Positions 1 through 64,000 of a stretch of 64,000 nucleotides of DNA are shown here, in pieces. The translations under genes were made by a program, and so were the position numbers. How positions within the stretch are numbered: position 1 is the stretch's first letter; the number at the start of each line of letters is the position of its first letter. The notes under the pieces are model-generated. The model did not search any database, was not told the DNA's origin, and was given only the letters and a program-made list of their open reading frames with translations. The stretch spans positions 4,926 to 68,925 of the forward strand of contig JAAVDA010000005.1 of the NCBI GenBank assembly GCA_014802045.1, given 5' to 3'. Origin of the DNA: Bacteroides sp. (GTDB lineage Bacteria; Bacteroidota; Bacteroidia; Bacteroidales; Muribaculaceae).

Positions 1-1084
1 CACCGTCAACTATTGACTTTTCAAGAGTATAATTTACTACTTGATTATTGTTGAAAAAAGCCAAAGTCTCAGGAACAGGGGTAGCTGTAAGACCAATGAG
101 CTTAGCCGTGTTGAAGTATTCAAGGACAGCACGCCAGTTTCCATAAATGGATCTATGACATTCATCAATGATTATCATATCAAAGAAGTCCGGAGGCAAA
201 AGAGGATTAGGAGGCAACGTGATGTCGGAATGAACATCTTCGGTAGCCTCTTCATCATCAGAATCTTCGATAGGTTGGCCGGAAAGTAGAGAGAAAAGCC
301 GCTGTATGGTAGAAATTACCACCTGGTCGCTTTCCCTTATTTTTGCTGATTTGAGCCGATTAACTTCAAATATCGTATTCAATGGATCTCCGCTTTCCGT
401 CAGTCGAAATGTGCCAAATTCCCCTTCAGCCTGCTTACCAAGATTATTGCGGTCAACAAGAAACAACACGCGCTTCATCGGGGTGTAATTGAGCATTCGA
501 TAAGTTGCCAAGCACGCGGTATAGGTCTTTCCGGCACCGGTAGCTAACACCATCAAAGCTCGGTCTTGCCCTGAACGGAAACTTTTTTCAAGCTCTGTTA
601 TTGCTTCATACTGGCAGTCACGAAGTCCACGCCTTTGAAGAGTCGGGAGAGCTGCATAGAAATCAGTGATTCCAAGCATTCGGGTAATCTCTTTGGGGCT
701 GTGTATCTTTTTCAGAGGCTCATAGCACCCATCTGAATCTCTTAAATCACGGTAATATAACTCCTTACCGTTACTAACATAGGCTAAAGGCAATGGAGTC
801 TGCCAAGCTTGACACCAATTTGGAACGCTCCTTGCATAGTGTTCGGCTTGCTCTGCTACAATTGAATCCGTAACGTCTACTTCTTGACGTTTGGCTTCTA
901 ATACACCAACTGCTTTACCATTTATGAATAGAAGATAATCTGCCTCGCAATTGCCTTTCATCAAACTTTCTTCAACTGCGACAGCAGAGATCTCTGGAGA
1001 GTAGTGATCTCGGTCAACCACTGCCCATCCAGACTCCGTAAACATACGGTCTATTTTCTCTCTAGCTATCTGTTCTGGTGTCAT
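1..1084 (-). CDS. hsdR: Type I restriction endonuclease subunit R (HsdR), N-terminal part
   Basis: Partial: the reading frame is open to the left edge, giving the first 361 residues. HsdR is the translocase/nuclease subunit of type I restriction-modification enzymes. The N-terminus carries a HSDR_N-type PD-(D/E)xK nuclease region with ADYLLF then GVLEAKR. A Walker A (ATGAGKT), a DECH box (IIIDECHRS) and motif III (LTATP) of a superfamily 2 helicase follow. The ATG at 1084 is preceded by a TAATTTTG promoter element at 1115-1122 on the same strand. hsdM and hsdS are not visible and would lie off the left edge. An orphan EcoKI-like DEAD/DEAH helicase is the alternative. Seen: motifs and start. 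Known: family role. Inferred: that a complete system exists. Confidence 0.87.
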   Translation of the reverse strand, partial: MTPEQIAREKIDRMFTESGWAVVDRDHYSPEISAVAVEESLMKGNCEADYLLFINGKAVGVLEAKRQEVDVTDSIVAEQAEHYARSVPNWCQAWQTPLPLAYVSNGKELYYRDLRDSDGCYEPLKKIHSPKEITRMLGITDFYAALPTLQRRGLRDCQYEAITELEKSFRSGQDRALMVLATGAGKTYTACLATYRMLNYTPMKRVLFLVDRNNLGKQAEGEFGTFRLTESGDPLNTIFEVNRLKSAKIRESDQVVISTIQRLFSLLSGQPIEDSDDEEATEDVHSDITLPPNPLLPPDFFDMIIIDECHRSIYGNWRAVLEYFNTAKLIGLTATPVPETLAFFNNNQVVNYTLEKSIVDG

Positions 1085-1114
1085 CTTCTGATAAGGCTAT
1101 ATTATCGGAAGATG

Positions 1115-1122
1115 CAAAATTA
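1115..1122 (-). promoter_or_regulatory. -7 promoter element of hsdR (TAATTTTG)
   Basis: Matches the Bacteroidetes -7 consensus TAnnTTTG on the minus strand, 31 bases upstream of the hsdR start codon. No clear -33 element. Confidence 0.55.
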
Positions 1123-1272
1123 CTAAAAACTTTTGAATGTACGGTGCTGATTATCGGGATATTTGACCTTAACAACATCATTGTTTTTTAGTGATTTTGC
1201 GTAATGGTTCATATGTCTTGATGGCTTTTTTCCTCTGGCATTGAATACATACTATTCTAAATAATTGATTTA

Positions 1273-1471
1273 ATGGCACTACCGATAAACGTTGAAGACC
1301 TGCTTAGGCAGAGGATAGTTCAAACTTGCGAGCGATTTTAACGGAAATAGTCTGGAAGATGTCCTTGAACAGATGGATCTTTTTGTCGGACCGAAAGAGA
1401 ACCGCATGGTCAAGAATGTGGCGGCAAGGATGTTCTGCGCGGTATTGACCATTCTTATGCACCAAACGTAA
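1273..1471 (+). pseudogene. Decayed remnant of an AlbA_2/Schlafen-like ATP-binding protein gene
   Basis: Two short frames resemble parts of one family. At 1273 an ATG opens MALPINVEDLLRQRIV and stops at 1341. In another frame, 1340-1471 reads NGNSLEDVLEQMDLFVGPKE, then NRMVKNVAARMF, and stops. These look like the very N-terminus and an internal segment of the AlbA_2-domain (RecG-like, Schlafen-like) proteins common in Bacteroidales. The middle is deleted and the frame is shifted, so no functional product is expected. The family match is from memory of these motifs. No other gene occupies 1085-1522. The remnant and the adjacent hsdR suggest an eroded defence or mobile region. Confidence 0.55.
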
Positions 1472-1491
1472 GAAAATCCTGTTTTTTTATC

Positions 1492-1499
1492 TATATTTG
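1492..1499 (+). promoter_or_regulatory. -7 promoter element of dgt (TATATTTG)
   Basis: TAnnTTTG match. Transcription would begin near 1506, which would make the upstream ATG at 1505 essentially leaderless and favours the ATG at 1523 as the start of dgt. Confidence 0.6.
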
Positions 1500-1522
1500 C
1501 ATCCATGAATAGCAATCACACA

Positions 1523-2860
1523 ATGGAATGGGACAGACTGATATGCGACAAGCGGTTTGGACTCGAAGATTATCATGACGCTAAGCCGGGGGTGCGTAGT
1601 GATTTCAGGCGCGATTATGACCGTCTCGTTTTCTCATCCCCTTTTCGCCGTCTGCAAAATAAGACTCAGGTGTTTCCTCTGCCGGGAAGTATCTTCGTCC
1701 ACAATCGTCTGACCCATAGCATTGAGGTGGCTTGTGTGGGCCGCTCGCTCGCTACGGAGGTGTCTATCATATTGCGTGAGCGCTATGCAGATTGTCCGTG
1801 GGTGGGCAAACTCGACGACATCAGTGAGATTGTGGCCGCCGGGTGTCTGGCTCATGATCTTGGCAATCCTCCGTTTGGCCATTCGGGCGAGAAAGCTATC
1901 TCGACTTTCTTCAGCGAGGGAGCAGGTCGTGAACTGAAGGGAGACCTGACTCCGGAACAGTGGGCCGATTTGACTCATTTCGAGGGTAATGCCAACGCTT
2001 TCAGGCTGCTCACACATCAGTTTAACGGGCGTCGTCCGGGTGGATTTGCCATGACCTATTCCACCCTCGCCTCTATCGTGAAATATCCTTTTGAGTCTAC
2101 CCTTGCCGGCAACAAAAATAAGTTTGGTTTTTTCACCTCTGAAGCTGAGAGCTTCTGCCGTGTGGCCACCGAACTCGGCATGCTCTCCAAACCCGGGCCG
2201 CAGGGTGAGATGTGCTATGCGCGCCATCCGTTGGTCTATCTGGTGGAGGCTGCCGATGATATATGCTATCAGGTGATGGATATAGAGGATGCCCACAAGC
2301 TCGGTCTGCTGACCACAGCCGAAGTGATTCCGCTCTTCCTGAGTTTCTTCGGGCCGGAGCGTGCAGCCAGGATGGAACGCACGATGAGCCATGTGGATGA
2401 TCCAAACGAAAAGATCGGCTATCTGCGCTCCTGCGTAATCGGCGCTCTTGTGGGCGCGTGTGCCGAAACCTTTACTGCCAATGAAGAGACCATTCTGGCC
2501 GGGGAACTCAATGGGCCGCTCATAGACCATATTCCGGACAGGGAACGTGAAGGCTACCGTCGCTGCTCTGATCTTGCCTGGGACAAGATATACCGTGCGG
2601 GAGACGTTGTGGATATCGAGCTGGCCGGCACTATGATCATATCTTTCCTTATGGAGAAGCTTATCCATGCGGTGAGATTTCCCGGTCTGAACTATTCGCA
2701 GCTACTATTGTCGAAGGTGCCGAAGCAGTATGATGTGAATTCCCCGACTCTCTACGGCAAGATTCAGGCGGTGCTTGATCATGTGTCGGGCATGACTGAT
2801 GTCTATGCCCTTGATCTATACCGACGCCTCAACGGCATGAATCTCAAGATTGAGAACTAA
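1523..2860 (+). CDS. dgt: Deoxyguanosinetriphosphate triphosphohydrolase-like protein (dNTPase)
   Basis: HD-superfamily enzyme that hydrolyses dNTPs to the deoxynucleoside and triphosphate, thereby adjusting dNTP pools. From the chosen start the protein is 445 residues, normal for the family. Visible motifs are RLTHSIEV (metal-ligand His about 65), the HD pair in LAHDLGNPPFGHSGE (about 111-112), and the N-terminal signature SPFRRLQNKTQVFPLPG. The frame can start at 1505 (six residues longer), but the family N-terminus begins MEW and the promoter element ends at 1499, so 1523 is preferred. The gene converges with the outer-membrane protein gene, with only 15 bases between stops. A dGTP-specific versus broad dNTPase activity cannot be told from sequence. 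Confidence 0.93.
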   Translation: MEWDRLICDKRFGLEDYHDAKPGVRSDFRRDYDRLVFSSPFRRLQNKTQVFPLPGSIFVHNRLTHSIEVACVGRSLATEVSIILRERYADCPWVGKLDDISEIVAAGCLAHDLGNPPFGHSGEKAISTFFSEGAGRELKGDLTPEQWADLTHFEGNANAFRLLTHQFNGRRPGGFAMTYSTLASIVKYPFESTLAGNKNKFGFFTSEAESFCRVATELGMLSKPGPQGEMCYARHPLVYLVEAADDICYQVMDIEDAHKLGLLTTAEVIPLFLSFFGPERAARMERTMSHVDDPNEKIGYLRSCVIGALVGACAETFTANEETILAGELNGPLIDHIPDREREGYRRCSDLAWDKIYRAGDVVDIELAGTMIISFLMEKLIHAVRFPGLNYSQLLLSKVPKQYDVNSPTLYGKIQAVLDHVSGMTDVYALDLYRRLNGMNLKIEN

Positions 2861-2875
2861 GGTGGGGAACAGGGT

Positions 2876-4972
2876 CTAATCGGCACCCACTTTGTTGTAG
2901 CGGTTGAGACCGTTGTCAAATTCGTTGGTGGTAATCTGACGGTTCTGATGACGGCGAGAACGGCCTACAGAGAATGAGTAGGATGCCATAAAGCTCAGCA
3001 TACGTTGATATTTAGGCATATGAGTGGTTTGTGAGTAGCTGAATTGTCGCGCATTACCTTCCTTGAGGTCTTTGTGGCCAAAATAGTGCCACGATGCTCC
3101 GAGAGTCCAGTTGGCTATATTATATTTCGCACCGACATAGAACTGAGCGCTCCCTCGGGAGATGAGATCACCGTCATAGTCTTTTGTCGGTGAATTAGCC
3201 GCAAGCTCAACACTCCACTGATTGAGCATCATAGCCACTGTGCCACCAACACGCAGATAGGTGTCGCTGACAGTTTTCGATGGAGTGGAGTAGCTCCAAT
3301 TGTAGACCTCAAGGTAGGGCGACAGCTCAAGCCACTTCACCAGGCGCCATGTGGCATCGAAATCAAACCTATGACTAATACTGTGGGCGAGGTTGCCGGG
3401 AGCCATAACCGTAAGGTCGGCTCCCGGAGTGATCACAGACACTATGGGGTGATGGATATAGGTAGGCACATAGCGGACAATCAGCTTATCACCACCTGAT
3501 GGAGCGAAATAACAAAGGGAGAGATTGCCTAAAAACTTCCATGCCGGATTCAGGTCAGGGTTGCCGGTGGCTATAAACTGGCGGTCTATATATGTGCGCC
3601 CATCGGCGAGCTGACCGAGAGTAGGATTGGTGCGCGAGCCGGTGAGAGTGAGCTGCAAGCTCGTGCCTTTGAGCGACCCTCCGGGCCATATATCGAAATA
3701 TAAGCGGCCATAGGGGGCTGCTGAGGTGGAGGAAGCAGTCGGAGTAATCTGGTCAGATACATTCACCCCGGCCTGAGGATAAATTGTGCAGTATTTCGTG
3801 CTTTTAATCCAGCTGCCTCTGATATCCGTGCTGTGGATTGACTGCACGCTATTGTCAGTCATCGAAGTCTGGTGCATGCGGTTGAAATTATAGGTGGCCG
3901 AGGCCACAAACATTCCGACAGGGCGCATTGGAGTGACAAATGTGGCATTAGTCTTGAGGGAGTATGTGCGGTTGCGTAGCTCCGACTCAACATCATAGCT
4001 CATATCCTCATATTGAACCGGCATAAAGAGCGAACGTGCAGATTTGGAGTCGGTTCGCCCGAATGAGTTGACAGCATTGACATAGACCATATTGCCATTG
4101 GCAAAAGTATAGTGGTAGTATAGGTCGGCTGCCAGAGTATTCACGTTGTTTTTGAGCAAAGAAGAGCCTGCCCCGGAATATGATTCATCGGCATCTATCA
4201 CCTCGCCGACGCGCGATTCATTTTCACTGCCATTATTATGAATCCATGTGAGCTTTGCGTTGAAAAGATGGCTTCCCTGATAGCGCTGATAGGATGAGAC
4301 GAAGGTGTTGTTCAGCTCTTTGTCGTGTCTCGTACCAAAATAGCCTGTGGCAAGGATAGGCGAATAGCGGTAGAGACTCCCCTGCTCTATGCCGGTGTTA
4401 TTCCGGTTGAAGATATTGTCGTTAAGTGTCACCTGATTAAGCGAGTCGCGATAAGTGAACGATACCTGATTTGTGCCATATCCGGTGTTGACGGCATTAT
4501 CTCCATCAAAATAGCCGGTATAATATCTGTCATGGCGGCGTTTCAGAATAACATTGACCACCGGCCCGGAAGTGAATCCAGCATATTGTGCAGGCGTGAT
4601 CTGATAGTATTCGATTTTCTGAATATCCTCTCCCTTGAATGCCTTGAGTTCCATGGCTGTTGATGGCACGCCATTGAGCAGGATGAACACCTTCTGGCCG
4701 TCCCATGACAGTAATTCGGATGCGCTGAGCTTAGTGGTAAACCTGTTGAGCGACGAAATTGCGCTCAGAGCATTGGAACCGAATTGCTTATTTTCGGCAG
4801 AGAGGAGTATCACATCGTGGTCGCCTTTATGAAACTCACGCGCGGCGGTCACCACCACCTCATCGAGAGTGCGCGATGTAGTGTCTTCCGGCACCACCGG
4901 AGTCTGCGACGCAATAGAAGAGAGTCCGGACAACGCAAACGCAAACAACAGCGATTTGATTTTCTTTGTCAT
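2876..4972 (-). CDS. Outer-membrane beta-barrel protein with TonB-receptor-like plug
   Basis: 698 residues. An N-terminal signal peptide (MTKKIKSLLFAFALSGLSSI) is followed by a LDEVVVTA motif typical of the plug of TonB-dependent outer-membrane proteins. The plug-like region (about 35-145) includes VFILLNGVPS and ends in GPVVNVILKRR. The rest is alternating polar/aromatic sequence of a large barrel. It lacks the CarboxypepD_reg-like domain and a SusD partner, so it belongs to the stand-alone outer membrane beta-barrel family rather than a SusC pair. Substrate unknown. It could be a small-ligand transporter or a structural barrel. No TAnnTTTG box was found upstream; a 12-bp palindrome lies at 5009-5020. 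Confidence 0.82.
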   Translation of the reverse strand: MTKKIKSLLFAFALSGLSSIASQTPVVPEDTTSRTLDEVVVTAAREFHKGDHDVILLSAENKQFGSNALSAISSLNRFTTKLSASELLSWDGQKVFILLNGVPSTAMELKAFKGEDIQKIEYYQITPAQYAGFTSGPVVNVILKRRHDRYYTGYFDGDNAVNTGYGTNQVSFTYRDSLNQVTLNDNIFNRNNTGIEQGSLYRYSPILATGYFGTRHDKELNNTFVSSYQRYQGSHLFNAKLTWIHNNGSENESRVGEVIDADESYSGAGSSLLKNNVNTLAADLYYHYTFANGNMVYVNAVNSFGRTDSKSARSLFMPVQYEDMSYDVESELRNRTYSLKTNATFVTPMRPVGMFVASATYNFNRMHQTSMTDNSVQSIHSTDIRGSWIKSTKYCTIYPQAGVNVSDQITPTASSTSAAPYGRLYFDIWPGGSLKGTSLQLTLTGSRTNPTLGQLADGRTYIDRQFIATGNPDLNPAWKFLGNLSLCYFAPSGGDKLIVRYVPTYIHHPIVSVITPGADLTVMAPGNLAHSISHRFDFDATWRLVKWLELSPYLEVYNWSYSTPSKTVSDTYLRVGGTVAMMLNQWSVELAANSPTKDYDGDLISRGSAQFYVGAKYNIANWTLGASWHYFGHKDLKEGNARQFSYSQTTHMPKYQRMLSFMASYSFSVGRSRRHQNRQITTNEFDNGLNRYNKVGAD

Positions 4973-5008
4973 TATCTGAAACGTTAAGTATATTATTCAT
5001 TCTTGAGT

Positions 5009-5020
5009 CTGAGCGCTCAG
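5009..5020. promoter_or_regulatory. Perfect 12-bp palindrome upstream of the barrel gene
   Basis: CTGAGCGCTCAG is self-complementary and lies 37 bases upstream of the barrel-gene start and 152 bases before the rpiB promoter element. It could be an operator for either gene. There is no further evidence. Confidence 0.25.
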
Positions 5021-5171
5021 CCAATCTCGTTTCTACTATAGTGACGGCTCCGATAGCAATTTGTGACGATAGGATTATCCGCCCATTGTTTTTTTTAACT
5101 TCGGTTAACTTATGACGGCGGTAAGAACAATCATTAATGGAAATATAGCGGGGGATTTCGCGGAGATTTAT

Positions 5172-5179
5172 TAACTTTG
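5172..5179 (+). promoter_or_regulatory. -7 promoter element of rpiB (TAACTTTG)
   Basis: Consensus TAnnTTTG. It overlaps the possible GTG start at 5179, so translation must begin at the ATG at 5188. Confidence 0.65.
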
Positions 5180-5187
5180 TGGTCATT

Positions 5188-5634
5188 ATGGAAAATAACC
5201 TTTCACCCGTAGCGCTCTGCTCCGACCATGCCGGATATGAGCTTAAAAGCATCATCGAAGGCTATCTTGCCTCAAACGGCATAGCCGTGAAGGATTTCGG
5301 CACCAATTCAGCCGACAGTTGCGATTATCCCGACTTTGCCCATCCGGCGGCTTTGGCCGTGGAGAGTGGCGAATGCCCGATTGGAATAGCCATGTGCGGC
5401 ACCGGCAATGGTATATCGATGACTCTCAACAAGCATCAAGGCATCCGCGCGGCTCTCTGCTGGGCTCCGGAGCTGGCCAAACTCGCCAGAGAACACAATA
5501 ATGCCAATGTGCTCGTGCTCCCCGCGCGCTTCATCGACCCGGTGGTGGCTCTCAACATAGTAGATACTTTCCTCTCCACACCTTTCGAGGGGGGACGCCA
5601 CGAACGCAGAATAGAGAAAATTCCCGCAAAATAA
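5188..5634 (+). CDS. rpiB: Ribose-5-phosphate isomerase B
   Basis: Interconverts ribose 5-phosphate and ribulose 5-phosphate in the pentose phosphate pathway (cytoplasm). 148 residues, the usual size. The N-terminus has the phosphate/substrate loop CSDHAGYELK; the catalytic-cysteine segment is MCGTGNGISM; the C-terminal GRHERRIEKI is also typical. A GTG at 5179 would add three residues but lies within the promoter element, so the ATG at 5188 was chosen. The exported peptidase gene follows 26 bases downstream and may be co-transcribed. LacAB-type isomerases are the nearest alternative but the GTGNG motif fits RpiB. Confidence 0.95.
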   Translation: MENNLSPVALCSDHAGYELKSIIEGYLASNGIAVKDFGTNSADSCDYPDFAHPAALAVESGECPIGIAMCGTGNGISMTLNKHQGIRAALCWAPELAKLAREHNNANVLVLPARFIDPVVALNIVDTFLSTPFEGGRHERRIEKIPAK

Positions 5635-5660
5635 CACCCTAATCTCTTACCGATCATTAC

Positions 5661-7061
5661 ATGAACCGCCACATTCTTGCTGCCGCACTGATAGCTGTTG
5701 CGGCATCGGCAGCCGTCGCCGCCAATCCCAAGGGGGGCATCACACCCGAGATGCTTCCGAAAATCAAGCAGGCATATCAGGGCACCGCAGCCGACAAGGC
5801 TATCCACAATGCCATATCAAACAACGATATCAACAAGCTCGCCATCAACACCGATGCGCGCAACTCTTTCGACACCCACTTCTCACACCGTGTGCCCTCC
5901 AAAGGAATCACCAACCAGCGCTCTTCGGGTCGCTGCTGGCTCTTCACAGGGCTCAATGTGCTGCGTGCCCAGATGATGAACGAGCATAACCTTCCACGCA
6001 TAGAATTCTCGCAGAACTATAACTTTTTCTTCGACCAGCTTGAGAAAGCCAACCTCTTTCTGCAGGGCATCATCGACACTTCAGACCGTCCGATGGAAGA
6101 CCAGACCGTAGACTGGCTCTTCAAGAATCCTCTGGGCGACGGAGGACAGTTTACCGGAGTGGCCGACATCATCACAAAATATGGCGTTGTGCCATCAGAC
6201 GTGATGGTTGAAACTTATTCGTCAAACAACACCTCGCGCATGAGTAATCTCATCGGCCTGAAGCTTAAGGAATATGGTCTGGAACTGCGCGACCTCGCAG
6301 CAAAAGGTACCAAACCCGCCGCACTTGCCGACCGCAAGACCGAGATGCTCGGTCAGGTGTATCGTATGCTCGCTCTAAATCTCGGCGAACCTCCCACAGA
6401 GTTCACCTGGGCACGCAAGGATTCCAAAGGCAACCCGGTTGAAGAACCCCGCACCTACACTCCCCAGCAGTTCTACAAGGAATATCTTGGCAATGACCTG
6501 CGCAATGACTATGTGATGGTGATGAACGATCCCAGCCGTGAATACTACAAGGTGTATGAAATCGAATATGACCGCCACACCTACGACGGCGACAACTGGA
6601 AATACGTGAATCTCCCCATCGAGGATATCAAGGAGATGGCTATCGCATCTATCAAAGACTCCACAGCAATGTATTTCTCATGCGATGTGGGCAAATTTTT
6701 CGACCGCGATCGCGGCGTGCTCGATGTGGACTATTATGACTATGGTTCGCTTTTCGGCACCACTTTCGGAATGGACAAGCGTCAGCGCATCCTCACCCAC
6801 TCCAGCGGCTCATCTCATGCCATGACTCTCGTGGCCGTTGACCTCGATAAAGACGGAAAACCGAAGAAATGGATGGTGGAAAACAGCTGGGGACCCGGTG
6901 CCAACGACGGCCACCTTATAATGACCGACCCGTGGTTTGACGAATATATGTTTCGCCTGGTGCTCAACAAGAAGTATGTCACCCCCAAGGTTATGGAACT
7001 TCTCAAGCAGAAACCGATATTGCTCCCCGCATGGGATCCCATGTTCTCGGCCGACATCTGA
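5661..7061 (+). CDS. Exported C1-family aminopeptidase (bleomycin hydrolase/PepC-like)
   Basis: 466 residues with a signal peptide (MNRHILAAALIAVAASAAVA), so unlike cytosolic PepC it is predicted to act in the periplasm or outside. The papain-fold catalytic residues are all present: Gln86 and Cys92 in NQRSSGRCWLF, His in SSGSSHAMTLVAVD, and Asn in ENSWGPG. Family members are hexameric peptidases that trim peptides from the N-terminus. The C-terminus is WDPMFSADI; the last residues of bleomycin hydrolases act in substrate positioning. It follows rpiB by 26 bases and is ended by a GC-rich hairpin at 7091-7122. Confidence 0.92.
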   Translation: MNRHILAAALIAVAASAAVAANPKGGITPEMLPKIKQAYQGTAADKAIHNAISNNDINKLAINTDARNSFDTHFSHRVPSKGITNQRSSGRCWLFTGLNVLRAQMMNEHNLPRIEFSQNYNFFFDQLEKANLFLQGIIDTSDRPMEDQTVDWLFKNPLGDGGQFTGVADIITKYGVVPSDVMVETYSSNNTSRMSNLIGLKLKEYGLELRDLAAKGTKPAALADRKTEMLGQVYRMLALNLGEPPTEFTWARKDSKGNPVEEPRTYTPQQFYKEYLGNDLRNDYVMVMNDPSREYYKVYEIEYDRHTYDGDNWKYVNLPIEDIKEMAIASIKDSTAMYFSCDVGKFFDRDRGVLDVDYYDYGSLFGTTFGMDKRQRILTHSSGSSHAMTLVAVDLDKDGKPKKWMVENSWGPGANDGHLIMTDPWFDEYMFRLVLNKKYVTPKVMELLKQKPILLPAWDPMFSADI

Positions 7062-7090
7062 TTATAAACCCCACGTATAAACCTATAGCC

Positions 7091-7122
7091 CACCCCTGCC
7101 ACTCATACTCTCGGCAGGGGTG
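7091..7122 (+). terminator. Hairpin after the C1 peptidase gene
   Basis: A perfect 10-bp stem (CACCCCTGCC/GGCAGGGGTG) with a 12-base loop, followed by ACTCTTATC. The weak U-tract makes it a moderate terminator. It separates the peptidase gene from the ThiF-like gene. Confidence 0.6.
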
Positions 7123-7147
7123 ACTCTTATCAACTAACACCATCTCT

Positions 7148-7891
7148 ATGAATGCCATCCAGACTCTCACAGATGAAGAGCGGCAGCGCTATGCCCGCCA
7201 TCTCAATCTGCCCGGTTTCGGCGAAGAGGCCCAGATGAAGCTCAAGGCCGGAAGCATACTTGTGGTTGGCGCAGGAGGCCTCGGGTCGCCGGTGTGCATG
7301 TATCTCGCGGCCGCCGGAGTGGGACATATCGGTGTGGCCGATGGCGACACCGTGGATATCAGCAATCTTCAGCGCCAGATAATCCACACCACCTCAGGAA
7401 TCGGAAGCCCGAAAGCTCTATCGGCCGCCGAGTCCATGCGTGCCCTAAATCCAGACATCACCGTTACTCCCCTCCCCGATATGCTGACTGCCGACAATAT
7501 AAGCACGGTAATAGCAGACTATGATTTTGTGGTAGACGCTACCGATAGTTTCAAGGCTAAATTTCTTATAAACGACGCCTGTGTGAGTGCCGGCAAGCCC
7601 TATAGCCATGGAGCGATATGGCGCTATGAGGGGCAGACCATGACCGTGGTGCCCGGCTCGGCTTGCTACCGCTGCCTCTTCGACTCCGAGCCCGACACTT
7701 CAACCGCCATGGGGCCGCTTGGAGCCACCGCAGGATTGCTCGGCACGATTCAGGCTGCCGAAGCTATAAAATATCTCACTGCCACGGGAGAGCTTCTCAC
7801 AAACAGGCTGCTCCGCTTCAACGTAGCCACCATGCAGTTTTCCACCATCACTCTCTCACCCTCCCCCTACTGCCTCCACCACCATGCTTAA
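7148..7891 (+). CDS. ThiF/MoeB/HesA-family E1-like adenylyltransferase
   Basis: 247 residues, the size of MoeB/ThiF. These enzymes adenylate the C-terminal glycine of a ubiquitin-like sulfur carrier (ThiS or MoaD) for thiamine or molybdopterin synthesis. Seen: N-terminal RYARHLNLPGFG, nucleotide loop VVGAGGLGSP (39-48), DGDTVDISNLQRQ (66-76) with the catalytic Arg and Gln, and the first zinc pair CYRC (173/176). The usual second CxxC near the C-terminus is altered: the protein ends PYCLHHHA, so Cys242 with following histidines may complete the metal site. No thiS, moaD or other cofactor gene is adjacent, so the partner is unknown. No TAnnTTTG box is visible in the 25 bases after the preceding hairpin. 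Confidence 0.85.
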   Translation: MNAIQTLTDEERQRYARHLNLPGFGEEAQMKLKAGSILVVGAGGLGSPVCMYLAAAGVGHIGVADGDTVDISNLQRQIIHTTSGIGSPKALSAAESMRALNPDITVTPLPDMLTADNISTVIADYDFVVDATDSFKAKFLINDACVSAGKPYSHGAIWRYEGQTMTVVPGSACYRCLFDSEPDTSTAMGPLGATAGLLGTIQAAEAIKYLTATGELLTNRLLRFNVATMQFSTITLSPSPYCLHHHA

Positions 7892-7917
7892 GAAGCGGCA
7901 AAATTGGAAATTTTGTG

Positions 7918-7925
7918 TAATTTTG
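7918..7925 (+). promoter_or_regulatory. -7 promoter element of the cvpA-suf operon (TAATTTTG)
   Basis: TAnnTTTG match seven bases before the cvpA ATG. No other promoter element was noticed before sufB, sufC, sufD or sufS, so this may drive the whole five-gene unit. Confidence 0.6.
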
Positions 7926-7932
7926 CATTGAA

Positions 7933-8466
7933 ATGAGTGGAATCGACATAATTATCGCGATTATTTTTGTCGGAGGCCTCATAATAGGCTACCGCAAAGG
8001 AGCTTTGCGTCAGATTGGCTCAATAGGCGGTGTGGTGGCCGGCCTTGTGGCATGCCGCATGGCCGGCGAACGAGCCACCGCACTCGTTGCATCGCTCTTA
8101 GGGGGCGACCTGCCCGGCGGAGCATCGATGACAGAAACTACCGCCCATGTGCTGGGCTACGGAGCTTTGTTTCTGGCTGTGTGGTGCGGAGTGTGGGTTA
8201 TAGCCCGGATGCTTCGTAAGGCCACTCATGCCATGTATCTCGGGCCGGTAGACGGAGTGGCGGGCTCCCTGTTTTTAGCAGCCAAATGGATGGTTGTTGT
8301 CAGTCTGGTGCTCAACCTCTGGAAACTTATTGACCCCGACAGCATGCTGTTCCGCTCCTCCAAGCTGGCCGGAGGAGCCGTGTTCGACTCCATTATGCAA
8401 CTCACCCCCCGCATCCTCGGATTTTTGCAAGAGGCTGCAACCAACCATCAGCTCACATTGTTGTAA
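7933..8466 (+). CDS. cvpA: CvpA family inner-membrane protein
   Basis: 177 residues with about four hydrophobic segments (roughly 3-25, 28-50, 68-90, 105-125). The N-terminus matches the CvpA/colicin V production family pattern: [19 protein letters not shown] followed by [13 protein letters not shown]. Homologues are integral membrane proteins linked to envelope homeostasis; the exact role is unknown. It lies five bases upstream of sufB and shares its promoter, an arrangement with no obvious functional link to Fe-S assembly. Confidence 0.85.
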
Positions 8467-8471
8467 CTGAC

Positions 8472-9944
8472 ATGAAGGACCAAGAAAAGGACATAGAGAA
8501 AGATCTCTCCGCGCACCATGAAGAAATCATCGGCTCGGGAGAATATAAATATGGTTTCCACACCGATATCGACACCGATATTCTCGAACGCGGGCTCAAC
8601 GAAGATGTGATCCGCTTCATATCGGCTAAGAAAGATGAACCGGAATGGCTGCTTGAATTCCGGCTCAAGGCCTACCGCTACTGGCTCACTCTCGAAATGC
8701 CCCGGTGGGCTCATCTAGACATCCCGCCGATAGATTATCAGGCCATCAGCTACTATGCAGCTCCGGTGCAGAAGGCCGGTCCGAAAAGCATGGACGAGGT
8801 AGACCCTCAGCTCATCGACACTTTTAATAAGCTCGGTATTCCCCTGCAGGAGCAGAAACAACTTGCGGGGATGGCTGTCGACGCGGTGATGGATTCGGTG
8901 AGTGTCAAAACCACCCACCGCGAGAAGCTCGCCGAGATAGGAGTGATATTCTGCTCCATATCCGAGGCTGTCAAGGAACACCCCGAACTTGTGAAGCGTT
9001 ATCTGGGTTCGGTTGTGCCTCCACGCGACAATTATTTCGCGGCGCTCAATTCGGCAGTGTTCTCCGACGGCTCGTTTGTCTACATCCCAAAAGGTGTTCG
9101 CTGCCCGATGGAGCTCTCCACCTATTTCAGAATCAACGCCGGAGGCACCGGACAATTCGAGCGCACCCTCATAGTGGCCGAAGACGATTCTTATGTGAGC
9201 TACCTCGAAGGCTGCACCGCCCCGATGCGCGATGAAAACCAACTCCATGCCGCAATAGTTGAGATTGTGGTGGAAAACCGTGCAGAGGTGAAATATTCCA
9301 CCGTACAAAACTGGTATGCCGGCGACAAGGACGGCCGTGGAGGCATCTATAACTTCGTGACCAAACGTGGCCTCTGCCGCGGACGCGACTCAAAACTCTC
9401 CTGGACTCAGGTTGAAACCGGGTCGGCAATCACATGGAAATATCCAAGCTGTGTGCTGGCCGGCGAGGGTTCGACGGGCGAATTTTATTCGGTGGCCGTG
9501 ACCAACAACCGTCAGCAGGCCGACACCGGTACAAAAATGATTCATCTCGGCTCAAACACCCGAAGCACCATCGTGTCAAAAGGCATTTCGGCCGGACATT
9601 CGCAGAATTCCTACCGCGGCCTCGTAAAGGTAGCTCCCGCTGCCAAGGGGTGCCGAAACTACACCCAGTGCGACAGCCTGCTTCTCGGTCCCGACTGCGG
9701 AGCCCATACATTCCCTTATATCGATGTGCTCAACGACACCGCCATAGTGGAACACGAAGCCACCACATCGAAAATCTCCGAAGACCAGATTTTCTATTGC
9801 AATCAGCGCGGCATCCCCACCGAAGAGGCCGTAGGCCTAATCGTGAACGGCTATGCTAAAGAGGTGATGAGCAAGCTCCCGATGGAATTTGCCGTCGAGG
9901 CTCAGAAACTCCTGCAGATCACACTCGAAGGGAGTGTAGGCTGA
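8472..9944 (+). CDS. sufB: Fe-S cluster assembly scaffold SufB
   Basis: 490 residues. SufB with SufC and SufD forms the SufBC2D scaffold that builds Fe-S clusters in the cytoplasm. The long right-handed beta-helix core is recognisable from [40 protein letters not shown], and the C-terminal [19 protein letters not shown] segment followed by [13 protein letters not shown]. Conserved cysteines of the GCTAP and [11 protein letters not shown] segments are present. It begins five bases after cvpA; sufC follows after 58 bases. The order sufB-C-D-S matches other Bacteroidetes. Confidence 0.97.
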
Positions 9945-10002
9945 ACCGGGCCTGCAGCTCTATCCCACATTAATATCAAGATAACGAATATATCCGACAT
10001 AT

Positions 10003-10764
10003 ATGAGCAAGCTATTAGAAATCACCGATCTCCGCGCCTCTGTAGAAGGAAAGGAAATCCTCAAGGGGATAGACCTCACGGTGGGCGAGGGGGAAGTGCA
10101 CGCCATAATGGGCCCGAACGGATCGGGCAAAAGTACGCTGAGCGAGGTGCTCGCCGGTAATCCCGCATTCACTGTGACCGGCGGCCATGTGAATTTCCAC
10201 GGCACAGACCTGCTTAGCCTCACACCCGAAGACCGCTCCCATGAGGGTCTGTTCCTCTCCTTCCAATATCCGGTTGAGATTCCGGGAGTGTCGATGACCA
10301 ATTTCATGCGCGCCGCTATCAATGCCAAGCGCAAATATTTCGGAGAGGAACCGATGCCTGCCACTGAATTTCTGAAACTCATGCGTCAGAAACGTGAGAT
10401 TGTGGAACTTGACAACAAACTCGCATCGCGCTCCGTCAACGAAGGCTTCAGCGGCGGCGAGAAGAAGCGCAACGAGATTTTCCAGATGGCCATGCTTGAG
10501 CCTCGCCTCTCTATTCTCGACGAAACCGACTCCGGGCTCGACATCGATGCCCTGCGCATCGTGGCCGGCGGTGTCAACAAGCTAAGGACACCCCACAACG
10601 CCACTATAGTTATTACCCACTACCAGAGACTGCTCGATTATATAAAGCCTGATTTCGTCCATGTGCTCTATAAGGGACGTATAGTCCGCACGGGCGGTCC
10701 TGAACTCGCTCTTGAACTTGAGGAGCGGGGCTATGACTGGATCAAGGAGGAGACTGAAAAATGA
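10003..10764 (+). CDS. sufC: Fe-S cluster assembly ATPase SufC
   Basis: 253 residues, an ABC-type ATPase that drives conformational change in SufBC2D. Walker A is GPNGSGKST (37-45), the ABC signature is SGGEKKRNEI, and the Walker B segment LSILDETDSGLD shows the SufC-typical DETDSGLD. The switch His is in VITHYQRLLDYI. It overlaps the sufD start by four bases (ATGA), indicating translational coupling. Confidence 0.97.
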   Translation: MSKLLEITDLRASVEGKEILKGIDLTVGEGEVHAIMGPNGSGKSTLSEVLAGNPAFTVTGGHVNFHGTDLLSLTPEDRSHEGLFLSFQYPVEIPGVSMTNFMRAAINAKRKYFGEEPMPATEFLKLMRQKREIVELDNKLASRSVNEGFSGGEKKRNEIFQMAMLEPRLSILDETDSGLDIDALRIVAGGVNKLRTPHNATIVITHYQRLLDYIKPDFVHVLYKGRIVRTGGPELALELEERGYDWIKEETEK

Positions 10765-12104
10765 ACAGCCTTGACCAATATATAGAGCTCTATCTTGAGC
10801 ACCGCGACATTGTCGACTCTCATTCGGCGCCCGCACTCAACCGTCTGCGGCCGGAGGCGCTTGAGGTGCTCGAAAGAAGCCGCCTGCCCCATAAGGGCGA
10901 CGAAGGCTACGAGCGCACGTCTGTCGACGATATGTTTGCTCCTGACTTCGGGGTCAATATCTCGCGTATGCCGGTAGAAGCCGATCTGGCCGCCACATTC
11001 AAGTGTGATGTGCCAAATATGAGCACTCTCCTCGGCATAACCCTCAACGACACTTTCCACCCCTCTGCCACTCTGGTTAAGAGACTCCCCGAGGGTGTGA
11101 TATTCACTTCTCTGCGTGAGGCCGCCGAGAAACATCCCGAACTCGTGGAACGCTACTATGGATCTCTTGCCCCTCTCACTGAAGCCGCCGTGGCCCTGAA
11201 TACACTTCTGGCACAGGATGGGGTGATGATTTATGTGCCCCGGGGCATGAAGCTCGACCGCCCGCTGCAGCTCGTCAACATCTTCTGCTCGCGCGAGCCT
11301 GTGATGGCTGTAAGGCGGGTGCTTGTGGTCATAGAGGAGGGAGCGGAAGCGCAGATTCTCGTGTGCGACCATACTCAGCCCGAGGCCGGAGCATCTCTTT
11401 CGTCGCAGGTGGTTGAGATAGCCGTGGGGCGCAATGCCCGGCTCGACTATTGCGATATGGAGGAGTCTACCTCTGCCACATCGCGCCATTCACGCATGTT
11501 CGTGCGCCAGGAAGCCGACAGCTATCTCAACTTCAACGGTATCACCCTCTCGTGTGGCAACACCCGCAACGACTATAATATAGATCTCACTGCTCCCGGA
11601 TGCGAAACCCGACTTTCGGGAATGGTGATCGGATCTGACCGCCGTCATGCCGACAACAACTCGGTTGTGCGCCATCTCGCACCCAGATGCAAGAGCAATC
11701 AGCTTTTCAAATATGTGCTCGACGATGATTCTACGGGCGCTTTCGAAGGAAGTATTCTCGTGGCTCCAGGAGCTCAACACACCGAAGCCTATCAGAGCAA
11801 CCGCAATATCCTCGCCGCTCCCGGAGCGAGAATGCACACCCGCCCTCAGCTTGAGATATACAATGACGATGTGAAATGTAGCCATGGAGCCACCACCGGT
11901 CAGCTCGACGATGAAGCACTCTTCTACATGCGCACACGCGGCATTCCCGAACGTGAAGCACGCGTAATGCTCATGCAGGCATTCATGACCGATGTGATTG
12001 ACAGCGTGGGCATAGAGGGACTGCGCGACAGACTGCGCCATCTTGTGGAGCGTAGATTTGCCGGAGTCTCGGCCACTTGCGGTGATTGTCCCGTCAATTC
12101 ATGA
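10761..12104 (+). CDS. sufD: Fe-S cluster assembly protein SufD
   Basis: 447 residues. SufD pairs with SufB in the SufBC2D complex and is needed for iron acquisition. The beta-helix core and the family C-terminal segment CSHGATTGQLDDEALFYMRT followed by RGIPEREARVMLMQAF are clear, including the conserved His of CSHGATTG. It starts in the sufC stop (ATGA) and its stop overlaps the sufS start in the same way. Confidence 0.96.
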   Translation: MNSLDQYIELYLEHRDIVDSHSAPALNRLRPEALEVLERSRLPHKGDEGYERTSVDDMFAPDFGVNISRMPVEADLAATFKCDVPNMSTLLGITLNDTFHPSATLVKRLPEGVIFTSLREAAEKHPELVERYYGSLAPLTEAAVALNTLLAQDGVMIYVPRGMKLDRPLQLVNIFCSREPVMAVRRVLVVIEEGAEAQILVCDHTQPEAGASLSSQVVEIAVGRNARLDYCDMEESTSATSRHSRMFVRQEADSYLNFNGITLSCGNTRNDYNIDLTAPGCETRLSGMVIGSDRRHADNNSVVRHLAPRCKSNQLFKYVLDDDSTGAFEGSILVAPGAQHTEAYQSNRNILAAPGARMHTRPQLEIYNDDVKCSHGATTGQLDDEALFYMRTRGIPEREARVMLMQAFMTDVIDSVGIEGLRDRLRHLVERRFAGVSATCGDCPVNS

Positions 12105-13345
12105 TGTGTCCAAACGCTATGAAACCGTCAGAATATCCTATAGAGGCTTTGAGAGCCGACTTCACGATTCTCTCAAGAGAAATCTACGGGCGTCCGCTCG
12201 TGTATCTCGACAACACCGCCACCACCCAGACTCCGCGCCAGGTAGTGGAGAGAATCGAGGAGATGTACTACAGCCATAAGGCCAATGTTCACCGCGGAGT
12301 CCATACCCTCTCGCAGGAGGCCACATCTCTGCTCGAAGACACCCGTCGCAGAGTGGCCGGCTTCATCAATGCCTCCACACCTGAAGAGGTTATCTTTACC
12401 CGTGGTACCACCGAGGCTATCAATCTCGTGGCAGCGAGCTACGGTTCGCTTCTGTCGGAGGGCGACGAAGTGATTCTCTCAGTCATGGAACACCACGCCA
12501 ACATAGTGCCCTGGCAACTGTTGCGTGACCGCCGTGGCATAGTGATTAAAGTTATCCCCATGGATGAGCGCGGGGTGCTCGACATGGAAGCCTACCGGTC
12601 GCTCTTTACCGACCGAACACGTGTAGTGTCTGTGACCCACGTGAGCAATGTGCTCGGCACAGTCAACCCCGTGCGCGAGATTGTGGACGAAGCCCATCGC
12701 CATGGAGCTGTAGCTGTGATTGACGGTGCTCAGGCTGTTGCCCACCTCAAAGTCGATGTGCAGGCCATCGGAGCAGACTTCTATGCTTTCTCGTCTCACA
12801 AGATGTATGGGCCGTGTGGAGTGGGCGTTCTCTATGGACGTAAGGATCTGCTTGAAAAGATGCCCCCCTGGCAGGGAGGTGGAGAGATGATTAAGACCGT
12901 CACATTCGAGCATACGGAGTTTGCCGACCTGCCATTCAAATTTGAGGCCGGTACACCCGATTTCGTTGACATCGCCGCTCTCCATACCGCCATAGACTAT
13001 ATGGAACGCGTAGGCATCGAAGCCATTGCCGCTCATGAAGAGCACCTGCTGCAATACACAACCGAACGTATGGTCGCCATACCACGCATGAGGCTCTTCG
13101 GCACAGCACCTCATAAGAGCGCCATCATATCGTTTCTGATAGGCAATTCCCACCACTATGACACCGGTATGCTCCTTGACAAGCTCGGCATTGCTGTGCG
13201 CACCGGCCATCACTGCGCTCAGCCACTCATGCACTCACTCGGTATAACCGGCACTGTCAGAGCCTCATTCGCACTCTACAACACCATAGAGGAGTGTGAC
13301 CGCTTTATCGCCGCTCTCCAACGTGTGGCGCCGATGCTCGAATAG
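12101..13345 (+). CDS. sufS: Cysteine desulfurase SufS
   Basis: Class V, PLP-dependent enzyme that removes sulfur from cysteine and supplies it to the SUF scaffold. 414 residues from the ATG at 12101, which overlaps the sufD stop as ATGA; a TTG at 12086 would add five residues and is less likely. Seen: VYLDNTATTQTP, the PLP lysine in FSSHKMYGPCG (Lys234), and the catalytic cysteine in RTGHHCAQPLM (Cys372), in the SufS-type loop. No SufE or SufU gene is next to it, so the sulfur-transfer partner must be elsewhere. A strong terminator follows. Confidence 0.96.
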   Translation: MMCPNAMKPSEYPIEALRADFTILSREIYGRPLVYLDNTATTQTPRQVVERIEEMYYSHKANVHRGVHTLSQEATSLLEDTRRRVAGFINASTPEEVIFTRGTTEAINLVAASYGSLLSEGDEVILSVMEHHANIVPWQLLRDRRGIVIKVIPMDERGVLDMEAYRSLFTDRTRVVSVTHVSNVLGTVNPVREIVDEAHRHGAVAVIDGAQAVAHLKVDVQAIGADFYAFSSHKMYGPCGVGVLYGRKDLLEKMPPWQGGGEMIKTVTFEHTEFADLPFKFEAGTPDFVDIAALHTAIDYMERVGIEAIAAHEEHLLQYTTERMVAIPRMRLFGTAPHKSAIISFLIGNSHHYDTGMLLDKLGIAVRTGHHCAQPLMHSLGITGTVRASFALYNTIEECDRFIAALQRVAPMLE

Positions 13346-13366
13346 TTTTTTTCATCATTGTGATAT

Positions 13367-13404
13367 TCCCGTTAGTCTGCGATAGATTGGCGGGATTCTT
13401 TTTT
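13367..13404 (+). terminator. Rho-independent terminator of the suf operon
   Basis: A 12-bp stem with three G-U pairs (TCCCGTTAGTCT/AGATTGGCGGGA), loop GCGAT, followed by TTCTTTTTT. It begins 21 bases after the sufS stop. Confidence 0.75.
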
Positions 13405-13499
13405 GCCTTTATACCAGAATGTTACAATTTGTCGTAACAAGATTGTAACTGATTTAACCTCCTTTAACCTCAAAATTCTTGCAACCATTATTTTTGCCG

Positions 13500-13507
13500 T
13501 AACTTTG
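13500..13507 (+). promoter_or_regulatory. Promoter of the ECF sigma gene (-33 TTGC, -7 TAACTTTG)
   Basis: The -7 element is TAACTTTG at 13500-13507. A TTGC that can serve as -33 lies at 13479-13482, 17 bases upstream. It leaves a 5' leader of about 66 bases before the start codon, longer than at most genes in this window. Confidence 0.65.
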
Positions 13508-13580
13508 CATTGTCAGCAATGACAAACAAACCACCTGACAAACTCACATCAACTATTACCACTTCTTAAAAATCACTACT

Positions 13581-14084
13581 ATGGCAACCGAAACCTTCCA
13601 GACCAAACTGATGGCCCTCCAGAGCAACATGCTCAACTTCGCGTATATGCTCACCTCCAACCGCGATGATGCTTACGACCTGCTTCAGGACACCACACTC
13701 AAGGCTCTCGATAATTCGGAGAAATATGTTGAGAACACAAACTTCAAGGGATGGGTGTTTACGATTATGCGCAATATCTTCATCAACAACTATCGCAGAG
13801 TGTCGCGCACAGCCACAGTCATAGACCAGACCGAAGACCTCTACCACCTCAACCTCTCTCAGGATTCAGGCATAGCCTCACCCGAAGGATCATACAGCGC
13901 TCAGGAAATCACCGATGCAATCAATCAGTTCCCAGATAAATATCGCGTGCCCTTTACCATGCATGTGGCCGGCTACAAGTATAATGAGATTGCCGACGAA
14001 ATGGGTCTGCCGCTCGGCACTATCAAGAGCCGCATCTTCTTCGCCCGCCAGCAGCTTCAGGAGCGTTTCGCTGACTACCGCTAA
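13581..14084 (+). CDS. ECF-type RNA polymerase sigma factor
   Basis: 167 residues, with regions 2 and 4 only, as in extracytoplasmic-function sigma factors. Region 2 includes NFAYMLTSNRDDAYDLLQDT and NFKGWVFTIMRNIFINNYRR; region 4 has YKYNEIADEMGLPLGTIKSR followed by FFARQQLQ, the helix-turn-helix that reads the -35 region. No anti-sigma (FecR-like) gene and no SusC/D pair is next to it, so it is not a classical polysaccharide-utilisation ECF. It has its own promoter and terminator and is monocistronic. Confidence 0.92.
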   Translation: MATETFQTKLMALQSNMLNFAYMLTSNRDDAYDLLQDTTLKALDNSEKYVENTNFKGWVFTIMRNIFINNYRRVSRTATVIDQTEDLYHLNLSQDSGIASPEGSYSAQEITDAINQFPDKYRVPFTMHVAGYKYNEIADEMGLPLGTIKSRIFFARQQLQERFADYR

Positions 14085-14133
14085 ACTCTCTTCCATCACC
14101 AGGATTCCTCTAAACCTGCACAATAAAAGCACC

Positions 14134-14176
14134 ACTCCCCGCCGCACTCCCTATCCGGAGGCAGCGGGGAGTTTTA
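14134..14176 (+). terminator. Rho-independent terminator of the sigma factor gene
   Basis: Stem ACTCCCCGC/GCGGGGAGT (9 bp) closing a loop of about 21 bases, followed by TTTTAAT. The next 180 bases (14177-14355) are AT-rich and hold no gene. Confidence 0.75.
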
Positions 14177-14355
14177 ATAACCTATAAATTAATGTATTAA
14201 ATATTACGATTACAACAACCTTACCACACATGAGACTAAAACACCACATATAATTCATTTAATCGAATAAATTTCATAACAACTTTACCTTAGCACTGTT
14301 AAAAAAATCTAAACACCATAGTCCTAATTGTCAATTCCTCACTTTTTTACTTAAT

Positions 14356-15510
14356 TTGCAATCCATTAAAATTATTAAAAGATTCACGTCTTTGATTGAA
14401 TTGCTATCTTATTCCAAACGGATATATCGCCGACTTATAGCACAAGGCATAGCTCCCCTGTGGATAGTCTGCGCAATAATCTTATATGGTTGTCAGAATC
14501 ATGAAGAGTTGGCAATCTATGAAGTTGACCTTGATAATCCTGAGGTTGTAATCATCAATCCGGATTCGATAGTATGGCTTGAGACTTCAGATAGCTCTCT
14601 CATCTATGACGTAAGCAATATCGAGAGGCTCGGAGAGACTCTGATTGTGCAGTCACGACACTTCGTGAAGCGCTTTGGCCCTGATGGATCTTTTAAGGGC
14701 AATATGACCAAAAAAGGTGATGCTCCCGCCGACTTTATTTATTTCGGAAACATGTGGGTTGCAGACTCTGTGTATCATCTATATGATGCCACGACCCATC
14801 TCACAAAGAAATATCTCGAGGATGGAACCTATATTGGTTATGAGGCATTAAACTATACTCCTACTCAGGTTTTTGAGCCGGAAGAGATATATGATGCAGG
14901 TGAAATGGGAGTGTTTTATCTCAACAGATTTATGGGTGTGCCTCCATACCGCACACTTTTCAGTTACGCCCCTGATTACGCTACAGAACCGATAGCAGTG
15001 GCAGGACGTGAGAGGTGCGACGGCATCACTACATACAATCGCGTGTTTGTCGACTCAGCCGCCCGTCGCCTGCTATACTGGGAGCCGGTCCGCGACACGC
15101 TCTTTGTGGCCGATGCCTCCGGAGTTCGCCCGCTTATGAAAATTGACTTCGGCAAGCACTCTGTGCCGGCTGAGATTACCGCTCCCAATGGAACTTACGA
15201 GCGCTTCTCGGCTCTTGATAAGCTCGGCATGAATGATTATGCATATCCGATGCGCTTTTTTCAGGTGGCCGACGGCAAGATATATTTCTTTGTGCCGGCC
15301 GGCAGGAATGGATATATCTGCTGTCTGGACGAGGCCACAGGCAAAGGAAAAGCTACCCGATTTACTCCTCCGGAGGGTTCATCGCTGCTTCCGCAGCTGT
15401 TTTATAAGATCGAGGGCAACCGTGTGATGCTGTCGGTCATCGATGAGAAGAAGCCGGAAGACAATCCGGGGCTCTTCATGTTTCCGCTCTCACTTATCGC
15501 CGTGCCATGA
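14356..15510 (+). CDS. 6-bladed beta-propeller lipoprotein (BF3164-like)
   Basis: About 384 residues if read from the TTG at 14356. There is no in-frame ATG before the lipobox; TTG codons at 14392 and 14401 are alternatives, so the start is unresolved. The hydrophobic stretch ends in ILYGC (Cys46 in the long form), a signal peptidase II site. The body resembles the 6-bladed beta-propeller family of Bacteroidales (pattern RHFVKRFGPDGSFKGNM, MTKKGDAPADF). The stop overlaps the next gene by four bases. A near-consensus TTAATTTG at 14351-14358 may be the promoter and would put the true start at 14392 or later. Ligand unknown; these proteins often sit beside small exported cysteine-rich proteins, as here. 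Confidence 0.7.
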   Translation: MQSIKIIKRFTSLIELLSYSKRIYRRLIAQGIAPLWIVCAIILYGCQNHEELAIYEVDLDNPEVVIINPDSIVWLETSDSSLIYDVSNIERLGETLIVQSRHFVKRFGPDGSFKGNMTKKGDAPADFIYFGNMWVADSVYHLYDATTHLTKKYLEDGTYIGYEALNYTPTQVFEPEEIYDAGEMGVFYLNRFMGVPPYRTLFSYAPDYATEPIAVAGRERCDGITTYNRVFVDSAARRLLYWEPVRDTLFVADASGVRPLMKIDFGKHSVPAEITAPNGTYERFSALDKLGMNDYAYPMRFFQVADGKIYFFVPAGRNGYICCLDEATGKGKATRFTPPEGSSLLPQLFYKIEGNRVMLSVIDEKKPEDNPGLFMFPLSLIAVP

Positions 15511-16088
15511 GACCTATACATTTCTTATTTCTGGCCGTAATGCTGCTTTGGAGTCTTCCCGGATGCCATAAGTCGCAAAAGGCGGCTGAACAGCCTGAAC
15601 TTATAAGTTCCTATGACCTTGACCCGGCCGATATAATAGCCTACGACGAGGAGGAGAGCGCGCCGCATAACGGCGTGTCGCTCATCGGCGACCACCCTGT
15701 GGTCACCTCTAAAAACGATACTGTTCCATTAGCCTCCATACTCTCCCCCGGTATGGTCGTGGCTCGCTATTCGCTTCATGCCTGCGGTGATTGCGTGGCG
15801 CATCTCAATCAGGCGATTATCCGGTATGCGGAGACCTACCCGGACTCTACAGTGATTGTAATACTCCGCAATTCTCACCCGAGAGATCTACATGTATATC
15901 ATCGCGAATTAGGAGACGGAAAAATCCGTTTCTTTCAGGCGGATACCCTGCCGGGAGACTTTGATGAGTGTATCACCCCCTATTTGTATAGAGTAGGTGA
16001 TAACATGACAATCCAATGTCATTTCATTCCACGCAAAGAGATTCCCGACAGAGTGCTCCGCTATCTTGACTTGCCGGTGGATAATTAA
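15507..16088 (+). CDS. Lipoprotein with thioredoxin-like CxxC segment
   Basis: 193 residues. The signal sequence ends in SLPGC (Cys20), a lipobox. Past a linker, the segment VVARYSLHACGDCVAHLNQA carries a CGDC motif (Cys93, Cys96) after a beta-strand and before a helix, as in thioredoxin-like folds; the rest (YPDSTVIVILRN, KIRFFQADTLPGDF) fits alternating strand and helix. A role in thiol chemistry of exported proteins is inferred. ATGA overlap with the propeller gene, and a cysteine-rich lipoprotein gene follows. The overall family is not recognised. Confidence 0.62.
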   Translation: MRPIHFLFLAVMLLWSLPGCHKSQKAAEQPELISSYDLDPADIIAYDEEESAPHNGVSLIGDHPVVTSKNDTVPLASILSPGMVVARYSLHACGDCVAHLNQAIIRYAETYPDSTVIVILRNSHPRDLHVYHRELGDGKIRFFQADTLPGDFDECITPYLYRVGDNMTIQCHFIPRKEIPDRVLRYLDLPVDN

Positions 16089-16098
16089 TCATCCTGCT

Positions 16099-16548
16099 AT
16101 GAACCGCCTTCTTTTCCTTGTAATCTGCGTTATTGCGATCTCGGTCGGATGCTCGTCTGAGCGCGACACCGTCGTGTCAACCGCCCGGCTTGAGGATTTC
16201 GCGAAGTTGCCCGACACATCTATAAAACCTTATAGACAAGAGAAACCAAGCCTACCGGCATCGACACTCTATGCACTGTGGCAGGAAAGATTGAAGCACG
16301 AACCCTTTGACACTATTACTTGCAATGAAGTGCATGCCAACGGATGCCATGCAGGCGGCCCCGGAGCAATAGAATGCAGCATGCAGCCCGGCTTCTATAC
16401 CTGCCTTGGAACTATAGCGACGGGGGGAAGCGTTACGTGTCAGAAGGGTTACTATGCCTGTTGTGGCATATATTGTTATTGTGAGAAAAACGGCCGCCCC
16501 GGTAAAGCAGCTCCTACTAAACCACGGGTTACAGCCCACTCTCACTGA
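16099..16548 (+). CDS. Cysteine-rich small lipoprotein
   Basis: 149 residues from the ATG at 16099; an upstream start at 16066 would bury the signal sequence. The signal ends in SVGC (Cys18). After a spacer, residues 75-130 contain ten cysteines in a pattern with NGCHAGGPGAIECS, then SVTCQKGYYACC, then CYCE. This resembles, from memory, the cysteine-rich exported peptides related to NVEAL-type proteins that occur with 6-bladed propellers. No enzymatic motif. The disulfides may be handled by the CxxC lipoprotein upstream (inference). Confidence 0.65.
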   Translation: MNRLLFLVICVIAISVGCSSERDTVVSTARLEDFAKLPDTSIKPYRQEKPSLPASTLYALWQERLKHEPFDTITCNEVHANGCHAGGPGAIECSMQPGFYTCLGTIATGGSVTCQKGYYACCGIYCYCEKNGRPGKAAPTKPRVTAHSH

Positions 16549-16555
16549 AGAGATT

Positions 16556-16612
16556 ATATATAAATGCAGCCTATGGATGAGCATCAGTTCACCATAGGCT
16601 GCATTTATATAT
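16556..16612. terminator. Bidirectional hairpin between the lipoprotein cassette and recA
   Basis: A perfect 21-bp inverted repeat (arms 16556-16576 and 16592-16612) with a 15-base loop. The arm ends are AT-rich, so the structure can terminate transcription from both converging units. Confidence 0.78.
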
Positions 16613-16623
16613 TAATCGGAGGG

Positions 16624-17811
16624 TCAGTCTTCTTCGATTGAGAAATCGTCGGGAAGGTCGCTGTCGAAATCGAGCACATCAAGCTCATCGGGCTCTTCAG
16701 CAGGAGTCTGACTCTCTTGAGTGGCTTTAGGCTTCACGTCTTTTGCCTTGGAAGCTGACTTGTCAGCTCCGGCAGACTCTGCCTTGAGTGCCTCCATGAT
16801 TTTTACTTCAAGTTCGTCGGCAAGCTCAGGATTGTCTTGAACCACGCGCTTTGCCTGGTCACGACCCTGTGCGAGCTTCGAACCGTCGTAGCTGAACCAT
16901 GCTCCACTCTTCTGGATTATGCCATACTCCACTCCGAGGTCTATAATCTCGCTTGAGCGGCTGATGCCCTCGCCGAACATTATGTCGAACTCCGCACGGC
17001 GGAAGGGAGGAGCAACCTTGTTTTTCACCACCTTTACCTTGGTGTGACGGCCCAACACATCCTCACCATCCTTAAGAGTGGTGGATGAGCGGATATCTAT
17101 ACGCACCGATGCGTAAAACTTCAGCGCATTGCCGCCTGTGGTGGTTTCCGACGGTCCAAACATAACCCCGATTTTCTCACGGAGCTGATTGATGAATATG
17201 CAGGTGGTCTTGGTGCGCGAGATTGCTCCTGTGAGCTTACGCATGGCCTGCGACATGAGGCGGGCCTGAAGGCCTACGTTGCGGTCGCCCATATCGCCCT
17301 CTATCTCGCTCTTGGGGGTGAGAGCGGCCACAGAGTCGACCACAAGGATATCGATAGCCGAGGAACGGATGAGCTGTTCGGCTATTTCGAGAGCCTGCTC
17401 GCCGTTGTCGGGCTGGGAGATGAAGAGATTATCGGTGTCTACACCAAGTTTCTCGGCATAGAAGCGGTCAAAAGCGTGCTCCGCATCGATAATGGCCGCC
17501 ACACCACCCATCTTCTGGGCCTCGGCAATGGCATGAATGGCGAGAGTGGTCTTACCGGACGATTCCGGGCCGAAAATCTCGATGATTCGTCCGCGCGGGA
17601 AACCTCCCACACCAAGAGCATAGTTGAGACCGATTGAACCGGTGGGAATCACCTCCACGTTTTCCACCTTGTCGTCGCCGAGCTTCATGATGGCTCCTTT
17701 GCCAAAATCTTTCTCTATCTTCTCAAGAGCGGAGTTGAGAGCCGCAAGCTTGGCCTTCTGGGGGTCAATGGCAACCTTCTCCTTTTTTGACGCTGTTTTT
17801 TTCTTTTCCAT
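16624..17811 (-). CDS. recA: Recombinase RecA
   Basis: 395 residues. Strand-exchange ATPase for homologous recombination and co-protease of the SOS response. Walker A is GPESSGKTT (81-89), with [12 protein letters not shown] and the DNA-binding loop [11 protein letters not shown] visible. The C-terminus is longer than in E. coli and very acidic ([16 protein letters not shown]), a regulatory tail. A TAACTTTG promoter lies at 17888-17895 on the same strand. No LexA-type box was identified. Confidence 0.98.
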
Positions 17812-17887
17812 ATATAGTAGTCTTATTGTTTTTATCTGAATCTCATGTTGCAGTTTCTCATAGGGGAGCTATTTCCCCACCGCATTG

Positions 17888-17895
17888 CAAAGTTA
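17888..17895 (-). promoter_or_regulatory. -7 promoter element of recA (TAACTTTG)
   Basis: TAnnTTTG on the minus strand, giving a leader of about 70 bases. A TTGGC at 17909-17913 may be the -33 box at a slightly short spacing. The rest of the recA-prs gap (17896-18136) holds only the hairpin listed below. Confidence 0.6.
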
Positions 17896-18052
17896 CGAAA
17901 GATATTGTGCCAACAGTGCGCCCAAGATGCAAAAACAATGTTAAATCAAAAATCTCTCCGAACCAATCACTCCGCCATGCGTTCTAAAGATACATAGCAA
18001 AATTACTTTTTCCATTGCAAGAAATGTGATAATGATTGGTTTATTATCTAAG

Positions 18053-18081
18053 CGAGGAGACGTTGTGAAAACATCTCCTCG
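18053..18081 (-). terminator. Hairpin after prs
   Basis: CGAGGAGA/TCTCCTCG stem with a GTT/AAC extension, between the prs stop and the recA promoter. The U-tract is poor in the prs direction and better on the other strand, so termination is only likely. Confidence 0.45.
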
Positions 18082-18136
18082 TTTGATTTTATATATATCC
18101 GCCGGGAGATTATGGCCGGCAGGATAATATGGCGGT

Positions 18137-19081
18137 TTACTTAAACAGATACTGGTTTGAGATAGACTCGTTGTTGTGAACCCTGCGGATTGTGTCGGCA
18201 AAGAGCTGGGCCACGCTTAGAATGGTAGCTTTCTTGCAGTCTTTGGAGAACGGGATGGAGTTGGTGAAAATCATCTCGGTCATGCCGCTGTTGTCCACAC
18301 GCTCCGATGCCGGATCGCTCATGATGGCGTGAGATGCGAGAGCACGCACAGACTTGGCGCCTTTCTCCATCATCAGATTGGCAGCTTTGGCTATTGTGCC
18401 GGCTGTGTCTACCATATCGTCAATCAATATCACATTCTTATCTTTCACATCGCCGATCACGGTCATGGCCTCAACCACATTGGCCTTTGCGCGCTGCTTG
18501 TGACAGAGCACCAGAGGCACATCGAGATATTTTGCATAGCTGTTGGCACGCTTTGCACCGCCCACATCGGGGGTGGCTATCACCATATCCTCAAGCTTGA
18601 GGCTCTCGATATAGGGGATGAACACCGATGAGGCATAGAGATGGTCAACGGGCACATTGAAAAATCCCTGAATCTGGTCGGCGTGGAGATCCATCGTGAT
18701 GACGCGGTTCACACCGGCAGCCATCAGAAGGTCGGCAACGAGCTTTGCAGCGATTGACACACGGGGCTTATCCTTGCGGTCCTGACGGGCCCAGCCGAAA
18801 TAAGGCATCACCGCTATCACCGAATGAGCCGATGCACGCTTGGCGGCATCAATCATGAGCAGAAGCTCCATGAGATTGTCGGAGTTGGGGAAAGTGGACT
18901 GCACCAGATATACCTCGCAGCCACGTATAGGCTCCTCAAACGACACCTCAAACTCGCCGTCGGCGAAGTGCTGCACATTCATCTTGCCAAGCTCCATGCC
19001 GAGGCATTTGCAAATTTCTTCACCCATGTAGCGCGACTTTGAGCCGGCGAAAATCTTAATGGGATGGATCACTGAGTTCAT
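18137..19081 (-). CDS. prs: Ribose-phosphate pyrophosphokinase (PRPP synthetase)
   Basis: 314 residues. Makes phosphoribosyl pyrophosphate from ribose 5-phosphate and ATP for nucleotide, His and Trp synthesis. Seen: IKIFAGSKSRYMGEEI, ATP-binding YFGWARQDRKDKPR, metal/catalytic TMDLHADQIQGFF, and the PRPP loop LIDDMVDTAGTI. The promoter element TAACTTTG at 19124-19131 overlaps the 3' end of the upstream GH13 gene, so prs is transcribed independently. Confidence 0.98.
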   Translation of the reverse strand: MNSVIHPIKIFAGSKSRYMGEEICKCLGMELGKMNVQHFADGEFEVSFEEPIRGCEVYLVQSTFPNSDNLMELLLMIDAAKRASAHSVIAVMPYFGWARQDRKDKPRVSIAAKLVADLLMAAGVNRVITMDLHADQIQGFFNVPVDHLYASSVFIPYIESLKLEDMVIATPDVGGAKRANSYAKYLDVPLVLCHKQRAKANVVEAMTVIGDVKDKNVILIDDMVDTAGTIAKAANLMMEKGAKSVRALASHAIMSDPASERVDNSGMTEMIFTNSIPFSKDCKKATILSVAQLFADTIRRVHNNESISNQYLFK

Positions 19082-19123
19082 ATTATAGTAATATTAATAA
19101 GTCAGATTTATTTTTTATATCCA

Positions 19124-19131
19124 CAAAGTTA
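19124..19131 (-). promoter_or_regulatory. -7 promoter element of prs (TAACTTTG)
   Basis: TAnnTTTG on the minus strand. Its last three bases fall in the stop codon of the GH13 gene (19129-19131), so upstream elements would be inside that gene. Confidence 0.6.
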
Positions 19132-20877
19132 GGATTTTTTTGCGGGAGCGGAGGTCGCCGCAGCCATTTTTTTGCGGTGGGGAGTGGTGTTTTTGTGCTT
19201 CACTTTCCAGATCACCGCATCATACGGCCCCACAAAGGTCTCAAACGGCACATCTTCAGCAAAATTCTTCTGCAGCTTCTGGCCGGTGAGAAGTTCGGTC
19301 ATCATGGCCTCTCCCTGAGGAATCTGGAGCATATCGAAAGCATGGCGGGGAATATTAATGCGCAGATCGCAGGAATCGGCCGAGAAATTGACGGCTATCA
19401 CCAGAGTCTCGTCGGCATAGTTGCGCAGAAACACATACTGCCGGTGGGGATTGAGAGTGGGATTGTCGTAGTTCACATACATCAGGTCGAAGAATCTTCC
19501 GCCGGTGATTGCCTTCTCGCTGTTGCAGAGTCGCAGTATGGTGCGGTATTTCTGCCGCAGCCATCTCTCACGACCGGAAAGATTGGCGTCGGAGGGCGCT
19601 CCATTGTTGAGCCAGCGCCGGAGGGTCGAAAGGCTCCAGTAGTCGAATATCGTGGTCCTACCGTCGAATCCGCTGAATCCTTCGGCATCGGCTCCAGGCT
19701 CCCCGAGCTCCTGCCCCATATATATCATCATCGGCCCGGTGCCAATCATCGAGCTTACCACGAGCGATGGAATCACCTTGGCCGGGTCGCCGGCATAAAA
19801 CCGCGAGCCGAAGCGCTGCTCATCATGGTTTTCAAGGAAATTGAGCATATTCTGGCTTATACCGTCAACCGTCTGCCAACATCCGGTGAGCTGTGCGGCC
19901 GAGAAATTCGAAGTCTGGATGCCACGGAGGGTGTCGTAGAGATTCACCTTGTCGTAGAGATAGTCAAAGTGGCCGGTGTTGATAAAGTCACGGTAGAGGT
20001 TGGTGTCATAGATCTCAGCGATAAACTTTATGTGGGGATGATGATTCTTGACCACCGGAATGGCCCACTGCCAGAACTCCAGAGGCACCATAAAGGCCAT
20101 ATCACATCTGAAAGCGTCCACACCCTTTGCCGCCCAGAAGCGCAGGATGTCGAGCATCTTCTTCCATGTGTCGGGCACCGGATAGAAATGCTGACGTCCA
20201 CCGTCGCAATAGTCCACACCATAGTTAAGCTTCACTGTCTCATACCAGTCGTTACCTCCCGGAAATGCCGAAAAACAGTCATTGCCGGTGGCTTTCGCAG
20301 GAAATTCCACATAGGCATTCTTTCCGCTGCCAAGGTCTATATAAGGGGCGAAGAGCTGACGGGGTATGTAGTAGAAATTATTGTCGGGCGAGAAGGCCAT
20401 CGAATTGTCGTCGTCCGCACCGAGATCTTTCACTCCTGCCGGAGCTGCATCAGAATGATACTGACGTGCCACATGGTTGGGCACAAAATCTATAATCACA
20501 TCCATGCCGGCATCGTGTATGCGCGACACGAGAGCCTCGAACTCGGCCATTCGGTCGGGCACACTCTCGGCCAGATCGGGGTCTATGTCATAGTAGTCTT
20601 TGATGGCATAGGGAGAGCCTGCCTCACCTTTCACCACATAAGGATTGTCTTTCTTTATTCCATAAGCGCTCCAATCGCTGCGCTGCGCGTGCTCAATCAC
20701 ACCCGTAAGCCACACATGGGTGGCACCCAGATCTTTGATTGAGGCAAGGACTGCCTGATTGATACTGTTGAGTTTTCCGGAGCCGTTACGGTTGTAATTG
20801 CCGTGGGGCACACACTTCTCATTGTAGTTTGTGAACAGCCTTGGAAGAAGCTGATAGATTATCGGTTTTTGCTCCAT
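19129..20877 (-). CDS. GH13 alpha-amylase family glycoside hydrolase, cytoplasmic
   Basis: 582 residues without a signal peptide, so it acts on intracellular alpha-glucans. The GH13 regions are present: DVIIDFVPNH (126-135), the nucleophile Asp259 in DAFRCDMA, the acid Glu288 in KFIAEIYD, and the transition-state Asp352 in NHDEQRFG. A C-terminal beta-domain follows (FLRNYADETLVIAVNF). The last 20 residues are a basic tail (KHKNTTPHRKK...AKKS) not expected for the family. It sits 19 bases downstream of the patatin gene and is probably co-transcribed. Specificity (amylase, maltase, transferase) cannot be assigned. Confidence 0.9.
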   Translation of the reverse strand: MEQKPIIYQLLPRLFTNYNEKCVPHGNYNRNGSGKLNSINQAVLASIKDLGATHVWLTGVIEHAQRSDWSAYGIKKDNPYVVKGEAGSPYAIKDYYDIDPDLAESVPDRMAEFEALVSRIHDAGMDVIIDFVPNHVARQYHSDAAPAGVKDLGADDDNSMAFSPDNNFYYIPRQLFAPYIDLGSGKNAYVEFPAKATGNDCFSAFPGGNDWYETVKLNYGVDYCDGGRQHFYPVPDTWKKMLDILRFWAAKGVDAFRCDMAFMVPLEFWQWAIPVVKNHHPHIKFIAEIYDTNLYRDFINTGHFDYLYDKVNLYDTLRGIQTSNFSAAQLTGCWQTVDGISQNMLNFLENHDEQRFGSRFYAGDPAKVIPSLVVSSMIGTGPMMIYMGQELGEPGADAEGFSGFDGRTTIFDYWSLSTLRRWLNNGAPSDANLSGRERWLRQKYRTILRLCNSEKAITGGRFFDLMYVNYDNPTLNPHRQYVFLRNYADETLVIAVNFSADSCDLRINIPRHAFDMLQIPQGEAMMTELLTGQKLQKNFAEDVPFETFVGPYDAVIWKVKHKNTTPHRKKMAAATSAPAKKS

Positions 20878-20895
20878 TGAGGGGTTATAAAAATA

Positions 20896-21753
20896 TCAGT
20901 CGGTTTTACCTGTATCGGTCGTTTCGGCGCTCTGAGTATCATCCTTGCGCTTAAACCCGTTGGCAAGCAGAAAATTCATCGTGTCGCGATAGCCGCTCTC
21001 AAACACCTTTTCAATCTGCTTGAGATTAAACACCTTGTACTTCGCAATCTCATCCGTGCGAATCACTATGTCGCAGATTTCCATATCGGCCACCACATTA
21101 GTCTTTGCCATAAGCTCGTAGGAACGCATGGCTATATCAATCAGCGAATTGCTCACAGGAGTTTTGGAAAGCGGAGAGCAGTTGACACCAATCAGATACT
21201 TACATCGGTCGCGAATGGTCCAGGCCGGAAGATTGTGGAGGACCCCGCCGTCCACATGTCGCACGCCGTTTATCTTCACCGGCTTAAACACTATCGGAAT
21301 GCTGCACGACGCCACAACACGTTCGGCTATAGGACCGGTTTCAAACGCTACCTTACGGCCGTTGTCGAGATCCGTCGCACCGACCACAGTCGTTATCGGC
21401 AGGTCTTCGAGATTGGCATACGGGATGTTGCGTCGCAAAAAAGCCTTGAATCTGTCGAGAGTGAAAAATCCGTCCTTAGGCACTCCGAGTTCACAAAAAT
21501 CAGAGAATCGCGCGTTGAGAAAGAGTTCGAGCATCTTGTCGGGCTCTATTCCGGCGGCATACATCACCGCCGCTATAGAGCCGGCACTTACACCCGCCAC
21601 TATATCAGGCTTTATGCCCACTTCAGCAAGAGCCTTGATGGCTCCGACATGAGCAAAACCGCGGGCACCGCCTCCGCTGAGCACCAGACCGGTACGAAAC
21701 TCAGGCCCACCGAGCCCAAGCATCGACTTCATTTTCTGCAATTTTCCCGTCAT
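20896..21753 (-). CDS. Patatin-like phospholipase family protein
   Basis: 285 residues. Ser-Asp dyad lipid acyl hydrolase: oxyanion glycine loop SGGGARGFAHVG (26-37), nucleophile Ser56 in GVSAGS, and Asp168 in HVDGGVLHNLP. No signal peptide. Such small bacterial patatins are likely membrane-lipid or acyl-ester hydrolases. First gene of a two-gene unit with the GH13 enzyme; promoter element at 21782-21789. Confidence 0.92.
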   Translation of the reverse strand: MTGKLQKMKSMLGLGGPEFRTGLVLSGGGARGFAHVGAIKALAEVGIKPDIVAGVSAGSIAAVMYAAGIEPDKMLELFLNARFSDFCELGVPKDGFFTLDRFKAFLRRNIPYANLEDLPITTVVGATDLDNGRKVAFETGPIAERVVASCSIPIVFKPVKINGVRHVDGGVLHNLPAWTIRDRCKYLIGVNCSPLSKTPVSNSLIDIAMRSYELMAKTNVVADMEICDIVIRTDEIAKYKVFNLKQIEKVFESGYRDTMNFLLANGFKRKDDTQSAETTDTGKTD

Positions 21754-21781
21754 TGTTTTATCTATCGGTGAGTCGCGCCTG

Positions 21782-21789
21782 CAAAATTA
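21782..21789 (-). promoter_or_regulatory. -7 promoter element of the patatin-GH13 unit (TAATTTTG)
   Basis: TAnnTTTG on the minus strand, 28 bases before the patatin start codon. Confidence 0.6.
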
Positions 21790-21832
21790 CAATTTTTTCT
21801 CCACATCCCCCTCTCTACACTCTCATATTGAT

Positions 21833-21840
21833 TAACTTTG
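21833..21840 (+). promoter_or_regulatory. -7 promoter element of the M64 peptidase gene (TAACTTTG)
   Basis: TAnnTTTG match 34 bases before the start codon; divergent from the patatin promoter 43 bases away. Confidence 0.65.
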
Positions 21841-21874
21841 CACACGATTTATCACAATTCAACACCCACTCCCA

Positions 21875-23152
21875 ATGAGATTACCCATATTTCTGGCTGC
21901 AGCTGCCACACTCACTGCCGCCTATGCAGCCGACGGCCCCGATTTCAAAACCTACTTCAACGACAGCACCCTGAGAGTCGACTATCAGTTTGCCGGCGAT
22001 GCGGCCAATCAGCATGTGATGCTTGACCGCCAGAGCAAATTTGCCGGCTGGGCCGGACGCCGCCACAGCCTTGACCGGGTGCCCCTCACAGGCAACGGCA
22101 CCGTCACACTGATTGATATAGCCTCGGGCGACACCATCTATCGCCACTCATTCTCGTCTTTGTTCCACGAATGGCTCTCTACCGAAGAGGCCCTCACTAC
22201 CCCGCAAGCCATGCAGAACAGCTTTGTCGTGCCCCTCCCCAAAGCTCCCGCCAAAGTGGAGATAGAGCTGCTCGACAGTCACCACCGCCCCATGGCATCC
22301 ATGAGCCATACCTATCGCCCCGACGACGAACTCGTGGCTATTACCGGCACCAGACCACTCCCTCACCGCTATCTCCACAAAGGGGGCGATTCAAGTGAAG
22401 CCATTGATGTGGCCATCCTCGCCGAAGGCTACACCGCCGCCGAGATAGACTCTTTCTACCACCATGCCCAGACAGCCGTCAATGAAATTCTGAGCTATGA
22501 ACCGTTCCGCAGCCGCGCCGACCGTTTCAACTTCATCGCCGTCGAGACACCATCGGCCGACAGCGGAGTGAGCGTGCCTCGCCTGGGAGACTGGAAAAAC
22601 ACCGCTTTCTCCTCCCACTTCTCCACTTTCTATTCCGACCGATATCTCACCACAAGCTCCCTGCGCGATATCCACGAAGCCCTCGCAGGAATTCCCTACG
22701 AACACATTATCATTCTGGCAAACACCGACGAATATGGCGGAGGTGGCATCTACAACAGCTATACCCTCACCGCTGCCCGCCATCCACTGTTTCGCCCGGT
22801 GGTGGTGCATGAGTTCGGCCACAGTTTCGGAGGGCTGGCCGACGAATATTTCTACGAAGCCGACGTGATGCTCGACACCTATCCGCTCGACGTCGAGCCC
22901 TGGGAACCCAACATCACCACCCTCTGTGACTTCAAATCCAAATGGCAGCCCATCCTCGCCCCCGGCACCCCGGTGCCCACCTCGGTGGCCGACAAAGACA
23001 AATATCCGGTGGGAGTCTATGAAGGAGGCGGCTATTCATTCAAAGGAGTCTATCGTCCTGCCGACGAATGCCGCATGCGCAACAACACCTACCCCACCTT
23101 CTGTCCCGCCTGTACCCGTGCCCTCACCCAGCTCATCGACTTCTACCGCTAA
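21875..23152 (+). CDS. Exported M64 family metallopeptidase (IgA-peptidase M64 type)
   Basis: 425 residues with a signal peptide (MRLPIFLAAAATLTAAYA). The zinc site is HEFGHSFGGLADEY (His312, Glu313, His316). An N-terminal beta-rich domain (about 20-165) matches the M64 N-terminal domain. The catalytic part begins near DVAILAEGYTAAEID. The C-terminal CRMRNNTYPTFCPACTRAL is also typical of the family. The first-described member cleaves IgA, but the substrate here is unknown. Exported, probably periplasmic or surface. Confidence 0.92.
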   Translation: MRLPIFLAAAATLTAAYAADGPDFKTYFNDSTLRVDYQFAGDAANQHVMLDRQSKFAGWAGRRHSLDRVPLTGNGTVTLIDIASGDTIYRHSFSSLFHEWLSTEEALTTPQAMQNSFVVPLPKAPAKVEIELLDSHHRPMASMSHTYRPDDELVAITGTRPLPHRYLHKGGDSSEAIDVAILAEGYTAAEIDSFYHHAQTAVNEILSYEPFRSRADRFNFIAVETPSADSGVSVPRLGDWKNTAFSSHFSTFYSDRYLTTSSLRDIHEALAGIPYEHIIILANTDEYGGGGIYNSYTLTAARHPLFRPVVVHEFGHSFGGLADEYFYEADVMLDTYPLDVEPWEPNITTLCDFKSKWQPILAPGTPVPTSVADKDKYPVGVYEGGGYSFKGVYRPADECRMRNNTYPTFCPACTRALTQLIDFYR

Positions 23153-23166
23153 TCCATTTTCCTCAA

Positions 23167-23211
23167 AAAAACACCGGCCCTGCAGCACAATGCTGCAGGG
23201 CCGGTGTTTTT
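23167..23211. terminator. Bidirectional terminator between M64 peptidase and BspA-like gene
   Basis: A perfect 21-bp stem (AAAAACACCGGCCCTGCAGCA and its complement) with a three-base loop CAA. The A-tract at one side and T-tract at the other allow termination of both converging genes. Confidence 0.9.
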
Positions 23212-23224
23212 GCAGGCATAACCT

Positions 23225-26200
23225 CTATAGGGATACCTTGAAGGCCTTACCTGCCACACGCACCACGTAGACACCACGGGTGAGGTCTGAGATGCGGTGG
23301 TCGCGGGTGCGGCGCACAAGCACACCGCTAAGATTATATACCTCTACATTCGCTCCTTCCGGTGCGACTATTATAATCTCCCGATTTTCCACTCTCACGC
23401 TTATCGATGAGTCGCTATCCACGTCCTCAATTCCGGTTGTATTGGCCTCTACAATCACCACACAAGTGGCCAGGAGTCCGTTAGAGGTAGTGGCCGTGAT
23501 TACCGCCTCACCTGCGCGCAACGCTGTGATAACTCCGTTTTCATCCACTGCCACTATCTCCGGAGCATTTGATTCATATGTCAGAGTCTTGTTATATGCC
23601 TCGTAGGGATAAATTTCCGGCATAAGCTGTAGGCTCTCACCTTCCTTCAGTGTCTGGTCGCCATTGAAGAATATGTCCATCACCGGTATCGGAGCCTGCG
23701 TGGCTACGACAACAGAGCACGTCGATGTGACACCCGAAGCATCTGTGGCAATCACAATCGCTTCTCCTTCACCCACGGCTACGATATTACCGTTGTCGTC
23801 AACCTTTATCACACTCTCGTCTGTGCTGGTCCATGTCACTTCAGGGTCTACGGTATTCCCCAGCTCCAGAGTTTGACCCGGGCGCACCGCCACTTCGCTA
23901 AAAGTGATTTCCGGACCTTCTTCCACAGGATTTCGCTCAATAACTATTACCGGGCAATAGTCGTAGCCCGACGAACCCACATAATAGTTTATATAGGCCG
24001 TGCCGACCTCCACGCCGGTCACCGTGCCGTCATCGGCCACCGTAGCCACACCCTCATCGCTCGAGCTCCAGCCCACCCAGGCATAATAGCCTTTACCGGG
24101 AGTCACCCTTGCTATCATCGACAGCTGTTCGCCTTTATAGAGAGTGGCGCTGAGCACATTGAGTCTCACATCATAGCCAACCACCGTCACTTCGCAGGTA
24201 GCCTCCAGTCCGTTTATTGTTCTGGCGGTCACTATGGCACTGCCAGGTGAATAGCTGTTGATTATTCCGTCTTCATTCACATACACAACCTGTTCGTTGC
24301 TTGAGCTCCATGTCACTTCGTTATAAGTCATGTCTGTAGGCTCCACAATCGCTATGAGTTGCATTCTGTCTTGCTCGGCTATCTCATAATTGGTGAAGTT
24401 GAGCGATATAGCTGTCGGAGCCGTCTTCACATTGACCACACAGCCGATTTCCAGGCCGTTGACAGTCCTTACGGTGATGGTGGCAGATCCGGGAGCGATA
24501 CCCTTCACCTTACCCTGCATATCCACCGTGGCAATTTCCGGATTGCTCGACCGCCACACAAGCTTGTGGGCAGCAGCCTCCGACGGATACACCTCTGCAT
24601 TCAGCTGAAGCTCGCCACCGACCACCAGGTCCGCTTCATTCCTATCCAGACTCAAGCCCATAGGAGCAGCCGCAACCTTAACCACACAAGATGCCGATAC
24701 CCCCGATATGGTGGTGGCGGTGATGGTTACCGTGCCGGGAGACAACGTTGTCACCCTTCCATAGTCATCCACATTGGCAACTTCCATATCGGAAGTAGAC
24801 CACACTACCACATCATCCGATTCTGCCGGAGTGACAGTGGCTATCAGCTGCACCTCCTCCCACTGGAGCAGCTCTACCTGCGAGAGGTTGAGAGCTATGC
24901 CCGTGGCCGGTTTTGATGCGGGGGTTACGGTCACCATACACTCTGCCGACAGGCCGTTGGCCGTTGTGGCAGCGATTATTGTCATGCCCTGCTTCAGAGC
25001 CATCACATTACCCGATTCGTCTACCGCGGCGACTTCGGGCACAGAAGAGCTCCATGTCACACTCTGGTCTGTCGCATTCTCCGGATAAATATGCGCTTTC
25101 AGCACTCCGGATGCACCCTCACGCAGTGACATACTCTCGGCATCAAGCACTATATCCTGCACATCTATGGTTGCCGCCACAACTGTGATCTGGCACTCAG
25201 CCGACGGACCGTCAGGGGATTTTGCTGTCGCAATCACACTTCCGGGAGCTATCGCCTTCACATTGCCGTCCTCATCCACAGTGGCTACCGCAGCATCCGA
25301 ACTGCTCCACTCGATGGTCTGATAAGTGGCGTCGTCGGGGTCTACCGAAGCCGACAGCGACAGCACATCGCCCACGGTAATCTCAGCTACAGCCGGCTCT
25401 ACCGTCACAGTAGTTACCCTTATTGGATTGACCGTCACCTTACACTCGGCTGTCTTACCATTTGTGGTCGTAGCAGTGATTGTGACTTCACCTGGGGTGA
25501 GGGCCACCACAACACCGGTTGAACTTACAGAGGCTACAGACTCATTGCTGCTGCTCCAGGAGAGCGCCTTGGATGTCACATCCGTTGGATTAAACGCCAC
25601 TTCAAGCCTTTTTGATCCGCCCACTGTCAGAGAAAGCTCCGGATTGAGCGATATTGATTGTGCCGGTATTTGATTTATACCTAATATATTATTGTGATTG
25701 AATTTAGTCCAGCCTTGAGCCGTCTTATATTTATTCACCACATCATCAGGCACTCTGAGAACGGTATTATCATAGACCGTCTGGTCAAATCCGTTGTCGG
25801 GCATGGCCGGAGGAGTGGTAGCATATACTACTAAATTCGTTATCGGAGCACAACCGGTGAACTCATTTGCATCTATCTTTGTGACCGAAGCCCCAATCTG
25901 AAGATCATCAAGCGATTTATGCCCTGACAGCACCGTGCCCGATGTGTGGCGACCGAGATAGAGCGACACAAACGGAGAGCTGGCAAACATGCCGTCGCCA
26001 CACTCCAGAGTCTCTGACGAATCGTCGATCCTCACATCTCTCAGATTAGAACAGTTGGCAAACGCTCCGGCACCCACCTTGCTCACCGACTTCGGAATCA
26101 CTATGCTTGTGATAGACGTATTACCTTTGAAAGCATCCTTATCCACCTCTTTCACAGGCAGAGTGCGCTCAAAACTTGTGAAGATCTGAGCCTGAATGGT

Positions 26201-28612
26201 GAGGGCTCCCGCGGCCGGTGCGCCCTCTGCGCAGCCTACAACCTTTATATAATCATTGTCGCTGACGCTGCCGGGATTCACATATACCATCTCATAAGTA
26301 ATACCGTCTATCGTTTTGCTTCGGGCGATAACTTCTATCTGTAATGTCCCAAGCGCCGAAGGGTTGGCCTTCGATTTAGCAGTGATTTTAACCTTACCGG
26401 CTATTAAGGCAGATACAAGTCCATTCTGATCCACCGTAGCGATCTCATTATTGCTTGAGCTCCATGTCAAAGTTTTATCAGTGGTGTTCTCCGGGGCTAC
26501 AGTCGCCGTAAGCTGAAGCCCGTCACGCACCATCACCTTCGTTGCCGGTGCGCTAATAGTCACCGTCTTGGCAAGAACAGGGTTGACAGTCACCACACGC
26601 TTTGCGGTCACCGCACCACAAGTCGCTGTAATGGTAGCCTGCCCCGTTGCTATCGCCTTCACTTCACCGGTGGAAGCATTCACCTGAGCTATTGCAGGCT
26701 TATCAATAGTCCACGTAATTGTCTTATTTGTCGTATTTTCCGGCAAGATTGTTGCTTGAAGCGTAATCCCCTCACCTACATCGAGCTTCACCTCTGCGGG
26801 CTCTATCGTGATTGATTCGGCCTGAATCGGGTTGACTGTCACTTTACAATCCGCCGTCTTACCATTAGTAGTTTTAGCCGTAATAGTCGCCTCACCATCT
26901 TTCACTCCCTTTACATTGCCTGATGCATCAACAGTAGCAATCGAGACATTGCTTGATGTCCATGTCACACTCTTGTCAGTCGCATTATCCGGCTTAACTG
27001 TAGCTGTCAGCTTAAATCCCTCCTCGATTTTTATAGTCTTTGTTTCATAATTGAGAGTCACTGATTCCACGGCAATAGGCGAAACCGTCACCGTACATTC
27101 AGCCGATACACTTCCACAAGTTGCTGTAATCGTAGCCTCACCGGCCGCAACAGCCGTAATCACTCCAGTAGAATTTACTGTAGCTATCCTAACATCACTT
27201 GAGGTCCATACCACAGTCTTATCTGTCGCATAGTCGGGCTCCACTTGCACTTCAATTTTATCACTTTCCCCCGGATACAGAGACAAAACTTCTTTAGAAA
27301 GTATGACCGTAACGACTTTGCCTGAAGATGGATATATTTTATAAAATCCACTCCACACAGGGGAATTCATATAAGCAGTCAGACTTTCATCTGGAACCTT
27401 TAATATAGCCTCTTGATTCCTATCTGTAAAAACATTTATTTCCGATGAAGATGCGACTGGTGGTATCGCACTGTTTGACTCGACAGTTGAAAAATTACAG
27501 CCCGCAAACGGTGTTTCCCCTAACGTTTCTAAAGATGCAGGAAGAGATAATATATTATTTAATCCAGTACAATTTTCAAACGCGTTGTTTCCTATTAATG
27601 TAACAGATGCCCCTATAGTTAGTGATCCTTTAAATCCCATACAACCAGCAAACGCTGATGCCTCTATTGTTTGAACATTATCCGGAATTATAAGTGAGCC
27701 CTTAAACCCGACACAACCATGAAAAGTCCATTCCGATATTGTTTTTAGATTTTTAGGAAGCTCTAGGGTTCCATCAAATGAACAACTTGCAAACGCTAAC
27801 TTCCCGATTTCCTGAACACTCTCGGGCAGAACCAGGGAACCAGTAAAATTACACTGCATGAAAGCACTCTCCTCTATTACCTCTAAACCACTACCTAGTA
27901 CAAGTTCACCACTAAATCCACTACATGCACTAAATGCCCGCTTCCCAATTCTCTTTACACTGTTGGGGATTATTAGAGAGCCGGTGAAACGACATACGGA
28001 AAATGCCTGTTCACCAATTAATTCAATATTTTTCCCAAGTGTAAGAGAGCCGTCAAAACCAGTACACCGCAAAAATGCACTTCTTCCAATGGTTTTAACA
28101 CTATTCGGAATGACTAGAGAGCCCTTAAATCCAGAACATCCAGTGAAAGCTTCATCTCCAATCACTATAAGTGATTCTCCTAAAGACAGGCTGGTCAACT
28201 GACTATTCCCAGAGAAGGCAATCATTCCTATTTCTTCGACACCATTTGGAATTACTAATGCCCCTTTTATTCCACAAGAATAAAAAGCAGAGTTCCCTAT
28301 CGATTTAATCGTAGTAGGAATTGTCAAGGTCCCGTTTAATCTTTTACCATAAAATGCGCTATTTCCTATCTTTGTAACTGAATAAGTAATATATTCATTA
28401 GTCACAGCATCTGGTATCGTAATATCTCCAGTATATGAACTCATTGAAGGATTCATACCCTTCAAATAACACTCCCCTGTTGGCATTCCATCAGTTGAAA
28501 AAGATAATACACCACTATTAAATGTGATTGATTTAGCTTCCAGAGCGAATACTAAAAAAAGACAAGTAAATACATATGCGACTATGCGATTTGCGAAATG
28601 ATTGGTTTTCAT
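23225..28612 (-). CDS. Giant BspA-like leucine-rich-repeat/Big_2 surface protein with C-terminal sorting-type domain
   Basis: 1795 residues. A signal peptide (about 1-28) is followed by roughly a dozen LRR_5/BspA repeats (about 35-425) of the form GSLVIPNSVKTIGRSAFLRC. Four Big_2 immunoglobulin-like domains follow (about 430-770), then a short second LRR_5 block (about 790-1025). Nine more Big_2 domains come next (WSSSNESVASVSSTGVV type), thirteen in all by my count. The last 55 residues (EVYNLSGVLVRR, then RGVYVVRVAGKAFKVSL) look like a type IX secretion C-terminal sorting domain. Presumed exported and surface-bound, for adhesion. The N-terminal LRR part of the DNA is AT-richer than the rest. 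Ligand unknown. Confidence 0.88.
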   Translation of the reverse strand: MKTNHFANRIVAYVFTCLFLVFALEAKSITFNSGVLSFSTDGMPTGECYLKGMNPSMSSYTGDITIPDAVTNEYITYSVTKIGNSAFYGKRLNGTLTIPTTIKSIGNSAFYSCGIKGALVIPNGVEEIGMIAFSGNSQLTSLSLGESLIVIGDEAFTGCSGFKGSLVIPNSVKTIGRSAFLRCTGFDGSLTLGKNIELIGEQAFSVCRFTGSLIIPNSVKRIGKRAFSACSGFSGELVLGSGLEVIEESAFMQCNFTGSLVLPESVQEIGKLAFASCSFDGTLELPKNLKTISEWTFHGCVGFKGSLIIPDNVQTIEASAFAGCMGFKGSLTIGASVTLIGNNAFENCTGLNNILSLPASLETLGETPFAGCNFSTVESNSAIPPVASSSEINVFTDRNQEAILKVPDESLTAYMNSPVWSGFYKIYPSSGKVVTVILSKEVLSLYPGESDKIEVQVEPDYATDKTVVWTSSDVRIATVNSTGVITAVAAGEATITATCGSVSAECTVTVSPIAVESVTLNYETKTIKIEEGFKLTATVKPDNATDKSVTWTSSNVSIATVDASGNVKGVKDGEATITAKTTNGKTADCKVTVNPIQAESITIEPAEVKLDVGEGITLQATILPENTTNKTITWTIDKPAIAQVNASTGEVKAIATGQATITATCGAVTAKRVVTVNPVLAKTVTISAPATKVMVRDGLQLTATVAPENTTDKTLTWSSSNNEIATVDQNGLVSALIAGKVKITAKSKANPSALGTLQIEVIARSKTIDGITYEMVYVNPGSVSDNDYIKVVGCAEGAPAAGALTIQAQIFTSFERTLPVKEVDKDAFKGNTSITSIVIPKSVSKVGAGAFANCSNLRDVRIDDSSETLECGDGMFASSPFVSLYLGRHTSGTVLSGHKSLDDLQIGASVTKIDANEFTGCAPITNLVVYATTPPAMPDNGFDQTVYDNTVLRVPDDVVNKYKTAQGWTKFNHNNILGINQIPAQSISLNPELSLTVGGSKRLEVAFNPTDVTSKALSWSSSNESVASVSSTGVVVALTPGEVTITATTTNGKTAECKVTVNPIRVTTVTVEPAVAEITVGDVLSLSASVDPDDATYQTIEWSSSDAAVATVDEDGNVKAIAPGSVIATAKSPDGPSAECQITVVAATIDVQDIVLDAESMSLREGASGVLKAHIYPENATDQSVTWSSSVPEVAAVDESGNVMALKQGMTIIAATTANGLSAECMVTVTPASKPATGIALNLSQVELLQWEEVQLIATVTPAESDDVVVWSTSDMEVANVDDYGRVTTLSPGTVTITATTISGVSASCVVKVAAAPMGLSLDRNEADLVVGGELQLNAEVYPSEAAAHKLVWRSSNPEIATVDMQGKVKGIAPGSATITVRTVNGLEIGCVVNVKTAPTAISLNFTNYEIAEQDRMQLIAIVEPTDMTYNEVTWSSSNEQVVYVNEDGIINSYSPGSAIVTARTINGLEATCEVTVVGYDVRLNVLSATLYKGEQLSMIARVTPGKGYYAWVGWSSSDEGVATVADDGTVTGVEVGTAYINYYVGSSGYDYCPVIVIERNPVEEGPEITFSEVAVRPGQTLELGNTVDPEVTWTSTDESVIKVDDNGNIVAVGEGEAIVIATDASGVTSTCSVVVATQAPIPVMDIFFNGDQTLKEGESLQLMPEIYPYEAYNKTLTYESNAPEIVAVDENGVITALRAGEAVITATTSNGLLATCVVIVEANTTGIEDVDSDSSISVRVENREIIIVAPEGANVEVYNLSGVLVRRTRDHRISDLTRGVYVVRVAGKAFKVSL

Positions 28613-28637
28613 TATGGTTGGTTATATAATTATACCG

Positions 28638-28645
28638 CAAAAGTA
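28638..28645 (-). promoter_or_regulatory. -7 promoter element of the BspA-like gene (TACTTTTG)
   Basis: TAnnTTTG on the minus strand, 25 bases before the start codon. A run of ten G (minus strand) lies about 38 bases upstream. Confidence 0.6.
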
Positions 28646-28683
28646 GAAAGAATCACCCTGATTTTATTAACATTTTTTATTTA

Positions 28684-28693
28684 CCCCCCCCCA
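28684..28693. repeat. Homopolymeric C10 tract upstream of the BspA-like gene
   Basis: Ten consecutive C (plus strand) in an AT-rich intergenic region, just upstream of the expected -33 box of the surface-protein gene. Such tracts are prone to slippage. The rest of 28613-28768 holds no gene. Confidence 0.85.
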
Positions 28694-28768
28694 TTTTATA
28701 TTTATTTAACTCATTCATCACATAATAAACTTAAAGCTTGCTTATCGACATCACTCCTCGAGAAATAG

Positions 28769-28809
28769 AGCCCCGGAGAGTCGGCGCTACGCGTCGCTTC
28801 TCCGGGGCT
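28769..28809 (-). terminator. Terminator after the GH20 gene
   Basis: An 11-bp stem AGCCCCGGAGA/TCTCCGGGGCT with a 19-base loop that can itself pair in part, followed on the minus strand by CTATTTCTC. Confidence 0.65.
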
Positions 28810-28843
28810 TTATGTGGGGTGCTATGTGTGGGGTTGGCAGGGA

Positions 28844-31039
28844 TCAGAGCTTGCGCACAAACACGAGACCGTGGGAGTCGTTGCCTTCCGGACCAAACTG
28901 GTCTACAATGATTGTAAACGGTGTGCCGGCCTCAAAGGCATCAACCGAGAAGCGGTAGGTGGCGGGAGATGTCCCGGCCTTAATCTTGTTGTCGGCCACC
29001 ACCTCGGCCAGCTGCTCGTCGCGTTTCATCAGGCGCAGGGTGCCGAGGTTGAGAGAACTTTCACCCTTGAGCGGAATAAATGTCACTTCATAGTCGCCGT
29101 TGCCCGAAATCTTGCCTGTAGCATCGATTGCCCATGGAGCGGCCACAGGCTGCACCTGAAGCGGTCCCCATTCGGCTGTCATCTTGCCATAAGATTCATA
29201 AGCCGAATAGTCGGGAGCGAAATGAATTGGGAGCGACATCATGCGGGGCGACATAACGGTTATGGCATGGAAGTCTGACTTGGAGTCTACGCGAACCGGA
29301 GCGCCGGTATAGAGGGTGGAGTGGATGGTGGGATAGGAGCCGTCGGTGGTGTAGCGTATCTCAGAGCCGGGCACAGATTCGGTGAGCTCAAACTCAAATC
29401 CGCCACCGGGAAGCTCGCGCATAGCCTTGATTTCAGGCTCGGGCACTCTGAAGCCGGCTCCCTTGCTCACAAGGCGCGGATAGTGGGCGCTCACACGGTT
29501 GCGGAAGTCGGGCCATGAGCGGTCGGCCTCCTTGCCCCATGCCACTTCCGACACTGCGAGGAGACGGGGGAAAGTGAAGTAGTCCACATAAGCCTCCGAA
29601 CGGTTCTCATTGAGCGGCACAATCTCCTGAAGCACCGTGCCGTGGATAAACTGGTCGCTCCACAGGCATCCCTGCACACCTATCACGGTAGAGGAGTCGG
29701 AATAGTCGTTGACCGGCATCGAATAGCATTTCTCAAGCGAGATCGGGGGCATCCAGCCTGCGGCTTTCACCTCGCCGGGTGTAGACGATTCGGGGAAGTC
29801 GAGATACATATGTGTGGCGGGGGTCAGGATGGCCTTATGTCCGCCGGGCACGGCCATTGCAGAGTCGGCCACATTGTGCCAGATGAGAGCCACCACGGGG
29901 GTAGACACATCGCCACGTGTGATGATTTCTTCCCAGCCAATAACGGTGCGGTCTTTCCGCGCCATCATGCGGGCCACTGAATCGGTGAGCCATCCCTGAA
30001 GATCAGAAGCCTTTGAGAGGCCTTCGCGCTTCATGAGAGCCTGACAGTCGGGACACTCCTCCCAGCGGGTATAGACCGCTTCGTCGCCACCTATATTAAT
30101 ATAGTGGGAGGGGAAGAGCTCCACAGTCTCGTCGAGAATATCTGAGATAAACTTCATGGTGCTCTCCTTGCCCACGCAAAGAAGATCGCGGCTGATGAAA
30201 TGCTGACGGGGAAGCTCATGCTGCAGGCCGGTGCAGGAGAGCCAAGGATAGGCCACAATGGCCGACAGGATATGTGCAGGAAATTCGATTTCGGGAATAA
30301 TCTCCACGTTGCGCAGACGTGCGTAGTCGATTATCTCGCGGATATCATCGCGGGTATAATAGCCACCCAGCTTGTTGTGTTCCGGTCCGGCATATGCCCC
30401 CACTTCAGTGAGACGGGGATATTTTTCCGACTCCAGACGCCAGCCGGAGTCGTCGATCAGATGAAACTGCAGCTTGTTGAGCTTATACATCGCCATCATG
30501 TCGATGTAGTGTTTCACATAGTCTTTGTCGTGGAAATAACGGGCCACATCGAGCATCATTCCGCGCCAGGGGCGTTCGGGTGCATCGCTGATTTTCACAC
30601 ATGGAGCAGTCCATTCCACACCGCGCACACGACGGTCAGAGTAAATCTCGGGCGGGAAGAGCTGGAGCAGAGTCTGGATACCGTAAAACAGACCTCCGCG
30701 GTCGGCACCGGTCACAGTCACTCCTACGGTGGTTACATCGAGAGTATATCCCTCCGGTTTGCCCACTGCCACCGAATCGACCTTCAGCGAAATGCCGTTT
30801 TTGGCCGGCTTCCCGGAGAGGGCCAGCTCAAATCCGGTAGACTCGGCCACTGCATCGCGCAGATATGCGGCATATTCCTCCAGACCGGGGGCATAGCTGA
30901 CTACGGTTGATTGAGTGAGCCGGAACTGGCCGGGCATCTCTCCCATACTCACCGGCTGCGGAACAACCGATATTTTTCCGGCCGCAGACAGGCCGGCACA
31001 CACGAGCAGAAGAGCGACAAGTAGAGTGATTCTGTGCAT
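28844..31039 (-). CDS. GH20 beta-N-acetylhexosaminidase, exported
   Basis: 731 residues with a signal peptide (about 1-20). Removes terminal GlcNAc/GalNAc from glycans such as host mucin or glycoproteins. Domains: an N-terminal GH20b domain (about 22-140), the GH20 barrel (about 150-510) with catalytic Asp319-Glu320 in NIGGDEAVYTRWE, a chitobiase C-terminal-like segment (EIRYTTDGSYPT), and a last beta-rich domain of about 100 residues. The start follows a leader of about 220 bases from the promoter at 31263-31270. No PUL genes (SusC/D) are beside it. Confidence 0.95.
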   Translation of the reverse strand: MHRITLLVALLLVCAGLSAAGKISVVPQPVSMGEMPGQFRLTQSTVVSYAPGLEEYAAYLRDAVAESTGFELALSGKPAKNGISLKVDSVAVGKPEGYTLDVTTVGVTVTGADRGGLFYGIQTLLQLFPPEIYSDRRVRGVEWTAPCVKISDAPERPWRGMMLDVARYFHDKDYVKHYIDMMAMYKLNKLQFHLIDDSGWRLESEKYPRLTEVGAYAGPEHNKLGGYYTRDDIREIIDYARLRNVEIIPEIEFPAHILSAIVAYPWLSCTGLQHELPRQHFISRDLLCVGKESTMKFISDILDETVELFPSHYINIGGDEAVYTRWEECPDCQALMKREGLSKASDLQGWLTDSVARMMARKDRTVIGWEEIITRGDVSTPVVALIWHNVADSAMAVPGGHKAILTPATHMYLDFPESSTPGEVKAAGWMPPISLEKCYSMPVNDYSDSSTVIGVQGCLWSDQFIHGTVLQEIVPLNENRSEAYVDYFTFPRLLAVSEVAWGKEADRSWPDFRNRVSAHYPRLVSKGAGFRVPEPEIKAMRELPGGGFEFELTESVPGSEIRYTTDGSYPTIHSTLYTGAPVRVDSKSDFHAITVMSPRMMSLPIHFAPDYSAYESYGKMTAEWGPLQVQPVAAPWAIDATGKISGNGDYEVTFIPLKGESSLNLGTLRLMKRDEQLAEVVADNKIKAGTSPATYRFSVDAFEAGTPFTIIVDQFGPEGNDSHGLVFVRKL

Positions 31040-31262
31040 GATAAGTTGGATAAATAATTTTTATGATTAGTTCATATTAAGATTCAACATCTATCTCCGC
31101 AAGATTCTCGCCGGCGAAGATTAGGCCCGGAGCATAATGACCGATGAGCGAGCAAGAAGAGCGGAAAAACGGAGGTCGGATCTATCAAATCTGACTACCG
31201 CCACTCATCCTCTGCCATATATCTGCCGGTGTTTCTGCCGGCCGTAAGACCGGGAGCCACTA

Positions 31263-31270
31263 CAAAGTTA
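31263..31270 (-). promoter_or_regulatory. -7 promoter element of the GH20 gene (TAACTTTG)
   Basis: TAnnTTTG on the minus strand, giving an untranslated leader of about 215-220 bases (31040-31256). The leader contains one small stem (GTCGGAT/ATCTGAC near 31172-31190); no known riboswitch was recognised. Confidence 0.5.
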
Positions 31271-31322
31271 TTAAATTTAACTGTTTTTTATGGCCGGAGG
31301 CTGTGGATTTTTGATACATTTT

Positions 31323-31354
31323 TTTGTTTTGACGGTTAATTTACATTAATTTTG
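31323..31354 (+). promoter_or_regulatory. Promoter of the fumarate reductase operon
   Basis: -33 TTTG at 31323-31326, 20-base spacer, -7 TAATTTTG at 31347-31354. Transcription would begin near 31361, which rules out the TTG at 31352 as start of the first gene. Confidence 0.72.
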
Positions 31355-31417
31355 CCGAAAGGAAAAGACGACCGAAGAATCCAAATAAACAAAAATAATC
31401 CAAATTTCACTATCACT

Positions 31418-32281
31418 ATGTGGTTAACTAACTCATCCATAGGACGCAAGCTCGTGATGTGTATCACTGGAGCGTGCTTGATCCTATTCGTAACGTTTCA
31501 CGTGCTGATGAATGCTGTGGCAATCTTCTGGCCCTCGGCCTACGATGTGATTTGCGCGTTTCTCGGTGCCAACTGGTATGCGCTTGTGGCCTCTATCGGC
31601 CTCGCAGCCCTCTTCGTGATTCACATCATCTACGCCGTATGGCTCACCCTGCAGAACCGTAAGGCTCGTGGCAATGACCGCTATGCCGTGACCTCAAAGC
31701 CCAAGCAGGTTGAATGGGCAAGCCAGAACATGCTCGTGCTCGGCATCGTAATCCTTGCTTTCCTCGTGGTTCACCTCATCCAGTTCTGGGCCAAGATGCA
31801 GCTTGCCGAAATCATTGGTTGCGACGCCCACCACGACGGTGTTGAGGTGCCCCCCGCCGCAGGTTCGCTTTTCCTTCACATCGCATTCTCTCAAATCTGG
31901 ACTCCGATTGTCTACATCATCGGCTTCATCGCCCTGTGGTTTCACATGAACCACGGCTTCTGGTCAATGTTCCAGAGCTGCGGTTGGGACAATGACGTCT
32001 GGATCAAGCGCCTCAAATGCATCGGTTGCTGGTGGACCACCATCGTGATCGGTCTTTTCGTGGCTCAGGCCATCGTCTTCACCGTGCGTGCCAACACCAC
32101 CACATTTGAAGAAGCCTGCGCAAACTACTTTGCCGAAACAGGCTATGCCGCCGCTGTAGCTCCCCAGCTCGGAGCCGCATGCACCGAAGGCTGCAACAAC
32201 AACTGCACACCCGACTGCAACAACTGCGAAACTCCCTGCGAAGGCGTTGCTATCGAAACTGAAACCATCGTAATCGACTAA
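31418..32281 (+). CDS. sdhC: Fumarate reductase/succinate dehydrogenase cytochrome b subunit
   Basis: 287 residues from the ATG at 31418. Membrane anchor that binds haem and quinone for the FrdABC complex, which reduces fumarate in anaerobic respiration of Bacteroidales. It starts [18 protein letters not shown] and has five hydrophobic segments with conserved His ([29 protein letters not shown]). The family usually stops soon after the last helix (about 225-235 residues). Here about 50 more residues follow, with six cysteines as [20 protein letters not shown] and an acidic end. That tail looks metal-binding or disulfide-rich, and its role is unknown. Confidence 0.93.
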
Positions 32282-32295
32282 ACACAATCACAGAT

Positions 32296-34323
32296 ATGGC
32301 AGACTTAAAAAGCATAGAGGGCATGATTGACTCTACACCCATCATGAAGGATTATGCCGACATCGAATCCTCCAATCTACCCGAATATCAGATTGACTCC
32401 AAGGTGCCCGAAGGCCCGATAGCCGAGAAGTGGACCAACTATAAGGCTCATCAGAAGCTGGTCAATCCCGCCAACAAGCGCAATCTCGACGTGATTGTGG
32501 TAGGCACAGGCCTTGCCGGTGCATCGGCCGCTTCAACCCTCGCCGAACTTGGCTTCAACGTATATAACTTCTGCATTCAGGACAGCCCCCGCCGCGCACA
32601 CTCTATCGCTGCCCAGGGCGGTATAAATGCAGCCAAAGACTATCAGAACGACGGCGACTCCGTTTACCGTCTGTTCTACGACACCGTGAAAGGCGGCGAC
32701 TTCCGTTCGCGTGAAGCCAATGTCTACCGTCTCGCCGAGGTGTCCAACAACATCATCGACCAGTGCGTGCAGCAGGGTGTGCCCTTCGCCCGCGAATACG
32801 GCGGCCTGCTCGCCAACCGTTCGTTCGGTGGTGCTCAGGTGAGCCGCACATTCTATGCCAAAGGCCAGACCGGCCAGCAGCTGCTGCTCGGTGCCTACGC
32901 TTCGCTCAACCGCCAGATTGAGAAAGGTCAGGTGCGCTCATTCAACCGTCGCGAGATGCTCGACCTCGTTATCATCGACGGCCGTGCCCGCGGCATCATC
33001 GTGCGCAACCTCGTGACCGGTAAGCTCGAACGCTATGCAGCCCACGCCGTGGTGCTCGCCACCGGCGGCTACGGACGCACATTCTTCCTCTCTACCAACG
33101 CCATGGGCTGCAACGGCTCTGCCGCAATCCAGGCTTTCCGTAAGGGAGCTTACCTCTCCAACCTCGCCTTCACTCAGATTCATCCCACCTGTATTCCCGT
33201 CCACGGCGAAGACCAGTCTAAGCTCACCCTCATGAGCGAATCGCTCCGCAACGACGGCCGCATCTGGGTGCCCAAGAAGAAAGAAGATGCCGAAGCTATC
33301 CGCGCCGGCAAGAAGAAACCCACCGATATCCCCGACGAAGACCGCGACTTCTATCTCGAGCGCCGCTATCCGGCATTCGGCAACCTCTGCCCCCGCGATA
33401 TAGCCAGCCGCGCCGCCAAGGAGCGCTGCGATGCCGGATTCGGTGTCGGAACAGGTAATGCCGTCTACCTCGACTTCAAATACGCCATCCAGCGTCTGGG
33501 AGCCGATGTGGTGCGCGACCGCTACGGCAACCTCTTCGATATGTATCAGATGATTTCTGACGACAACCCCTACGAAACTCCGATGATGATCTTCCCCGCC
33601 TCCCACTACACAATGGGTGGTATCTGGGTTGACTATGAACTCCAGACCTCTATCAAGGGGCTTTTCGCTATCGGCGAGTGCAACTTCTCCGACCACGGTG
33701 CAAACCGTCTCGGCGCATCGGCTCTCATGCAGGGTCTCGCCGACGGATATTTCGTGCTCCCCTACACCATGCAGAATTATCTCAGCGACCAGATCAAGGT
33801 GCCCCACTTCACCACCGACACTCCCGAGTTTGACAAAGCCGAGAAGGATGTGGAAGAGCGCATCGCCAAGCTCATGGCCATCAAGGGCACAAAGAGCCCC
33901 GATGAAATCCATAAGCGTCTGGGCCACGTGATGTGGAACCTCGTAGGCATGGGCCGCACCCTCCAGAGCCTCGTCAAGGCTATCGACGAGCTTGAAGATG
34001 TGCGCAAGGAGTTCTACACCGACCTCCGCATCGTAGGCCGCGCCGACGACCTCAACACCGAGCTCGAAAAAGCTCTCCGTCTCGAAGACTTCCTCGTTAT
34101 GGCCAAGATGATGGCTATCGACGCCCTCCACCGCAACGAATCATGCGGTGCACACTTCCGCGAGGAGTATCAGACCGCCGACGGCGAAGCCAAGCGCGAC
34201 GACGAGCACTATATGTATGTGAGCTGCTGGAAATACACCGGCGACAACGCCAAGCCCGTGCTTCTCAAGGAGCCCCTTAAATATGAAGCCATACAGGTGC
34301 AGACCCGTAACTACAAGTCGTAA
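32296..34323 (+). CDS. sdhA: Fumarate reductase/succinate dehydrogenase flavoprotein subunit
   Basis: 675 residues. FAD-binding catalytic subunit that interconverts fumarate and succinate. Rossmann motif [19 protein letters not shown], the FAD-attachment His region [19 protein letters not shown], and the active-site HPTCIPVHG segment plus [12 protein letters not shown] are present. It follows sdhC after 14 bases and precedes sdhB. Size and sequence style match the Bacteroidetes/epsilon-type (QFR/SdhABC) enzyme. Confidence 0.97.
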
Positions 34324-34365
34324 AACTCCACCATCTCTCACATCATCCAAAAAGCAACATCAGAA

Positions 34366-35121
34366 ATGGAACATACAATAAGCGTAAACCTCAAGATCTG
34401 GCGCCAGAGAGGCCCCAAAGAGAAGGGCAGTTTCGTAAACTACCACCTCGACAATGTCTCCACCGGAAGCAGCTTCCTTGAAATGCTCGACATGCTCAAT
34501 CAGCAGCTCGTGGAGAAAGGAGAGGAGCCGGTGGTGTTTGACAGCGACTGCCGCGAAGGTATCTGCGGCATGTGCTCCCTCTACATCAACGGTCATCCCC
34601 ACGGACCCGTACAGGGAATCACCACCTGTCAGCTCCATATGCGTAAATTCAACGATGGCGACACCATCACCATCGAGCCCTGGCGCTCGGCCGCTTTCCC
34701 CGTGATCCGCGACCTTATGGTAGACCGCAACGCATTCGATAAAATCCAGCAGGCCGGCGGCTATGTGTCGTTCAACTGCGGTGGTGCCCCCGACGCCAAC
34801 GCAACCCCCATCTCTAAGGAGGTTGCCGACGTGGCCATGGACTCTGCCACCTGCATCGGCTGCGGAGCTTGCGTGGCTGCCTGCAAGAATGGTTCTGCAA
34901 TGCTCTTCGTTTCGGCCAAGGTGAGCCAGTTTGCCCTCCTCCCCCAGGGTCAGGTAGAACGCAAGCGTCGTGCCCGCGCTATGGTCAAGAAGATGGACGA
35001 ACTCGGCTTCGGCAACTGCACCAACACAGGCGCATGTGCCGCAGAGTGCCCCAAGAATGTGCCTCTGAGCAATATCGCCCGTCTCAACCGCGAATTCATC
35101 AAAGCCAAGTTTGCTGACTAA
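34366..35121 (+). CDS. sdhB: Fumarate reductase/succinate dehydrogenase iron-sulfur subunit
   Basis: 251 residues. Carries electrons from the quinone site to FAD. The [2Fe-2S] ligands are in [17 protein letters not shown] and TTCQLH; the [4Fe-4S]/[3Fe-4S] ligands are in [13 protein letters not shown] and [16 protein letters not shown]. Last gene of the operon, with a hairpin 29 bases after the stop. Confidence 0.97.
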
Positions 35122-35149
35122 AGCAAAGCTCTGAAGCAATAACATCCGT

Positions 35150-35191
35150 AAAGAGGCTGTGCCGAAATGAAAGTTTTGGCATAGCCTCTTT
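35150..35191 (+). terminator. Terminator of the fumarate reductase operon
   Basis: Stem AAAGAGGCT-G-TGCC/GGCA-T-AGCCTCTTT with one mismatch and a 14-base loop, followed by CGGTTTCTC. Confidence 0.7.
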
Positions 35192-35224
35192 CGGTTTCTC
35201 ACAACACTTTCCGTGTCTGCGCTT

Positions 35225-35258
35225 GTTATAACTCCGGGGATTCCCTCCCCGAGATAAC
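35225..35258 (+). promoter_or_regulatory. Bipartite inverted repeat before the DUF2461 gene
   Basis: GTTAT...CGGGGA-TTCCC-TCCCCG...ATAAC: two nested pairs of inverted arms 26 bases upstream of the start codon. It could be an operator or a leader hairpin. Confidence 0.35.
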
Positions 35259-35283
35259 AGTTTCAACCCACACACCCACTATT

Positions 35284-35955
35284 ATGACCGACCCATATTC
35301 ACGAATATTCGCATTCTTCGATGAGCTGTCGCTCAATAACAACCGACCCTGGTTTGCCGAACACAGACCTGAATTTGACGAGCTGCGCGCAATCTGGATG
35401 GCCGATCTCAGCCGCCTTATCAACGCCATGACTTCATGGATGCCCGCTCTCGAAGGACAGACGCCCGCTTCATGCTCCTACCGCATATATCGCGACACCC
35501 GATTCTCTCCCGACAAGACTCCTCTCAAAACCTATTTCTCGGCCGCCATATCACCATTCGGCCGCAAGACCCACTATGCCAGCTTCTATATCCAGATAGG
35601 TCTTGACCAGGCTTCCACCGGTCTCTACGGCGGCTTGTGGTGTCCGGAAGCGCCCCTGCTTGCCAAGCTTCGCCATGCGATTGTAGACAACATCGAGGAA
35701 TTCACCGAAATCACCACCACCCCCGCCATTGAGCGCGACTTTCCCGGCTGGGTGGGCGACCGCCTGAAGACAATCCCTAAAGGATGGGACCGTAACCACC
35801 CCCAGGCCGAACTGCTCAGACTCAAAGAATATGGCAAATTCCACCAGTGCCGACGCTCATTCTTCGCTGACCCCGAGTGGCCTCTCAAAGCATCCGAGCT
35901 CTTCCACGAACTCCTTCCTCTCATAGACTTCATCAACTATTCTATCGACGAATAG
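35284..35955 (+). CDS. DUF2461 domain-containing protein
   Basis: 223 residues. The family (TIGR02453) is recognised from FFDELSLNNNRPWFAEHRPE near the N-terminus, YRIYRDTRFSPDKTPLKTYF in the middle, and GLYGGLWCPEAPLLAKLR. The biochemical function is unknown. Cytoplasmic, single domain, normal length. mutS follows after 87 bases with a probable promoter of its own. Confidence 0.9.
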   Translation: MTDPYSRIFAFFDELSLNNNRPWFAEHRPEFDELRAIWMADLSRLINAMTSWMPALEGQTPASCSYRIYRDTRFSPDKTPLKTYFSAAISPFGRKTHYASFYIQIGLDQASTGLYGGLWCPEAPLLAKLRHAIVDNIEEFTEITTTPAIERDFPGWVGDRLKTIPKGWDRNHPQAELLRLKEYGKFHQCRRSFFADPEWPLKASELFHELLPLIDFINYSIDE

Positions 35956-35990
35956 CTCACCCTTGATTTCGCCGCCTCGTGATTTTTTGG

Positions 35991-35998
35991 TAACTTTA
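35991..35998 (+). promoter_or_regulatory. Probable -7 element of mutS (TAACTTTA)
   Basis: One mismatch to TAnnTTTG, 44 bases before the mutS start codon. Confidence 0.35.
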
Positions 35999-36042
35999 CA
36001 GCTCGAAAACATACCCACCCTAAAGAGTAGACAGAAAGTTAT

Positions 36043-38664
36043 ATGGCAAAAAAGGTTGTGGAAACCCCTCTGATGAAGCAATATTTCGAGATGAAAGCGA
36101 AGCACCCCGACGCGGTGCTCCTCTTCCGTGTGGGTGATTTCTACGAGACATTCAGCGAAGACGCCATTACCGCCTCAGAAATTCTCGGCATCACGCTCAC
36201 CAAGCGTGCAAACGGCTACGCATCAGACGTGGAACTGGCCGGATTTCCCCACCATGCGCTCGACACCTATCTGCCCAAGCTCGTGAGAGCCGGCAAGCGT
36301 GTGGCTATCTGCGAGCAACTCGAAGACCCGAAGCTCACCAAGAAACTCGTGAAGAGAGGCATCACAGAGCTGGTGACCCCCGGAGTTTCTATCAATGACA
36401 ACATTCTCGACCATCGCGAAAACAATTTTCTCGCAGCCATCCATATAGGCTCCGGGCCTATGGGCGTGGCGTTTCTCGACATATCCACCGGCGAGTTTCT
36501 CACAGCCGAAGGCTCACCCGATTATATCGACAAGCTTCTGGCCAATTTCGCTCCGAAAGAGGTGCTCGTGGAGCGCGACAAGCGGCGTAAGTTTGAAGAA
36601 GCGGTGACCAACCGCTATCTCACCTTCGAACTGGACGACTGGATTTTCACCACCGAAGCGGCCACCGACCGCCTGCTCAAGCAATTTGAGACCGGGAGCC
36701 TCAAAGGCTTCGGCATCCATGCCATGCCCTCGGCCGTAATCGCCTCCGGAGCAATTCTCCACTATCTCGACATTACCCAACACACCCACACCGGCCATAT
36801 CACCTCTCTCTCACGCATTGAAGAAGACCGCTATGTGAGGCTCGACAAATTCACTGTGCGCAATCTGGAGCTCCTCGAAGGGCTCGGCGACGATGGCCGG
36901 AGCCTCATCAGCGTAATAGACCGCACTGTCACCCCCATGGGTGCACGTCTGCTGCGCCGCTGGCTCCTCTTCCCCCTCAAAGATCCGGCAGCAATAAACC
37001 GTCGGCTCGATGTGGTGGAATATTTCTTTCGCTGCCCGGAGCAGCGCGACAAGCTCAAAGGTTGGCTTGAGCAGATGGGCGACCTTGAGCGACTCATATC
37101 CAAGGTGGGAGTGGGCCGCGTATCTCCTCGCGAACTCGTGCAGCTTCGTGCCGCCCTCACCGCCATCGGACCGGTGAGAGATATATGCCTCGCCTCCGAT
37201 CAATCGGGAGTGCGTTCCATAGGCGAGCAGCTCAACCCCTGCGATGCTGCCCGCAATGCCATTGCCCGCACGATAATGGATGATGCTCCGGTGGCTTTGT
37301 CGCGCGGACAGGTTATAAAGCCCGGAGTAGACGCCGAGCTCGACGAGCTGCGCAGCGTGGCCTATTCCGGCAAAGATTACCTCATGCAGATTCAATCACG
37401 CGAAAGCGCCGCCACAGGTATCCCGAGCCTGAAGATTGGCTACAATAATGTGTTCGGCTACTACATCGAGGTAACCAACACCCACAAAGATAAAGTGCCC
37501 CCGGAATGGATACGTAAGCAGACTCTCGTCAACGCCGAGCGCTATATCACCGACGAGCTCAAGGAATACGAAGAAAAAATACTCGGCGCTCAGGAAAAGA
37601 TAGCCGTGATTGAAGCCCGGATTTACAACGAACTCGTGGCTGCTGTGGGAGAATATATCCCCACCATCCTCACCGACGCATCCCAGATTGCGCGCCTCGA
37701 TGTGCTCACCGCGTTCACTCGCGTAGCCATCGAAAACAAGTACAACCGCCCTGTGGTCGACGATTCTCTTGATATCCATATTATCGAAGGCCGCCACCCG
37801 GTCATAGAGAAGCAGCTCCCTCCCGGAGAACCGTATATTGCCAACACCGTGAGCCTTTCCAATTCCGGCACCCAGATTATGATGATCACGGGGCCGAATA
37901 TGTCGGGCAAATCAGCCCTGCTCCGACAGACGGCTCTCAACGTGCTTCTTGCCCAGACCGGCTGCTTCGTGGCCGCCGACAGCGCCCGGATCGGAGTGGT
38001 CGACAAGATATTCACACGTGTGGGTGCGAGCGACAACATATCTCTGGGCGAGTCTACCTTCATGGTCGAGATGACCGAGGCCGCCTCTATACTCAACAAT
38101 ATGAGTCCACGCTCGCTAATCCTCTTCGATGAGCTCGGACGAGGCACCTCCACCTACGACGGCATCTCCATAGCATGGGCTATCGTGGAGCATATTCACG
38201 ACTACGGCGATATGCATCCCAAGACACTTTTCGCCACACACTACCACGAACTCAACGAGATGGAGCGTAATTTCCCGCGTGTGGTAAACTATAATGTGTC
38301 TGTCAAGGAAATCAACGGTAAAATCGTATTTCTCCGCAAGCTCGCGCGCGGCGGCAGTGAGCATAGTTTCGGCATCCATGTGGCAAAACTCGCCGGCATG
38401 CCGCGAAGCATAGTGAGTCGCGCTTCAACCGTGCTCAAGAAGCTTGAGGAGTCCAACCGCGAGGAAAACAAAGAGCGCATAGAGCGCACCCTCGGTCAGC
38501 TCGGAGAGAGCACTCCCGGAGTGCAGCTTTCGTTCTTCCAACTCGATGACCCGGTGCTAACCCTGGTGCGAAATCAGATTCTTGAAATCGACATAGACAA
38601 TCTCACTCCTATGGCCGCACTGAATAAGCTCCACGACATCAAGAGCATCCTCACCGGCAAATAG
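36043..38664 (+). CDS. mutS: DNA mismatch repair protein MutS
   Basis: 873 residues, full length. Binds mispaired bases and starts mismatch repair. N-terminal mismatch-binding motif [14 protein letters not shown] (the Phe-x-Glu that contacts the mismatch), Walker [14 protein letters not shown] (about 617-629), Walker B/signature [17 protein letters not shown], and [14 protein letters not shown]. MutS1 type, not MutS2: no Smr domain. Confidence 0.97.
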
Positions 38665-38692
38665 CCCTCTCCCACAAATCGTCAGAAAAAAT

Positions 38693-38727
38693 TGCTCCCT
38701 GCTTCGGATTAGTCCGGGCAGGGAGCA
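38693..38727. terminator. Bidirectional terminator between mutS and the lipoprotein gene
   Basis: A perfect 10-bp stem TGCTCCCTGC/GCAGGGAGCA with a 15-base loop. It is preceded by A6 (U-tract for the minus strand) and followed by TTGTTCTGTCTATTTCTTT. Confidence 0.8.
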
Positions 38728-38763
38728 TTGTTCTGTCTATTTCTTTATTCTCAAATGAGTGGT

Positions 38764-39282
38764 TTAATTTTCAGAGACTGCGGTGGTCTCTTCAATCGCA
38801 ATATCTTCGGCAGGAGAGATTGAATCAGTGTCGACCGACGGAACTGTCTGTGCATCGAAGCTGGCGAGAGATGTGCGGAACACTTCGATTACCTCAGTCG
38901 GGTTAATTGACATTCCTTCGGGAGTCTTCTCAGCCGCAAACTTCTGCCACATTTCCTGTGCTTTCGCGGTGTCTTTCTTCATTGCCTCGTCATAGCAACC
39001 CACTGCGCGGCGCATAGCGTCGGCCGTACCCTCGGTGTCATTCTGGGTGATGCCCACAGCGGCCAGAGTGATATAGCTGAGAGTCATATCGCCCAGAGTC
39101 TTAATGTTGCAATCGGGAAGCTGACTGTAGAGGCCATCGCAAACCTCAGCCACTTTTGTAAAATCCTGCTTCTGAAGAGCTTCGGCGATTTCCTTACATT
39201 TCTTCTCCTGTTCGTCGGCACACGACACTGCCATAACTGCCACTGCGGCAATCATGAGCATAGACATAATTTTTCTTATCAT
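38764..39282 (-). CDS. Small helical lipoprotein of unknown function
   Basis: 172 residues. The signal sequence ends in MAVSC (Cys21), a likely lipobox. The mature part is mostly helical with acidic and lysine-rich stretches (EKKCKEIAEALQKQDFTKVA, CYDEAMKKDTAKAQEMWQKF), possibly TPR-like, and ends in a long acidic/Ser-Thr tail. No conserved enzymatic motif. It is transcribed away from a beta-helix lipoprotein gene. No TAnnTTTG element was seen in the 108-base gap on its strand. Confidence 0.75.
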   Translation of the reverse strand: MIRKIMSMLMIAAVAVMAVSCADEQEKKCKEIAEALQKQDFTKVAEVCDGLYSQLPDCNIKTLGDMTLSYITLAAVGITQNDTEGTADAMRRAVGCYDEAMKKDTAKAQEMWQKFAAEKTPEGMSINPTEVIEVFRTSLASFDAQTVPSVDTDSISPAEDIAIEETTAVSEN

Positions 39283-39359
39283 ATGTTTAGATTTTTAGTT
39301 ACGTTCACATATATTACAATCAATTTACCATGATTTTGTTCACTCAATCCCTCATTTTT

Positions 39360-39367
39360 TAACTTTT
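39360..39367 (+). promoter_or_regulatory. Probable -7 element of the beta-helix lipoprotein gene (TAACTTTT)
   Basis: One mismatch to TAnnTTTG, with a TTTG -33 candidate at 39335-39338 (21-base spacer). Confidence 0.35.
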
Positions 39368-39390
39368 TCTGCATACTATCCCTCTGCACA

Positions 39391-40710
39391 ATGCGTTATC
39401 TCTACATGAAAAAAATCCTCAGACTTATTCATATCCATTTCTCTGCCCTCTTTATTTCTATTGCTGCTACAGGGTGCATAGACGACAGCGTGACCACATC
39501 CGGGGCTGCTCAACCTGAATTTTCATCAGACACTATAAGCCTCGGCACAATGTGGGCCGGCGAAACATCCTCCACCGCCATGATGCGCATCTACAATCGC
39601 GGGGCAAAAGGCATCATTCTCTCTCGTGTGGCAGTGGCCGTATGCAGCGGAGGCAACCTCCGCCTAAATCTCGACGGCATGAGTGGCAATGAGTTTCACG
39701 ACATAGAAATCCGCGCCAACGATTCCCTATTTTTTCTCGCCGAAGCAACCCCGGCACCCGGCTTCACAGCATCCGTAGAAGTAACCGCCAATGGATTAAC
39801 CCACACCATACCGGTGAGCGGCACCACGATTTCGCCAATGGAACTCACGGACATGACCTTCACATCCGACTTCACAATCCCAGCCGGAAGCTCCGTGAGG
39901 ATCGGAGGCTCGCTCACCGTGGCTCCCGAAGCCACTCTCACCATAGAGCAGGGTGCCACTCTCTATTTCCGCGATGGTTCCCGCCTGACAGTCGAGGGCA
40001 CAATCATAGCCGGTGGCACTCCCGGAGCGCAGATCACTCTCCGTGGCGACAGGCTTGGCAATGTGGTCAGATCTATCCCATTCGATGTAATGGCCGGACA
40101 GTGGGAAGGCATAGATTTCGGCGATGCCTCATGTGGCAACGAACTCACATGCGTCTCGGTGCTCAACACCCGCTCCGGCATATCTCTTTCGTCCGAGTCA
40201 GACATTGCCCTCACCAACTGCCGCATAAGCAATAGCCAGTCTGCTCTGCTCACCGCACAAGATGCCCGGATTGACGCCACCGGATGTGAGTTTTCAAATG
40301 CAGCCTCGGCCCTGCTCCATCTCAGCGGAGGCAACACACAGCTCACACGCTGCACTCTCTCAAATCATTACCTCTTTTCATTCCCCACCGGAGCGGCCAT
40401 TACCCTGCTTGGCGACGCCGCCCTGACTGTGACCGGAAGTATTATCCATGGCGACGGCCCGGAGTTGAGTGCCCCTGCTCCCCTATCCCCGGCAGTGCTG
40501 TTCAGCAATTGCCTCTTCGGATCCAACGGCAGTGATGATTCCAATTTCAACGGATGCATCTGGCAGACCGACCCCTTGTTTATGCTCGATCTCGACAACT
40601 ATGTGATGGATTTCAGACTCAACCCCGACTCGCCCGCACGCAACAAGGCATCCCACGCGCGCACCGACCGCTTCGGGGTGAGCGGCACCTCACTCGGTGC
40701 CTACAACTGA
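39391..40710 (+). CDS. Right-handed parallel beta-helix lipoprotein
   Basis: 439 residues. Lipobox IAATGC (Cys29). The middle (about 35-150) looks like an Ig-like domain (TISLGTMWAGETSSTAMMRI). From about 170 on, repeated strands such as LTVAPEATLTIEQGATLYF, then RDGSRLTVEGTIIAGG, are typical of beta-helix proteins of Bacteroidales that bind or cleave polysaccharide; no catalytic motif is visible. A start at 39406 (MKKILRL) is possible and gives a more typical signal peptide. Confidence 0.75.
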   Translation: MRYLYMKKILRLIHIHFSALFISIAATGCIDDSVTTSGAAQPEFSSDTISLGTMWAGETSSTAMMRIYNRGAKGIILSRVAVAVCSGGNLRLNLDGMSGNEFHDIEIRANDSLFFLAEATPAPGFTASVEVTANGLTHTIPVSGTTISPMELTDMTFTSDFTIPAGSSVRIGGSLTVAPEATLTIEQGATLYFRDGSRLTVEGTIIAGGTPGAQITLRGDRLGNVVRSIPFDVMAGQWEGIDFGDASCGNELTCVSVLNTRSGISLSSESDIALTNCRISNSQSALLTAQDARIDATGCEFSNAASALLHLSGGNTQLTRCTLSNHYLFSFPTGAAITLLGDAALTVTGSIIHGDGPELSAPAPLSPAVLFSNCLFGSNGSDDSNFNGCIWQTDPLFMLDLDNYVMDFRLNPDSPARNKASHARTDRFGVSGTSLGAYN

Positions 40711-40717
40711 CTCCTCT

Positions 40718-42301
40718 CTATTCCTCCTCCCCTCCGAGATAATCGTCCGGTATGGTAGATGCATTGCCGTCGCGGCCCGCATAATAATGGGGCGACATTA
40801 TCTCCACTCCGGCCTCATTGAATCTGTCCTGGATATTCTGGTGGAGATCAGACATTATCTGCCCCAGATTATCGGCATCACGTATATAGGCGTTTATCTG
40901 ATAGCACGGGTAGTAGTCTTGCAGTTCGGTCTCAAGTACGAAAGGCTTAGGATGAGCCACCACCCCGGGAGTGCTTCGCGCCGCATCTATAAGCAGCTGA
41001 TGCACCTGTCTCCACGGCACATCATATCCTATGGTCACGGATGTGTGGATAATCAGGCCAAACCTTCGGGCCGAAGCACTGTAGTTCACCGTGTGCGACG
41101 ACATCATAAACGAATTAGGTATCGTCACCACCTCATTTTTCGGAGTGCGCAGGCGGGTGACAAACGGAGTCTTCTCTATCACATTGCCAGTGGTGTCATT
41201 GAGTTTTATGCGGTCGCCGAGTTTGAACGGACGCATATACGTAATCACCAATCCGGCAATGATATTGCCTATCACAGTGCTCGAACCAAGCGACACTATC
41301 AGACCCACAAATACTGATATCCCCTGAAACACCCCCGAATCAGACCCCGGCAGATAAGGATAGATCATCGCTATCATGAAAGCATAGAGCAGGAAGCGAA
41401 CGATATTAAATGTAGGGTGCGCCCAATCGGGGTAGAAACCCGATATTTTCAGTTTCTCGTCGGCTATCTCACCGGCAATATACCGCAACCCCTTGATTAT
41501 ATATTTTATGCAATACCATATCACCAGGATGATAAACAGATTGGGAATATACTCCACGATAGATCTCACCACCATTTTCACCGGCTCTATTATATAGAGA
41601 AATATCCTCAGGGCGAGCTTTTCTGTCTGAGGAAAAATGGCAAACAATATGGGCACACTGAACATCAGCTGAATCAGCAGAATCAAATAGCGGAGTATAT
41701 TGCTGAAGAAAATCAGTATCCGCCCCAGACGACGGGTGTTGAGCAATTCGTAGTCGCGTATAATTATCGGCTTAAGTTTCTGCTGCTTGAAACGGATTAT
41801 ATACCTCCGCAGCTTTCTGAAGAGATAGTTGGTGAGCTTAAACAGCAGATATTGCACCACAATCACTAAAACAAACAGCACCACCCTCTTGGCTATCGGC
41901 ATCAGATTGTCGGCAATTCCCGCCTCACCCGCCTCACCTGCATCCACACCCGGCTGCACTGAGGCCGAGGCTATAGAATCGGTTTCCGCCACCTGCTCTA
42001 CTGAATCGGTGGCTGCCCTGTCGTTTTTAAGTCCGGCAAGCTCCGCGCGCAGCATCAGCTCGTTGTGCTGCATCTCCCGCAGCCGCATCTCCATCTCAAG
42101 CAGCCGCAGAGAGTCTTGGAGCGCCCGTTCTCTCTCTGTCTGAACATCTGCAACCCGCACCTCCGCCAGCGAGTCGCCCTTCGCTTCGTTTATGGCCGTC
42201 TGAATAAACTGTCCGGCCCTCCTCATCAATTGCGCGTTGACGCTGAAGCCGGCAACGAGCATCCCGGCAAATATAACCAGACAAACCGATAATCTTTTCA
42301 T
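40718..42301 (-). CDS. MscS-family mechanosensitive ion channel
   Basis: 527 residues from the ATG at 42301; an upstream ATG at 42343 lies inside the promoter element and is rejected. A signal peptide (MKRLSVCLVIFAGMLVAGFS) is followed by a periplasmic coiled-coil-prone region (about 40-115, with RERALQDSLRLLEMEMRLRE), then five or so transmembrane segments. The MscS pore and beta-domain hallmark is SLGSSTVIGNIIAGLVITYM followed by RPFKLGDRIKL. The C-terminal domain is of normal MscS type. Protects against hypo-osmotic shock. It overlaps no neighbour and is monocistronic. Confidence 0.93.
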   Translation of the reverse strand: MKRLSVCLVIFAGMLVAGFSVNAQLMRRAGQFIQTAINEAKGDSLAEVRVADVQTERERALQDSLRLLEMEMRLREMQHNELMLRAELAGLKNDRAATDSVEQVAETDSIASASVQPGVDAGEAGEAGIADNLMPIAKRVVLFVLVIVVQYLLFKLTNYLFRKLRRYIIRFKQQKLKPIIIRDYELLNTRRLGRILIFFSNILRYLILLIQLMFSVPILFAIFPQTEKLALRIFLYIIEPVKMVVRSIVEYIPNLFIILVIWYCIKYIIKGLRYIAGEIADEKLKISGFYPDWAHPTFNIVRFLLYAFMIAMIYPYLPGSDSGVFQGISVFVGLIVSLGSSTVIGNIIAGLVITYMRPFKLGDRIKLNDTTGNVIEKTPFVTRLRTPKNEVVTIPNSFMMSSHTVNYSASARRFGLIIHTSVTIGYDVPWRQVHQLLIDAARSTPGVVAHPKPFVLETELQDYYPCYQINAYIRDADNLGQIMSDLHQNIQDRFNEAGVEIMSPHYYAGRDGNASTIPDDYLGGEEE

Positions 42302-42340
42302 AGCAAAAAATAACTGTAAGGTGATAAGATAAGCACCTCG

Positions 42341-42348
42341 CAAAGATA
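42341..42348 (-). promoter_or_regulatory. -7 promoter element of the MscS gene (TATCTTTG)
   Basis: TAnnTTTG on the minus strand, placing transcription start near 42335 and so the ATG at 42301 as start. Confidence 0.65.
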
Positions 42349-42398
42349 GCTATTTTGTTTGATTATCGGGAGTGCCCGCACCCTTTTTCAGCCCAATC

Positions 42399-42614
42399 TC
42401 ACTGACGCGGCTCTATATCAGCAAGGATGGCCCGGAGCTCCTGGTCGGTGGCGGTGAGACGCGCACGGCATTCGCGAAGCAGTTCGGTGGCGCGGCGGGT
42501 ATATTCGGCGAGTTTGTCTATATCACACGAATCCCCCTGCATTACGCGCAGTATGTTGTCAAGTTCAGCCACAGCCTGATTGTAGGTGAGATCCTTTACC
42601 GGTTTGAATTCCAT
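42399..42614 (-). CDS. xseB: Exodeoxyribonuclease VII small subunit
   Basis: 71 residues, full length. Forms the ExoVII complex with XseA. The family pattern LTYNQAVAELDNILRVMQ and the C-terminal helix (ATELLRECRARLTATDQELR) are clear. Lies 68 bases after xseA on the same strand. Confidence 0.93.
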   Translation of the reverse strand: MEFKPVKDLTYNQAVAELDNILRVMQGDSCDIDKLAEYTRRATELLRECRARLTATDQELRAILADIEPRQ

Positions 42615-42682
42615 ATTTCAGTTTATTAAGTATGTTTGGTGAGTTTGTCTGTCTTAAGCCGTCCGGTGCTGTCGTGTAGTGC

Positions 42683-44008
42683 TTACTCCACTTTAGATGT
42701 TACTGTTCCTTCTGCAAGAGTTGTAGTGATAATGGTTCCGGAAGCAAGCTTCTCTGCCGAACGTACAGCCTTGCCGTCAACACGGGTTATCGAGTAGCCC
42801 CTGCGCAGAGTAGCCGCTGGCGACAAAGCGTCCAGAAGCTCCTCCATTGAGTTTAGTCTGTCGCCGCGACGGGCCATCTGATTGGCCACCGCAGGCACTA
42901 TAGCTGTAGCCGTAGCCTCAAGACGGCTTAGACGCGGCACTATACACCTTGCGCTCACAGCCTCCAGAGTCATCACCGAACGGCTGAGCCGGTTTGAAGC
43001 TCTCTCTACAGCCGCCACCGGCGCTATCGGCAGCTGACCCTCTATATAAGCCAGCTGAGCCAGCGAGCCGCTCACTCTTTCAGTCACCGCATGGAGCATT
43101 TCCGAGCTCAGGGTGCGCAGGTGGTCGAGCAGCTGTTCGGCCCGCCCCACAAGCCATTCAGCCGCCGCAGTCGGGGTCTTAACCCTCATGTTGGCCACGA
43201 AATCAAGCACCGTCACATCGCGCTCATGTCCGATGCCCACTATCACCGGCAGCGGAAATTGCGCAATATTGGCAGCCAGATGATAGTCGTCAAACGATAT
43301 GAGGTCGGAAGTGGCTCCACCACCGCGGATTATCACCACACAGTCCCAGCACCCTTCATCGTCGGCCGCTATACGCTCCAGCGCCTCTATGACGGAGGGC
43401 ACGGTGCGTTCGCCCTGAACCACCGCCGGAAACAGTCGGGTCACAAACCTCAGCCGTGAGCTGTTGTTGTAGAGCTGATGGATGAAGTCGCCATAGCCGG
43501 CAGCTCCCGGGGCGGAAATCACGGCCACCCGCAGAGCCGGCACAGGCCACTCCAGACTCCGGTTTAGCTCAAGGATGCCTTCGGCCTGAAGCCGCCGCAG
43601 AATCTCGCGGCGCCTGCGCTCCACATCGCCCACCGTAAACGACGGCTCTATATCAGTGATTACGAAAGAGATGCCATAAGACGCATGATAGTTCACCGTG
43701 CCCCGCACCATCACCTTAAGCCCTGTGGCTATCTGCTGACCTGTCACGGTGGCAAACTTGCTGCATATCCGTGGTGCCTGATTGGCCCAGATGATACCTC
43801 TCATTCTGGCCGCCACAGCCCCTGTGGGCTCAATCTTCTCCATGAGCTCCATATAGCAATGACCGCCGCTGCGACGGAAGTCGCTGAGTTCGGCCGTGAC
43901 CCACACATCTCTCAGCGACTGCGACGCGAGAAGACCCGCTATGCGCTGATTGAGCTGACTGAGCGTGAGAGCCGGAGAGACGTCTCCGGCAAGAGGCATC
44001 ACACTCAT
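42683..44008 (-). CDS. xseA: Exodeoxyribonuclease VII large subunit
   Basis: 441 residues from the ATG at 44008, which overlaps the DUF3256 stop as ATGA; a start at 44035 would lie within that gene. Seen: the N-terminal OB-fold (LTLSQLNQRIAGLLASQ, VWVTAELSDFRRSGGHCYME), the catalytic region VAVISAPGAAGYGDFIHQLY, VVIIRGGGATSDLISFDD, and the C-terminal helical region. Degrades single-stranded DNA into oligonucleotides in repair. Forms a unit with DUF3256 upstream and xseB downstream. Confidence 0.96.
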   Translation of the reverse strand: MSVMPLAGDVSPALTLSQLNQRIAGLLASQSLRDVWVTAELSDFRRSGGHCYMELMEKIEPTGAVAARMRGIIWANQAPRICSKFATVTGQQIATGLKVMVRGTVNYHASYGISFVITDIEPSFTVGDVERRRREILRRLQAEGILELNRSLEWPVPALRVAVISAPGAAGYGDFIHQLYNNSSRLRFVTRLFPAVVQGERTVPSVIEALERIAADDEGCWDCVVIIRGGGATSDLISFDDYHLAANIAQFPLPVIVGIGHERDVTVLDFVANMRVKTPTAAAEWLVGRAEQLLDHLRTLSSEMLHAVTERVSGSLAQLAYIEGQLPIAPVAAVERASNRLSRSVMTLEAVSARCIVPRLSRLEATATAIVPAVANQMARRGDRLNSMEELLDALSPAATLRRGYSITRVDGKAVRSAEKLASGTIITTTLAEGTVTSKVE

Positions 44009-44661
44009 TTGCGGCTGAATTTCGAGCCGTCCCACTGATAGGTGAGCGACGACAAAAGATAAGGTTTCACTATCTCATACAGGTCGGCCGACATAAAGCT
44101 ACCCGTATTGTTGGTGAGAGTGAGTGTGCGGCTGTCGGGGTCATAGCTGTAGCTCACGAGCATGAAAGGCACCAGCATATCCACCTGAGCCGAATTTTTC
44201 TTACCCTCAGGTGTGAGCCAGTCTTTCACATCCGGACGCACGAACGCTGCATTGCCGTGTGTGGCGAAATCCCGGGAGTAGACCGTCAGCCGGCTGTCGG
44301 GAGCCGGAGTGGCCACTGTAGATATCACCGCTACCAGAGTGTCTGACTTGGCCGGCAGAAGTGCAATCTCATAGGTCGACGCGTCGGTCATCTCCAGCTC
44401 AACCTTCATCGGAGAGATCGAGGTCACACGGCTCTTTCCGTTGAGCAGATTGGCCGATTGAGTGGTCATGCCGTTATTGAAATAGTCTATCATGTCGAGG
44501 CGCGTGTTGCGATCAAGCAGCGGAAACACCGCCTGCGGCGCATCGGTAAAAGCCGATGCCGCAGTGAGCTGAGCTCTCACCACAGACGGCACATTCACGA
44601 GAGCCACGGCCGCAATCAGCACACGAAGAGCATGATTAATAAACGATTTTCTTGATGTCAT
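44005..44661 (-). CDS. DUF3256 family exported protein
   Basis: 218 residues from the ATG at 44661 (a TTG six bases earlier is possible). Signal peptide to about residue 30 (VNVPSVVRAQ). Matches the DUF3256 family of Bacteroidales: FPLLDRNTRLDMIDYFNNGM near the N-terminus and TLTNNTGSFMSADLYEIVKP near the end. Function unknown. It is translationally coupled to xseA, and the DEAD-box helicase lies 59 bases upstream without a clear promoter in between. Confidence 0.85.
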   Translation of the reverse strand: MTSRKSFINHALRVLIAAVALVNVPSVVRAQLTAASAFTDAPQAVFPLLDRNTRLDMIDYFNNGMTTQSANLLNGKSRVTSISPMKVELEMTDASTYEIALLPAKSDTLVAVISTVATPAPDSRLTVYSRDFATHGNAAFVRPDVKDWLTPEGKKNSAQVDMLVPFMLVSYSYDPDSRTLTLTNNTGSFMSADLYEIVKPYLLSSLTYQWDGSKFSRK

Positions 44662-44720
44662 AAGCAAAAAACTATCTTGAGGAAATGTGATTGATCTTAA
44701 AGGGGGGAGTAACTACGGCT

Positions 44721-46505
44721 CTACTTCCGTCGGGAGCTCTTTTTAGCACTCTTCTTGGGTGCACGGCTCTTTTTCAGGAAATAGTCGAACGTGGTCTCGG
44801 CAGGTTCGCCCGCCACCGCCTCACGCTTTTTGCGAGCCGAGGCGCGGGCATAATCCTTGTCAGGATCGGCTATCTCACTATAGATGCGCTTACCGGCGAA
44901 ATCGGCGCCCGAAAGTCCGCGCACCACCCTTGCCGCATCTGCTTTCGGAACATCGAAGAGCGAATAGCCGGGCAGCAGGTCTATGCGACCCACATCCACA
45001 CGCTTCCCTTCCACCACATGATTGAGCATATCTATCAGATTGCCTGCAAAGAATCCGTCGCTCTTTCCGGCGTTGACATACACTCTCGCCATCCCCTTCT
45101 CGGCAGTGCGGCGATCTTTCTCCCGGTCGCTGCGGGGCGAATCCTTACGCTCTTTGCGCTCCTTGCGGGGCTTTTCGTCGATAAAGTCTATGGTAGGAGC
45201 GTCGCGGTAATATTCGAGCAGGCGGTTAAACTCCAGAGAAAGCACCCTCTTGAGCAAATCTTCCTGAGAGAGCCAGTCGAGCTTGCGGCTCACTCCGGGG
45301 AGATATTTCATTATCTCTTCGTCATCCACCTTCACCTTCTCTATCCTGTCGGCCAGATTATAGAGCTGCTTCTCGATGATATGCTGCGGAGTGGGCACCT
45401 CCTTGCGTTCGAAAGTCTTGCCGATTTTCTTTTCTATCTCACGCAGCTTGCCCTTCTCGCGTGAGTGGATTATTGCCACCGACACACCCGTCTTGCCCGC
45501 ACGTCCGGTTCGCCCCGAACGGTGGGTATATACGGCCGTATCATCAGGCAGACCGTAGTTTATCACATGAGTCAGGTCGTCCACATCCAGACCGCGTGCA
45601 GCCACATCCGTAGCCACCAGAAGAGAAATCACACGGTCGCGGAATTTCTTCATCACGATATCTCTCTGCTGCTGCGACAGATCGCCATGGAGAGCGTCGG
45701 CGTTATATCCATCCTGTATCAGCTTGTCGGCTATCTCCTGAGTGTCGCGGCGCGTGCGGCAAAAGATTATTGCGTAGATATTGGGAGAATCATCGGCTAT
45801 ACGCTTCAGGGCAAGATACTTGTCGCGGGCGTTGACCATATAATACACATGCTTCACATTGGCCGAGCCCTCATTGCGGTTGCCCACCACAAACTCCACC
45901 GGATTATGCATATACTTCTTTGCTATGCGGGCTATCTCATTGGGCATTGTGGCAGAAAACATCAGCATCTTCCTCTGTTCGGGCACCTTGGCCAGAATCT
46001 GGTCTATGGAATCAAGAAAACCCATATTGAGCATCTCGTCGGCCTCGTCGAGCACCACAGTGTGGACATCGCTGAGATCCACAACCCCGCGGTTTATGAG
46101 GTCTATCAGACGCCCCGGAGTGGCCACGATAATCTGCACACCCTCACGCAGCGCACGAATCTGGCTCTCGATGCTCGACCCCCCATACACCGGAAGCACC
46201 TTAACCTTGGGCATATATTTTGAAAAATCAGCGAGATCACTGCCAATCTGCAGACACAATTCACGCGTAGGCGATAGAATAAGTGCCTGCGGACGACGCA
46301 CATCAGGGTCTATGCGCTGAAGCACCGGCAGACCGAAAGCCGCGGTTTTCCCGGTGCCGGTCTGAGCAAGAGCCACCACATCAGTATCTTCATTGAGCAG
46401 ATGCGGAATCACCTTCTCCTGCACAGGCATAGGATTTTCAAAACCGAGCTCCTCTATTGCACGGCGCAAGTCATCTCTCACGCCTAATTCTTCAAAAGAT
46501 TTCAT
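44721..46505 (-). CDS. DEAD-box RNA helicase with DbpA-type RNA-binding tail
   Basis: 594 residues. ATP-dependent RNA helicase of the CsdA/DeaD group: Q-motif (GFENPMPVQEKVIPHLL), Walker A AQTGTGKT (47-54), DEAD box (153-156), SAT motif FSATMPNE, and motif VI HRSGRTGRAGKTG. A basic linker follows near 420-450 (RKERKERKDSPRSDREKDRR). The region around 455-530 (ARVYVNAGKSDGFFAGNLID) is a DbpA-like RNA-binding domain, and the tail is lysine-rich. Likely acts in ribosome assembly or cold adaptation. Promoter element at 46528-46535. Confidence 0.95.
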   Translation of the reverse strand: MKSFEELGVRDDLRRAIEELGFENPMPVQEKVIPHLLNEDTDVVALAQTGTGKTAAFGLPVLQRIDPDVRRPQALILSPTRELCLQIGSDLADFSKYMPKVKVLPVYGGSSIESQIRALREGVQIIVATPGRLIDLINRGVVDLSDVHTVVLDEADEMLNMGFLDSIDQILAKVPEQRKMLMFSATMPNEIARIAKKYMHNPVEFVVGNRNEGSANVKHVYYMVNARDKYLALKRIADDSPNIYAIIFCRTRRDTQEIADKLIQDGYNADALHGDLSQQQRDIVMKKFRDRVISLLVATDVAARGLDVDDLTHVINYGLPDDTAVYTHRSGRTGRAGKTGVSVAIIHSREKGKLREIEKKIGKTFERKEVPTPQHIIEKQLYNLADRIEKVKVDDEEIMKYLPGVSRKLDWLSQEDLLKRVLSLEFNRLLEYYRDAPTIDFIDEKPRKERKERKDSPRSDREKDRRTAEKGMARVYVNAGKSDGFFAGNLIDMLNHVVEGKRVDVGRIDLLPGYSLFDVPKADAARVVRGLSGADFAGKRIYSEIADPDKDYARASARKKREAVAGEPAETTFDYFLKKSRAPKKSAKKSSRRK

Positions 46506-46527
46506 AAGTATGTGTTATTTTAATTTA

Positions 46528-46535
46528 CAAAGATA
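46528..46535 (-). promoter_or_regulatory. -7 promoter element of the DEAD-box helicase gene (TATCTTTG)
   Basis: TAnnTTTG on the minus strand, 22 bases before the start codon. Confidence 0.6.
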
Positions 46536-46647
46536 CAACAAACTTCCGCATAAAGAGGTCTTCTCCCCACATCTTTTTAACAATGAATAGCAATCACTCA
46601 TATCCACGCTTATAGCTCCGCAACCCTATTTCTAAACTTTATTTTAT

Positions 46648-46678
46648 TTTGATAAAAGCGGGAATATGGTTAATTTTG
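46648..46678 (+). promoter_or_regulatory. Promoter of dapA
   Basis: -33 TTTG at 46648-46651, a 19-base spacer and -7 TAATTTTG at 46671-46678: the closest match to the Bacteroidetes consensus in this window. Confidence 0.8.
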
Positions 46679-46703
46679 CATCCGCAACAAAACCCACAAC
46701 ACG

Positions 46704-47588
46704 ATGGCCCGAATTAACCTACGAGGTATGGGGGTGGCTCTCATCACCCCTTTCCGCAAAGACAAATCGATAGATTTCGAAGCATTTGCACGCCTGCTTG
46801 ACTATCAGATAAAAAGCGGTGTCGACTATATGGTGGTGCTCGGCACCACCGCCGAGACTCCTGCTCTGAGCGCCAACGAACGCGAAGAAGTGAAGCGCTT
46901 TGTTGTCGACCGCGTGGCTGGCCGTGTGCCTCTCGTTGTGGGTTGCGGAGGAAACAACACCGCCGCAGTGGTCGAAGAAGCTAAAAACGTCAACCCCGAC
47001 GAATTCAGCGCCATCCTCTCTGTCGTACCTTATTATAATAAGCCCTCACAAGAAGGCATCTATCAGCACTACTCCGCCATAGCCGAAGCCTCTCCGGTGC
47101 CCGTTATATTATATAATGTGCCCGGACGCACCGGAGTAAACATGACCGCCGAAACCACACTGCGCCTCGCCGCCCACCACCCCAACATCGTTGCCATCAA
47201 AGAAGCATCAGGCAATATCAGCCAGATGGACGACATCATCAAACACAAACACCCCGACTTCTGCGTTATCTCCGGCGACGACGGCATCACTTTCCCCCTT
47301 ATCACCCTCGGAGCCGTCGGAGTGATTTCCGTAATAGGCAACGCCTTCCCAAAGGAATTCTCCAAAATGGTGCGACTCGCACTCGACGGCGACTATGAGC
47401 GCGCACGCACCATACACCATCAGTTCACCGAGCTTTTCAGCCTCCTGTTTGTCGACGGCAACCCCGCAGGAGTGAAATGTCTGCTCCACGCCATGGGCTT
47501 TATCGAAAACGAACTCCGCCTCCCGCTCGTGCCCACACGCATCACCACCTACGAAAAGATTCGTCAAGTGCTTGACTCGCTCAATTAA
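46704..47588 (+). CDS. dapA: 4-hydroxy-tetrahydrodipicolinate synthase
   Basis: 294 residues. Condenses pyruvate and aspartate semialdehyde in the lysine/diaminopimelate pathway. Schiff-base lysine Lys166 in IVAIKEASGN, Tyr137 in ILYNVPGRTG, and the substrate loop VVLGTTAETPALS (family: GTTGE, here GTTAE). Cytoplasmic TIM barrel of normal length. Confidence 0.96.
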   Translation: MARINLRGMGVALITPFRKDKSIDFEAFARLLDYQIKSGVDYMVVLGTTAETPALSANEREEVKRFVVDRVAGRVPLVVGCGGNNTAAVVEEAKNVNPDEFSAILSVVPYYNKPSQEGIYQHYSAIAEASPVPVILYNVPGRTGVNMTAETTLRLAAHHPNIVAIKEASGNISQMDDIIKHKHPDFCVISGDDGITFPLITLGAVGVISVIGNAFPKEFSKMVRLALDGDYERARTIHHQFTELFSLLFVDGNPAGVKCLLHAMGFIENELRLPLVPTRITTYEKIRQVLDSLN

Positions 47589-47594
47589 ATTCAC

Positions 47595-47602
47595 TATCTT
47601 TG
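47595..47602 (+). promoter_or_regulatory. -7 promoter element of tRNA-Arg (TATCTTTG)
   Basis: TAnnTTTG match ending 53 bases before the mature tRNA 5' end. Confidence 0.65.
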
Positions 47603-47654
47603 CACCCGAAAAGAGACAACACCCTCTCCTGTGCCTCTCCCACACACATACAGC

Positions 47655-47728
47655 GGTCCGGTAGCTCAGCTGGATAGAGCATCTGCCTTCTAAGCAGACG
47701 GTCATGCGTTCGAGTCGCATCCGGATCA
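47655..47728 (+). tRNA. tRNA-Arg (anticodon TCT)
   Basis: Cloverleaf read by eye: acceptor GGTCCGG/CCGGATC (one G-U pair), D-arm GCTC...GAGC, anticodon stem TCTGC/GCAGA with loop CTTCTAA (anticodon TCT, reads AGA), variable region, T-arm ATGCG/CGCAT with loop TTCGAGT. The discriminator is A and CCA is not encoded. A terminator follows directly. Confidence 0.97.
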
Positions 47729-47731
47729 CAT

Positions 47732-47767
47732 AAAGGCCACAAATTCCCCACGGATTTGTGGCCTTTT
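47732..47767 (+). terminator. Terminator of tRNA-Arg
   Basis: A perfect 13-bp stem AAAGGCCACAAAT/ATTTGTGGCCTTT with a nine-base loop and a T-run. Confidence 0.88.
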
Positions 47768-47846
47768 TCATATCCCCGCCGGCCATCACCCTCATTCCCG
47801 CAAATTTTCCACGAGATTATGCCGCAATCCGGCAGATTCCACGGTT

Positions 47847-47854
47847 AACTTTGC
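47847..47854 (+). promoter_or_regulatory. -7 promoter element of the 84-residue membrane protein gene (TAACTTTG)
   Basis: TAnnTTTG match 24 bases before the start codon; supports this short frame as a real gene. Confidence 0.6.
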
Positions 47855-47878
47855 ACCATCAACAAAACTCTTATCACT

Positions 47879-48133
47879 ATGGACGAGAACCCCGACAAAA
47901 TTCCCTACGCCGGCTACACACCCACCCCGGCCTACATCCGGAGGATGATGATATCCATCACAGCCTGTTGGCTCCTCGGTTTCATTGCCTATCGAACCCT
48001 CCATTGGGTCACGCCGCTCTTCGCTGGCCCCGCTGTCGGATGGGCCCTCCCGCTCATCATCTCAACCGCAAGAAACCGGCTCGCCTACAGCCGGGATAAA
48101 AAATCCCGACTTCAAACTCCGCTCAAATCATAA
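47879..48133 (+). CDS. Small membrane protein, unknown function
   Basis: 84 residues: a polar N-terminus (MDENPDKIPYAGYTPTPA), two hydrophobic segments (about 24-40 and 46-62) and a basic C-terminus. A well-placed promoter and leader support expression. The family is not recognised. It lies between tRNA-Arg and the candidate leader RNA. Confidence 0.6.
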   Translation: MDENPDKIPYAGYTPTPAYIRRMMISITACWLLGFIAYRTLHWVTPLFAGPAVGWALPLIISTARNRLAYSRDKKSRLQTPLKS

Positions 48134-48185
48134 ATATATCGAACATTTTATTCACCAATTAGTGGGCATTCTTGAAAAGAAGTGC

Positions 48186-48193
48186 TATCTTTG
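48186..48193 (+). promoter_or_regulatory. -7 promoter element of the leader/ncRNA (TATCTTTG)
   Basis: TAnnTTTG. No other element of this kind is seen between here and the GTPase operon at 48584. Confidence 0.6.
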
Positions 48194-48199
48194 TGACCG

Positions 48200-48486
48200 G
48201 GTTCCGACATTAAAGCTCCCATCGGGAGCACTCCGGAAAGAGTTCCGAGTTTCAACGGACGAATCCACGCAAAAGGCATCTTGCCGATAGTTCTCAATTT
48301 CGAAATCGCCAAAATAGTAGAAACAAGCAGACGGACTCTCGACGAAGAATGCCCACTTTATATATCCGTATATGCACCGCCATATCAGATATAGACGTGG
48401 GGCCAATTTCTTCAAGTCTTGTTTGTTATGGTGTTTGGCGATACCTGAAATTGAAGGACGTGACGCAGATTAGCCTCACGTCTTTT
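48200..48486 (+). ncRNA. Candidate structured RNA or attenuating leader of the GTPase operon
   Basis: About 290 bases between a promoter element and a terminator. Local stems can be read: GCTCCC-atc-GGGAGC, CTC-c-GGAA/TTCC-GAG, and GGT...ACC around GTTTGGCGAT. It ends in GACGTGA/TCACGTC plus TTTT (48457-48486). Within it lies a 63-codon frame (48349-48540) that reads through the terminator stem, so coding is unlikely. The sequence resembles, from memory, an intergenic element seen repeatedly in Bacteroidales. It may be a free small RNA or control read-through into the GTPase genes. Function unknown. Confidence 0.5.
48457..48486 (+). terminator. Terminator or attenuator upstream of the GTPase operon
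   Basis: A 7-bp stem GACGTGA/TCACGTC with a 12-base loop and TTTTGCGTTTT. The following 97 bases to 48583 hold no visible TAnnTTTG box. Confidence 0.6.
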
Positions 48487-48583
48487 GCGTTTTATATACC
48501 TCCATCAAAATATAACTCACCCTATATAATACCACAATAACTTCTACCTCAAAGAAAAACGAATCCCATATAAACGGTTAGCT

Positions 48584-49684
48584 ATGAATCAAGACAATAT
48601 CAAACGACAATTCGAACAAGACTTCGAGCAGGCAAAGAAATCTATCGGCCGTCCCAACATACTGCTCATCGGAAAAACCGGTGTGGGTAAAAGCACACTT
48701 ATCAACACCATCTTCGGAAAAAAACTGGCCGATATCTCTCATACAAAACCTCAGACAAGAGGCTTCCATAAATATTCATCACCCAATCTACCCGTCAACA
48801 TAATAGACAGCGAAGGATACGAACTCGGAAAAGAACAGTATTTTCTAACTCAGCTCAAAGAATACATTTCCTCCCACCACGCTGATATAAAAGAGCAGGT
48901 GCACATAGCTTGGTATGCCCTGAGCGTATCATCCGGAAGAATCCTCGATTTTGACCTTGAGGTAATCTCAGTGCTCAAACAGTCTAAGATTCCTACTACT
49001 GTAGTTTTCACACAGTGTGATCTTGATGATGTGGATGGAAGTGCTGCCAAAGCGATGAGCAACATCGTCTATAAGAGATTCAAAGATACCGTTCCTTGCT
49101 TTGAGACAAGCAACGACCCCGAACTCAACAAGACTCTCGACATCGATGCTCTTGTGGAATGGTCGGCTGATAATATTAACGACGAAAATCTACGTTCCGG
49201 ATTCATCGCGTCTCAATGCGCATCACTGAATCTAAAAAAAGAATCAGTAGATAAGTGTATACGTATATATGTAGGTCTGGCAGCTGGAGTTGCCGTGTCT
49301 CCAATACCGGTGTCTGATAGCATTCTACTCATGGGGTTACAGACAAAAATGGCAGCGGATATATATTCCAAATATGGAATCGACACCTCGACATCCGATT
49401 TAATCCAGCAAATGATAAAAAATAATCTTGTCAGCATAATCGGAAAAATGGCAGCCGGTAATCTGATAAAGATGATACCTATCATCGGCTCATGGGTCGG
49501 AGCGGGGATCAATGCACTTGTAGCAAGCTCCATTACCTATGGATTGGGACAAACCATCTCCTACATGTGCCGCAGTGCAATAAAATCTGCCTGGAAGGGA
49601 GAGCCATTCCAGCCCATCTCCGACGAAGCTTTCAAAAAGATGGCCGACCAATTCACCAAAGAATATAAAGAAAAGAATCAATGA
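48584..49684 (+). CDS. P-loop GTPase with DUF697-like membrane-associated tail
   Basis: 366 residues. GTPase motifs: G1 GKTGVGKST (30-38), G3 DSEG (75-78), and G4 TQCD (143-146), an unusual variant of NKxD. The C-terminal half has hydrophobic segments (about 230-255 and 290-330), and the stretch VSPIPVSDSILLMGLQTKMA fits the DUF697 pattern of YcjX-like GTPases. It is probably a membrane-linked switch or dynamin-like protein. Its stop overlaps the next GTPase gene by four bases (ATGA). AT-richer than its neighbours, suggesting acquisition. Function unknown. Confidence 0.78.
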   Translation: MNQDNIKRQFEQDFEQAKKSIGRPNILLIGKTGVGKSTLINTIFGKKLADISHTKPQTRGFHKYSSPNLPVNIIDSEGYELGKEQYFLTQLKEYISSHHADIKEQVHIAWYALSVSSGRILDFDLEVISVLKQSKIPTTVVFTQCDLDDVDGSAAKAMSNIVYKRFKDTVPCFETSNDPELNKTLDIDALVEWSADNINDENLRSGFIASQCASLNLKKESVDKCIRIYVGLAAGVAVSPIPVSDSILLMGLQTKMAADIYSKYGIDTSTSDLIQQMIKNNLVSIIGKMAAGNLIKMIPIIGSWVGAGINALVASSITYGLGQTISYMCRSAIKSAWKGEPFQPISDEAFKKMADQFTKEYKEKNQ

Positions 49685-51285
49685 CCCACTACGGTAACAC
49701 CAACGGTGCATTTACTTATCGCCGAAACATCCTCAACATGGTTGTTGTCGGTCAGTCCGGCGTGGGAAAAAGTTCATTCCTGAATTATGTCGCAGACAAA
49801 GACTACTTCCAGACCGGTGTAGGAGCGGCTGTCACCAAAGGATATTTTCATACATATGAGACCAAACGCAATAATGTGTCCTACGCCCTCTATGACACCG
49901 AAGGTCTCGAACCCGGTAAGATTGACGACTGGGAAAAGAATATCCATTCCGAAATCAAACGCCGGGACGCTTCCACAGATATGTCCGATTGGTTTCACTC
50001 CGTTTTATTCTGCATAAGCGCAGAATCAAAACGGGTGCAGCCTTTTGAAATTGAGGCTATACGGCGCATGGCTTCAACAGGTCATGTCATTGTTCTCCTG
50101 ACAAAGATGGACAAAGTGAGTCCATCAGTGCTTGAAGATATGAAGACTGAGATTCACAAGCAGATTGGAGATCAGATTGACATATTGGCGGTATGTAGCG
50201 TGGCCCAGAAATTCCGCAACGGAACAGAGAGCCACAAGCAGGGGCTTGATGCTGTTCTAAAAACCACTTTTATCGGACTGTGGAAAAAAATGGCGATGAT
50301 GGTTCCGCCAATACTTCTGAGAAGTATTATATCATACCACGGCACCATAGAGTATTATGAGAGAGTCAGCTCATTTATATCATGGAATATAATCAACGGT
50401 ATTGCTAATTCGAAAAATTCAATGATTTCGATGTCCGCACTATGCCAAAAGCTCGGCTTGGATATGAATTCAATCTCCAGTAGCACGGTTATTCCTATCT
50501 CACGTTTTCGCGCAGCAAGCAAATTTGACTGCAACATGTGGAAACCAGATGATACCATTCTTTGGAAACCAGATGATACCATTCTTATTTCAGGTGACTT
50601 CAACTATAGATCCATCTTAGACCTCCCTTTCACCCCATCTAAAAGCATCTTGGACTGGGGATTGTTCAGAGCCGGCCTACACTCCGCTATAATTAAATAT
50701 GCCTCTTTTCGTACTCAGCTGCTATCTGAGTTGAAAGCATTTAATGTCATATCCAAATTAAATTCATTGACCGCCACAATCAATGTTTGCAAGAGACTAT
50801 ACTTTGATGTCACAGGAGAGACTCTCAAGAAAGAGGTCTCAATGCATGATATCAAAAAGACGTTGGACGGATTAAAATGCCTTTCTGAAGAAGATGATCA
50901 ATTGACTCGCCAGATAGACAAAGTGAAATCTGCTATCAGGGATGTTGATTCTTGCACCTTTTTCAGTAGCACGGAAAGAGATCGATTGATTGAAGAGTAT
51001 AGTCAGCTTAAGGAATCGGTTGATAAATTTCGGAGTGAATATGCCGAGAGACTTACTGCCGTCATTAATTCCATAAAACAGGAATTGCGCAGCTTTGCCG
51101 ATTATATGCTAAGACACGAAGAAAAGCATAAGTGTACTCTTGAAATCGACAAGGACGATTTATCACAATTCCTCAGATTAGTCAGAGCTACAATGACTGA
51201 GTCGGATTGGACAAATCTTATGGTGAAAATGTATGGCCATGGCTTGTTTGAAGACTATGTAAAGGAGATGATTACCCGTATCTAA
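49681..51285 (+). CDS. Second P-loop GTPase with C-terminal coiled coil
   Basis: 534 residues. G1 GQSGVGKSS (24-32), G3 DTEG (72-75), G4 TKMD (141-144): a canonical GTPase core (about 15-210) unlike the first in sequence. The C-terminal half is helical; about 395-480 is charged and coiled-coil-prone (DDQLTRQIDKVKSAIRD, EEYSQLKESVDKFRSEYAER), as in dynamin-like or septin-like proteins. Residues near 287-302 contain a perfect eight-residue duplication (WKPDDTIL twice). Coupled to GTPase 1, so the two probably act together. AT-rich. Family not recognised. Confidence 0.75.
   Translation: MTHYGNTNGAFTYRRNILNMVVVGQSGVGKSSFLNYVADKDYFQTGVGAAVTKGYFHTYETKRNNVSYALYDTEGLEPGKIDDWEKNIHSEIKRRDASTDMSDWFHSVLFCISAESKRVQPFEIEAIRRMASTGHVIVLLTKMDKVSPSVLEDMKTEIHKQIGDQIDILAVCSVAQKFRNGTESHKQGLDAVLKTTFIGLWKKMAMMVPPILLRSIISYHGTIEYYERVSSFISWNIINGIANSKNSMISMSALCQKLGLDMNSISSSTVIPISRFRAASKFDCNMWKPDDTILWKPDDTILISGDFNYRSILDLPFTPSKSILDWGLFRAGLHSAIIKYASFRTQLLSELKAFNVISKLNSLTATINVCKRLYFDVTGETLKKEVSMHDIKKTLDGLKCLSEEDDQLTRQIDKVKSAIRDVDSCTFFSSTERDRLIEEYSQLKESVDKFRSEYAERLTAVINSIKQELRSFADYMLRHEEKHKCTLEIDKDDLSQFLRLVRATMTESDWTNLMVKMYGHGLFEDYVKEMITRI
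50539..50586 (+). repeat. Exact 24-bp tandem duplication in GTPase 2
   Basis: The unit starting TGGAAACCAGATGATACC occurs twice in direct tandem with no mismatch and keeps the frame, adding eight residues. Confidence 0.9.
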
Positions 51286-51313
51286 ATATTTTTAATACCG
51301 TCCTAAATCAACT

Positions 51314-51673
51314 ATGATTGTTCGAACAGAAAAAGAATTTGAGAAGGCACTCGAAAACAAAGAGCCTAAAATCATTTATGAAGGCCCTGAAGCAGAGAAG
51401 ATAGTTGCTAAAATTCAGGCCGCGGAGAAAAAACGCTCCCGCACTAAGAAGTGGGGCATAGGCCTCGGTATCTTATGCATCGCCGCAGCCCCATTTACAG
51501 GCGGAGGTAGTCTATTGGGACTCGGAGCTACCGCCGGCGCAATAGCTCTCTCAGAGGGAGTAATAATAGCTATTATTGGGGCGGTAGTAAGTATATCTGT
51601 GGCTGCTATCAACGCCATTAAGGAATATAAATTAGAACAAGAAAGAAACCGACTTATTCTGACACGTAAATAG
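51314..51673 (+). CDS. Small glycine-rich membrane protein of the GTPase operon
   Basis: 119 residues. A charged N-terminus (MIVRTEKEFEKALENKEPKI) is followed by two hydrophobic, glycine/alanine-rich segments (about 48-78 with APFTGGGSLLGLGATAGAI, and 82-100) and a basic end. No signal peptide. Begins 28 bases after GTPase 2. It could be a membrane partner or effector of the GTPases (inference). Family not recognised. Confidence 0.65.
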   Translation: MIVRTEKEFEKALENKEPKIIYEGPEAEKIVAKIQAAEKKRSRTKKWGIGLGILCIAAAPFTGGGSLLGLGATAGAIALSEGVIIAIIGAVVSISVAAINAIKEYKLEQERNRLILTRK

Positions 51674-51678
51674 AATCT

Positions 51679-51888
51679 ATGATTATAATCGACGGAGAAG
51701 AACTAAAACTTGAATGCAAGAGCTGCGGGCAGCGCTACACCCACATCGTAGGTTATGGCCCGATGGCTCCCAGTCCATGGTTGCGCAGACAGCAGCTCAA
51801 GAATAATCCACCTGTTTGCCCGCGCTGTAAGTCATCGCTATATAAGAGACGGACATTTTTAGACAGTATTCTGGACTTCTTCAAATAA
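51679..51888 (+). CDS. Small zinc-ribbon protein
   Basis: 69 residues with two CxxC pairs: CKSC (about 13-16) and CPRC (about 47-50), 30 residues apart, the classic zinc-ribbon arrangement. No further domain. Begins five bases after the membrane protein gene, so almost certainly in the same operon. May bind nucleic acid or a protein partner. Confidence 0.7.
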   Translation: MIIIDGEELKLECKSCGQRYTHIVGYGPMAPSPWLRRQQLKNNPPVCPRCKSSLYKRRTFLDSILDFFK

Positions 51889-51909
51889 CCACTCCTGATT
51901 CTTCACACT

Positions 51910-52449
51910 ATGATTAACACTCATAATTCAGGTGCCCATTTCACCACGCCGCACATCTCTGACGGGGATGTGCCGGCGGGGTCGGGCGGAATAAATCGCG
52001 AGGGCTACACCTACGGTCAGCTGAGGCGGATGCCGATCATACCGGAGGTGATGCGCGGTGTGACAGACCCGGTGGTGAGACGCTGGGCCGAGGAGTGCAA
52101 CGCACGCAATCGCGCAGGCTTCGTGATGAGAAAGACCGACGGAGAGTATTGCTTCGATGGTCTCCACGTAGGCCCGAAAGTCAGGCTCCCCGACAAAGAC
52201 GCACTCCAGCGCAAGTTCGGCCGCATGCCCTCGGCGGCCGAAATCCGTGAGGTGTCATACTCCTTGCTTCGTGAGGAGATTGCCAGGCAGACCGGGCTGA
52301 GTGTGACCAAAGCAGCATCCGCAATCGGTAATATGCTCGACTGTGTGCCACACGAAGATATCTCCGGATGGGTTTATATGGTACCCAATTGGGCGCATAA
52401 ATGGTTTCGCCATCGAGGCTACGTCTCCCGCATTCTGGGCGAGGAATAG
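51910..52449 (+). CDS. Hypothetical protein with HNH/EndoVII-like C-terminal motif
   Basis: 179 residues. The first 130 residues show no recognised domain. The end carries the spacing D144..H148-E...G153...MVP(157-159)...H163....H168-R-G170, which resembles the treble-clef HNH/EndoVII (LHH/WHH-type) nucleases with their pattern G-x-V-x-LVP-xxx-H-xxxx-H-x-G. The motif is short and partial, so nuclease activity is only a hypothesis. It begins 21 bases after the zinc ribbon, on the same strand, and ends at a palindrome shared with the convergent WYL gene. Confidence 0.6.
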   Translation: MINTHNSGAHFTTPHISDGDVPAGSGGINREGYTYGQLRRMPIIPEVMRGVTDPVVRRWAEECNARNRAGFVMRKTDGEYCFDGLHVGPKVRLPDKDALQRKFGRMPSAAEIREVSYSLLREEIARQTGLSVTKAASAIGNMLDCVPHEDISGWVYMVPNWAHKWFRHRGYVSRILGEE

Positions 52450-52465
52450 GTGAGCTGCCTATTCC
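52443..52465. terminator. Hairpin covering both convergent stop codons
   Basis: An 8-bp perfect stem GGAATAGG/CCTATTCC with loop TGAGCTG. It includes the stop codons of the HNH-like gene (52447-52449) and of the WYL gene (52459-52461), which lie nine bases apart. There is no long U-tract. Confidence 0.5.
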
Positions 52466-53382
52466 CCCCGGTAACGTTTCAATATCTCGCGCGCATGCCA
52501 TTCGATATCCTCTCTCAGCCACTGCGGGGAGAGGACTTCGGCATCGCCCCCCAGACGGAGCACCGCATGCTGAAACTCATACTCCGGACGGAGAGTAAAC
52601 TCATAGTCGGAATATTCGGCCGTAGACTCCACGCAACGCTGCGAGTTGTGCACCGGCAGTGCCTCAATATATGCACGCTGCGTGCCATATACCCTGAGCC
52701 TCACCGGCTGCACGCCGAAATCCTCATCCATGTTCACCCCTATTATATCTGAGAAATAGGCCTCCACATTGACCGAACTGTCACGCTTGAAAGTGTCGTT
52801 GCCTATACGGAGCGACGAAATACGGTCGAGTGAAAGCACCATGAGATATTTCGACCCCTGCCGCCGGCCTATCAGATACCATCGCCGGTCTGACTGCTTC
52901 AGCCCGTATGGTTCAACGACCCAATGCTTTTCGGCAGAGGAATTAAAGCGGAGATAGTCGATACTCACCACCCGGTCCTTATCCATCGCCTCTATTATCG
53001 CAGACAGATATCCGGTGTCGCCCAGTCCTCTTTCAAAAAAAATCCGGTCGGCCATATCTTTATTGGCCATCAATCTGTTTTCAATCGCCAGCCCGTTGAA
53101 GAGCCAGGAGGAGAAAGACGGCACAGACAGCTCCTCAACATTATCGATGTAGTAGACATTACCCTCAGACCTGCTGCACACTATATCCACACCGAATATA
53201 TCTGCCACAGCCTGCCGATGTCTGTGGAACGTGCGCTCCGGTATCTCCCCCTCGTCTCCGAGCCTGATGCCGCGCTCCTCCATCCACTTACGATTGATTT
53301 CCTCAATGGTCATTTTCCCACCGCGACGGATAGTATCAATGAGCCAGACATACCTCCTGATCAGTCTCACAGATGTTGCCAT
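52459..53382 (-). CDS. WYL-domain transcriptional regulator (first)
   Basis: 307 residues. An N-terminal winged-helix-like region (RRYVWLIDTIRRGGKMTIEE through PERTFHRHRQAVADIFGV) precedes a WYL ligand-sensing domain (about 130-210, RRWYLIGRRQGSKYLMVLSL followed by DRISSL). A C-terminal WCX-like extension follows (YEFQHAVLRLGGDAEVLSPQ). WYL proteins often control DNA-repair and phage-defence genes. Two bases after the stop of the small membrane protein gene upstream, so co-transcribed. A second WYL gene lies on the other strand. Confidence 0.88.
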   Translation of the reverse strand: MATSVRLIRRYVWLIDTIRRGGKMTIEEINRKWMEERGIRLGDEGEIPERTFHRHRQAVADIFGVDIVCSRSEGNVYYIDNVEELSVPSFSSWLFNGLAIENRLMANKDMADRIFFERGLGDTGYLSAIIEAMDKDRVVSIDYLRFNSSAEKHWVVEPYGLKQSDRRWYLIGRRQGSKYLMVLSLDRISSLRIGNDTFKRDSSVNVEAYFSDIIGVNMDEDFGVQPVRLRVYGTQRAYIEALPVHNSQRCVESTAEYSDYEFTLRPEYEFQHAVLRLGGDAEVLSPQWLREDIEWHAREILKRYRGE

Positions 53383-53384
53383 AA

Positions 53385-53654
53385 TCAGCCGTTGTTATTG
53401 TCATTGTTTTTCATTTGTCCATAGCGCAGATACAAGCCCTCGAAGCAGACCGTCAACACACCGCCGACCACGGTAGACACCGGCCCGACCAACCGCCCCC
53501 AGCCTGAATCGAGAAACTCTACCGGAGCGTGGAAGAGGATGCAGACATTTATGGCAAGCCCGTTCACGAGCCACCCCATGATGAAAAAGAAAAACCATCT
53601 CATGTCGGCTTCGGAAATCATTTTCGGGCCATCTGTTATTTTTTTCATAAGCAT
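53385..53654 (-). CDS. Small two-segment membrane protein upstream of WYL
   Basis: 89 residues from the ATG at 53654 (or 53648). Two hydrophobic segments (MRWFFFFIMGWLVNGLAINV and, further on, VGPVSTVVGGVLTVCFEGLY) and a short Asn-rich end (NNDNNNG). The upstream reading frame to 53735 crosses the promoter element at 53676-53683 and is excluded. Forms a two-gene unit with the WYL regulator. Family not recognised. Confidence 0.6.
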   Translation of the reverse strand: MLMKKITDGPKMISEADMRWFFFFIMGWLVNGLAINVCILFHAPVEFLDSGWGRLVGPVSTVVGGVLTVCFEGLYLRYGQMKNNDNNNG

Positions 53655-53675
53655 GCAGTTTGATTTGTTTTCCGG

Positions 53676-53683
53676 CAAAATTA
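53676..53683 (-). promoter_or_regulatory. -7 promoter element of the small membrane protein-WYL unit (TAATTTTG)
   Basis: TAnnTTTG on the minus strand, 21 bases before the ATG at 53654. Confidence 0.6.
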
Positions 53684-53828
53684 CGCAGCGGTGATGCCAG
53701 TTGGTGGCAGAGGGTGCGGAAATTTCACTTTGCAACCGTTTTCAGCCCTGCCGGATGCAGGGATGCCGTGCGCCGGTGGCTTTAACATATATTATCGGAT
53801 TACTCCTAAATATTTTTAGATTATTGAG

Positions 53829-53836
53829 TATCTTTG
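53829..53836 (+). promoter_or_regulatory. -7 promoter element of the second WYL gene (TATCTTTG)
   Basis: TAnnTTTG match, 49 bases before the start codon; divergent from the promoter at 53676-53683. Confidence 0.6.
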
Positions 53837-53885
53837 CCAAAAAGATGCACAGGCTCATCTGCGCATCCCATATTGCCGTGGGAAT

Positions 53886-54803
53886 ATGTCAAAACTGCTG
53901 TTCAACCGATATATATGGCTGGTAGACACGCTCGACCGGGCGGGTCGGCTTGCATTTGAGGATATCGACATCCGGTGGCAGCACGCCACTTCGCTCAATC
54001 CGGAGGGAGAGCCGATGCCAAGGCGCACGTTCCACAACCACCGTCAGGCCATAGAAGAGATGTTTGACATCTCGATCGAGTGTGAGCGCACGGCTCCGTT
54101 CCGCTACTATATCGAAGACACATCCCGGCTGCGCGATAGCCGAGCTCGCGAATGGATGCTGAGCAGCTTCGCGCTCAACAATGCCCTCAACGAGCGCACC
54201 GAGCTCTCTCAAAGGATACTTCTCGAAGAGGTGCCCTCAGGACGCAAGTATCTCACTCCCCTGCTCGACGCCATGAACGATGGCGTGAGAGTGCGCATAA
54301 CCTACCGCAGCTATCGGCGCAACGACGAAACCACATTTGAAATCGAACCTTATTGCCTGAAGATGTTCAGGCAGCGGTGGTATGTGTTGGGTAGAAATCC
54401 ATATTTCGACACCCTCAGAGTCTATGCCCTCGACCGTATCCACGCTCTTGAGCATGCGTCCACCCGATTCCGCTATCCCGACGATTTCGACGCGGGAACA
54501 TTTTTCTCCGAATGTTTTGGCGTGACCTATTCTCCAGACGAAGAACCGGAAGAGATTGTGGTGCGCGCTTTCGGCATAAAGGCTGACTATCTGCGCAGCC
54601 TGCCTCTCCACTCAACCCAGAGAGAGATTGGATCCGCATCATCCTCGGCCGACTTCCGGCTCCGGGTGAGACCTTCCTATGAATTTATCCACGAACTGCT
54701 ATCCCACGGGAGCGAAATCAAGGTGATGTCGCCGCCATGGCTGGCCGACGCTATCCGAAATGAAGCTCTGAAGACGGCAGAGAATTATCTGAAATCCATT
54801 TAA
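53886..54803 (+). CDS. WYL-domain transcriptional regulator (second)
   Basis: 305 residues, clearly a paralogue of the first WYL gene: the same N-terminal frame (FNRYIWLVDTLDRAGRLAFE ... PRRTFHNHRQAIEEMFDI) and WYL segment (QRWYVLGRNPYFDTLRVYAL followed by DRI). It is transcribed the other way and is the upstream partner of the 1332-residue gene (24-base gap). It probably controls that gene or the whole locus (inference). Confidence 0.88.
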   Translation: MSKLLFNRYIWLVDTLDRAGRLAFEDIDIRWQHATSLNPEGEPMPRRTFHNHRQAIEEMFDISIECERTAPFRYYIEDTSRLRDSRAREWMLSSFALNNALNERTELSQRILLEEVPSGRKYLTPLLDAMNDGVRVRITYRSYRRNDETTFEIEPYCLKMFRQRWYVLGRNPYFDTLRVYALDRIHALEHASTRFRYPDDFDAGTFFSECFGVTYSPDEEPEEIVVRAFGIKADYLRSLPLHSTQREIGSASSSADFRLRVRPSYEFIHELLSHGSEIKVMSPPWLADAIRNEALKTAENYLKSI

Positions 54804-54827
54804 TTTTTTTTATATCCTGCATTCGCA

Positions 54828-57800
54828 ATGGCAAAAAAAGACACCCAGCTTAAAGAGGGCCTCAAGATAAAACTTGAGGTTGTTGACGAGAATCCCCGTC
54901 ATTATATTGTGAAGTATGACGACCGGACATTTCCAATAAAGAAATTTGACTTTCAGAAACGACCGGGCACATCACGACCGCTTAATCTTCAATGTATTGT
55001 GGACCGCACCGACGGTCAACGCATATTTTTCAAACAAGACCTCGCCCCCGTATTCGCCGAACGATATAAAGTCGGACAGATTTATGATTTCACTGTAGAG
55101 GCCGACATGACCGGCGCCACCCGCCCCCACTATAAAGTGTCTGACGGCTCGGGCTATTGGCTTCCGCTTCCCGCCCACGATGGCGACAACCTCAACAAAG
55201 GCGACAGAGTGAAGCTCCGTGTCACCGCCATCAAGGGCATATATCTCGGACTCCGCCTGGTGAAAGACTATCTTCCCGCAGACTCCAAGGTGATAAAACT
55301 CGCCGACCTCGCCCAGCGCTTCGGCCTCCGGTTTCTCAGGCTCGTGGCTCAGTTGCGCCGTGCGGGTGCCCTGCCCGAAACCACTCAGCTCTACGAGGCC
55401 GACGACCGTCAGTGGGTGCTCACCGCTGCCGGCGAAGCCCGCGAAGCGATATTCAGTCTCGACAACAATATCGTGAGCCGCAACAGGCTGGCCGAGGGGG
55501 TGAAGGTGTTTCGCGATGCGCTCACCTACCTGCTCGAAGATTCAGGCTTTTTGCGCGACACCCCCGATGCCGCCCGCGGAACCATTCAGGAAGATCTGGC
55601 CCGAACCGTGTCGAGAGCCGACGACCTTCTCACCGCCCTGCAGCTCAAGGAGCATGAGCGCGAAAGATTCGTGAAAGAGACATTTGAGAAAATACGCCGC
55701 TCCGGCTATCTCTACCATCCCGAAAGCAAGCTCCGCACCCTGATGTATATCTTCTCTCTACGCTCCGACCTCATTGACCGCAAGATGGACGAGCTCATTG
55801 AAATCATACAGCAGGGCGACACCAACAACTGGAAGGCCGAACCCTTCAGAAGCGCATTCGTTGAGCAGCTCCAGCTGTATATCGACGCCAACCATATGCA
55901 GTTTGACACCGTGAGCGATGCCGAGAGCGACGGAGAAATCGCCGACCGGCTCGATCGCATGATTCGTGCCCTCGCAATCCAGCAGCTGCTCGAAGAAGAC
56001 ACCGATCTCAGCCAGGAAGCCCTCATCAACCGCTCGCGCCTCTACCGCTACTACGCGTTTATGAAACACGCCGAGCGCGACAAAATGCTCGAAAAATCAC
56101 TCCGAGTGCTCCTTAACGGCGACATAGAGTCGGGAGAATACTCCTGGTCAGATACCAAAGATGTGACCCGCCTCTCCCGCCGGCTGCTCCACGACCTTGA
56201 CCAACCCGTAGGCATACAGCGCTATGAAAGCCGCGGATGCATGATGCGCATTTCCGACAACCGTATATCGTTTGCCGCCGCCGACGATGCCGCTACCCGT
56301 GCTATCCTCCCCAACCTCAGCCTCTGGCACGACATCCAGGTCTATCTCCCCACCCTCCTGCCACCCGACTACCGCACCCCTCGCAGCATCAGCGACTACA
56401 AGGGCGTGTGGAGCGAGATTGAACGCAACCTTTTCCAGCCGCGCCGCAAGGAGCTCCCCGAAGAGAAAGTTGTGGTGGTGCCGCGCACCCGGCAGCCGGA
56501 AGTGGGAGAGAGCGTGGGCATACGCATAGACGATGTGAGCGAGGAAGACCCGCTGGTTTATGACTGCACCGTCGTGGAGACCGGTTTCACAGGCTCCGGC
56601 ACAATAGACGTGAAAGAGATTTCGGGTGCATCACGCGCCTTGCGCATCGAAGCGTTCCGCGACGAAAAGGGCCGGCCGATGGAATTTATGGCCAAAGTGA
56701 TCGGCACTGCCGACGACGGCACACTCCATTTCAGCATGACCGACGGCATCCGCAACATGCTCCGCGACAACATCGGGGTAGACGATGAGGTGAATGGTGT
56801 GATCAACAATGTTCCCTCCCCCCGCAACGGTTTCACATTCACTGCCCTCACAGAGCATGGCTATATCGTGAGCATCTCTCCCGACGAAACCACAAGCTCG
56901 CTGGTGTGCGGCTCTCAGATAAAACTCGTCATCACCGGATTTCTCGACAATGGCCGCATAATAAAAGCCAAATATATCGGTCCGAGCGACGATGAAGAGA
57001 TGGTGGAATACGAAAAATCTCTTGAAACACTGCTATTCACCTACGGACGCGAACTCCCCGACTCACCCCAAGAGTCGTCAGACGACGGCGGAGTAGACAC
57101 CTCCGACTCCGATTCAGACGAGCCTCTCACCGACGATGTGGCCCGCGAGGTGATGCACATCATAGCGCGCAGAGCTGATATGGACACCGACCTGGTGCGC
57201 TCCTACAACTATTTTGCAGCCGCACGCCTGCTCGCCCGCATGATTTCCGACAAGCCCGACGACCAGATGCGACTCTACTACGACCAGCGCTGCCGGGTGC
57301 TTGAAATCCTCGACGACTTCGCCACCAACGGTCGCATTGACCTTGAAAGCCTTTCGGCATTCAATGCCGAAATCATGCGTGGCTCCGCTTCCAACCCCTA
57401 TTCTATCAAGCTCAAGATTCTCGCTGCCATGGAGCGCCCCGAGCACACATCAAGCGTATGGGACATCGTGAGCAAGACAAACTCCGATGAAATTTCCCAG
57501 CTCGGACGCCTCGTGATTGCCTACAACGCTATCGACGGATTCAAACTCGGCGAGGAGCAGCGCAAAATCCGCGAACATATCTATTCGCTGCTAAAACTCG
57601 ACATAGAGCGACAGCCCGACCAGATAGCCGGAGGCATCGAATCGCAGACCGTAGAGTTCAAAACGTCAGCCGCCTACCCCGCCGGAGGAGTGATGAGGCT
57701 CGATGTGAAGCGACAGATGGCCGAACTCGTGCAGGTGATATGCGGATTCCTCAACTCTACCGGCGGACGCCTATATATCGGCGTGAGCGACGAAGGCTAT

Positions 57801-58826
57801 GTGCGCGGACTGGCCAATGACCTCGAACATTTCGGCTCGCTCGACAAACTGATGCTTGAGCTCCACAACTCCATCCATAAGCAGCTCGGATTCATTGCCG
57901 GATATGCCAACTATATCAATATCCAGCCCGAACACTATGGAGAGAAAACCATTGTGAGCGTAGATATAAAACCGCTCCCCACACCGGTGGCAGCCAATGG
58001 CATCTACTACGAACGCCAGGGCTCGTCTACAGAATATGTGCCTAAAGACAAAGAAGCCGAGTTTCTGCGCCGCCGCAACAACACCTTTGCACCTCCCCAC
58101 GCACCGGTGTATCAAACCGTTAAGACACCCGTGCAACAGGCCGACATTCCCGACGAACAGAAACCCTCTGCCCCCACTCCCACTCCCACTCCCACTCCCA
58201 CTCCCACTCCCACTCCCACTCCCACTCCCACTCCCGCGCCGGCCACTGTCAGCCAAAAGGAGAGCATTGCCACCTCACGGCTGCGTCGCAACTACCTCCA
58301 CTACGATGGTTCCAGCGACTTCCGTGCCCCCAACACCTATTTGTTTATAAATCTCGACGCATCCTACCAGATTTCGCAAGACGAACTCTGGACCGACGAA
58401 GACGCAGCTCTTGCTCTCGGTCTCACCGAAGAGGAAGCCGCCGGATCTGTTGTGGTGGTCTACACCTCAGGCCATGTGGCGAGAGTGAGCGTCGACTCCC
58501 TGTTCAAGTCGCGGCGTGCCAAACTCTCGGTAAAAGAGCCCATCGCATTCATCTCCCCGGTGAGCCAGACCGACGGGCTGCTCGTGTATTTCAAAGATGA
58601 GAAAGGAGTCATATTCAAGCAGTTCTTCACCCCCGAACAGATTCCAAACGCCAAACCGACCGACATGGGAGAGCGCATCATCCCGGGGCGCCCGATTCAA
58701 TGCGAGACCGTGTGTGCAGAATGTCAGTCGAACTTTGCCGCCATACAGCGCAACGGACAGAGAGTGGGACGCACCGCTTCCGAACTCCTGACCGACATCG
58801 ACGACTCCTACCGCCGTCTCGGATAA
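54828..58826 (+). CDS. Large OB-fold/AlbA_2-domain protein
   Basis: 1332 residues, no signal peptide. The N-terminus and about 80-140 (RVKLRVTAIKGIYLGLRLV) look like OB/S1-type folds, as do about 560-645 and 680-745. The middle is helical. About 935-1060 is an AlbA_2 (Schlafen/RecG-like) domain: ESQTVEFKTSAAYPAGG then LVQVICGFLNSTGGRLYIGV. A proline-threonine linker encoded by ten CCCACT repeats follows (1116-1136), and then a unique C-terminal domain of about 190 residues. Likely binds nucleic acid or nucleotides. Preceded by a WYL gene by 24 bases. The AlbA_2 family is common in defence-related proteins, but this architecture is not one I recognise. Confidence 0.75.
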   Translation: MAKKDTQLKEGLKIKLEVVDENPRHYIVKYDDRTFPIKKFDFQKRPGTSRPLNLQCIVDRTDGQRIFFKQDLAPVFAERYKVGQIYDFTVEADMTGATRPHYKVSDGSGYWLPLPAHDGDNLNKGDRVKLRVTAIKGIYLGLRLVKDYLPADSKVIKLADLAQRFGLRFLRLVAQLRRAGALPETTQLYEADDRQWVLTAAGEAREAIFSLDNNIVSRNRLAEGVKVFRDALTYLLEDSGFLRDTPDAARGTIQEDLARTVSRADDLLTALQLKEHERERFVKETFEKIRRSGYLYHPESKLRTLMYIFSLRSDLIDRKMDELIEIIQQGDTNNWKAEPFRSAFVEQLQLYIDANHMQFDTVSDAESDGEIADRLDRMIRALAIQQLLEEDTDLSQEALINRSRLYRYYAFMKHAERDKMLEKSLRVLLNGDIESGEYSWSDTKDVTRLSRRLLHDLDQPVGIQRYESRGCMMRISDNRISFAAADDAATRAILPNLSLWHDIQVYLPTLLPPDYRTPRSISDYKGVWSEIERNLFQPRRKELPEEKVVVVPRTRQPEVGESVGIRIDDVSEEDPLVYDCTVVETGFTGSGTIDVKEISGASRALRIEAFRDEKGRPMEFMAKVIGTADDGTLHFSMTDGIRNMLRDNIGVDDEVNGVINNVPSPRNGFTFTALTEHGYIVSISPDETTSSLVCGSQIKLVITGFLDNGRIIKAKYIGPSDDEEMVEYEKSLETLLFTYGRELPDSPQESSDDGGVDTSDSDSDEPLTDDVAREVMHIIARRADMDTDLVRSYNYFAAARLLARMISDKPDDQMRLYYDQRCRVLEILDDFATNGRIDLESLSAFNAEIMRGSASNPYSIKLKILAAMERPEHTSSVWDIVSKTNSDEISQLGRLVIAYNAIDGFKLGEEQRKIREHIYSLLKLDIERQPDQIAGGIESQTVEFKTSAAYPAGGVMRLDVKRQMAELVQVICGFLNSTGGRLYIGVSDEGYVRGLANDLEHFGSLDKLMLELHNSIHKQLGFIAGYANYINIQPEHYGEKTIVSVDIKPLPTPVAANGIYYERQGSSTEYVPKDKEAEFLRRRNNTFAPPHAPVYQTVKTPVQQADIPDEQKPSAPTPTPTPTPTPTPTPTPTPTPAPATVSQKESIATSRLRRNYLHYDGSSDFRAPNTYLFINLDASYQISQDELWTDEDAALALGLTEEEAAGSVVVVYTSGHVARVSVDSLFKSRRAKLSVKEPIAFISPVSQTDGLLVYFKDEKGVIFKQFFTPEQIPNAKPTDMGERIIPGRPIQCETVCAECQSNFAAIQRNGQRVGRTASELLTDIDDSYRRLG
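58173..58232 (+). repeat. Hexanucleotide microsatellite (CCCACT)10 in coding sequence
   Basis: Ten exact tandem copies, each coding Pro-Thr. Unit length is a multiple of three, so copy changes would vary the linker length without a frameshift. Confidence 0.95.
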
Positions 58827-58876
58827 AACCATACTTATCAAACAGATTTATCACCACCCGAAAACACCCTACCGCA

Positions 58877-59482
58877 ATGGATTTCGCTGAAAAATGCAAC
58901 CGCATATTCTGGAACACCGTGCAACTCTATCACCGCACGGACGATGTTGATTTCCAGCCCGTCAACCCCTACGACGAAGGAACCGTAGAACACACCCTGT
59001 TCGAAAAAAACTGGATTGACGCCGTGCAATGGCACCTTGAAGATATTATCCGCAATCCCGACATCGACCCGGTGGAAGCCCTGGCGCTAAAGCGTCGTAT
59101 AGACCGATCAAACCAGGAGCGTACGGACATGGTTGAGGAACTCGATTCACACTTCCTCGACAAATATTCGTCTGTCACACCACTCCCTGACGCCACCATC
59201 AACACCGAGAGTCCGGCATGGGCCATAGACCGACTTTCGATTCTCGCTCTCAAAATCTACCACATGGATGCCGAAGTGCGCCGCACCGACGCCTCTCCTG
59301 CCCACGTGGAAAAATGCCGCGAGAAGCTACGGGTGCTCCTGATGCAGCGCGAGGACCTGACCTCGGCTATAGACACTCTTTTGGCTGATATCGAGGCCGG
59401 ACGTAAATACATGAAGGTCTATCGCCAGATGAAGATGTATAACGACCCCTCGACCAATCCTGTGCTCTATGCCGCAAAATAA
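58877..59482 (+). CDS. DUF4254 domain-containing protein
   Basis: 201 residues from the ATG at 58877; an upstream frame start at 58700 lies inside the 1332-residue gene and is rejected. The DUF4254 pattern is visible: FWNTVQLYHRTDDVDFQPVN, WHLEDIIRNPDID, LALKRRIDRSNQERTDMVEE. Function unknown; in Bacteroidetes it is often found with LPS-related glycosyltransferases, and here it overlaps a GT9 gene. Begins 50 bases after the large gene; no TAnnTTTG element is visible. Confidence 0.85.
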   Translation: MDFAEKCNRIFWNTVQLYHRTDDVDFQPVNPYDEGTVEHTLFEKNWIDAVQWHLEDIIRNPDIDPVEALALKRRIDRSNQERTDMVEELDSHFLDKYSSVTPLPDATINTESPAWAIDRLSILALKIYHMDAEVRRTDASPAHVEKCREKLRVLLMQREDLTSAIDTLLADIEAGRKYMKVYRQMKMYNDPSTNPVLYAAK

Positions 59483-60554
59483 GACCGCTACAGCCATGAC
59501 ACCACCCCGCCGGGTGCTCGTTGCCCGGTTTTCAGCTCTGGGCGATGTGGCCATGGCTGTGCCTGTGGTCTACGGAGTGTGCCGGGCCAATCCCGGCACG
59601 GAATTCATACTCCTCACCAAACTTCCCACGGCGTCGCTGTGGGTGAATCCTCCGGCCAACCTCACTGTGGTGGGAGCCGACATGAAAAAACAATATGCCG
59701 GACTCCGCGGCACAGTCACACTCTTCAATGAGCTCTACCACCGCTACCGCTTCGATGCGATGGCCGACCTCCACCAGGTGCTACGCACCCGCATCATGGC
59801 TCTCCTTTGCCGGATGCGCGCCATAAAGGTAGCCACCATCAGCAAAGGACGGAGAGAGAAAGCCGCCCTATGCCGCACCAAAACGGTTTCCTCGCCGCTC
59901 CCCACATCGGCTCAGCGCTATGAGGCGGTGTTTGCCTCTCTCGGGCTTGCCACCGACACCCGCAGCGGATCGGTGCTCGGAGCCGAGGGTAACTCCCCGG
60001 CGCTTTTTGCCGACATCTCCTCTCCCAAGCTACCGGGCGAGAGATGGATCGGAATAGCCCCTTTTGCCGCCCACTCCACCAAAATCTATCCTACTGATCA
60101 GATGGAAAAGGTTGTGGCAGAGCTTTCTGCCCGAAAAGGCACAAAGGTGTTTCTGTTTGGTGGTGGCGACACGGAGCGGGCTCTCCTGTCGCAGTGGGCT
60201 TCACGCTATCCGGGAGTGAAATCACTCGCCGACCGCCGGCACGGATTTGCCAAAGAGCTCGCTCTTATGGCCTCACTCGACTGCATGGTGGCTATGGACT
60301 CGGGCAACATGCATCTTGCCTCCATAGCCGGCACTCCGGTGGTGAGTATCTGGGGCGCCACACATCCTGCCATGGGATTCACTCCGGCAGGCTTTGATGC
60401 GGCCCACGCGCTCCAGTCGCCCCTCTCCTGCCGTCCATGCTCCGTGTTCGGCGAAAAACCTTGCTCACGTGGAGACATGGCCTGCATGAACGCTATATCT
60501 CCCTACCAGATTATTGACACCATAGACAATCTCCTGAATGGAAGAAGATTTTGA
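59469..60554 (+). CDS. Glycosyltransferase family 9 (LPS heptosyltransferase-like)
   Basis: 361 residues. GT9/ADP-heptose:LPS heptosyltransferase fold: [19 protein letters not shown] at the N-terminus, and the C-terminal nucleotide-sugar region [19 protein letters not shown] with [11 protein letters not shown]. It would build the inner core or surface glycan of the outer membrane. The start at 59469 overlaps DUF4254 by 14 bases; the ATG at 59496 is an equally plausible start just before the first strand. The stop overlaps ruvB by 17 bases. Confidence 0.9.
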
Positions 60555-61569
60555 CATACGCCGCAATGCCCGCCAGTCGGCCTCCGAACGCGAGAAAGAT
60601 ATCGAGCGGGCACTCCGTCCGTCGGAGTTCGGCTCATTCAGCGGCCAGGACGACATTGTGGAAAATCTCCGCGTGTTTGTCCAGGCCGCACGCCTGCGTG
60701 GCGAATCGCTTGACCATGTGCTCCTCCACGGCCCTCCCGGACTGGGAAAGACCACCCTCTCCGGCATCATAGCCAATGAACTCGGAGTGGGAATGAAAGT
60801 GACATCAGGCCCCGTGCTCGACAAACCGGGCGACCTCGCCGGAATTCTCACGAGTCTGGAGGAAAACGATGTGCTCTTCATCGACGAAATCCATCGTCTG
60901 AGTCCGGTCGTGGAAGAATATCTCTACTCCGCCATGGAAGATTACCGCATCGATATCACTATCGACAAGGGTCCAGGCGCCCGCAGCGTGCAGCTCACCC
61001 TCTCCCCCTTCACTCTCGTAGGAGCAACCACCCGGAGCGGCCTGCTCACTGCCCCGCTCCGCGCGCGATTCGGCATCAACTGCCACCTGAAATATTACGA
61101 CCACACGGTGCTGGAACGCATTGTGCTCCGCTCTGCTTTCCTGCTCCACGTGGGTTGCACCACAGATGCCGCCGCAGAGATTGCCATGCGCAGCCGAGGC
61201 ACTCCCCGAATTGCCAACGCACTGCTGCGCCGTGTGCGCGATTTTGCCCAGGTGAAAGGCTCCGGCACTATAGACCTGCCGATTGCACGCTATGCTCTTG
61301 AGGCACTCAATATCGACAAATACGGCCTCGACGAGATAGACAATAAGCTCCTGACCACGATCATCGACAAGTTCAAAGGAGGTCCGGTCGGTCTCACCAC
61401 CATAGCAACCGCACTCGGAGAAGATCCGGGCACGATTGAAGAGGTCTACGAACCTTACCTCATTCAGGAAGGATTCATTAAACGCACACCCCGCGGACGC
61501 GAGGTGACAGACCTCGCATATATCCACCTGAGCCGCAACCGTCCCTCAACCCACCACACTTTATTCTGA
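60538..61569 (+). CDS. ruvB: Holliday junction branch migration helicase RuvB
   Basis: 343 residues. Hexameric AAA+ motor of the RuvABC complex. Walker A GPPGLGKT (65-72), Walker [14 protein letters not shown], and arginine-finger/sensor region [19 protein letters not shown]. Start overlaps the GT9 gene by 17 bases; the flippase gene begins nine bases after its stop. ruvA and ruvC are not in the window. Confidence 0.97.
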
Positions 61570-61578
61570 CAAACCCAT

Positions 61579-63081
61579 ATGGGAGCTATAAAATCACTCG
61601 CTAAAGACACCGCGGTCTACGGACTCAGCAGCATAATCGGCCGATTTCTCAATTGGCTGCTTGTGCCACTCTACACTAATATCTTCGACCAGTCTGAATA
61701 TGGAGTGGTGTCCTACATCTACTCAATCGTGGCACTTGCGCTCGTGATACTCACCTATGGCATGGAGACCGGCTTCTTCCGGTTTGCCAACCATGAGCGC
61801 TACAGCAGGCCCGATGAGGTTTATGGCACCGCCATCACCTCACTCTCCATCACCTCACTCCTATTTATGACAGTCGTGACCATCTTCATCTTTCCGATTT
61901 CGAGATTCATGGAGTGTCCGGATAATCCGGTATTCGCTCTGCTGATGGCCTATACGGTTGCCATAGATGCATACACCTGCATACCGTTTGCATGGCTTCG
62001 CTACCAGCACAGGCCAATGAGGTTTGCCACCCTGAAACTCGTCGGCATAGGGCTCAATATCGGTTTCAATCTCTTTTTCCTGCTGCTATGCCCGTGGTTG
62101 TGGGAGAATGATCCGGGCCTCATTGAGTGGTTCTACGACCCTGATTTCAGAATCGGATATATATTCCTGTCCAATATGCTGTCATCGTCTGTCACAGTCC
62201 TGCTCCTCGCCCCCGAGGCTGCCCTTGCCCCCTGGGGGCTCCGTCTGCGCCTGTGGCGTGAGATGCTCTCCTACTCCTGGCCCCTGCTCCTGTTTGGCAT
62301 AGCCGGAATAATGAACCAGACCATCGGCAATATCCTTCTCCCCTGGATTCTCCCCGACAAAGCCACCGCCATGGCACAGCTCGGCATCTACGGCGCCAAC
62401 TATAAGATTGCCATAGTGATGGTGATGTTCATTCAAGCCTTTAGATTTGCCTACGAGCCTTTTATATTCGCAAAGGGTAAGGGAGCCGCCAACGGCACAA
62501 ACTCAAATCAGTCTACCGCTATGTTTGCCGACACTATGAAATATTTCGTAATCTTCTCGATGGTGATATTTCTCGGAGTGATGGCCTACATCGATATCCT
62601 GCGCCATTTCATCGGGAGCAGCTATTTCTCCGGCCTCAAGGTTGTGCCGGTGCTCATGATTGCCGAATTTTTCTTCGGAGTGTTCTTCAATCTGTCGCTC
62701 TGGTATAAACTCACCGACCGCACCATCTGGGGCACATGGTTCTCACTCATAGGGCTCGCAGTCACCATCGTGATGCTGCTCATTCTCGTGCCCCGAATCG
62801 GCTATATGGGTTGTGCATGGGCTGCTCTCGGATGCTACGGAGTGATGATGCTCACGAGCTATCTGTTAGGCCGCAAAAAATTCCCGGTTCCATATCAGAC
62901 AACGCGGTTATCACTCTACTTCATCGGAGCCCTCGCTGCCTACGGGCTGATGTGTGCCCTCACCACCGGCCACAGTGCCACAGATATGGGTGTGCGCACC
63001 ATACTGCTCCTTATATATATAGCTGTTGCCGTAAAATGCGAGCATATCACCTTCCGCACTCTCCTGCCCCGCAGAAATTAA
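61579..63081 (+). CDS. Polysaccharide flippase of the MOP superfamily (Wzx-like)
   Basis: 500 residues with about 12-14 hydrophobic segments. The N-terminal GLSSIIGRFLNWLLVPLYTN and EYGVVSYIYSIVALALVILT are typical of the oligosaccharide flippase (PST/Wzx) group. Moves lipid-linked sugars across the inner membrane. It follows ruvB closely and precedes the DUF389 gene. Exact substrate unknown. Confidence 0.9.
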   Translation: MGAIKSLAKDTAVYGLSSIIGRFLNWLLVPLYTNIFDQSEYGVVSYIYSIVALALVILTYGMETGFFRFANHERYSRPDEVYGTAITSLSITSLLFMTVVTIFIFPISRFMECPDNPVFALLMAYTVAIDAYTCIPFAWLRYQHRPMRFATLKLVGIGLNIGFNLFFLLLCPWLWENDPGLIEWFYDPDFRIGYIFLSNMLSSSVTVLLLAPEAALAPWGLRLRLWREMLSYSWPLLLFGIAGIMNQTIGNILLPWILPDKATAMAQLGIYGANYKIAIVMVMFIQAFRFAYEPFIFAKGKGAANGTNSNQSTAMFADTMKYFVIFSMVIFLGVMAYIDILRHFIGSSYFSGLKVVPVLMIAEFFFGVFFNLSLWYKLTDRTIWGTWFSLIGLAVTIVMLLILVPRIGYMGCAWAALGCYGVMMLTSYLLGRKKFPVPYQTTRLSLYFIGALAAYGLMCALTTGHSATDMGVRTILLLIYIAVAVKCEHITFRTLLPRRN

Positions 63082-63100
63082 GATAAAACCCATACGCTCT

Positions 63101-64000
63101 ATGACAAACAATATAGGCAATAAAATAACCGACTTCTTTGTCAACTATTTCACCCTCACCCCCGACCTCGTGCCTCAGGATGAGGCCGAGAAGGCCATAC
63201 GCGACGGTGTGTCGTTCAGAGGCACTAATATCCTCATCCTCATCATCGCCATCCTCATTGCCTCTCTCGGACTCAACACCAACTCCACGGCCGTTATAAT
63301 CGGCGCCATGCTTATTTCTCCGCTCATGGGGCCGATCATCGGCATTGGGCTCGGAGTAGGTGTGCATGATTTCGACCTGATAAAAAGATGCGTGCGCAAT
63401 CTGATAATGGCCGCCGGATTCAGTGTGATTGCATCTACGCTCTATTTTCTTATCTCCCCCGTCAACGAAGGCCACTCCGAACTGCTTGCACGCACTTCGC
63501 CCACCATCTACGATGTGCTTATCGGATTCTTCGGAGGAGCAGCGGGCATTATCGGGCTCGGCAGCCGCAATAAGGGCAATGTGCTCCCCGGAGTGGCAAT
63601 AGCCACAGCCCTCATGCCCCCGCTCTGCACCGCGGGCTATGGCCTCGCCACATTGCAGTTCCACTATTTCTTCGGCGCCACATATCTCTTTATAATCAAC
63701 TCCATATATATAGCATTCGCCACTTTTATAGGAGTGAAACTGTTCAAATATAAAGGAGTGAGCACTGCCAACAATGTCAGAGCCAGAAAAGTGCGCCGTA
63801 TCGTCTACACCCTTGCCATCCTGACCATGCTCCCCAGCATATGGCTCACCTACAATATGCTTCAGTCCAATAAGTTCGTCATGAACGCCAATCGGTTTGT
63901 AAGCGAAGAATGCGTCTTCCCCTCCACCCAAGTGCTGAGCAAGGATGCCTATATGAGCAATGGTGAGCGCTATATCAGGATAGCCCTTATCGGCAAGACT
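63101..64000 (+). CDS. DUF389 domain-containing membrane protein, N-terminal part
   Basis: Partial: reads to the right edge (300 codons). Matches the DUF389 family of integral membrane proteins: ILIASLGLNTNSTAVIIGAM followed by LISPLMGPIIGIG, IGFFGGAAGIIGLGSRNK, and the conserved LPGVAIATALMPPLCTAGYG. Five to six transmembrane segments are visible, followed by the start of a soluble domain. Function unknown. It begins 19 bases after the flippase gene. Confidence 0.88.
   Translation, partial: MTNNIGNKITDFFVNYFTLTPDLVPQDEAEKAIRDGVSFRGTNILILIIAILIASLGLNTNSTAVIIGAMLISPLMGPIIGIGLGVGVHDFDLIKRCVRNLIMAAGFSVIASTLYFLISPVNEGHSELLARTSPTIYDVLIGFFGGAAGIIGLGSRNKGNVLPGVAIATALMPPLCTAGYGLATLQFHYFFGATYLFIINSIYIAFATFIGVKLFKYKGVSTANNVRARKVRRIVYTLAILTMLPSIWLTYNMLQSNKFVMNANRFVSEECVFPSTQVLSKDAYMSNGERYIRIALIGKT

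Follow-up and report, generated by a model that had tools for sequence, protein, structure and literature searches.

A probably exchangeable two-GTPase operon behind a candidate RNA attenuator in a Muribaculaceae genome

In a 64,000-nt stretch of a Bacteroides sp. contig (JAAVDA010000005.1, positions 4,926–68,925; hereafter the window), we found a five-gene operon, headed by two GTPases, that is probably the cargo of an exchangeable cassette and stands behind a candidate RNA attenuator. We assign a probability of about 0.55 to the whole reading, i.e., an exchangeable cassette with a leader attenuator and a two-GTPase conflict cargo. The original prediction, a GTPase system at 48584..52449, placed the five genes correctly but missed the leader element and the promoter-like site in front of them (48186–48500; Table 1).

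Table 1. Features of the locus (window coordinates)
Feature	Position	Strand	Remarks
tRNA-Arg	47655..47729	+	gene order beyond the tRNA departs from that of relatives
Promoter-like site TATCTTTG	48186..48193	+	fits the -7 consensus
Structured leader RNA element	48266..48500	+	covariance model R1; predicted RNA
Closing stem P1, 5' strand	48267..48274	+	pairs with 48483–48490, which also holds the U-run
Small hairpin P2	48275..48285	+	R1 fold
Core strand ATCGCCAA	48305..48312	+	pairs within 48430–48444
Long P3 arm	48313..48429	+	variable length and sequence; co-varying stem
Core strand GGTGTTTGGCGATAC	48430..48444	+	partner of 48305–48312
Hairpin P4, then TTTT	48457..48486	+	terminator-like
GTPase 1 (gene 1)	48584..49684	+	366 aa; G domain and DUF697 tail
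GTPase 2 (gene 2)	49681..51285	+	534 aa; septin/AIG1-like G domain, long C-terminal region
Gene 3, glycine-rich, probably membrane, protein	51314..51673	+	119 aa
Gene 4, small zinc-ribbon-like protein	51679..51888	+	69 aa; matches below cut-offs
Gene 5, HNH/EndoVII(WHH)-like C-terminus	51910..52449	+	179 aa; recurs behind unrelated genes
WYL-WCX regulator	52459..53382	-	Pfam
WYL-WCX regulator	53886..54803	+	Pfam

The list of open reading frames agrees with the predicted one-strand block with a 4-base overlap to 28-base gaps: the five genes follow each other with operon-like spacings of -4, +28, +5 and +21. The block had also been described as AT-rich, which holds for genes 1–4 (GC 0.40–0.45 in the 1-kb windows covering them) but not for gene 5, whose GC is host-like (0.53–0.56); nearly all remaining 1-kb windows in 40–60 kb had a GC of 0.47–0.60. 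WYL regulators, thought to flank the block, both lie downstream of it, and its upstream neighbours are dapA and tRNA-Arg. None of 10 same-genus regions with dapA and tRNA-Arg, three of which extend less than 4 kb past the tRNA, has the window genes next.

Both GTPases scored above Pfam cut-offs, which bears out the claim of two dissimilar GTPases, one with a DUF697-like tail. Gene 1 matched MMR_HSR1 (43.9 bits, cut-off 21.9) and DUF697 (28.4, cut-off 27.7) and, with G domain and tail both above the cut-offs, falls into the DUF697 GTPase family. Gene 2 matched Septin (40.4 bits, cut-off 26.2), MMR_HSR1 (30.3, cut-off 21.9) and AIG1 (29.2, cut-off 27), and its G domain places it among septin/AIG1-like GTPases. 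The solved structures matched were septins, Der/EngB and IIGP-type GTPases for gene 1, and septins, Rab proteins and GIMAP7 for gene 2. The G domains score in the AIG1/GIMAP-septin-like families (PF04548, PF00735), although the scores are low and the tails differ from those of eukaryotic members.

Ribosome-assembly GTPases (Der, Era, YsxC, YlqF) were considered as well, and neither protein reached an NCBIfam equivalog cut-off. The best equivalogs were YsxC for gene 1 (42.6 bits, cut-off 124.45) and YlqF for gene 2 (31.1 bits, cut-off 208.2), and no match to gene 2 at E<=1e-10 was found in 197 other genomes sampled from the family. Since the scores are far under the cut-offs and gene 2 was not found in this sample, genes 1 and 2 are not ribosome-assembly GTPases, and the original prediction's own counter-hypothesis, ordinary GTPases of this kind present in all strains, can be set aside.

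The GTPases also remained below the Dynamin_N cut-off (20.0 and 19.0 bits against 27), in which they differ from LeoABC dynamin-like defence systems. They resemble these in forming part of a small operon and in matching them partially (PADLOC matches for the locus were partial and weak), and a leader of the R1 family described below stands before three Dynamin_N genes in another locus, L124. Pfam includes DO-GTPase-type models, and no DO-GTPase or GAP1 name occurred among the Pfam matches (E<=0.1) of eight locus proteins. DO-GTPase systems (eLife 2020, PMC7159879) lie in mobile neighbourhoods, encode one or two TRAFAC GTPases, often with zinc ribbons and membrane components, and are defined by the DO-GTPase family together with GAP1 and GASH or FNIII partners. 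They share with the window TRAFAC GTPases, a zinc ribbon and a membrane component, whereas the zinc ribbon of the window is a gene of its own. In literature searched at abstract level we found no description of DUF697 GTPases in defence.

The expected linkage of the GTPases in distant lineages was recovered: the gene 1–gene 2 pair also occurs in Acinetobacter/Klebsiella plasmids, in two Exiguobacterium genomes and in a faecal scaffold (L012). As judged from gene order in these lineages, the pair probably represents a functional unit. In the faecal scaffold it adjoins the type I restriction genes HsdR, HsdM and HsdS, in line with the defence neighbours anticipated for it, but the Exiguobacterium pair does not follow this pattern, lying (by eye) among ordinary genes in the same chromosomal neighbourhood in two species. 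This shared neighbourhood would suit a pair that serves membrane trafficking, in stress or housekeeping, and takes no part in conflict. That alternative seems somewhat unlikely to us, as the GTPases are patchily distributed and relatives of gene 1 occur on plasmids and viral contigs among the matches listed. A role in defence we propose tentatively, at slightly less than even odds. It should be mentioned that matches to gene 2 in the phylum, taken from the short loci examined, turned out to be single DUF697 GTPases, and that scans of genome contigs with gene 2 alone and of viral contigs with gene 1, A1 and gene 5 gave no confirmed case.

The remaining genes bear on the idea of a self-contained five-gene anti-phage system, in which the GTPases would sense and assemble while the membrane and HNH-like proteins serve as effectors. 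Gene 3 was predicted to be a glycine-rich membrane protein, and by eye it indeed contains a glycine-rich hydrophobic stretch and is probably membrane-bound. It matches phrog_25580, of unknown function (E 1.5e-9), had no match in the plasmid search, and was found in only two of 148 other family genomes (G074 and G081), in the first of which (locus L126) no GTPase lies nearby. Two matches in viral contigs comprised a short glycine-rich stretch within larger proteins and were taken as chance. Gene 4, described earlier as a zinc ribbon, has zinc-ribbon matches alone, but all are below the Pfam cut-off.

The HNH/EndoVII signature claimed for gene 5 is a tentative assignment, drawn from the motif PHED..H..F.HRG, common to this protein and to proteins of loci L120 and L121, and from a weak hhalign profile match (E 7e-4, probability 26%, 37 columns); no match at E<=0.1 was obtained in Pfam, PADLOC, NCBIfam or PHROG. 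The AlphaFold model (mean pLDDT 43.9) was set aside. Nuclease activity is predicted. For comparison with WHH/LHH nucleases (PF14414, PF14411; HNH/EndoVII superfamily), the final long gene in the L120 operon scores 8.4e-5 with WHH, just below the cut-off, and the gene preceding the leader in L118 scores 2.2e-17 with LHH; gene 5 shares the motif but differs in having no Pfam match of its own. Its relatives follow other genes in other genera, without GTPases, and two such loci (L019, L020) have no leader element. Gene 5 is probably part of a different exchangeable set.

The five-gene system is consistent with the tight gene spacing, the AT-richness of genes 1–4, the restriction genes beside the pair in the faecal scaffold and the arrangement in L124, where a leader of the R1 family precedes three dynamin-like genes (LeoA/LeoBC matches) and a zinc-ribbon-like gene. 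However, the predicted recurrence of the five-gene order was not borne out at any locus examined, and the five other pair loci (L006, L007, L012, L021, L022) have neighbours unlike those of the window. Together with the separate occurrence of genes 3 and 5 and the host-like GC of the latter, this makes such a system unlikely, and we prefer the exchangeable cassette.

Upstream of the operon lies a predicted RNA element that almost certainly represents a genuine RNA family. With a threshold of E<=1, none of 4227 Rfam models matched the window's element or those of 13 other loci, so that 6S RNA or another catalogued RNA was rejected. Bacteroidetes FopS RNAs were matched in two family loci, in keeping with an assignment of the family to Muribaculaceae from gene content. 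A retron ncRNA was also discarded, as no reverse transcriptase gene was recognised by eye in the loci examined. An open reading frame (48349–48540) crosses the element of the window. A conserved leader peptide was rejected, the core falling by eye in different frames in other copies.

Covariance model R1, which derives from the 12 closest copies, gives rough E-values. In these leaders 89.8% of cells were paired in the R1 fold, 11 pairs were changed on both sides, and covariation reached 0.210 against 0.116 in shuffled alignments, none of 500 of which attained the observed value. Among the five measures, further pair types did not exceed the shuffled level (18 against 18.5; 395 of 500 shuffles reached 18), and proposed pairs at columns 101-175 and 102-174 form in two and none of the 12 leaders. 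The inner stem of 12 leaders was more stable with matched than with mismatched halves (-14.3 against -8.8 kcal/mol, p 2e-5), and 4 of 5040 arrangements did as well in a permutation test on seven representatives, such tests removing relatedness only partly.

For the pairing and U-run tests we collected 54 elements. Six failed the core pattern (the second copies in L138 and L139, and L167, L169, L201 and L203), and 18 of the remaining 48 were removed as near-duplicates, which left 30 copies. Matched partners paired more stably than mismatched ones for the P3 halves (-28.7 against -16.0, p 5e-5) and for the interior with the tail (-27.7 against -21.0, p 5e-5). For the interior 3' half and the tail the values were -28.3 (matched), -19.8 (mismatched) and -15.7 (shuffled tails), with p 5e-5 when permuting inside hand-drawn subtypes. 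At least eight bases are used in both states by 23 copies; a U-run of at least four is present in 27, and the bases preceding it pair with the interior in 24. The own tail was the best partner in only 6 of 30 copies; in a narrower test it ranked third or better in 16. Terminator and antiterminator pairings that exclude each other are supported over the 30 copies, but this support does not clearly extend to the copy in the window: when its 3' half is folded by itself, it favours the local P4 hairpin over the interior–tail pairing, as do in part L122, L143, L148, L166 and L184.

R1 matched 123 of 198 genomes of the family, 35 of 178 of the order and 19 of 39 viral-contig stretches picked by the core 16-mer of the element. 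Only a minority of the genome matches were inspected singly, and copy numbers are lower bounds because about 10 candidates were scored per genome. A CGTG...ACG 16-mer retrieved eight stretches in viral contigs, none with the element, and blastn found no match to the leader in plasmids and phages. The next open reading frame is on the same strand in 53 of 56 copies (33 of 35 when dereplicated); L126 and L206 count as misses partly since an overlapping opposite-strand frame was picked. Promoters of Bacteroidota have the -7 consensus TAnnTTTG. Of 40 elements, 34 have a site of this kind in the 150 nt upstream, against a mean of 3.0 and a maximum of 8 after base shuffling; the cargo and promoter-site sets include some related copies. 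Leaders that share 74–79% identity over long stretches are followed by different cargo, as are more distant leaders, and the cargo genes seen are mostly lipoproteins or unknowns rather than defence genes.

On these grounds the leader is probably a transcription attenuator, a candidate that rests on the conserved fold, co-varying alternative pairing and 5' position read from the sequences. It shares with known attenuators two pairings predicted to be exclusive, a U-run and a 5' location in the leader, but differs in having no known ligand or Rfam family and in standing before unrelated genes.

Alternatively, the element might act as DNA, being a folded site or a mobile palindrome (a recombination site or a MITE-like element) that moves cargo. 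It is near-palindromic with reverse-strand matches, adjoins exchanged cargo and occurs on predicted viral contigs; resolvase genes lie close to the L151 and L184 copies and phage integrase genes close to the L174 and L182 copies, and a DNA-binding protein could recognise a stem that is conserved on both strands. However, most copies examined have no recombinase recognised nearby (by eye), and the usual position 5' of same-strand frames, the upstream promoter-like sites, the 3' U-run and the strong sequence differences among copies make this explanation rather improbable. The promoter-like site, the terminator-like 3' end and a conserved core able to bind a common partner might point to a trans-acting RNA (sRNA, antitoxin-like or sponge), with the cargo served by readthrough; we regard this as unlikely, given the 5' linkage to frames of unrelated kinds and the variation of P3.

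Under the attenuator reading, the cassette would carry its own promoter-like site and a leader RNA of about 235 nt. In one state the leader would complete the long P3 arm with the conserved ATCGCCAA/TTGGCGAT stem; in the other, in most copies, the inner 3' strand would pair with the tail just ahead of the U-run, forming an intrinsic terminator, whereas in the window's copy P4 with TTTT may act as terminator. P3 would form first co-transcriptionally, so that a trigger should be needed. We infer that transcription and switching in response to a signal set cargo expression. The cargo would consist of the DUF697 GTPase, probably in contact with the membrane, and its septin/AIG1-like partner, and in the window also of the glycine-rich membrane protein and the zinc ribbon. 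If the pair acts in conflict, its assembly, driven by GTP, might sense infection or membrane damage and act at the membrane.

In literature searched at abstract level we found no description of the leader RNA. Thousands of candidate structured RNAs have been reported from human microbiomes (PMC8040213), and this set may include the element. The rAID arrays of Bacteroidales (PMC12247911) combine a tyrosine recombinase with arrays of co-oriented short genes. They resemble the locus in acquired AT-rich genes with conserved intergenic motifs, whereas no tyrosine recombinase or short-gene array was seen by eye at 45.5–56 kb of the window.

Since relatives of the leader precede many accessory genes of unrelated kinds, both in related bacteria and in their likely viruses, it may be a shared on/off switch for acquired genes. 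We venture, with less than even confidence, that it is one member of a so far undescribed class of two-state RNA switches that spans the order, shared by Bacteroidales and their temperate phages as standard control for defence, moron and surface genes acquired as cargo, and that its GUUUGGCGAU core, a loop in one state and a stem in the other, would be read by a common trans-acting factor. If the leader is a shared switch, one RNA element would help to explain the silencing or activation of many acquired Bacteroidales genes, including GTPase and dynamin-like cassettes, restriction-like morons and lipoproteins, and searches with its core, aimed at RNA rather than protein, could uncover new cargo, defence genes included. 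The GTPase pair itself offers a small, testable septin/AIG1-type bacterial module that may act in immunity.

The five genes originally predicted to form a GTPase anti-phage operon do lie in one run on the plus strand, with spacings of -4, 28, 5 and 21 bases between the ORFs. The block had also been described as AT-richer than its surroundings, which holds for genes 1-4 (GC content of 0.40-0.45 in 1-kb windows) but not for gene 5 (0.53-0.56); nearly all other windows between 40 and 60 kb had values of 0.47-0.60. The WYL genes thought to flank the block are both located downstream, while dapA and a tRNA-Arg gene are found upstream. The same tRNA-Arg follows dapA in 10 of the 12 same-genus regions compared; three of the ten (L219, L220 and L227) extend less than 4 kb beyond the tRNA, and the segment after it differs in the seven regions compared by eye. 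No tblastn match (E ≤ 1e-6) to the window proteins from the 84-aa ORF (47879) through the 1332-aa gene was revealed in any of the 12 regions. For the 1332-aa protein itself, a PADLOC search gave no match and NCBIfam matches were weak only.

Coordinates of the features (L-numbers denote loci from other genomes, plasmids or viral contigs read for comparison)
Locus	Position	Strand	Feature
Window	47655-47729		tRNA-Arg after dapA (also L218-L227); gene-order breakpoint in the genus
Window	48266-48500		Leader RNA
Window	48584-49684	+	Gene 1, GTPase with DUF697 tail
Window	49681-51285	+	Gene 2, septin/AIG1-like GTPase
Window	50539-50586		Perfect 24-base tandem duplication in gene 2, adding a second WKPDDTIL
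Window	51314-51673	+	Gene 3, 119-aa protein
Window	51679-51888	+	Gene 4, zinc-ribbon-like
Window	51910-52449	+	Gene 5, HNH-like C-terminus
Window	54828-58826		1332-aa protein adjoining a WYL gene; run of PT repeats
L018	6762-7256		Gene 5 copy with in-frame stop ahead of HNH-like end
L120	10458-11025		Two leader RNAs in tandem before cargo, the second weaker (51 bits)
L121	4168-4732		As in L120 (second leader, 48 bits)
L122	4385-5069	oriented	Leader, short acidic peptide (GPDGEPLEFIEDI), glycine-rich membrane-type protein
L126	5070-6240	oriented	As in L122; glycine-rich protein related to the window's 119-aa protein
L124	2318-9772	reverse	Leader, three dynamin-like GTPases, 217-aa and 137-aa proteins, zinc-ribbon-like protein; PADLOC LeoA/LeoBC matches
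L151	2281-2910		Resolvase or phage integrase gene within ~2 kb of element
L174	1966-3198		As in L151
L182	2166-2753		As in L151
L184	3505-4302		As in L151
L187	1359		Element on viral contig
L196	11415		Element on viral contig

In the two GTPases the G3 motifs, as read by eye, are DSEG and DTEG, and the G4 motifs are TQCD and TKMD. By the tests run, the pair falls outside the ribosome-assembly class and is not a Leo system; no match to DO-GTPase or GAP1 was seen for the locus proteins. Judging from protein families and neighbours, the GTPase pair with its membrane-type tail, the glycine-rich membrane protein and the zinc ribbon are consistent with a candidate membrane-acting conflict module.

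Gene 2 was detected in one of 198 genomes of the window's family, Muribaculaceae, namely its own (E ≤ 1e-10), and gene 1 in two of 296 phylum genomes, own included (E ≤ 1e-14). Gene 2 had matches in three of 395 phylum genomes; the two besides its own are at loci with single DUF697 GTPases. Among plasmids, tblastn revealed relatives of gene 1 in 78 records and of gene 2 in four (29% identity). In the two records read for the pair [NZ_CP096264.1; NZ_CP010355.1] both genes are adjacent and ordered as in the window, with a gene 2 relative of just 233 aa followed by sul2. In a faecal scaffold [MT837011.1] a 388-aa gene 2 relative begins directly at the end of a gene 1 relative, after which a lipoprotein-like ORF and HsdR, HsdM and HsdS genes (Pfam) are located. 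A three-sequence alignment scanned against genome contigs gave at least 28 loci. According to local profiles, a gene 2-type GTPase that lacks the DUF697 tail adjoins a gene 1-type GTPase in two of the 28 loci listed (two Exiguobacterium species, order reversed), two contain adjacent DUF697 GTPases (Vagococcus and a Clostridia MAG), and the remaining 24 have no GTPase pair within the DNA stretch of each locus. Gene 1 relatives were also present on at least 16 viral contigs, and a lone one on an E. coli plasmid that also carries phage-like genes.

Judged from sequence, the genes beyond the GTPase pair are not part of its unit, and a single five-gene system is unlikely: gene 5 stands behind GTPase-unrelated genes in three other family genomes. 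It was found in five of 149 family genomes, own included, with three long matches (74-82% identity) preceded by a 668-aa protein, by 484- and 270-aa proteins, and by 717- and 163-aa proteins; WYL genes are close to gene 5 in two of these three loci. The 119-aa protein had matches in three of 149 genomes, own included, the other two with E-values of 1.1e-6 and 8e-4.

The stretch preceding gene 1 shares 79% identity over 362 bases with that preceding one of these gene 5 operons, from another genus. A 312-nt stretch with this leader had a folding z-score of -5.07, and 12 aligned leaders have one common structure composed of a closing stem P1, a small hairpin P2, a long arm P3 and a hairpin P4. 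Covariation was 0.210 vs 0.116 in shuffled and at most 0.072 in slid alignments. Of five measures, four lay above every one of the 500 shuffles, whereas the count of further pair types did not (18 vs 18.5), and two of the 41 named pairs hardly form across the 12 leaders. In inner P3 the sequences differ while complementarity is kept (-14.3 kcal/mol matched vs -8.8 mismatched). Both core strands, (A/T)TCGCCAA and GTGTTTGGCGAT(A/G)C, are retained in 48 of 54 copies read, six not fitting the pattern, and the letters on either side change in step, as GGTG...ACC or CGTG...ACG. No Rfam match over the leader (E ≤ 1) and no description in the literature searched were found.

The inner 3' strand of P3 has two possible partners: P3's own 5' half, and the tail that precedes the U-run. 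Among 30 dereplicated copies, P3 halves pair at -28.7 kcal/mol within vs -16.0 between copies, and interior with tail at -27.7 vs -21.0 (permutation p 5e-5 for each); the own partner was the best of 30 in 23 and six copies, respectively. In a narrower interior:tail test, matched tails gave -28.3, mismatched tails -19.8 and shuffled tails -15.7 (p 5e-5 within subtypes), and a copy's own tail was among its three best partners in 16 of 30. At least eight of the same bases are used in both states in 23 of 30 copies, a U-run of at least four is present in 27, and in 24, with the 3' half folded alone, three or more of the six bases that precede the U-run pair with the interior strand. The window's leader is one of the exceptions: when folded alone, its 3' half favours the local P4 hairpin. 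This P4 also ends in TTTT, so either hairpin could cause termination, which P1 or P3 would counteract. We read the leader as a candidate attenuator.

The covariance model of the leader (R1) had matches in 123 of 198 family genomes, at up to eight places per genome, and in 35 of 178 order genomes (29 of 148 genera), 32 of the 35 outside the window's family. A weak match (19.3 bits) was located at dapA in the same-genus region L221. In a control of 48 other loci (702 kb including the window), mostly from other phyla by their titles, together with viral contigs of unknown host, no match besides the window's own was obtained at E ≤ 0.01. The element was revealed by R1 in 19 of 39 viral-contig stretches containing GGTGTTTGGCGATACC and in none of eight with the CGTG form; these IMG/VR contigs are predicted viruses, several with phage-type genes nearby by eye.

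The leader is followed by a same-strand ORF in 53 of 56 copies, no more than 120 bases away in 50 of these, and in 33 of the 35 dereplicated copies; the upstream ORF is on the same strand in 31 of 53. TAnnTTTG, the Bacteroidota -7 promoter consensus, occurs within 150 bases upstream of 34 of 40 elements vs 3.0 (maximum 8) in base shuffles. A loose lipobox-like start was seen in 17 of 52 first ORFs. Relatives of the window's leader precede a 668-aa protein and gene 5 (L018), long operons ending in a WHH-type protein (L120 and, by 87% identity, L121), and a zinc-ribbon-like protein together with three Dynamin_N proteins, of which one has ankyrin repeats (L124); the L124 cassette is a candidate system of its own. 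On predicted viral contigs, an HSDR_N protein lies behind the element, following lysis-type genes, in L196, and a GmrSD_N protein is the second gene behind it in L187. An LHH protein is encoded directly upstream of the L118 leader. A 73-76-aa cargo protein (HKVWEIVPKK or similar) recurs in L118, L120, L121 and L127, sharing the first three loci with an HNH/EndoVII-like gene, and a 72-aa protein of L018 resembles it.

The leader may instead be a mobile element, as four of its copies (L151, L174, L182 and L184) have a resolvase or integrase gene nearby. The leader itself is a structured, probably switching RNA outside Rfam that accessory cargo of unrelated kinds shares, both on chromosomes and on contigs predicted to be viral, and we consider it a more novel result than the GTPase conflict module.
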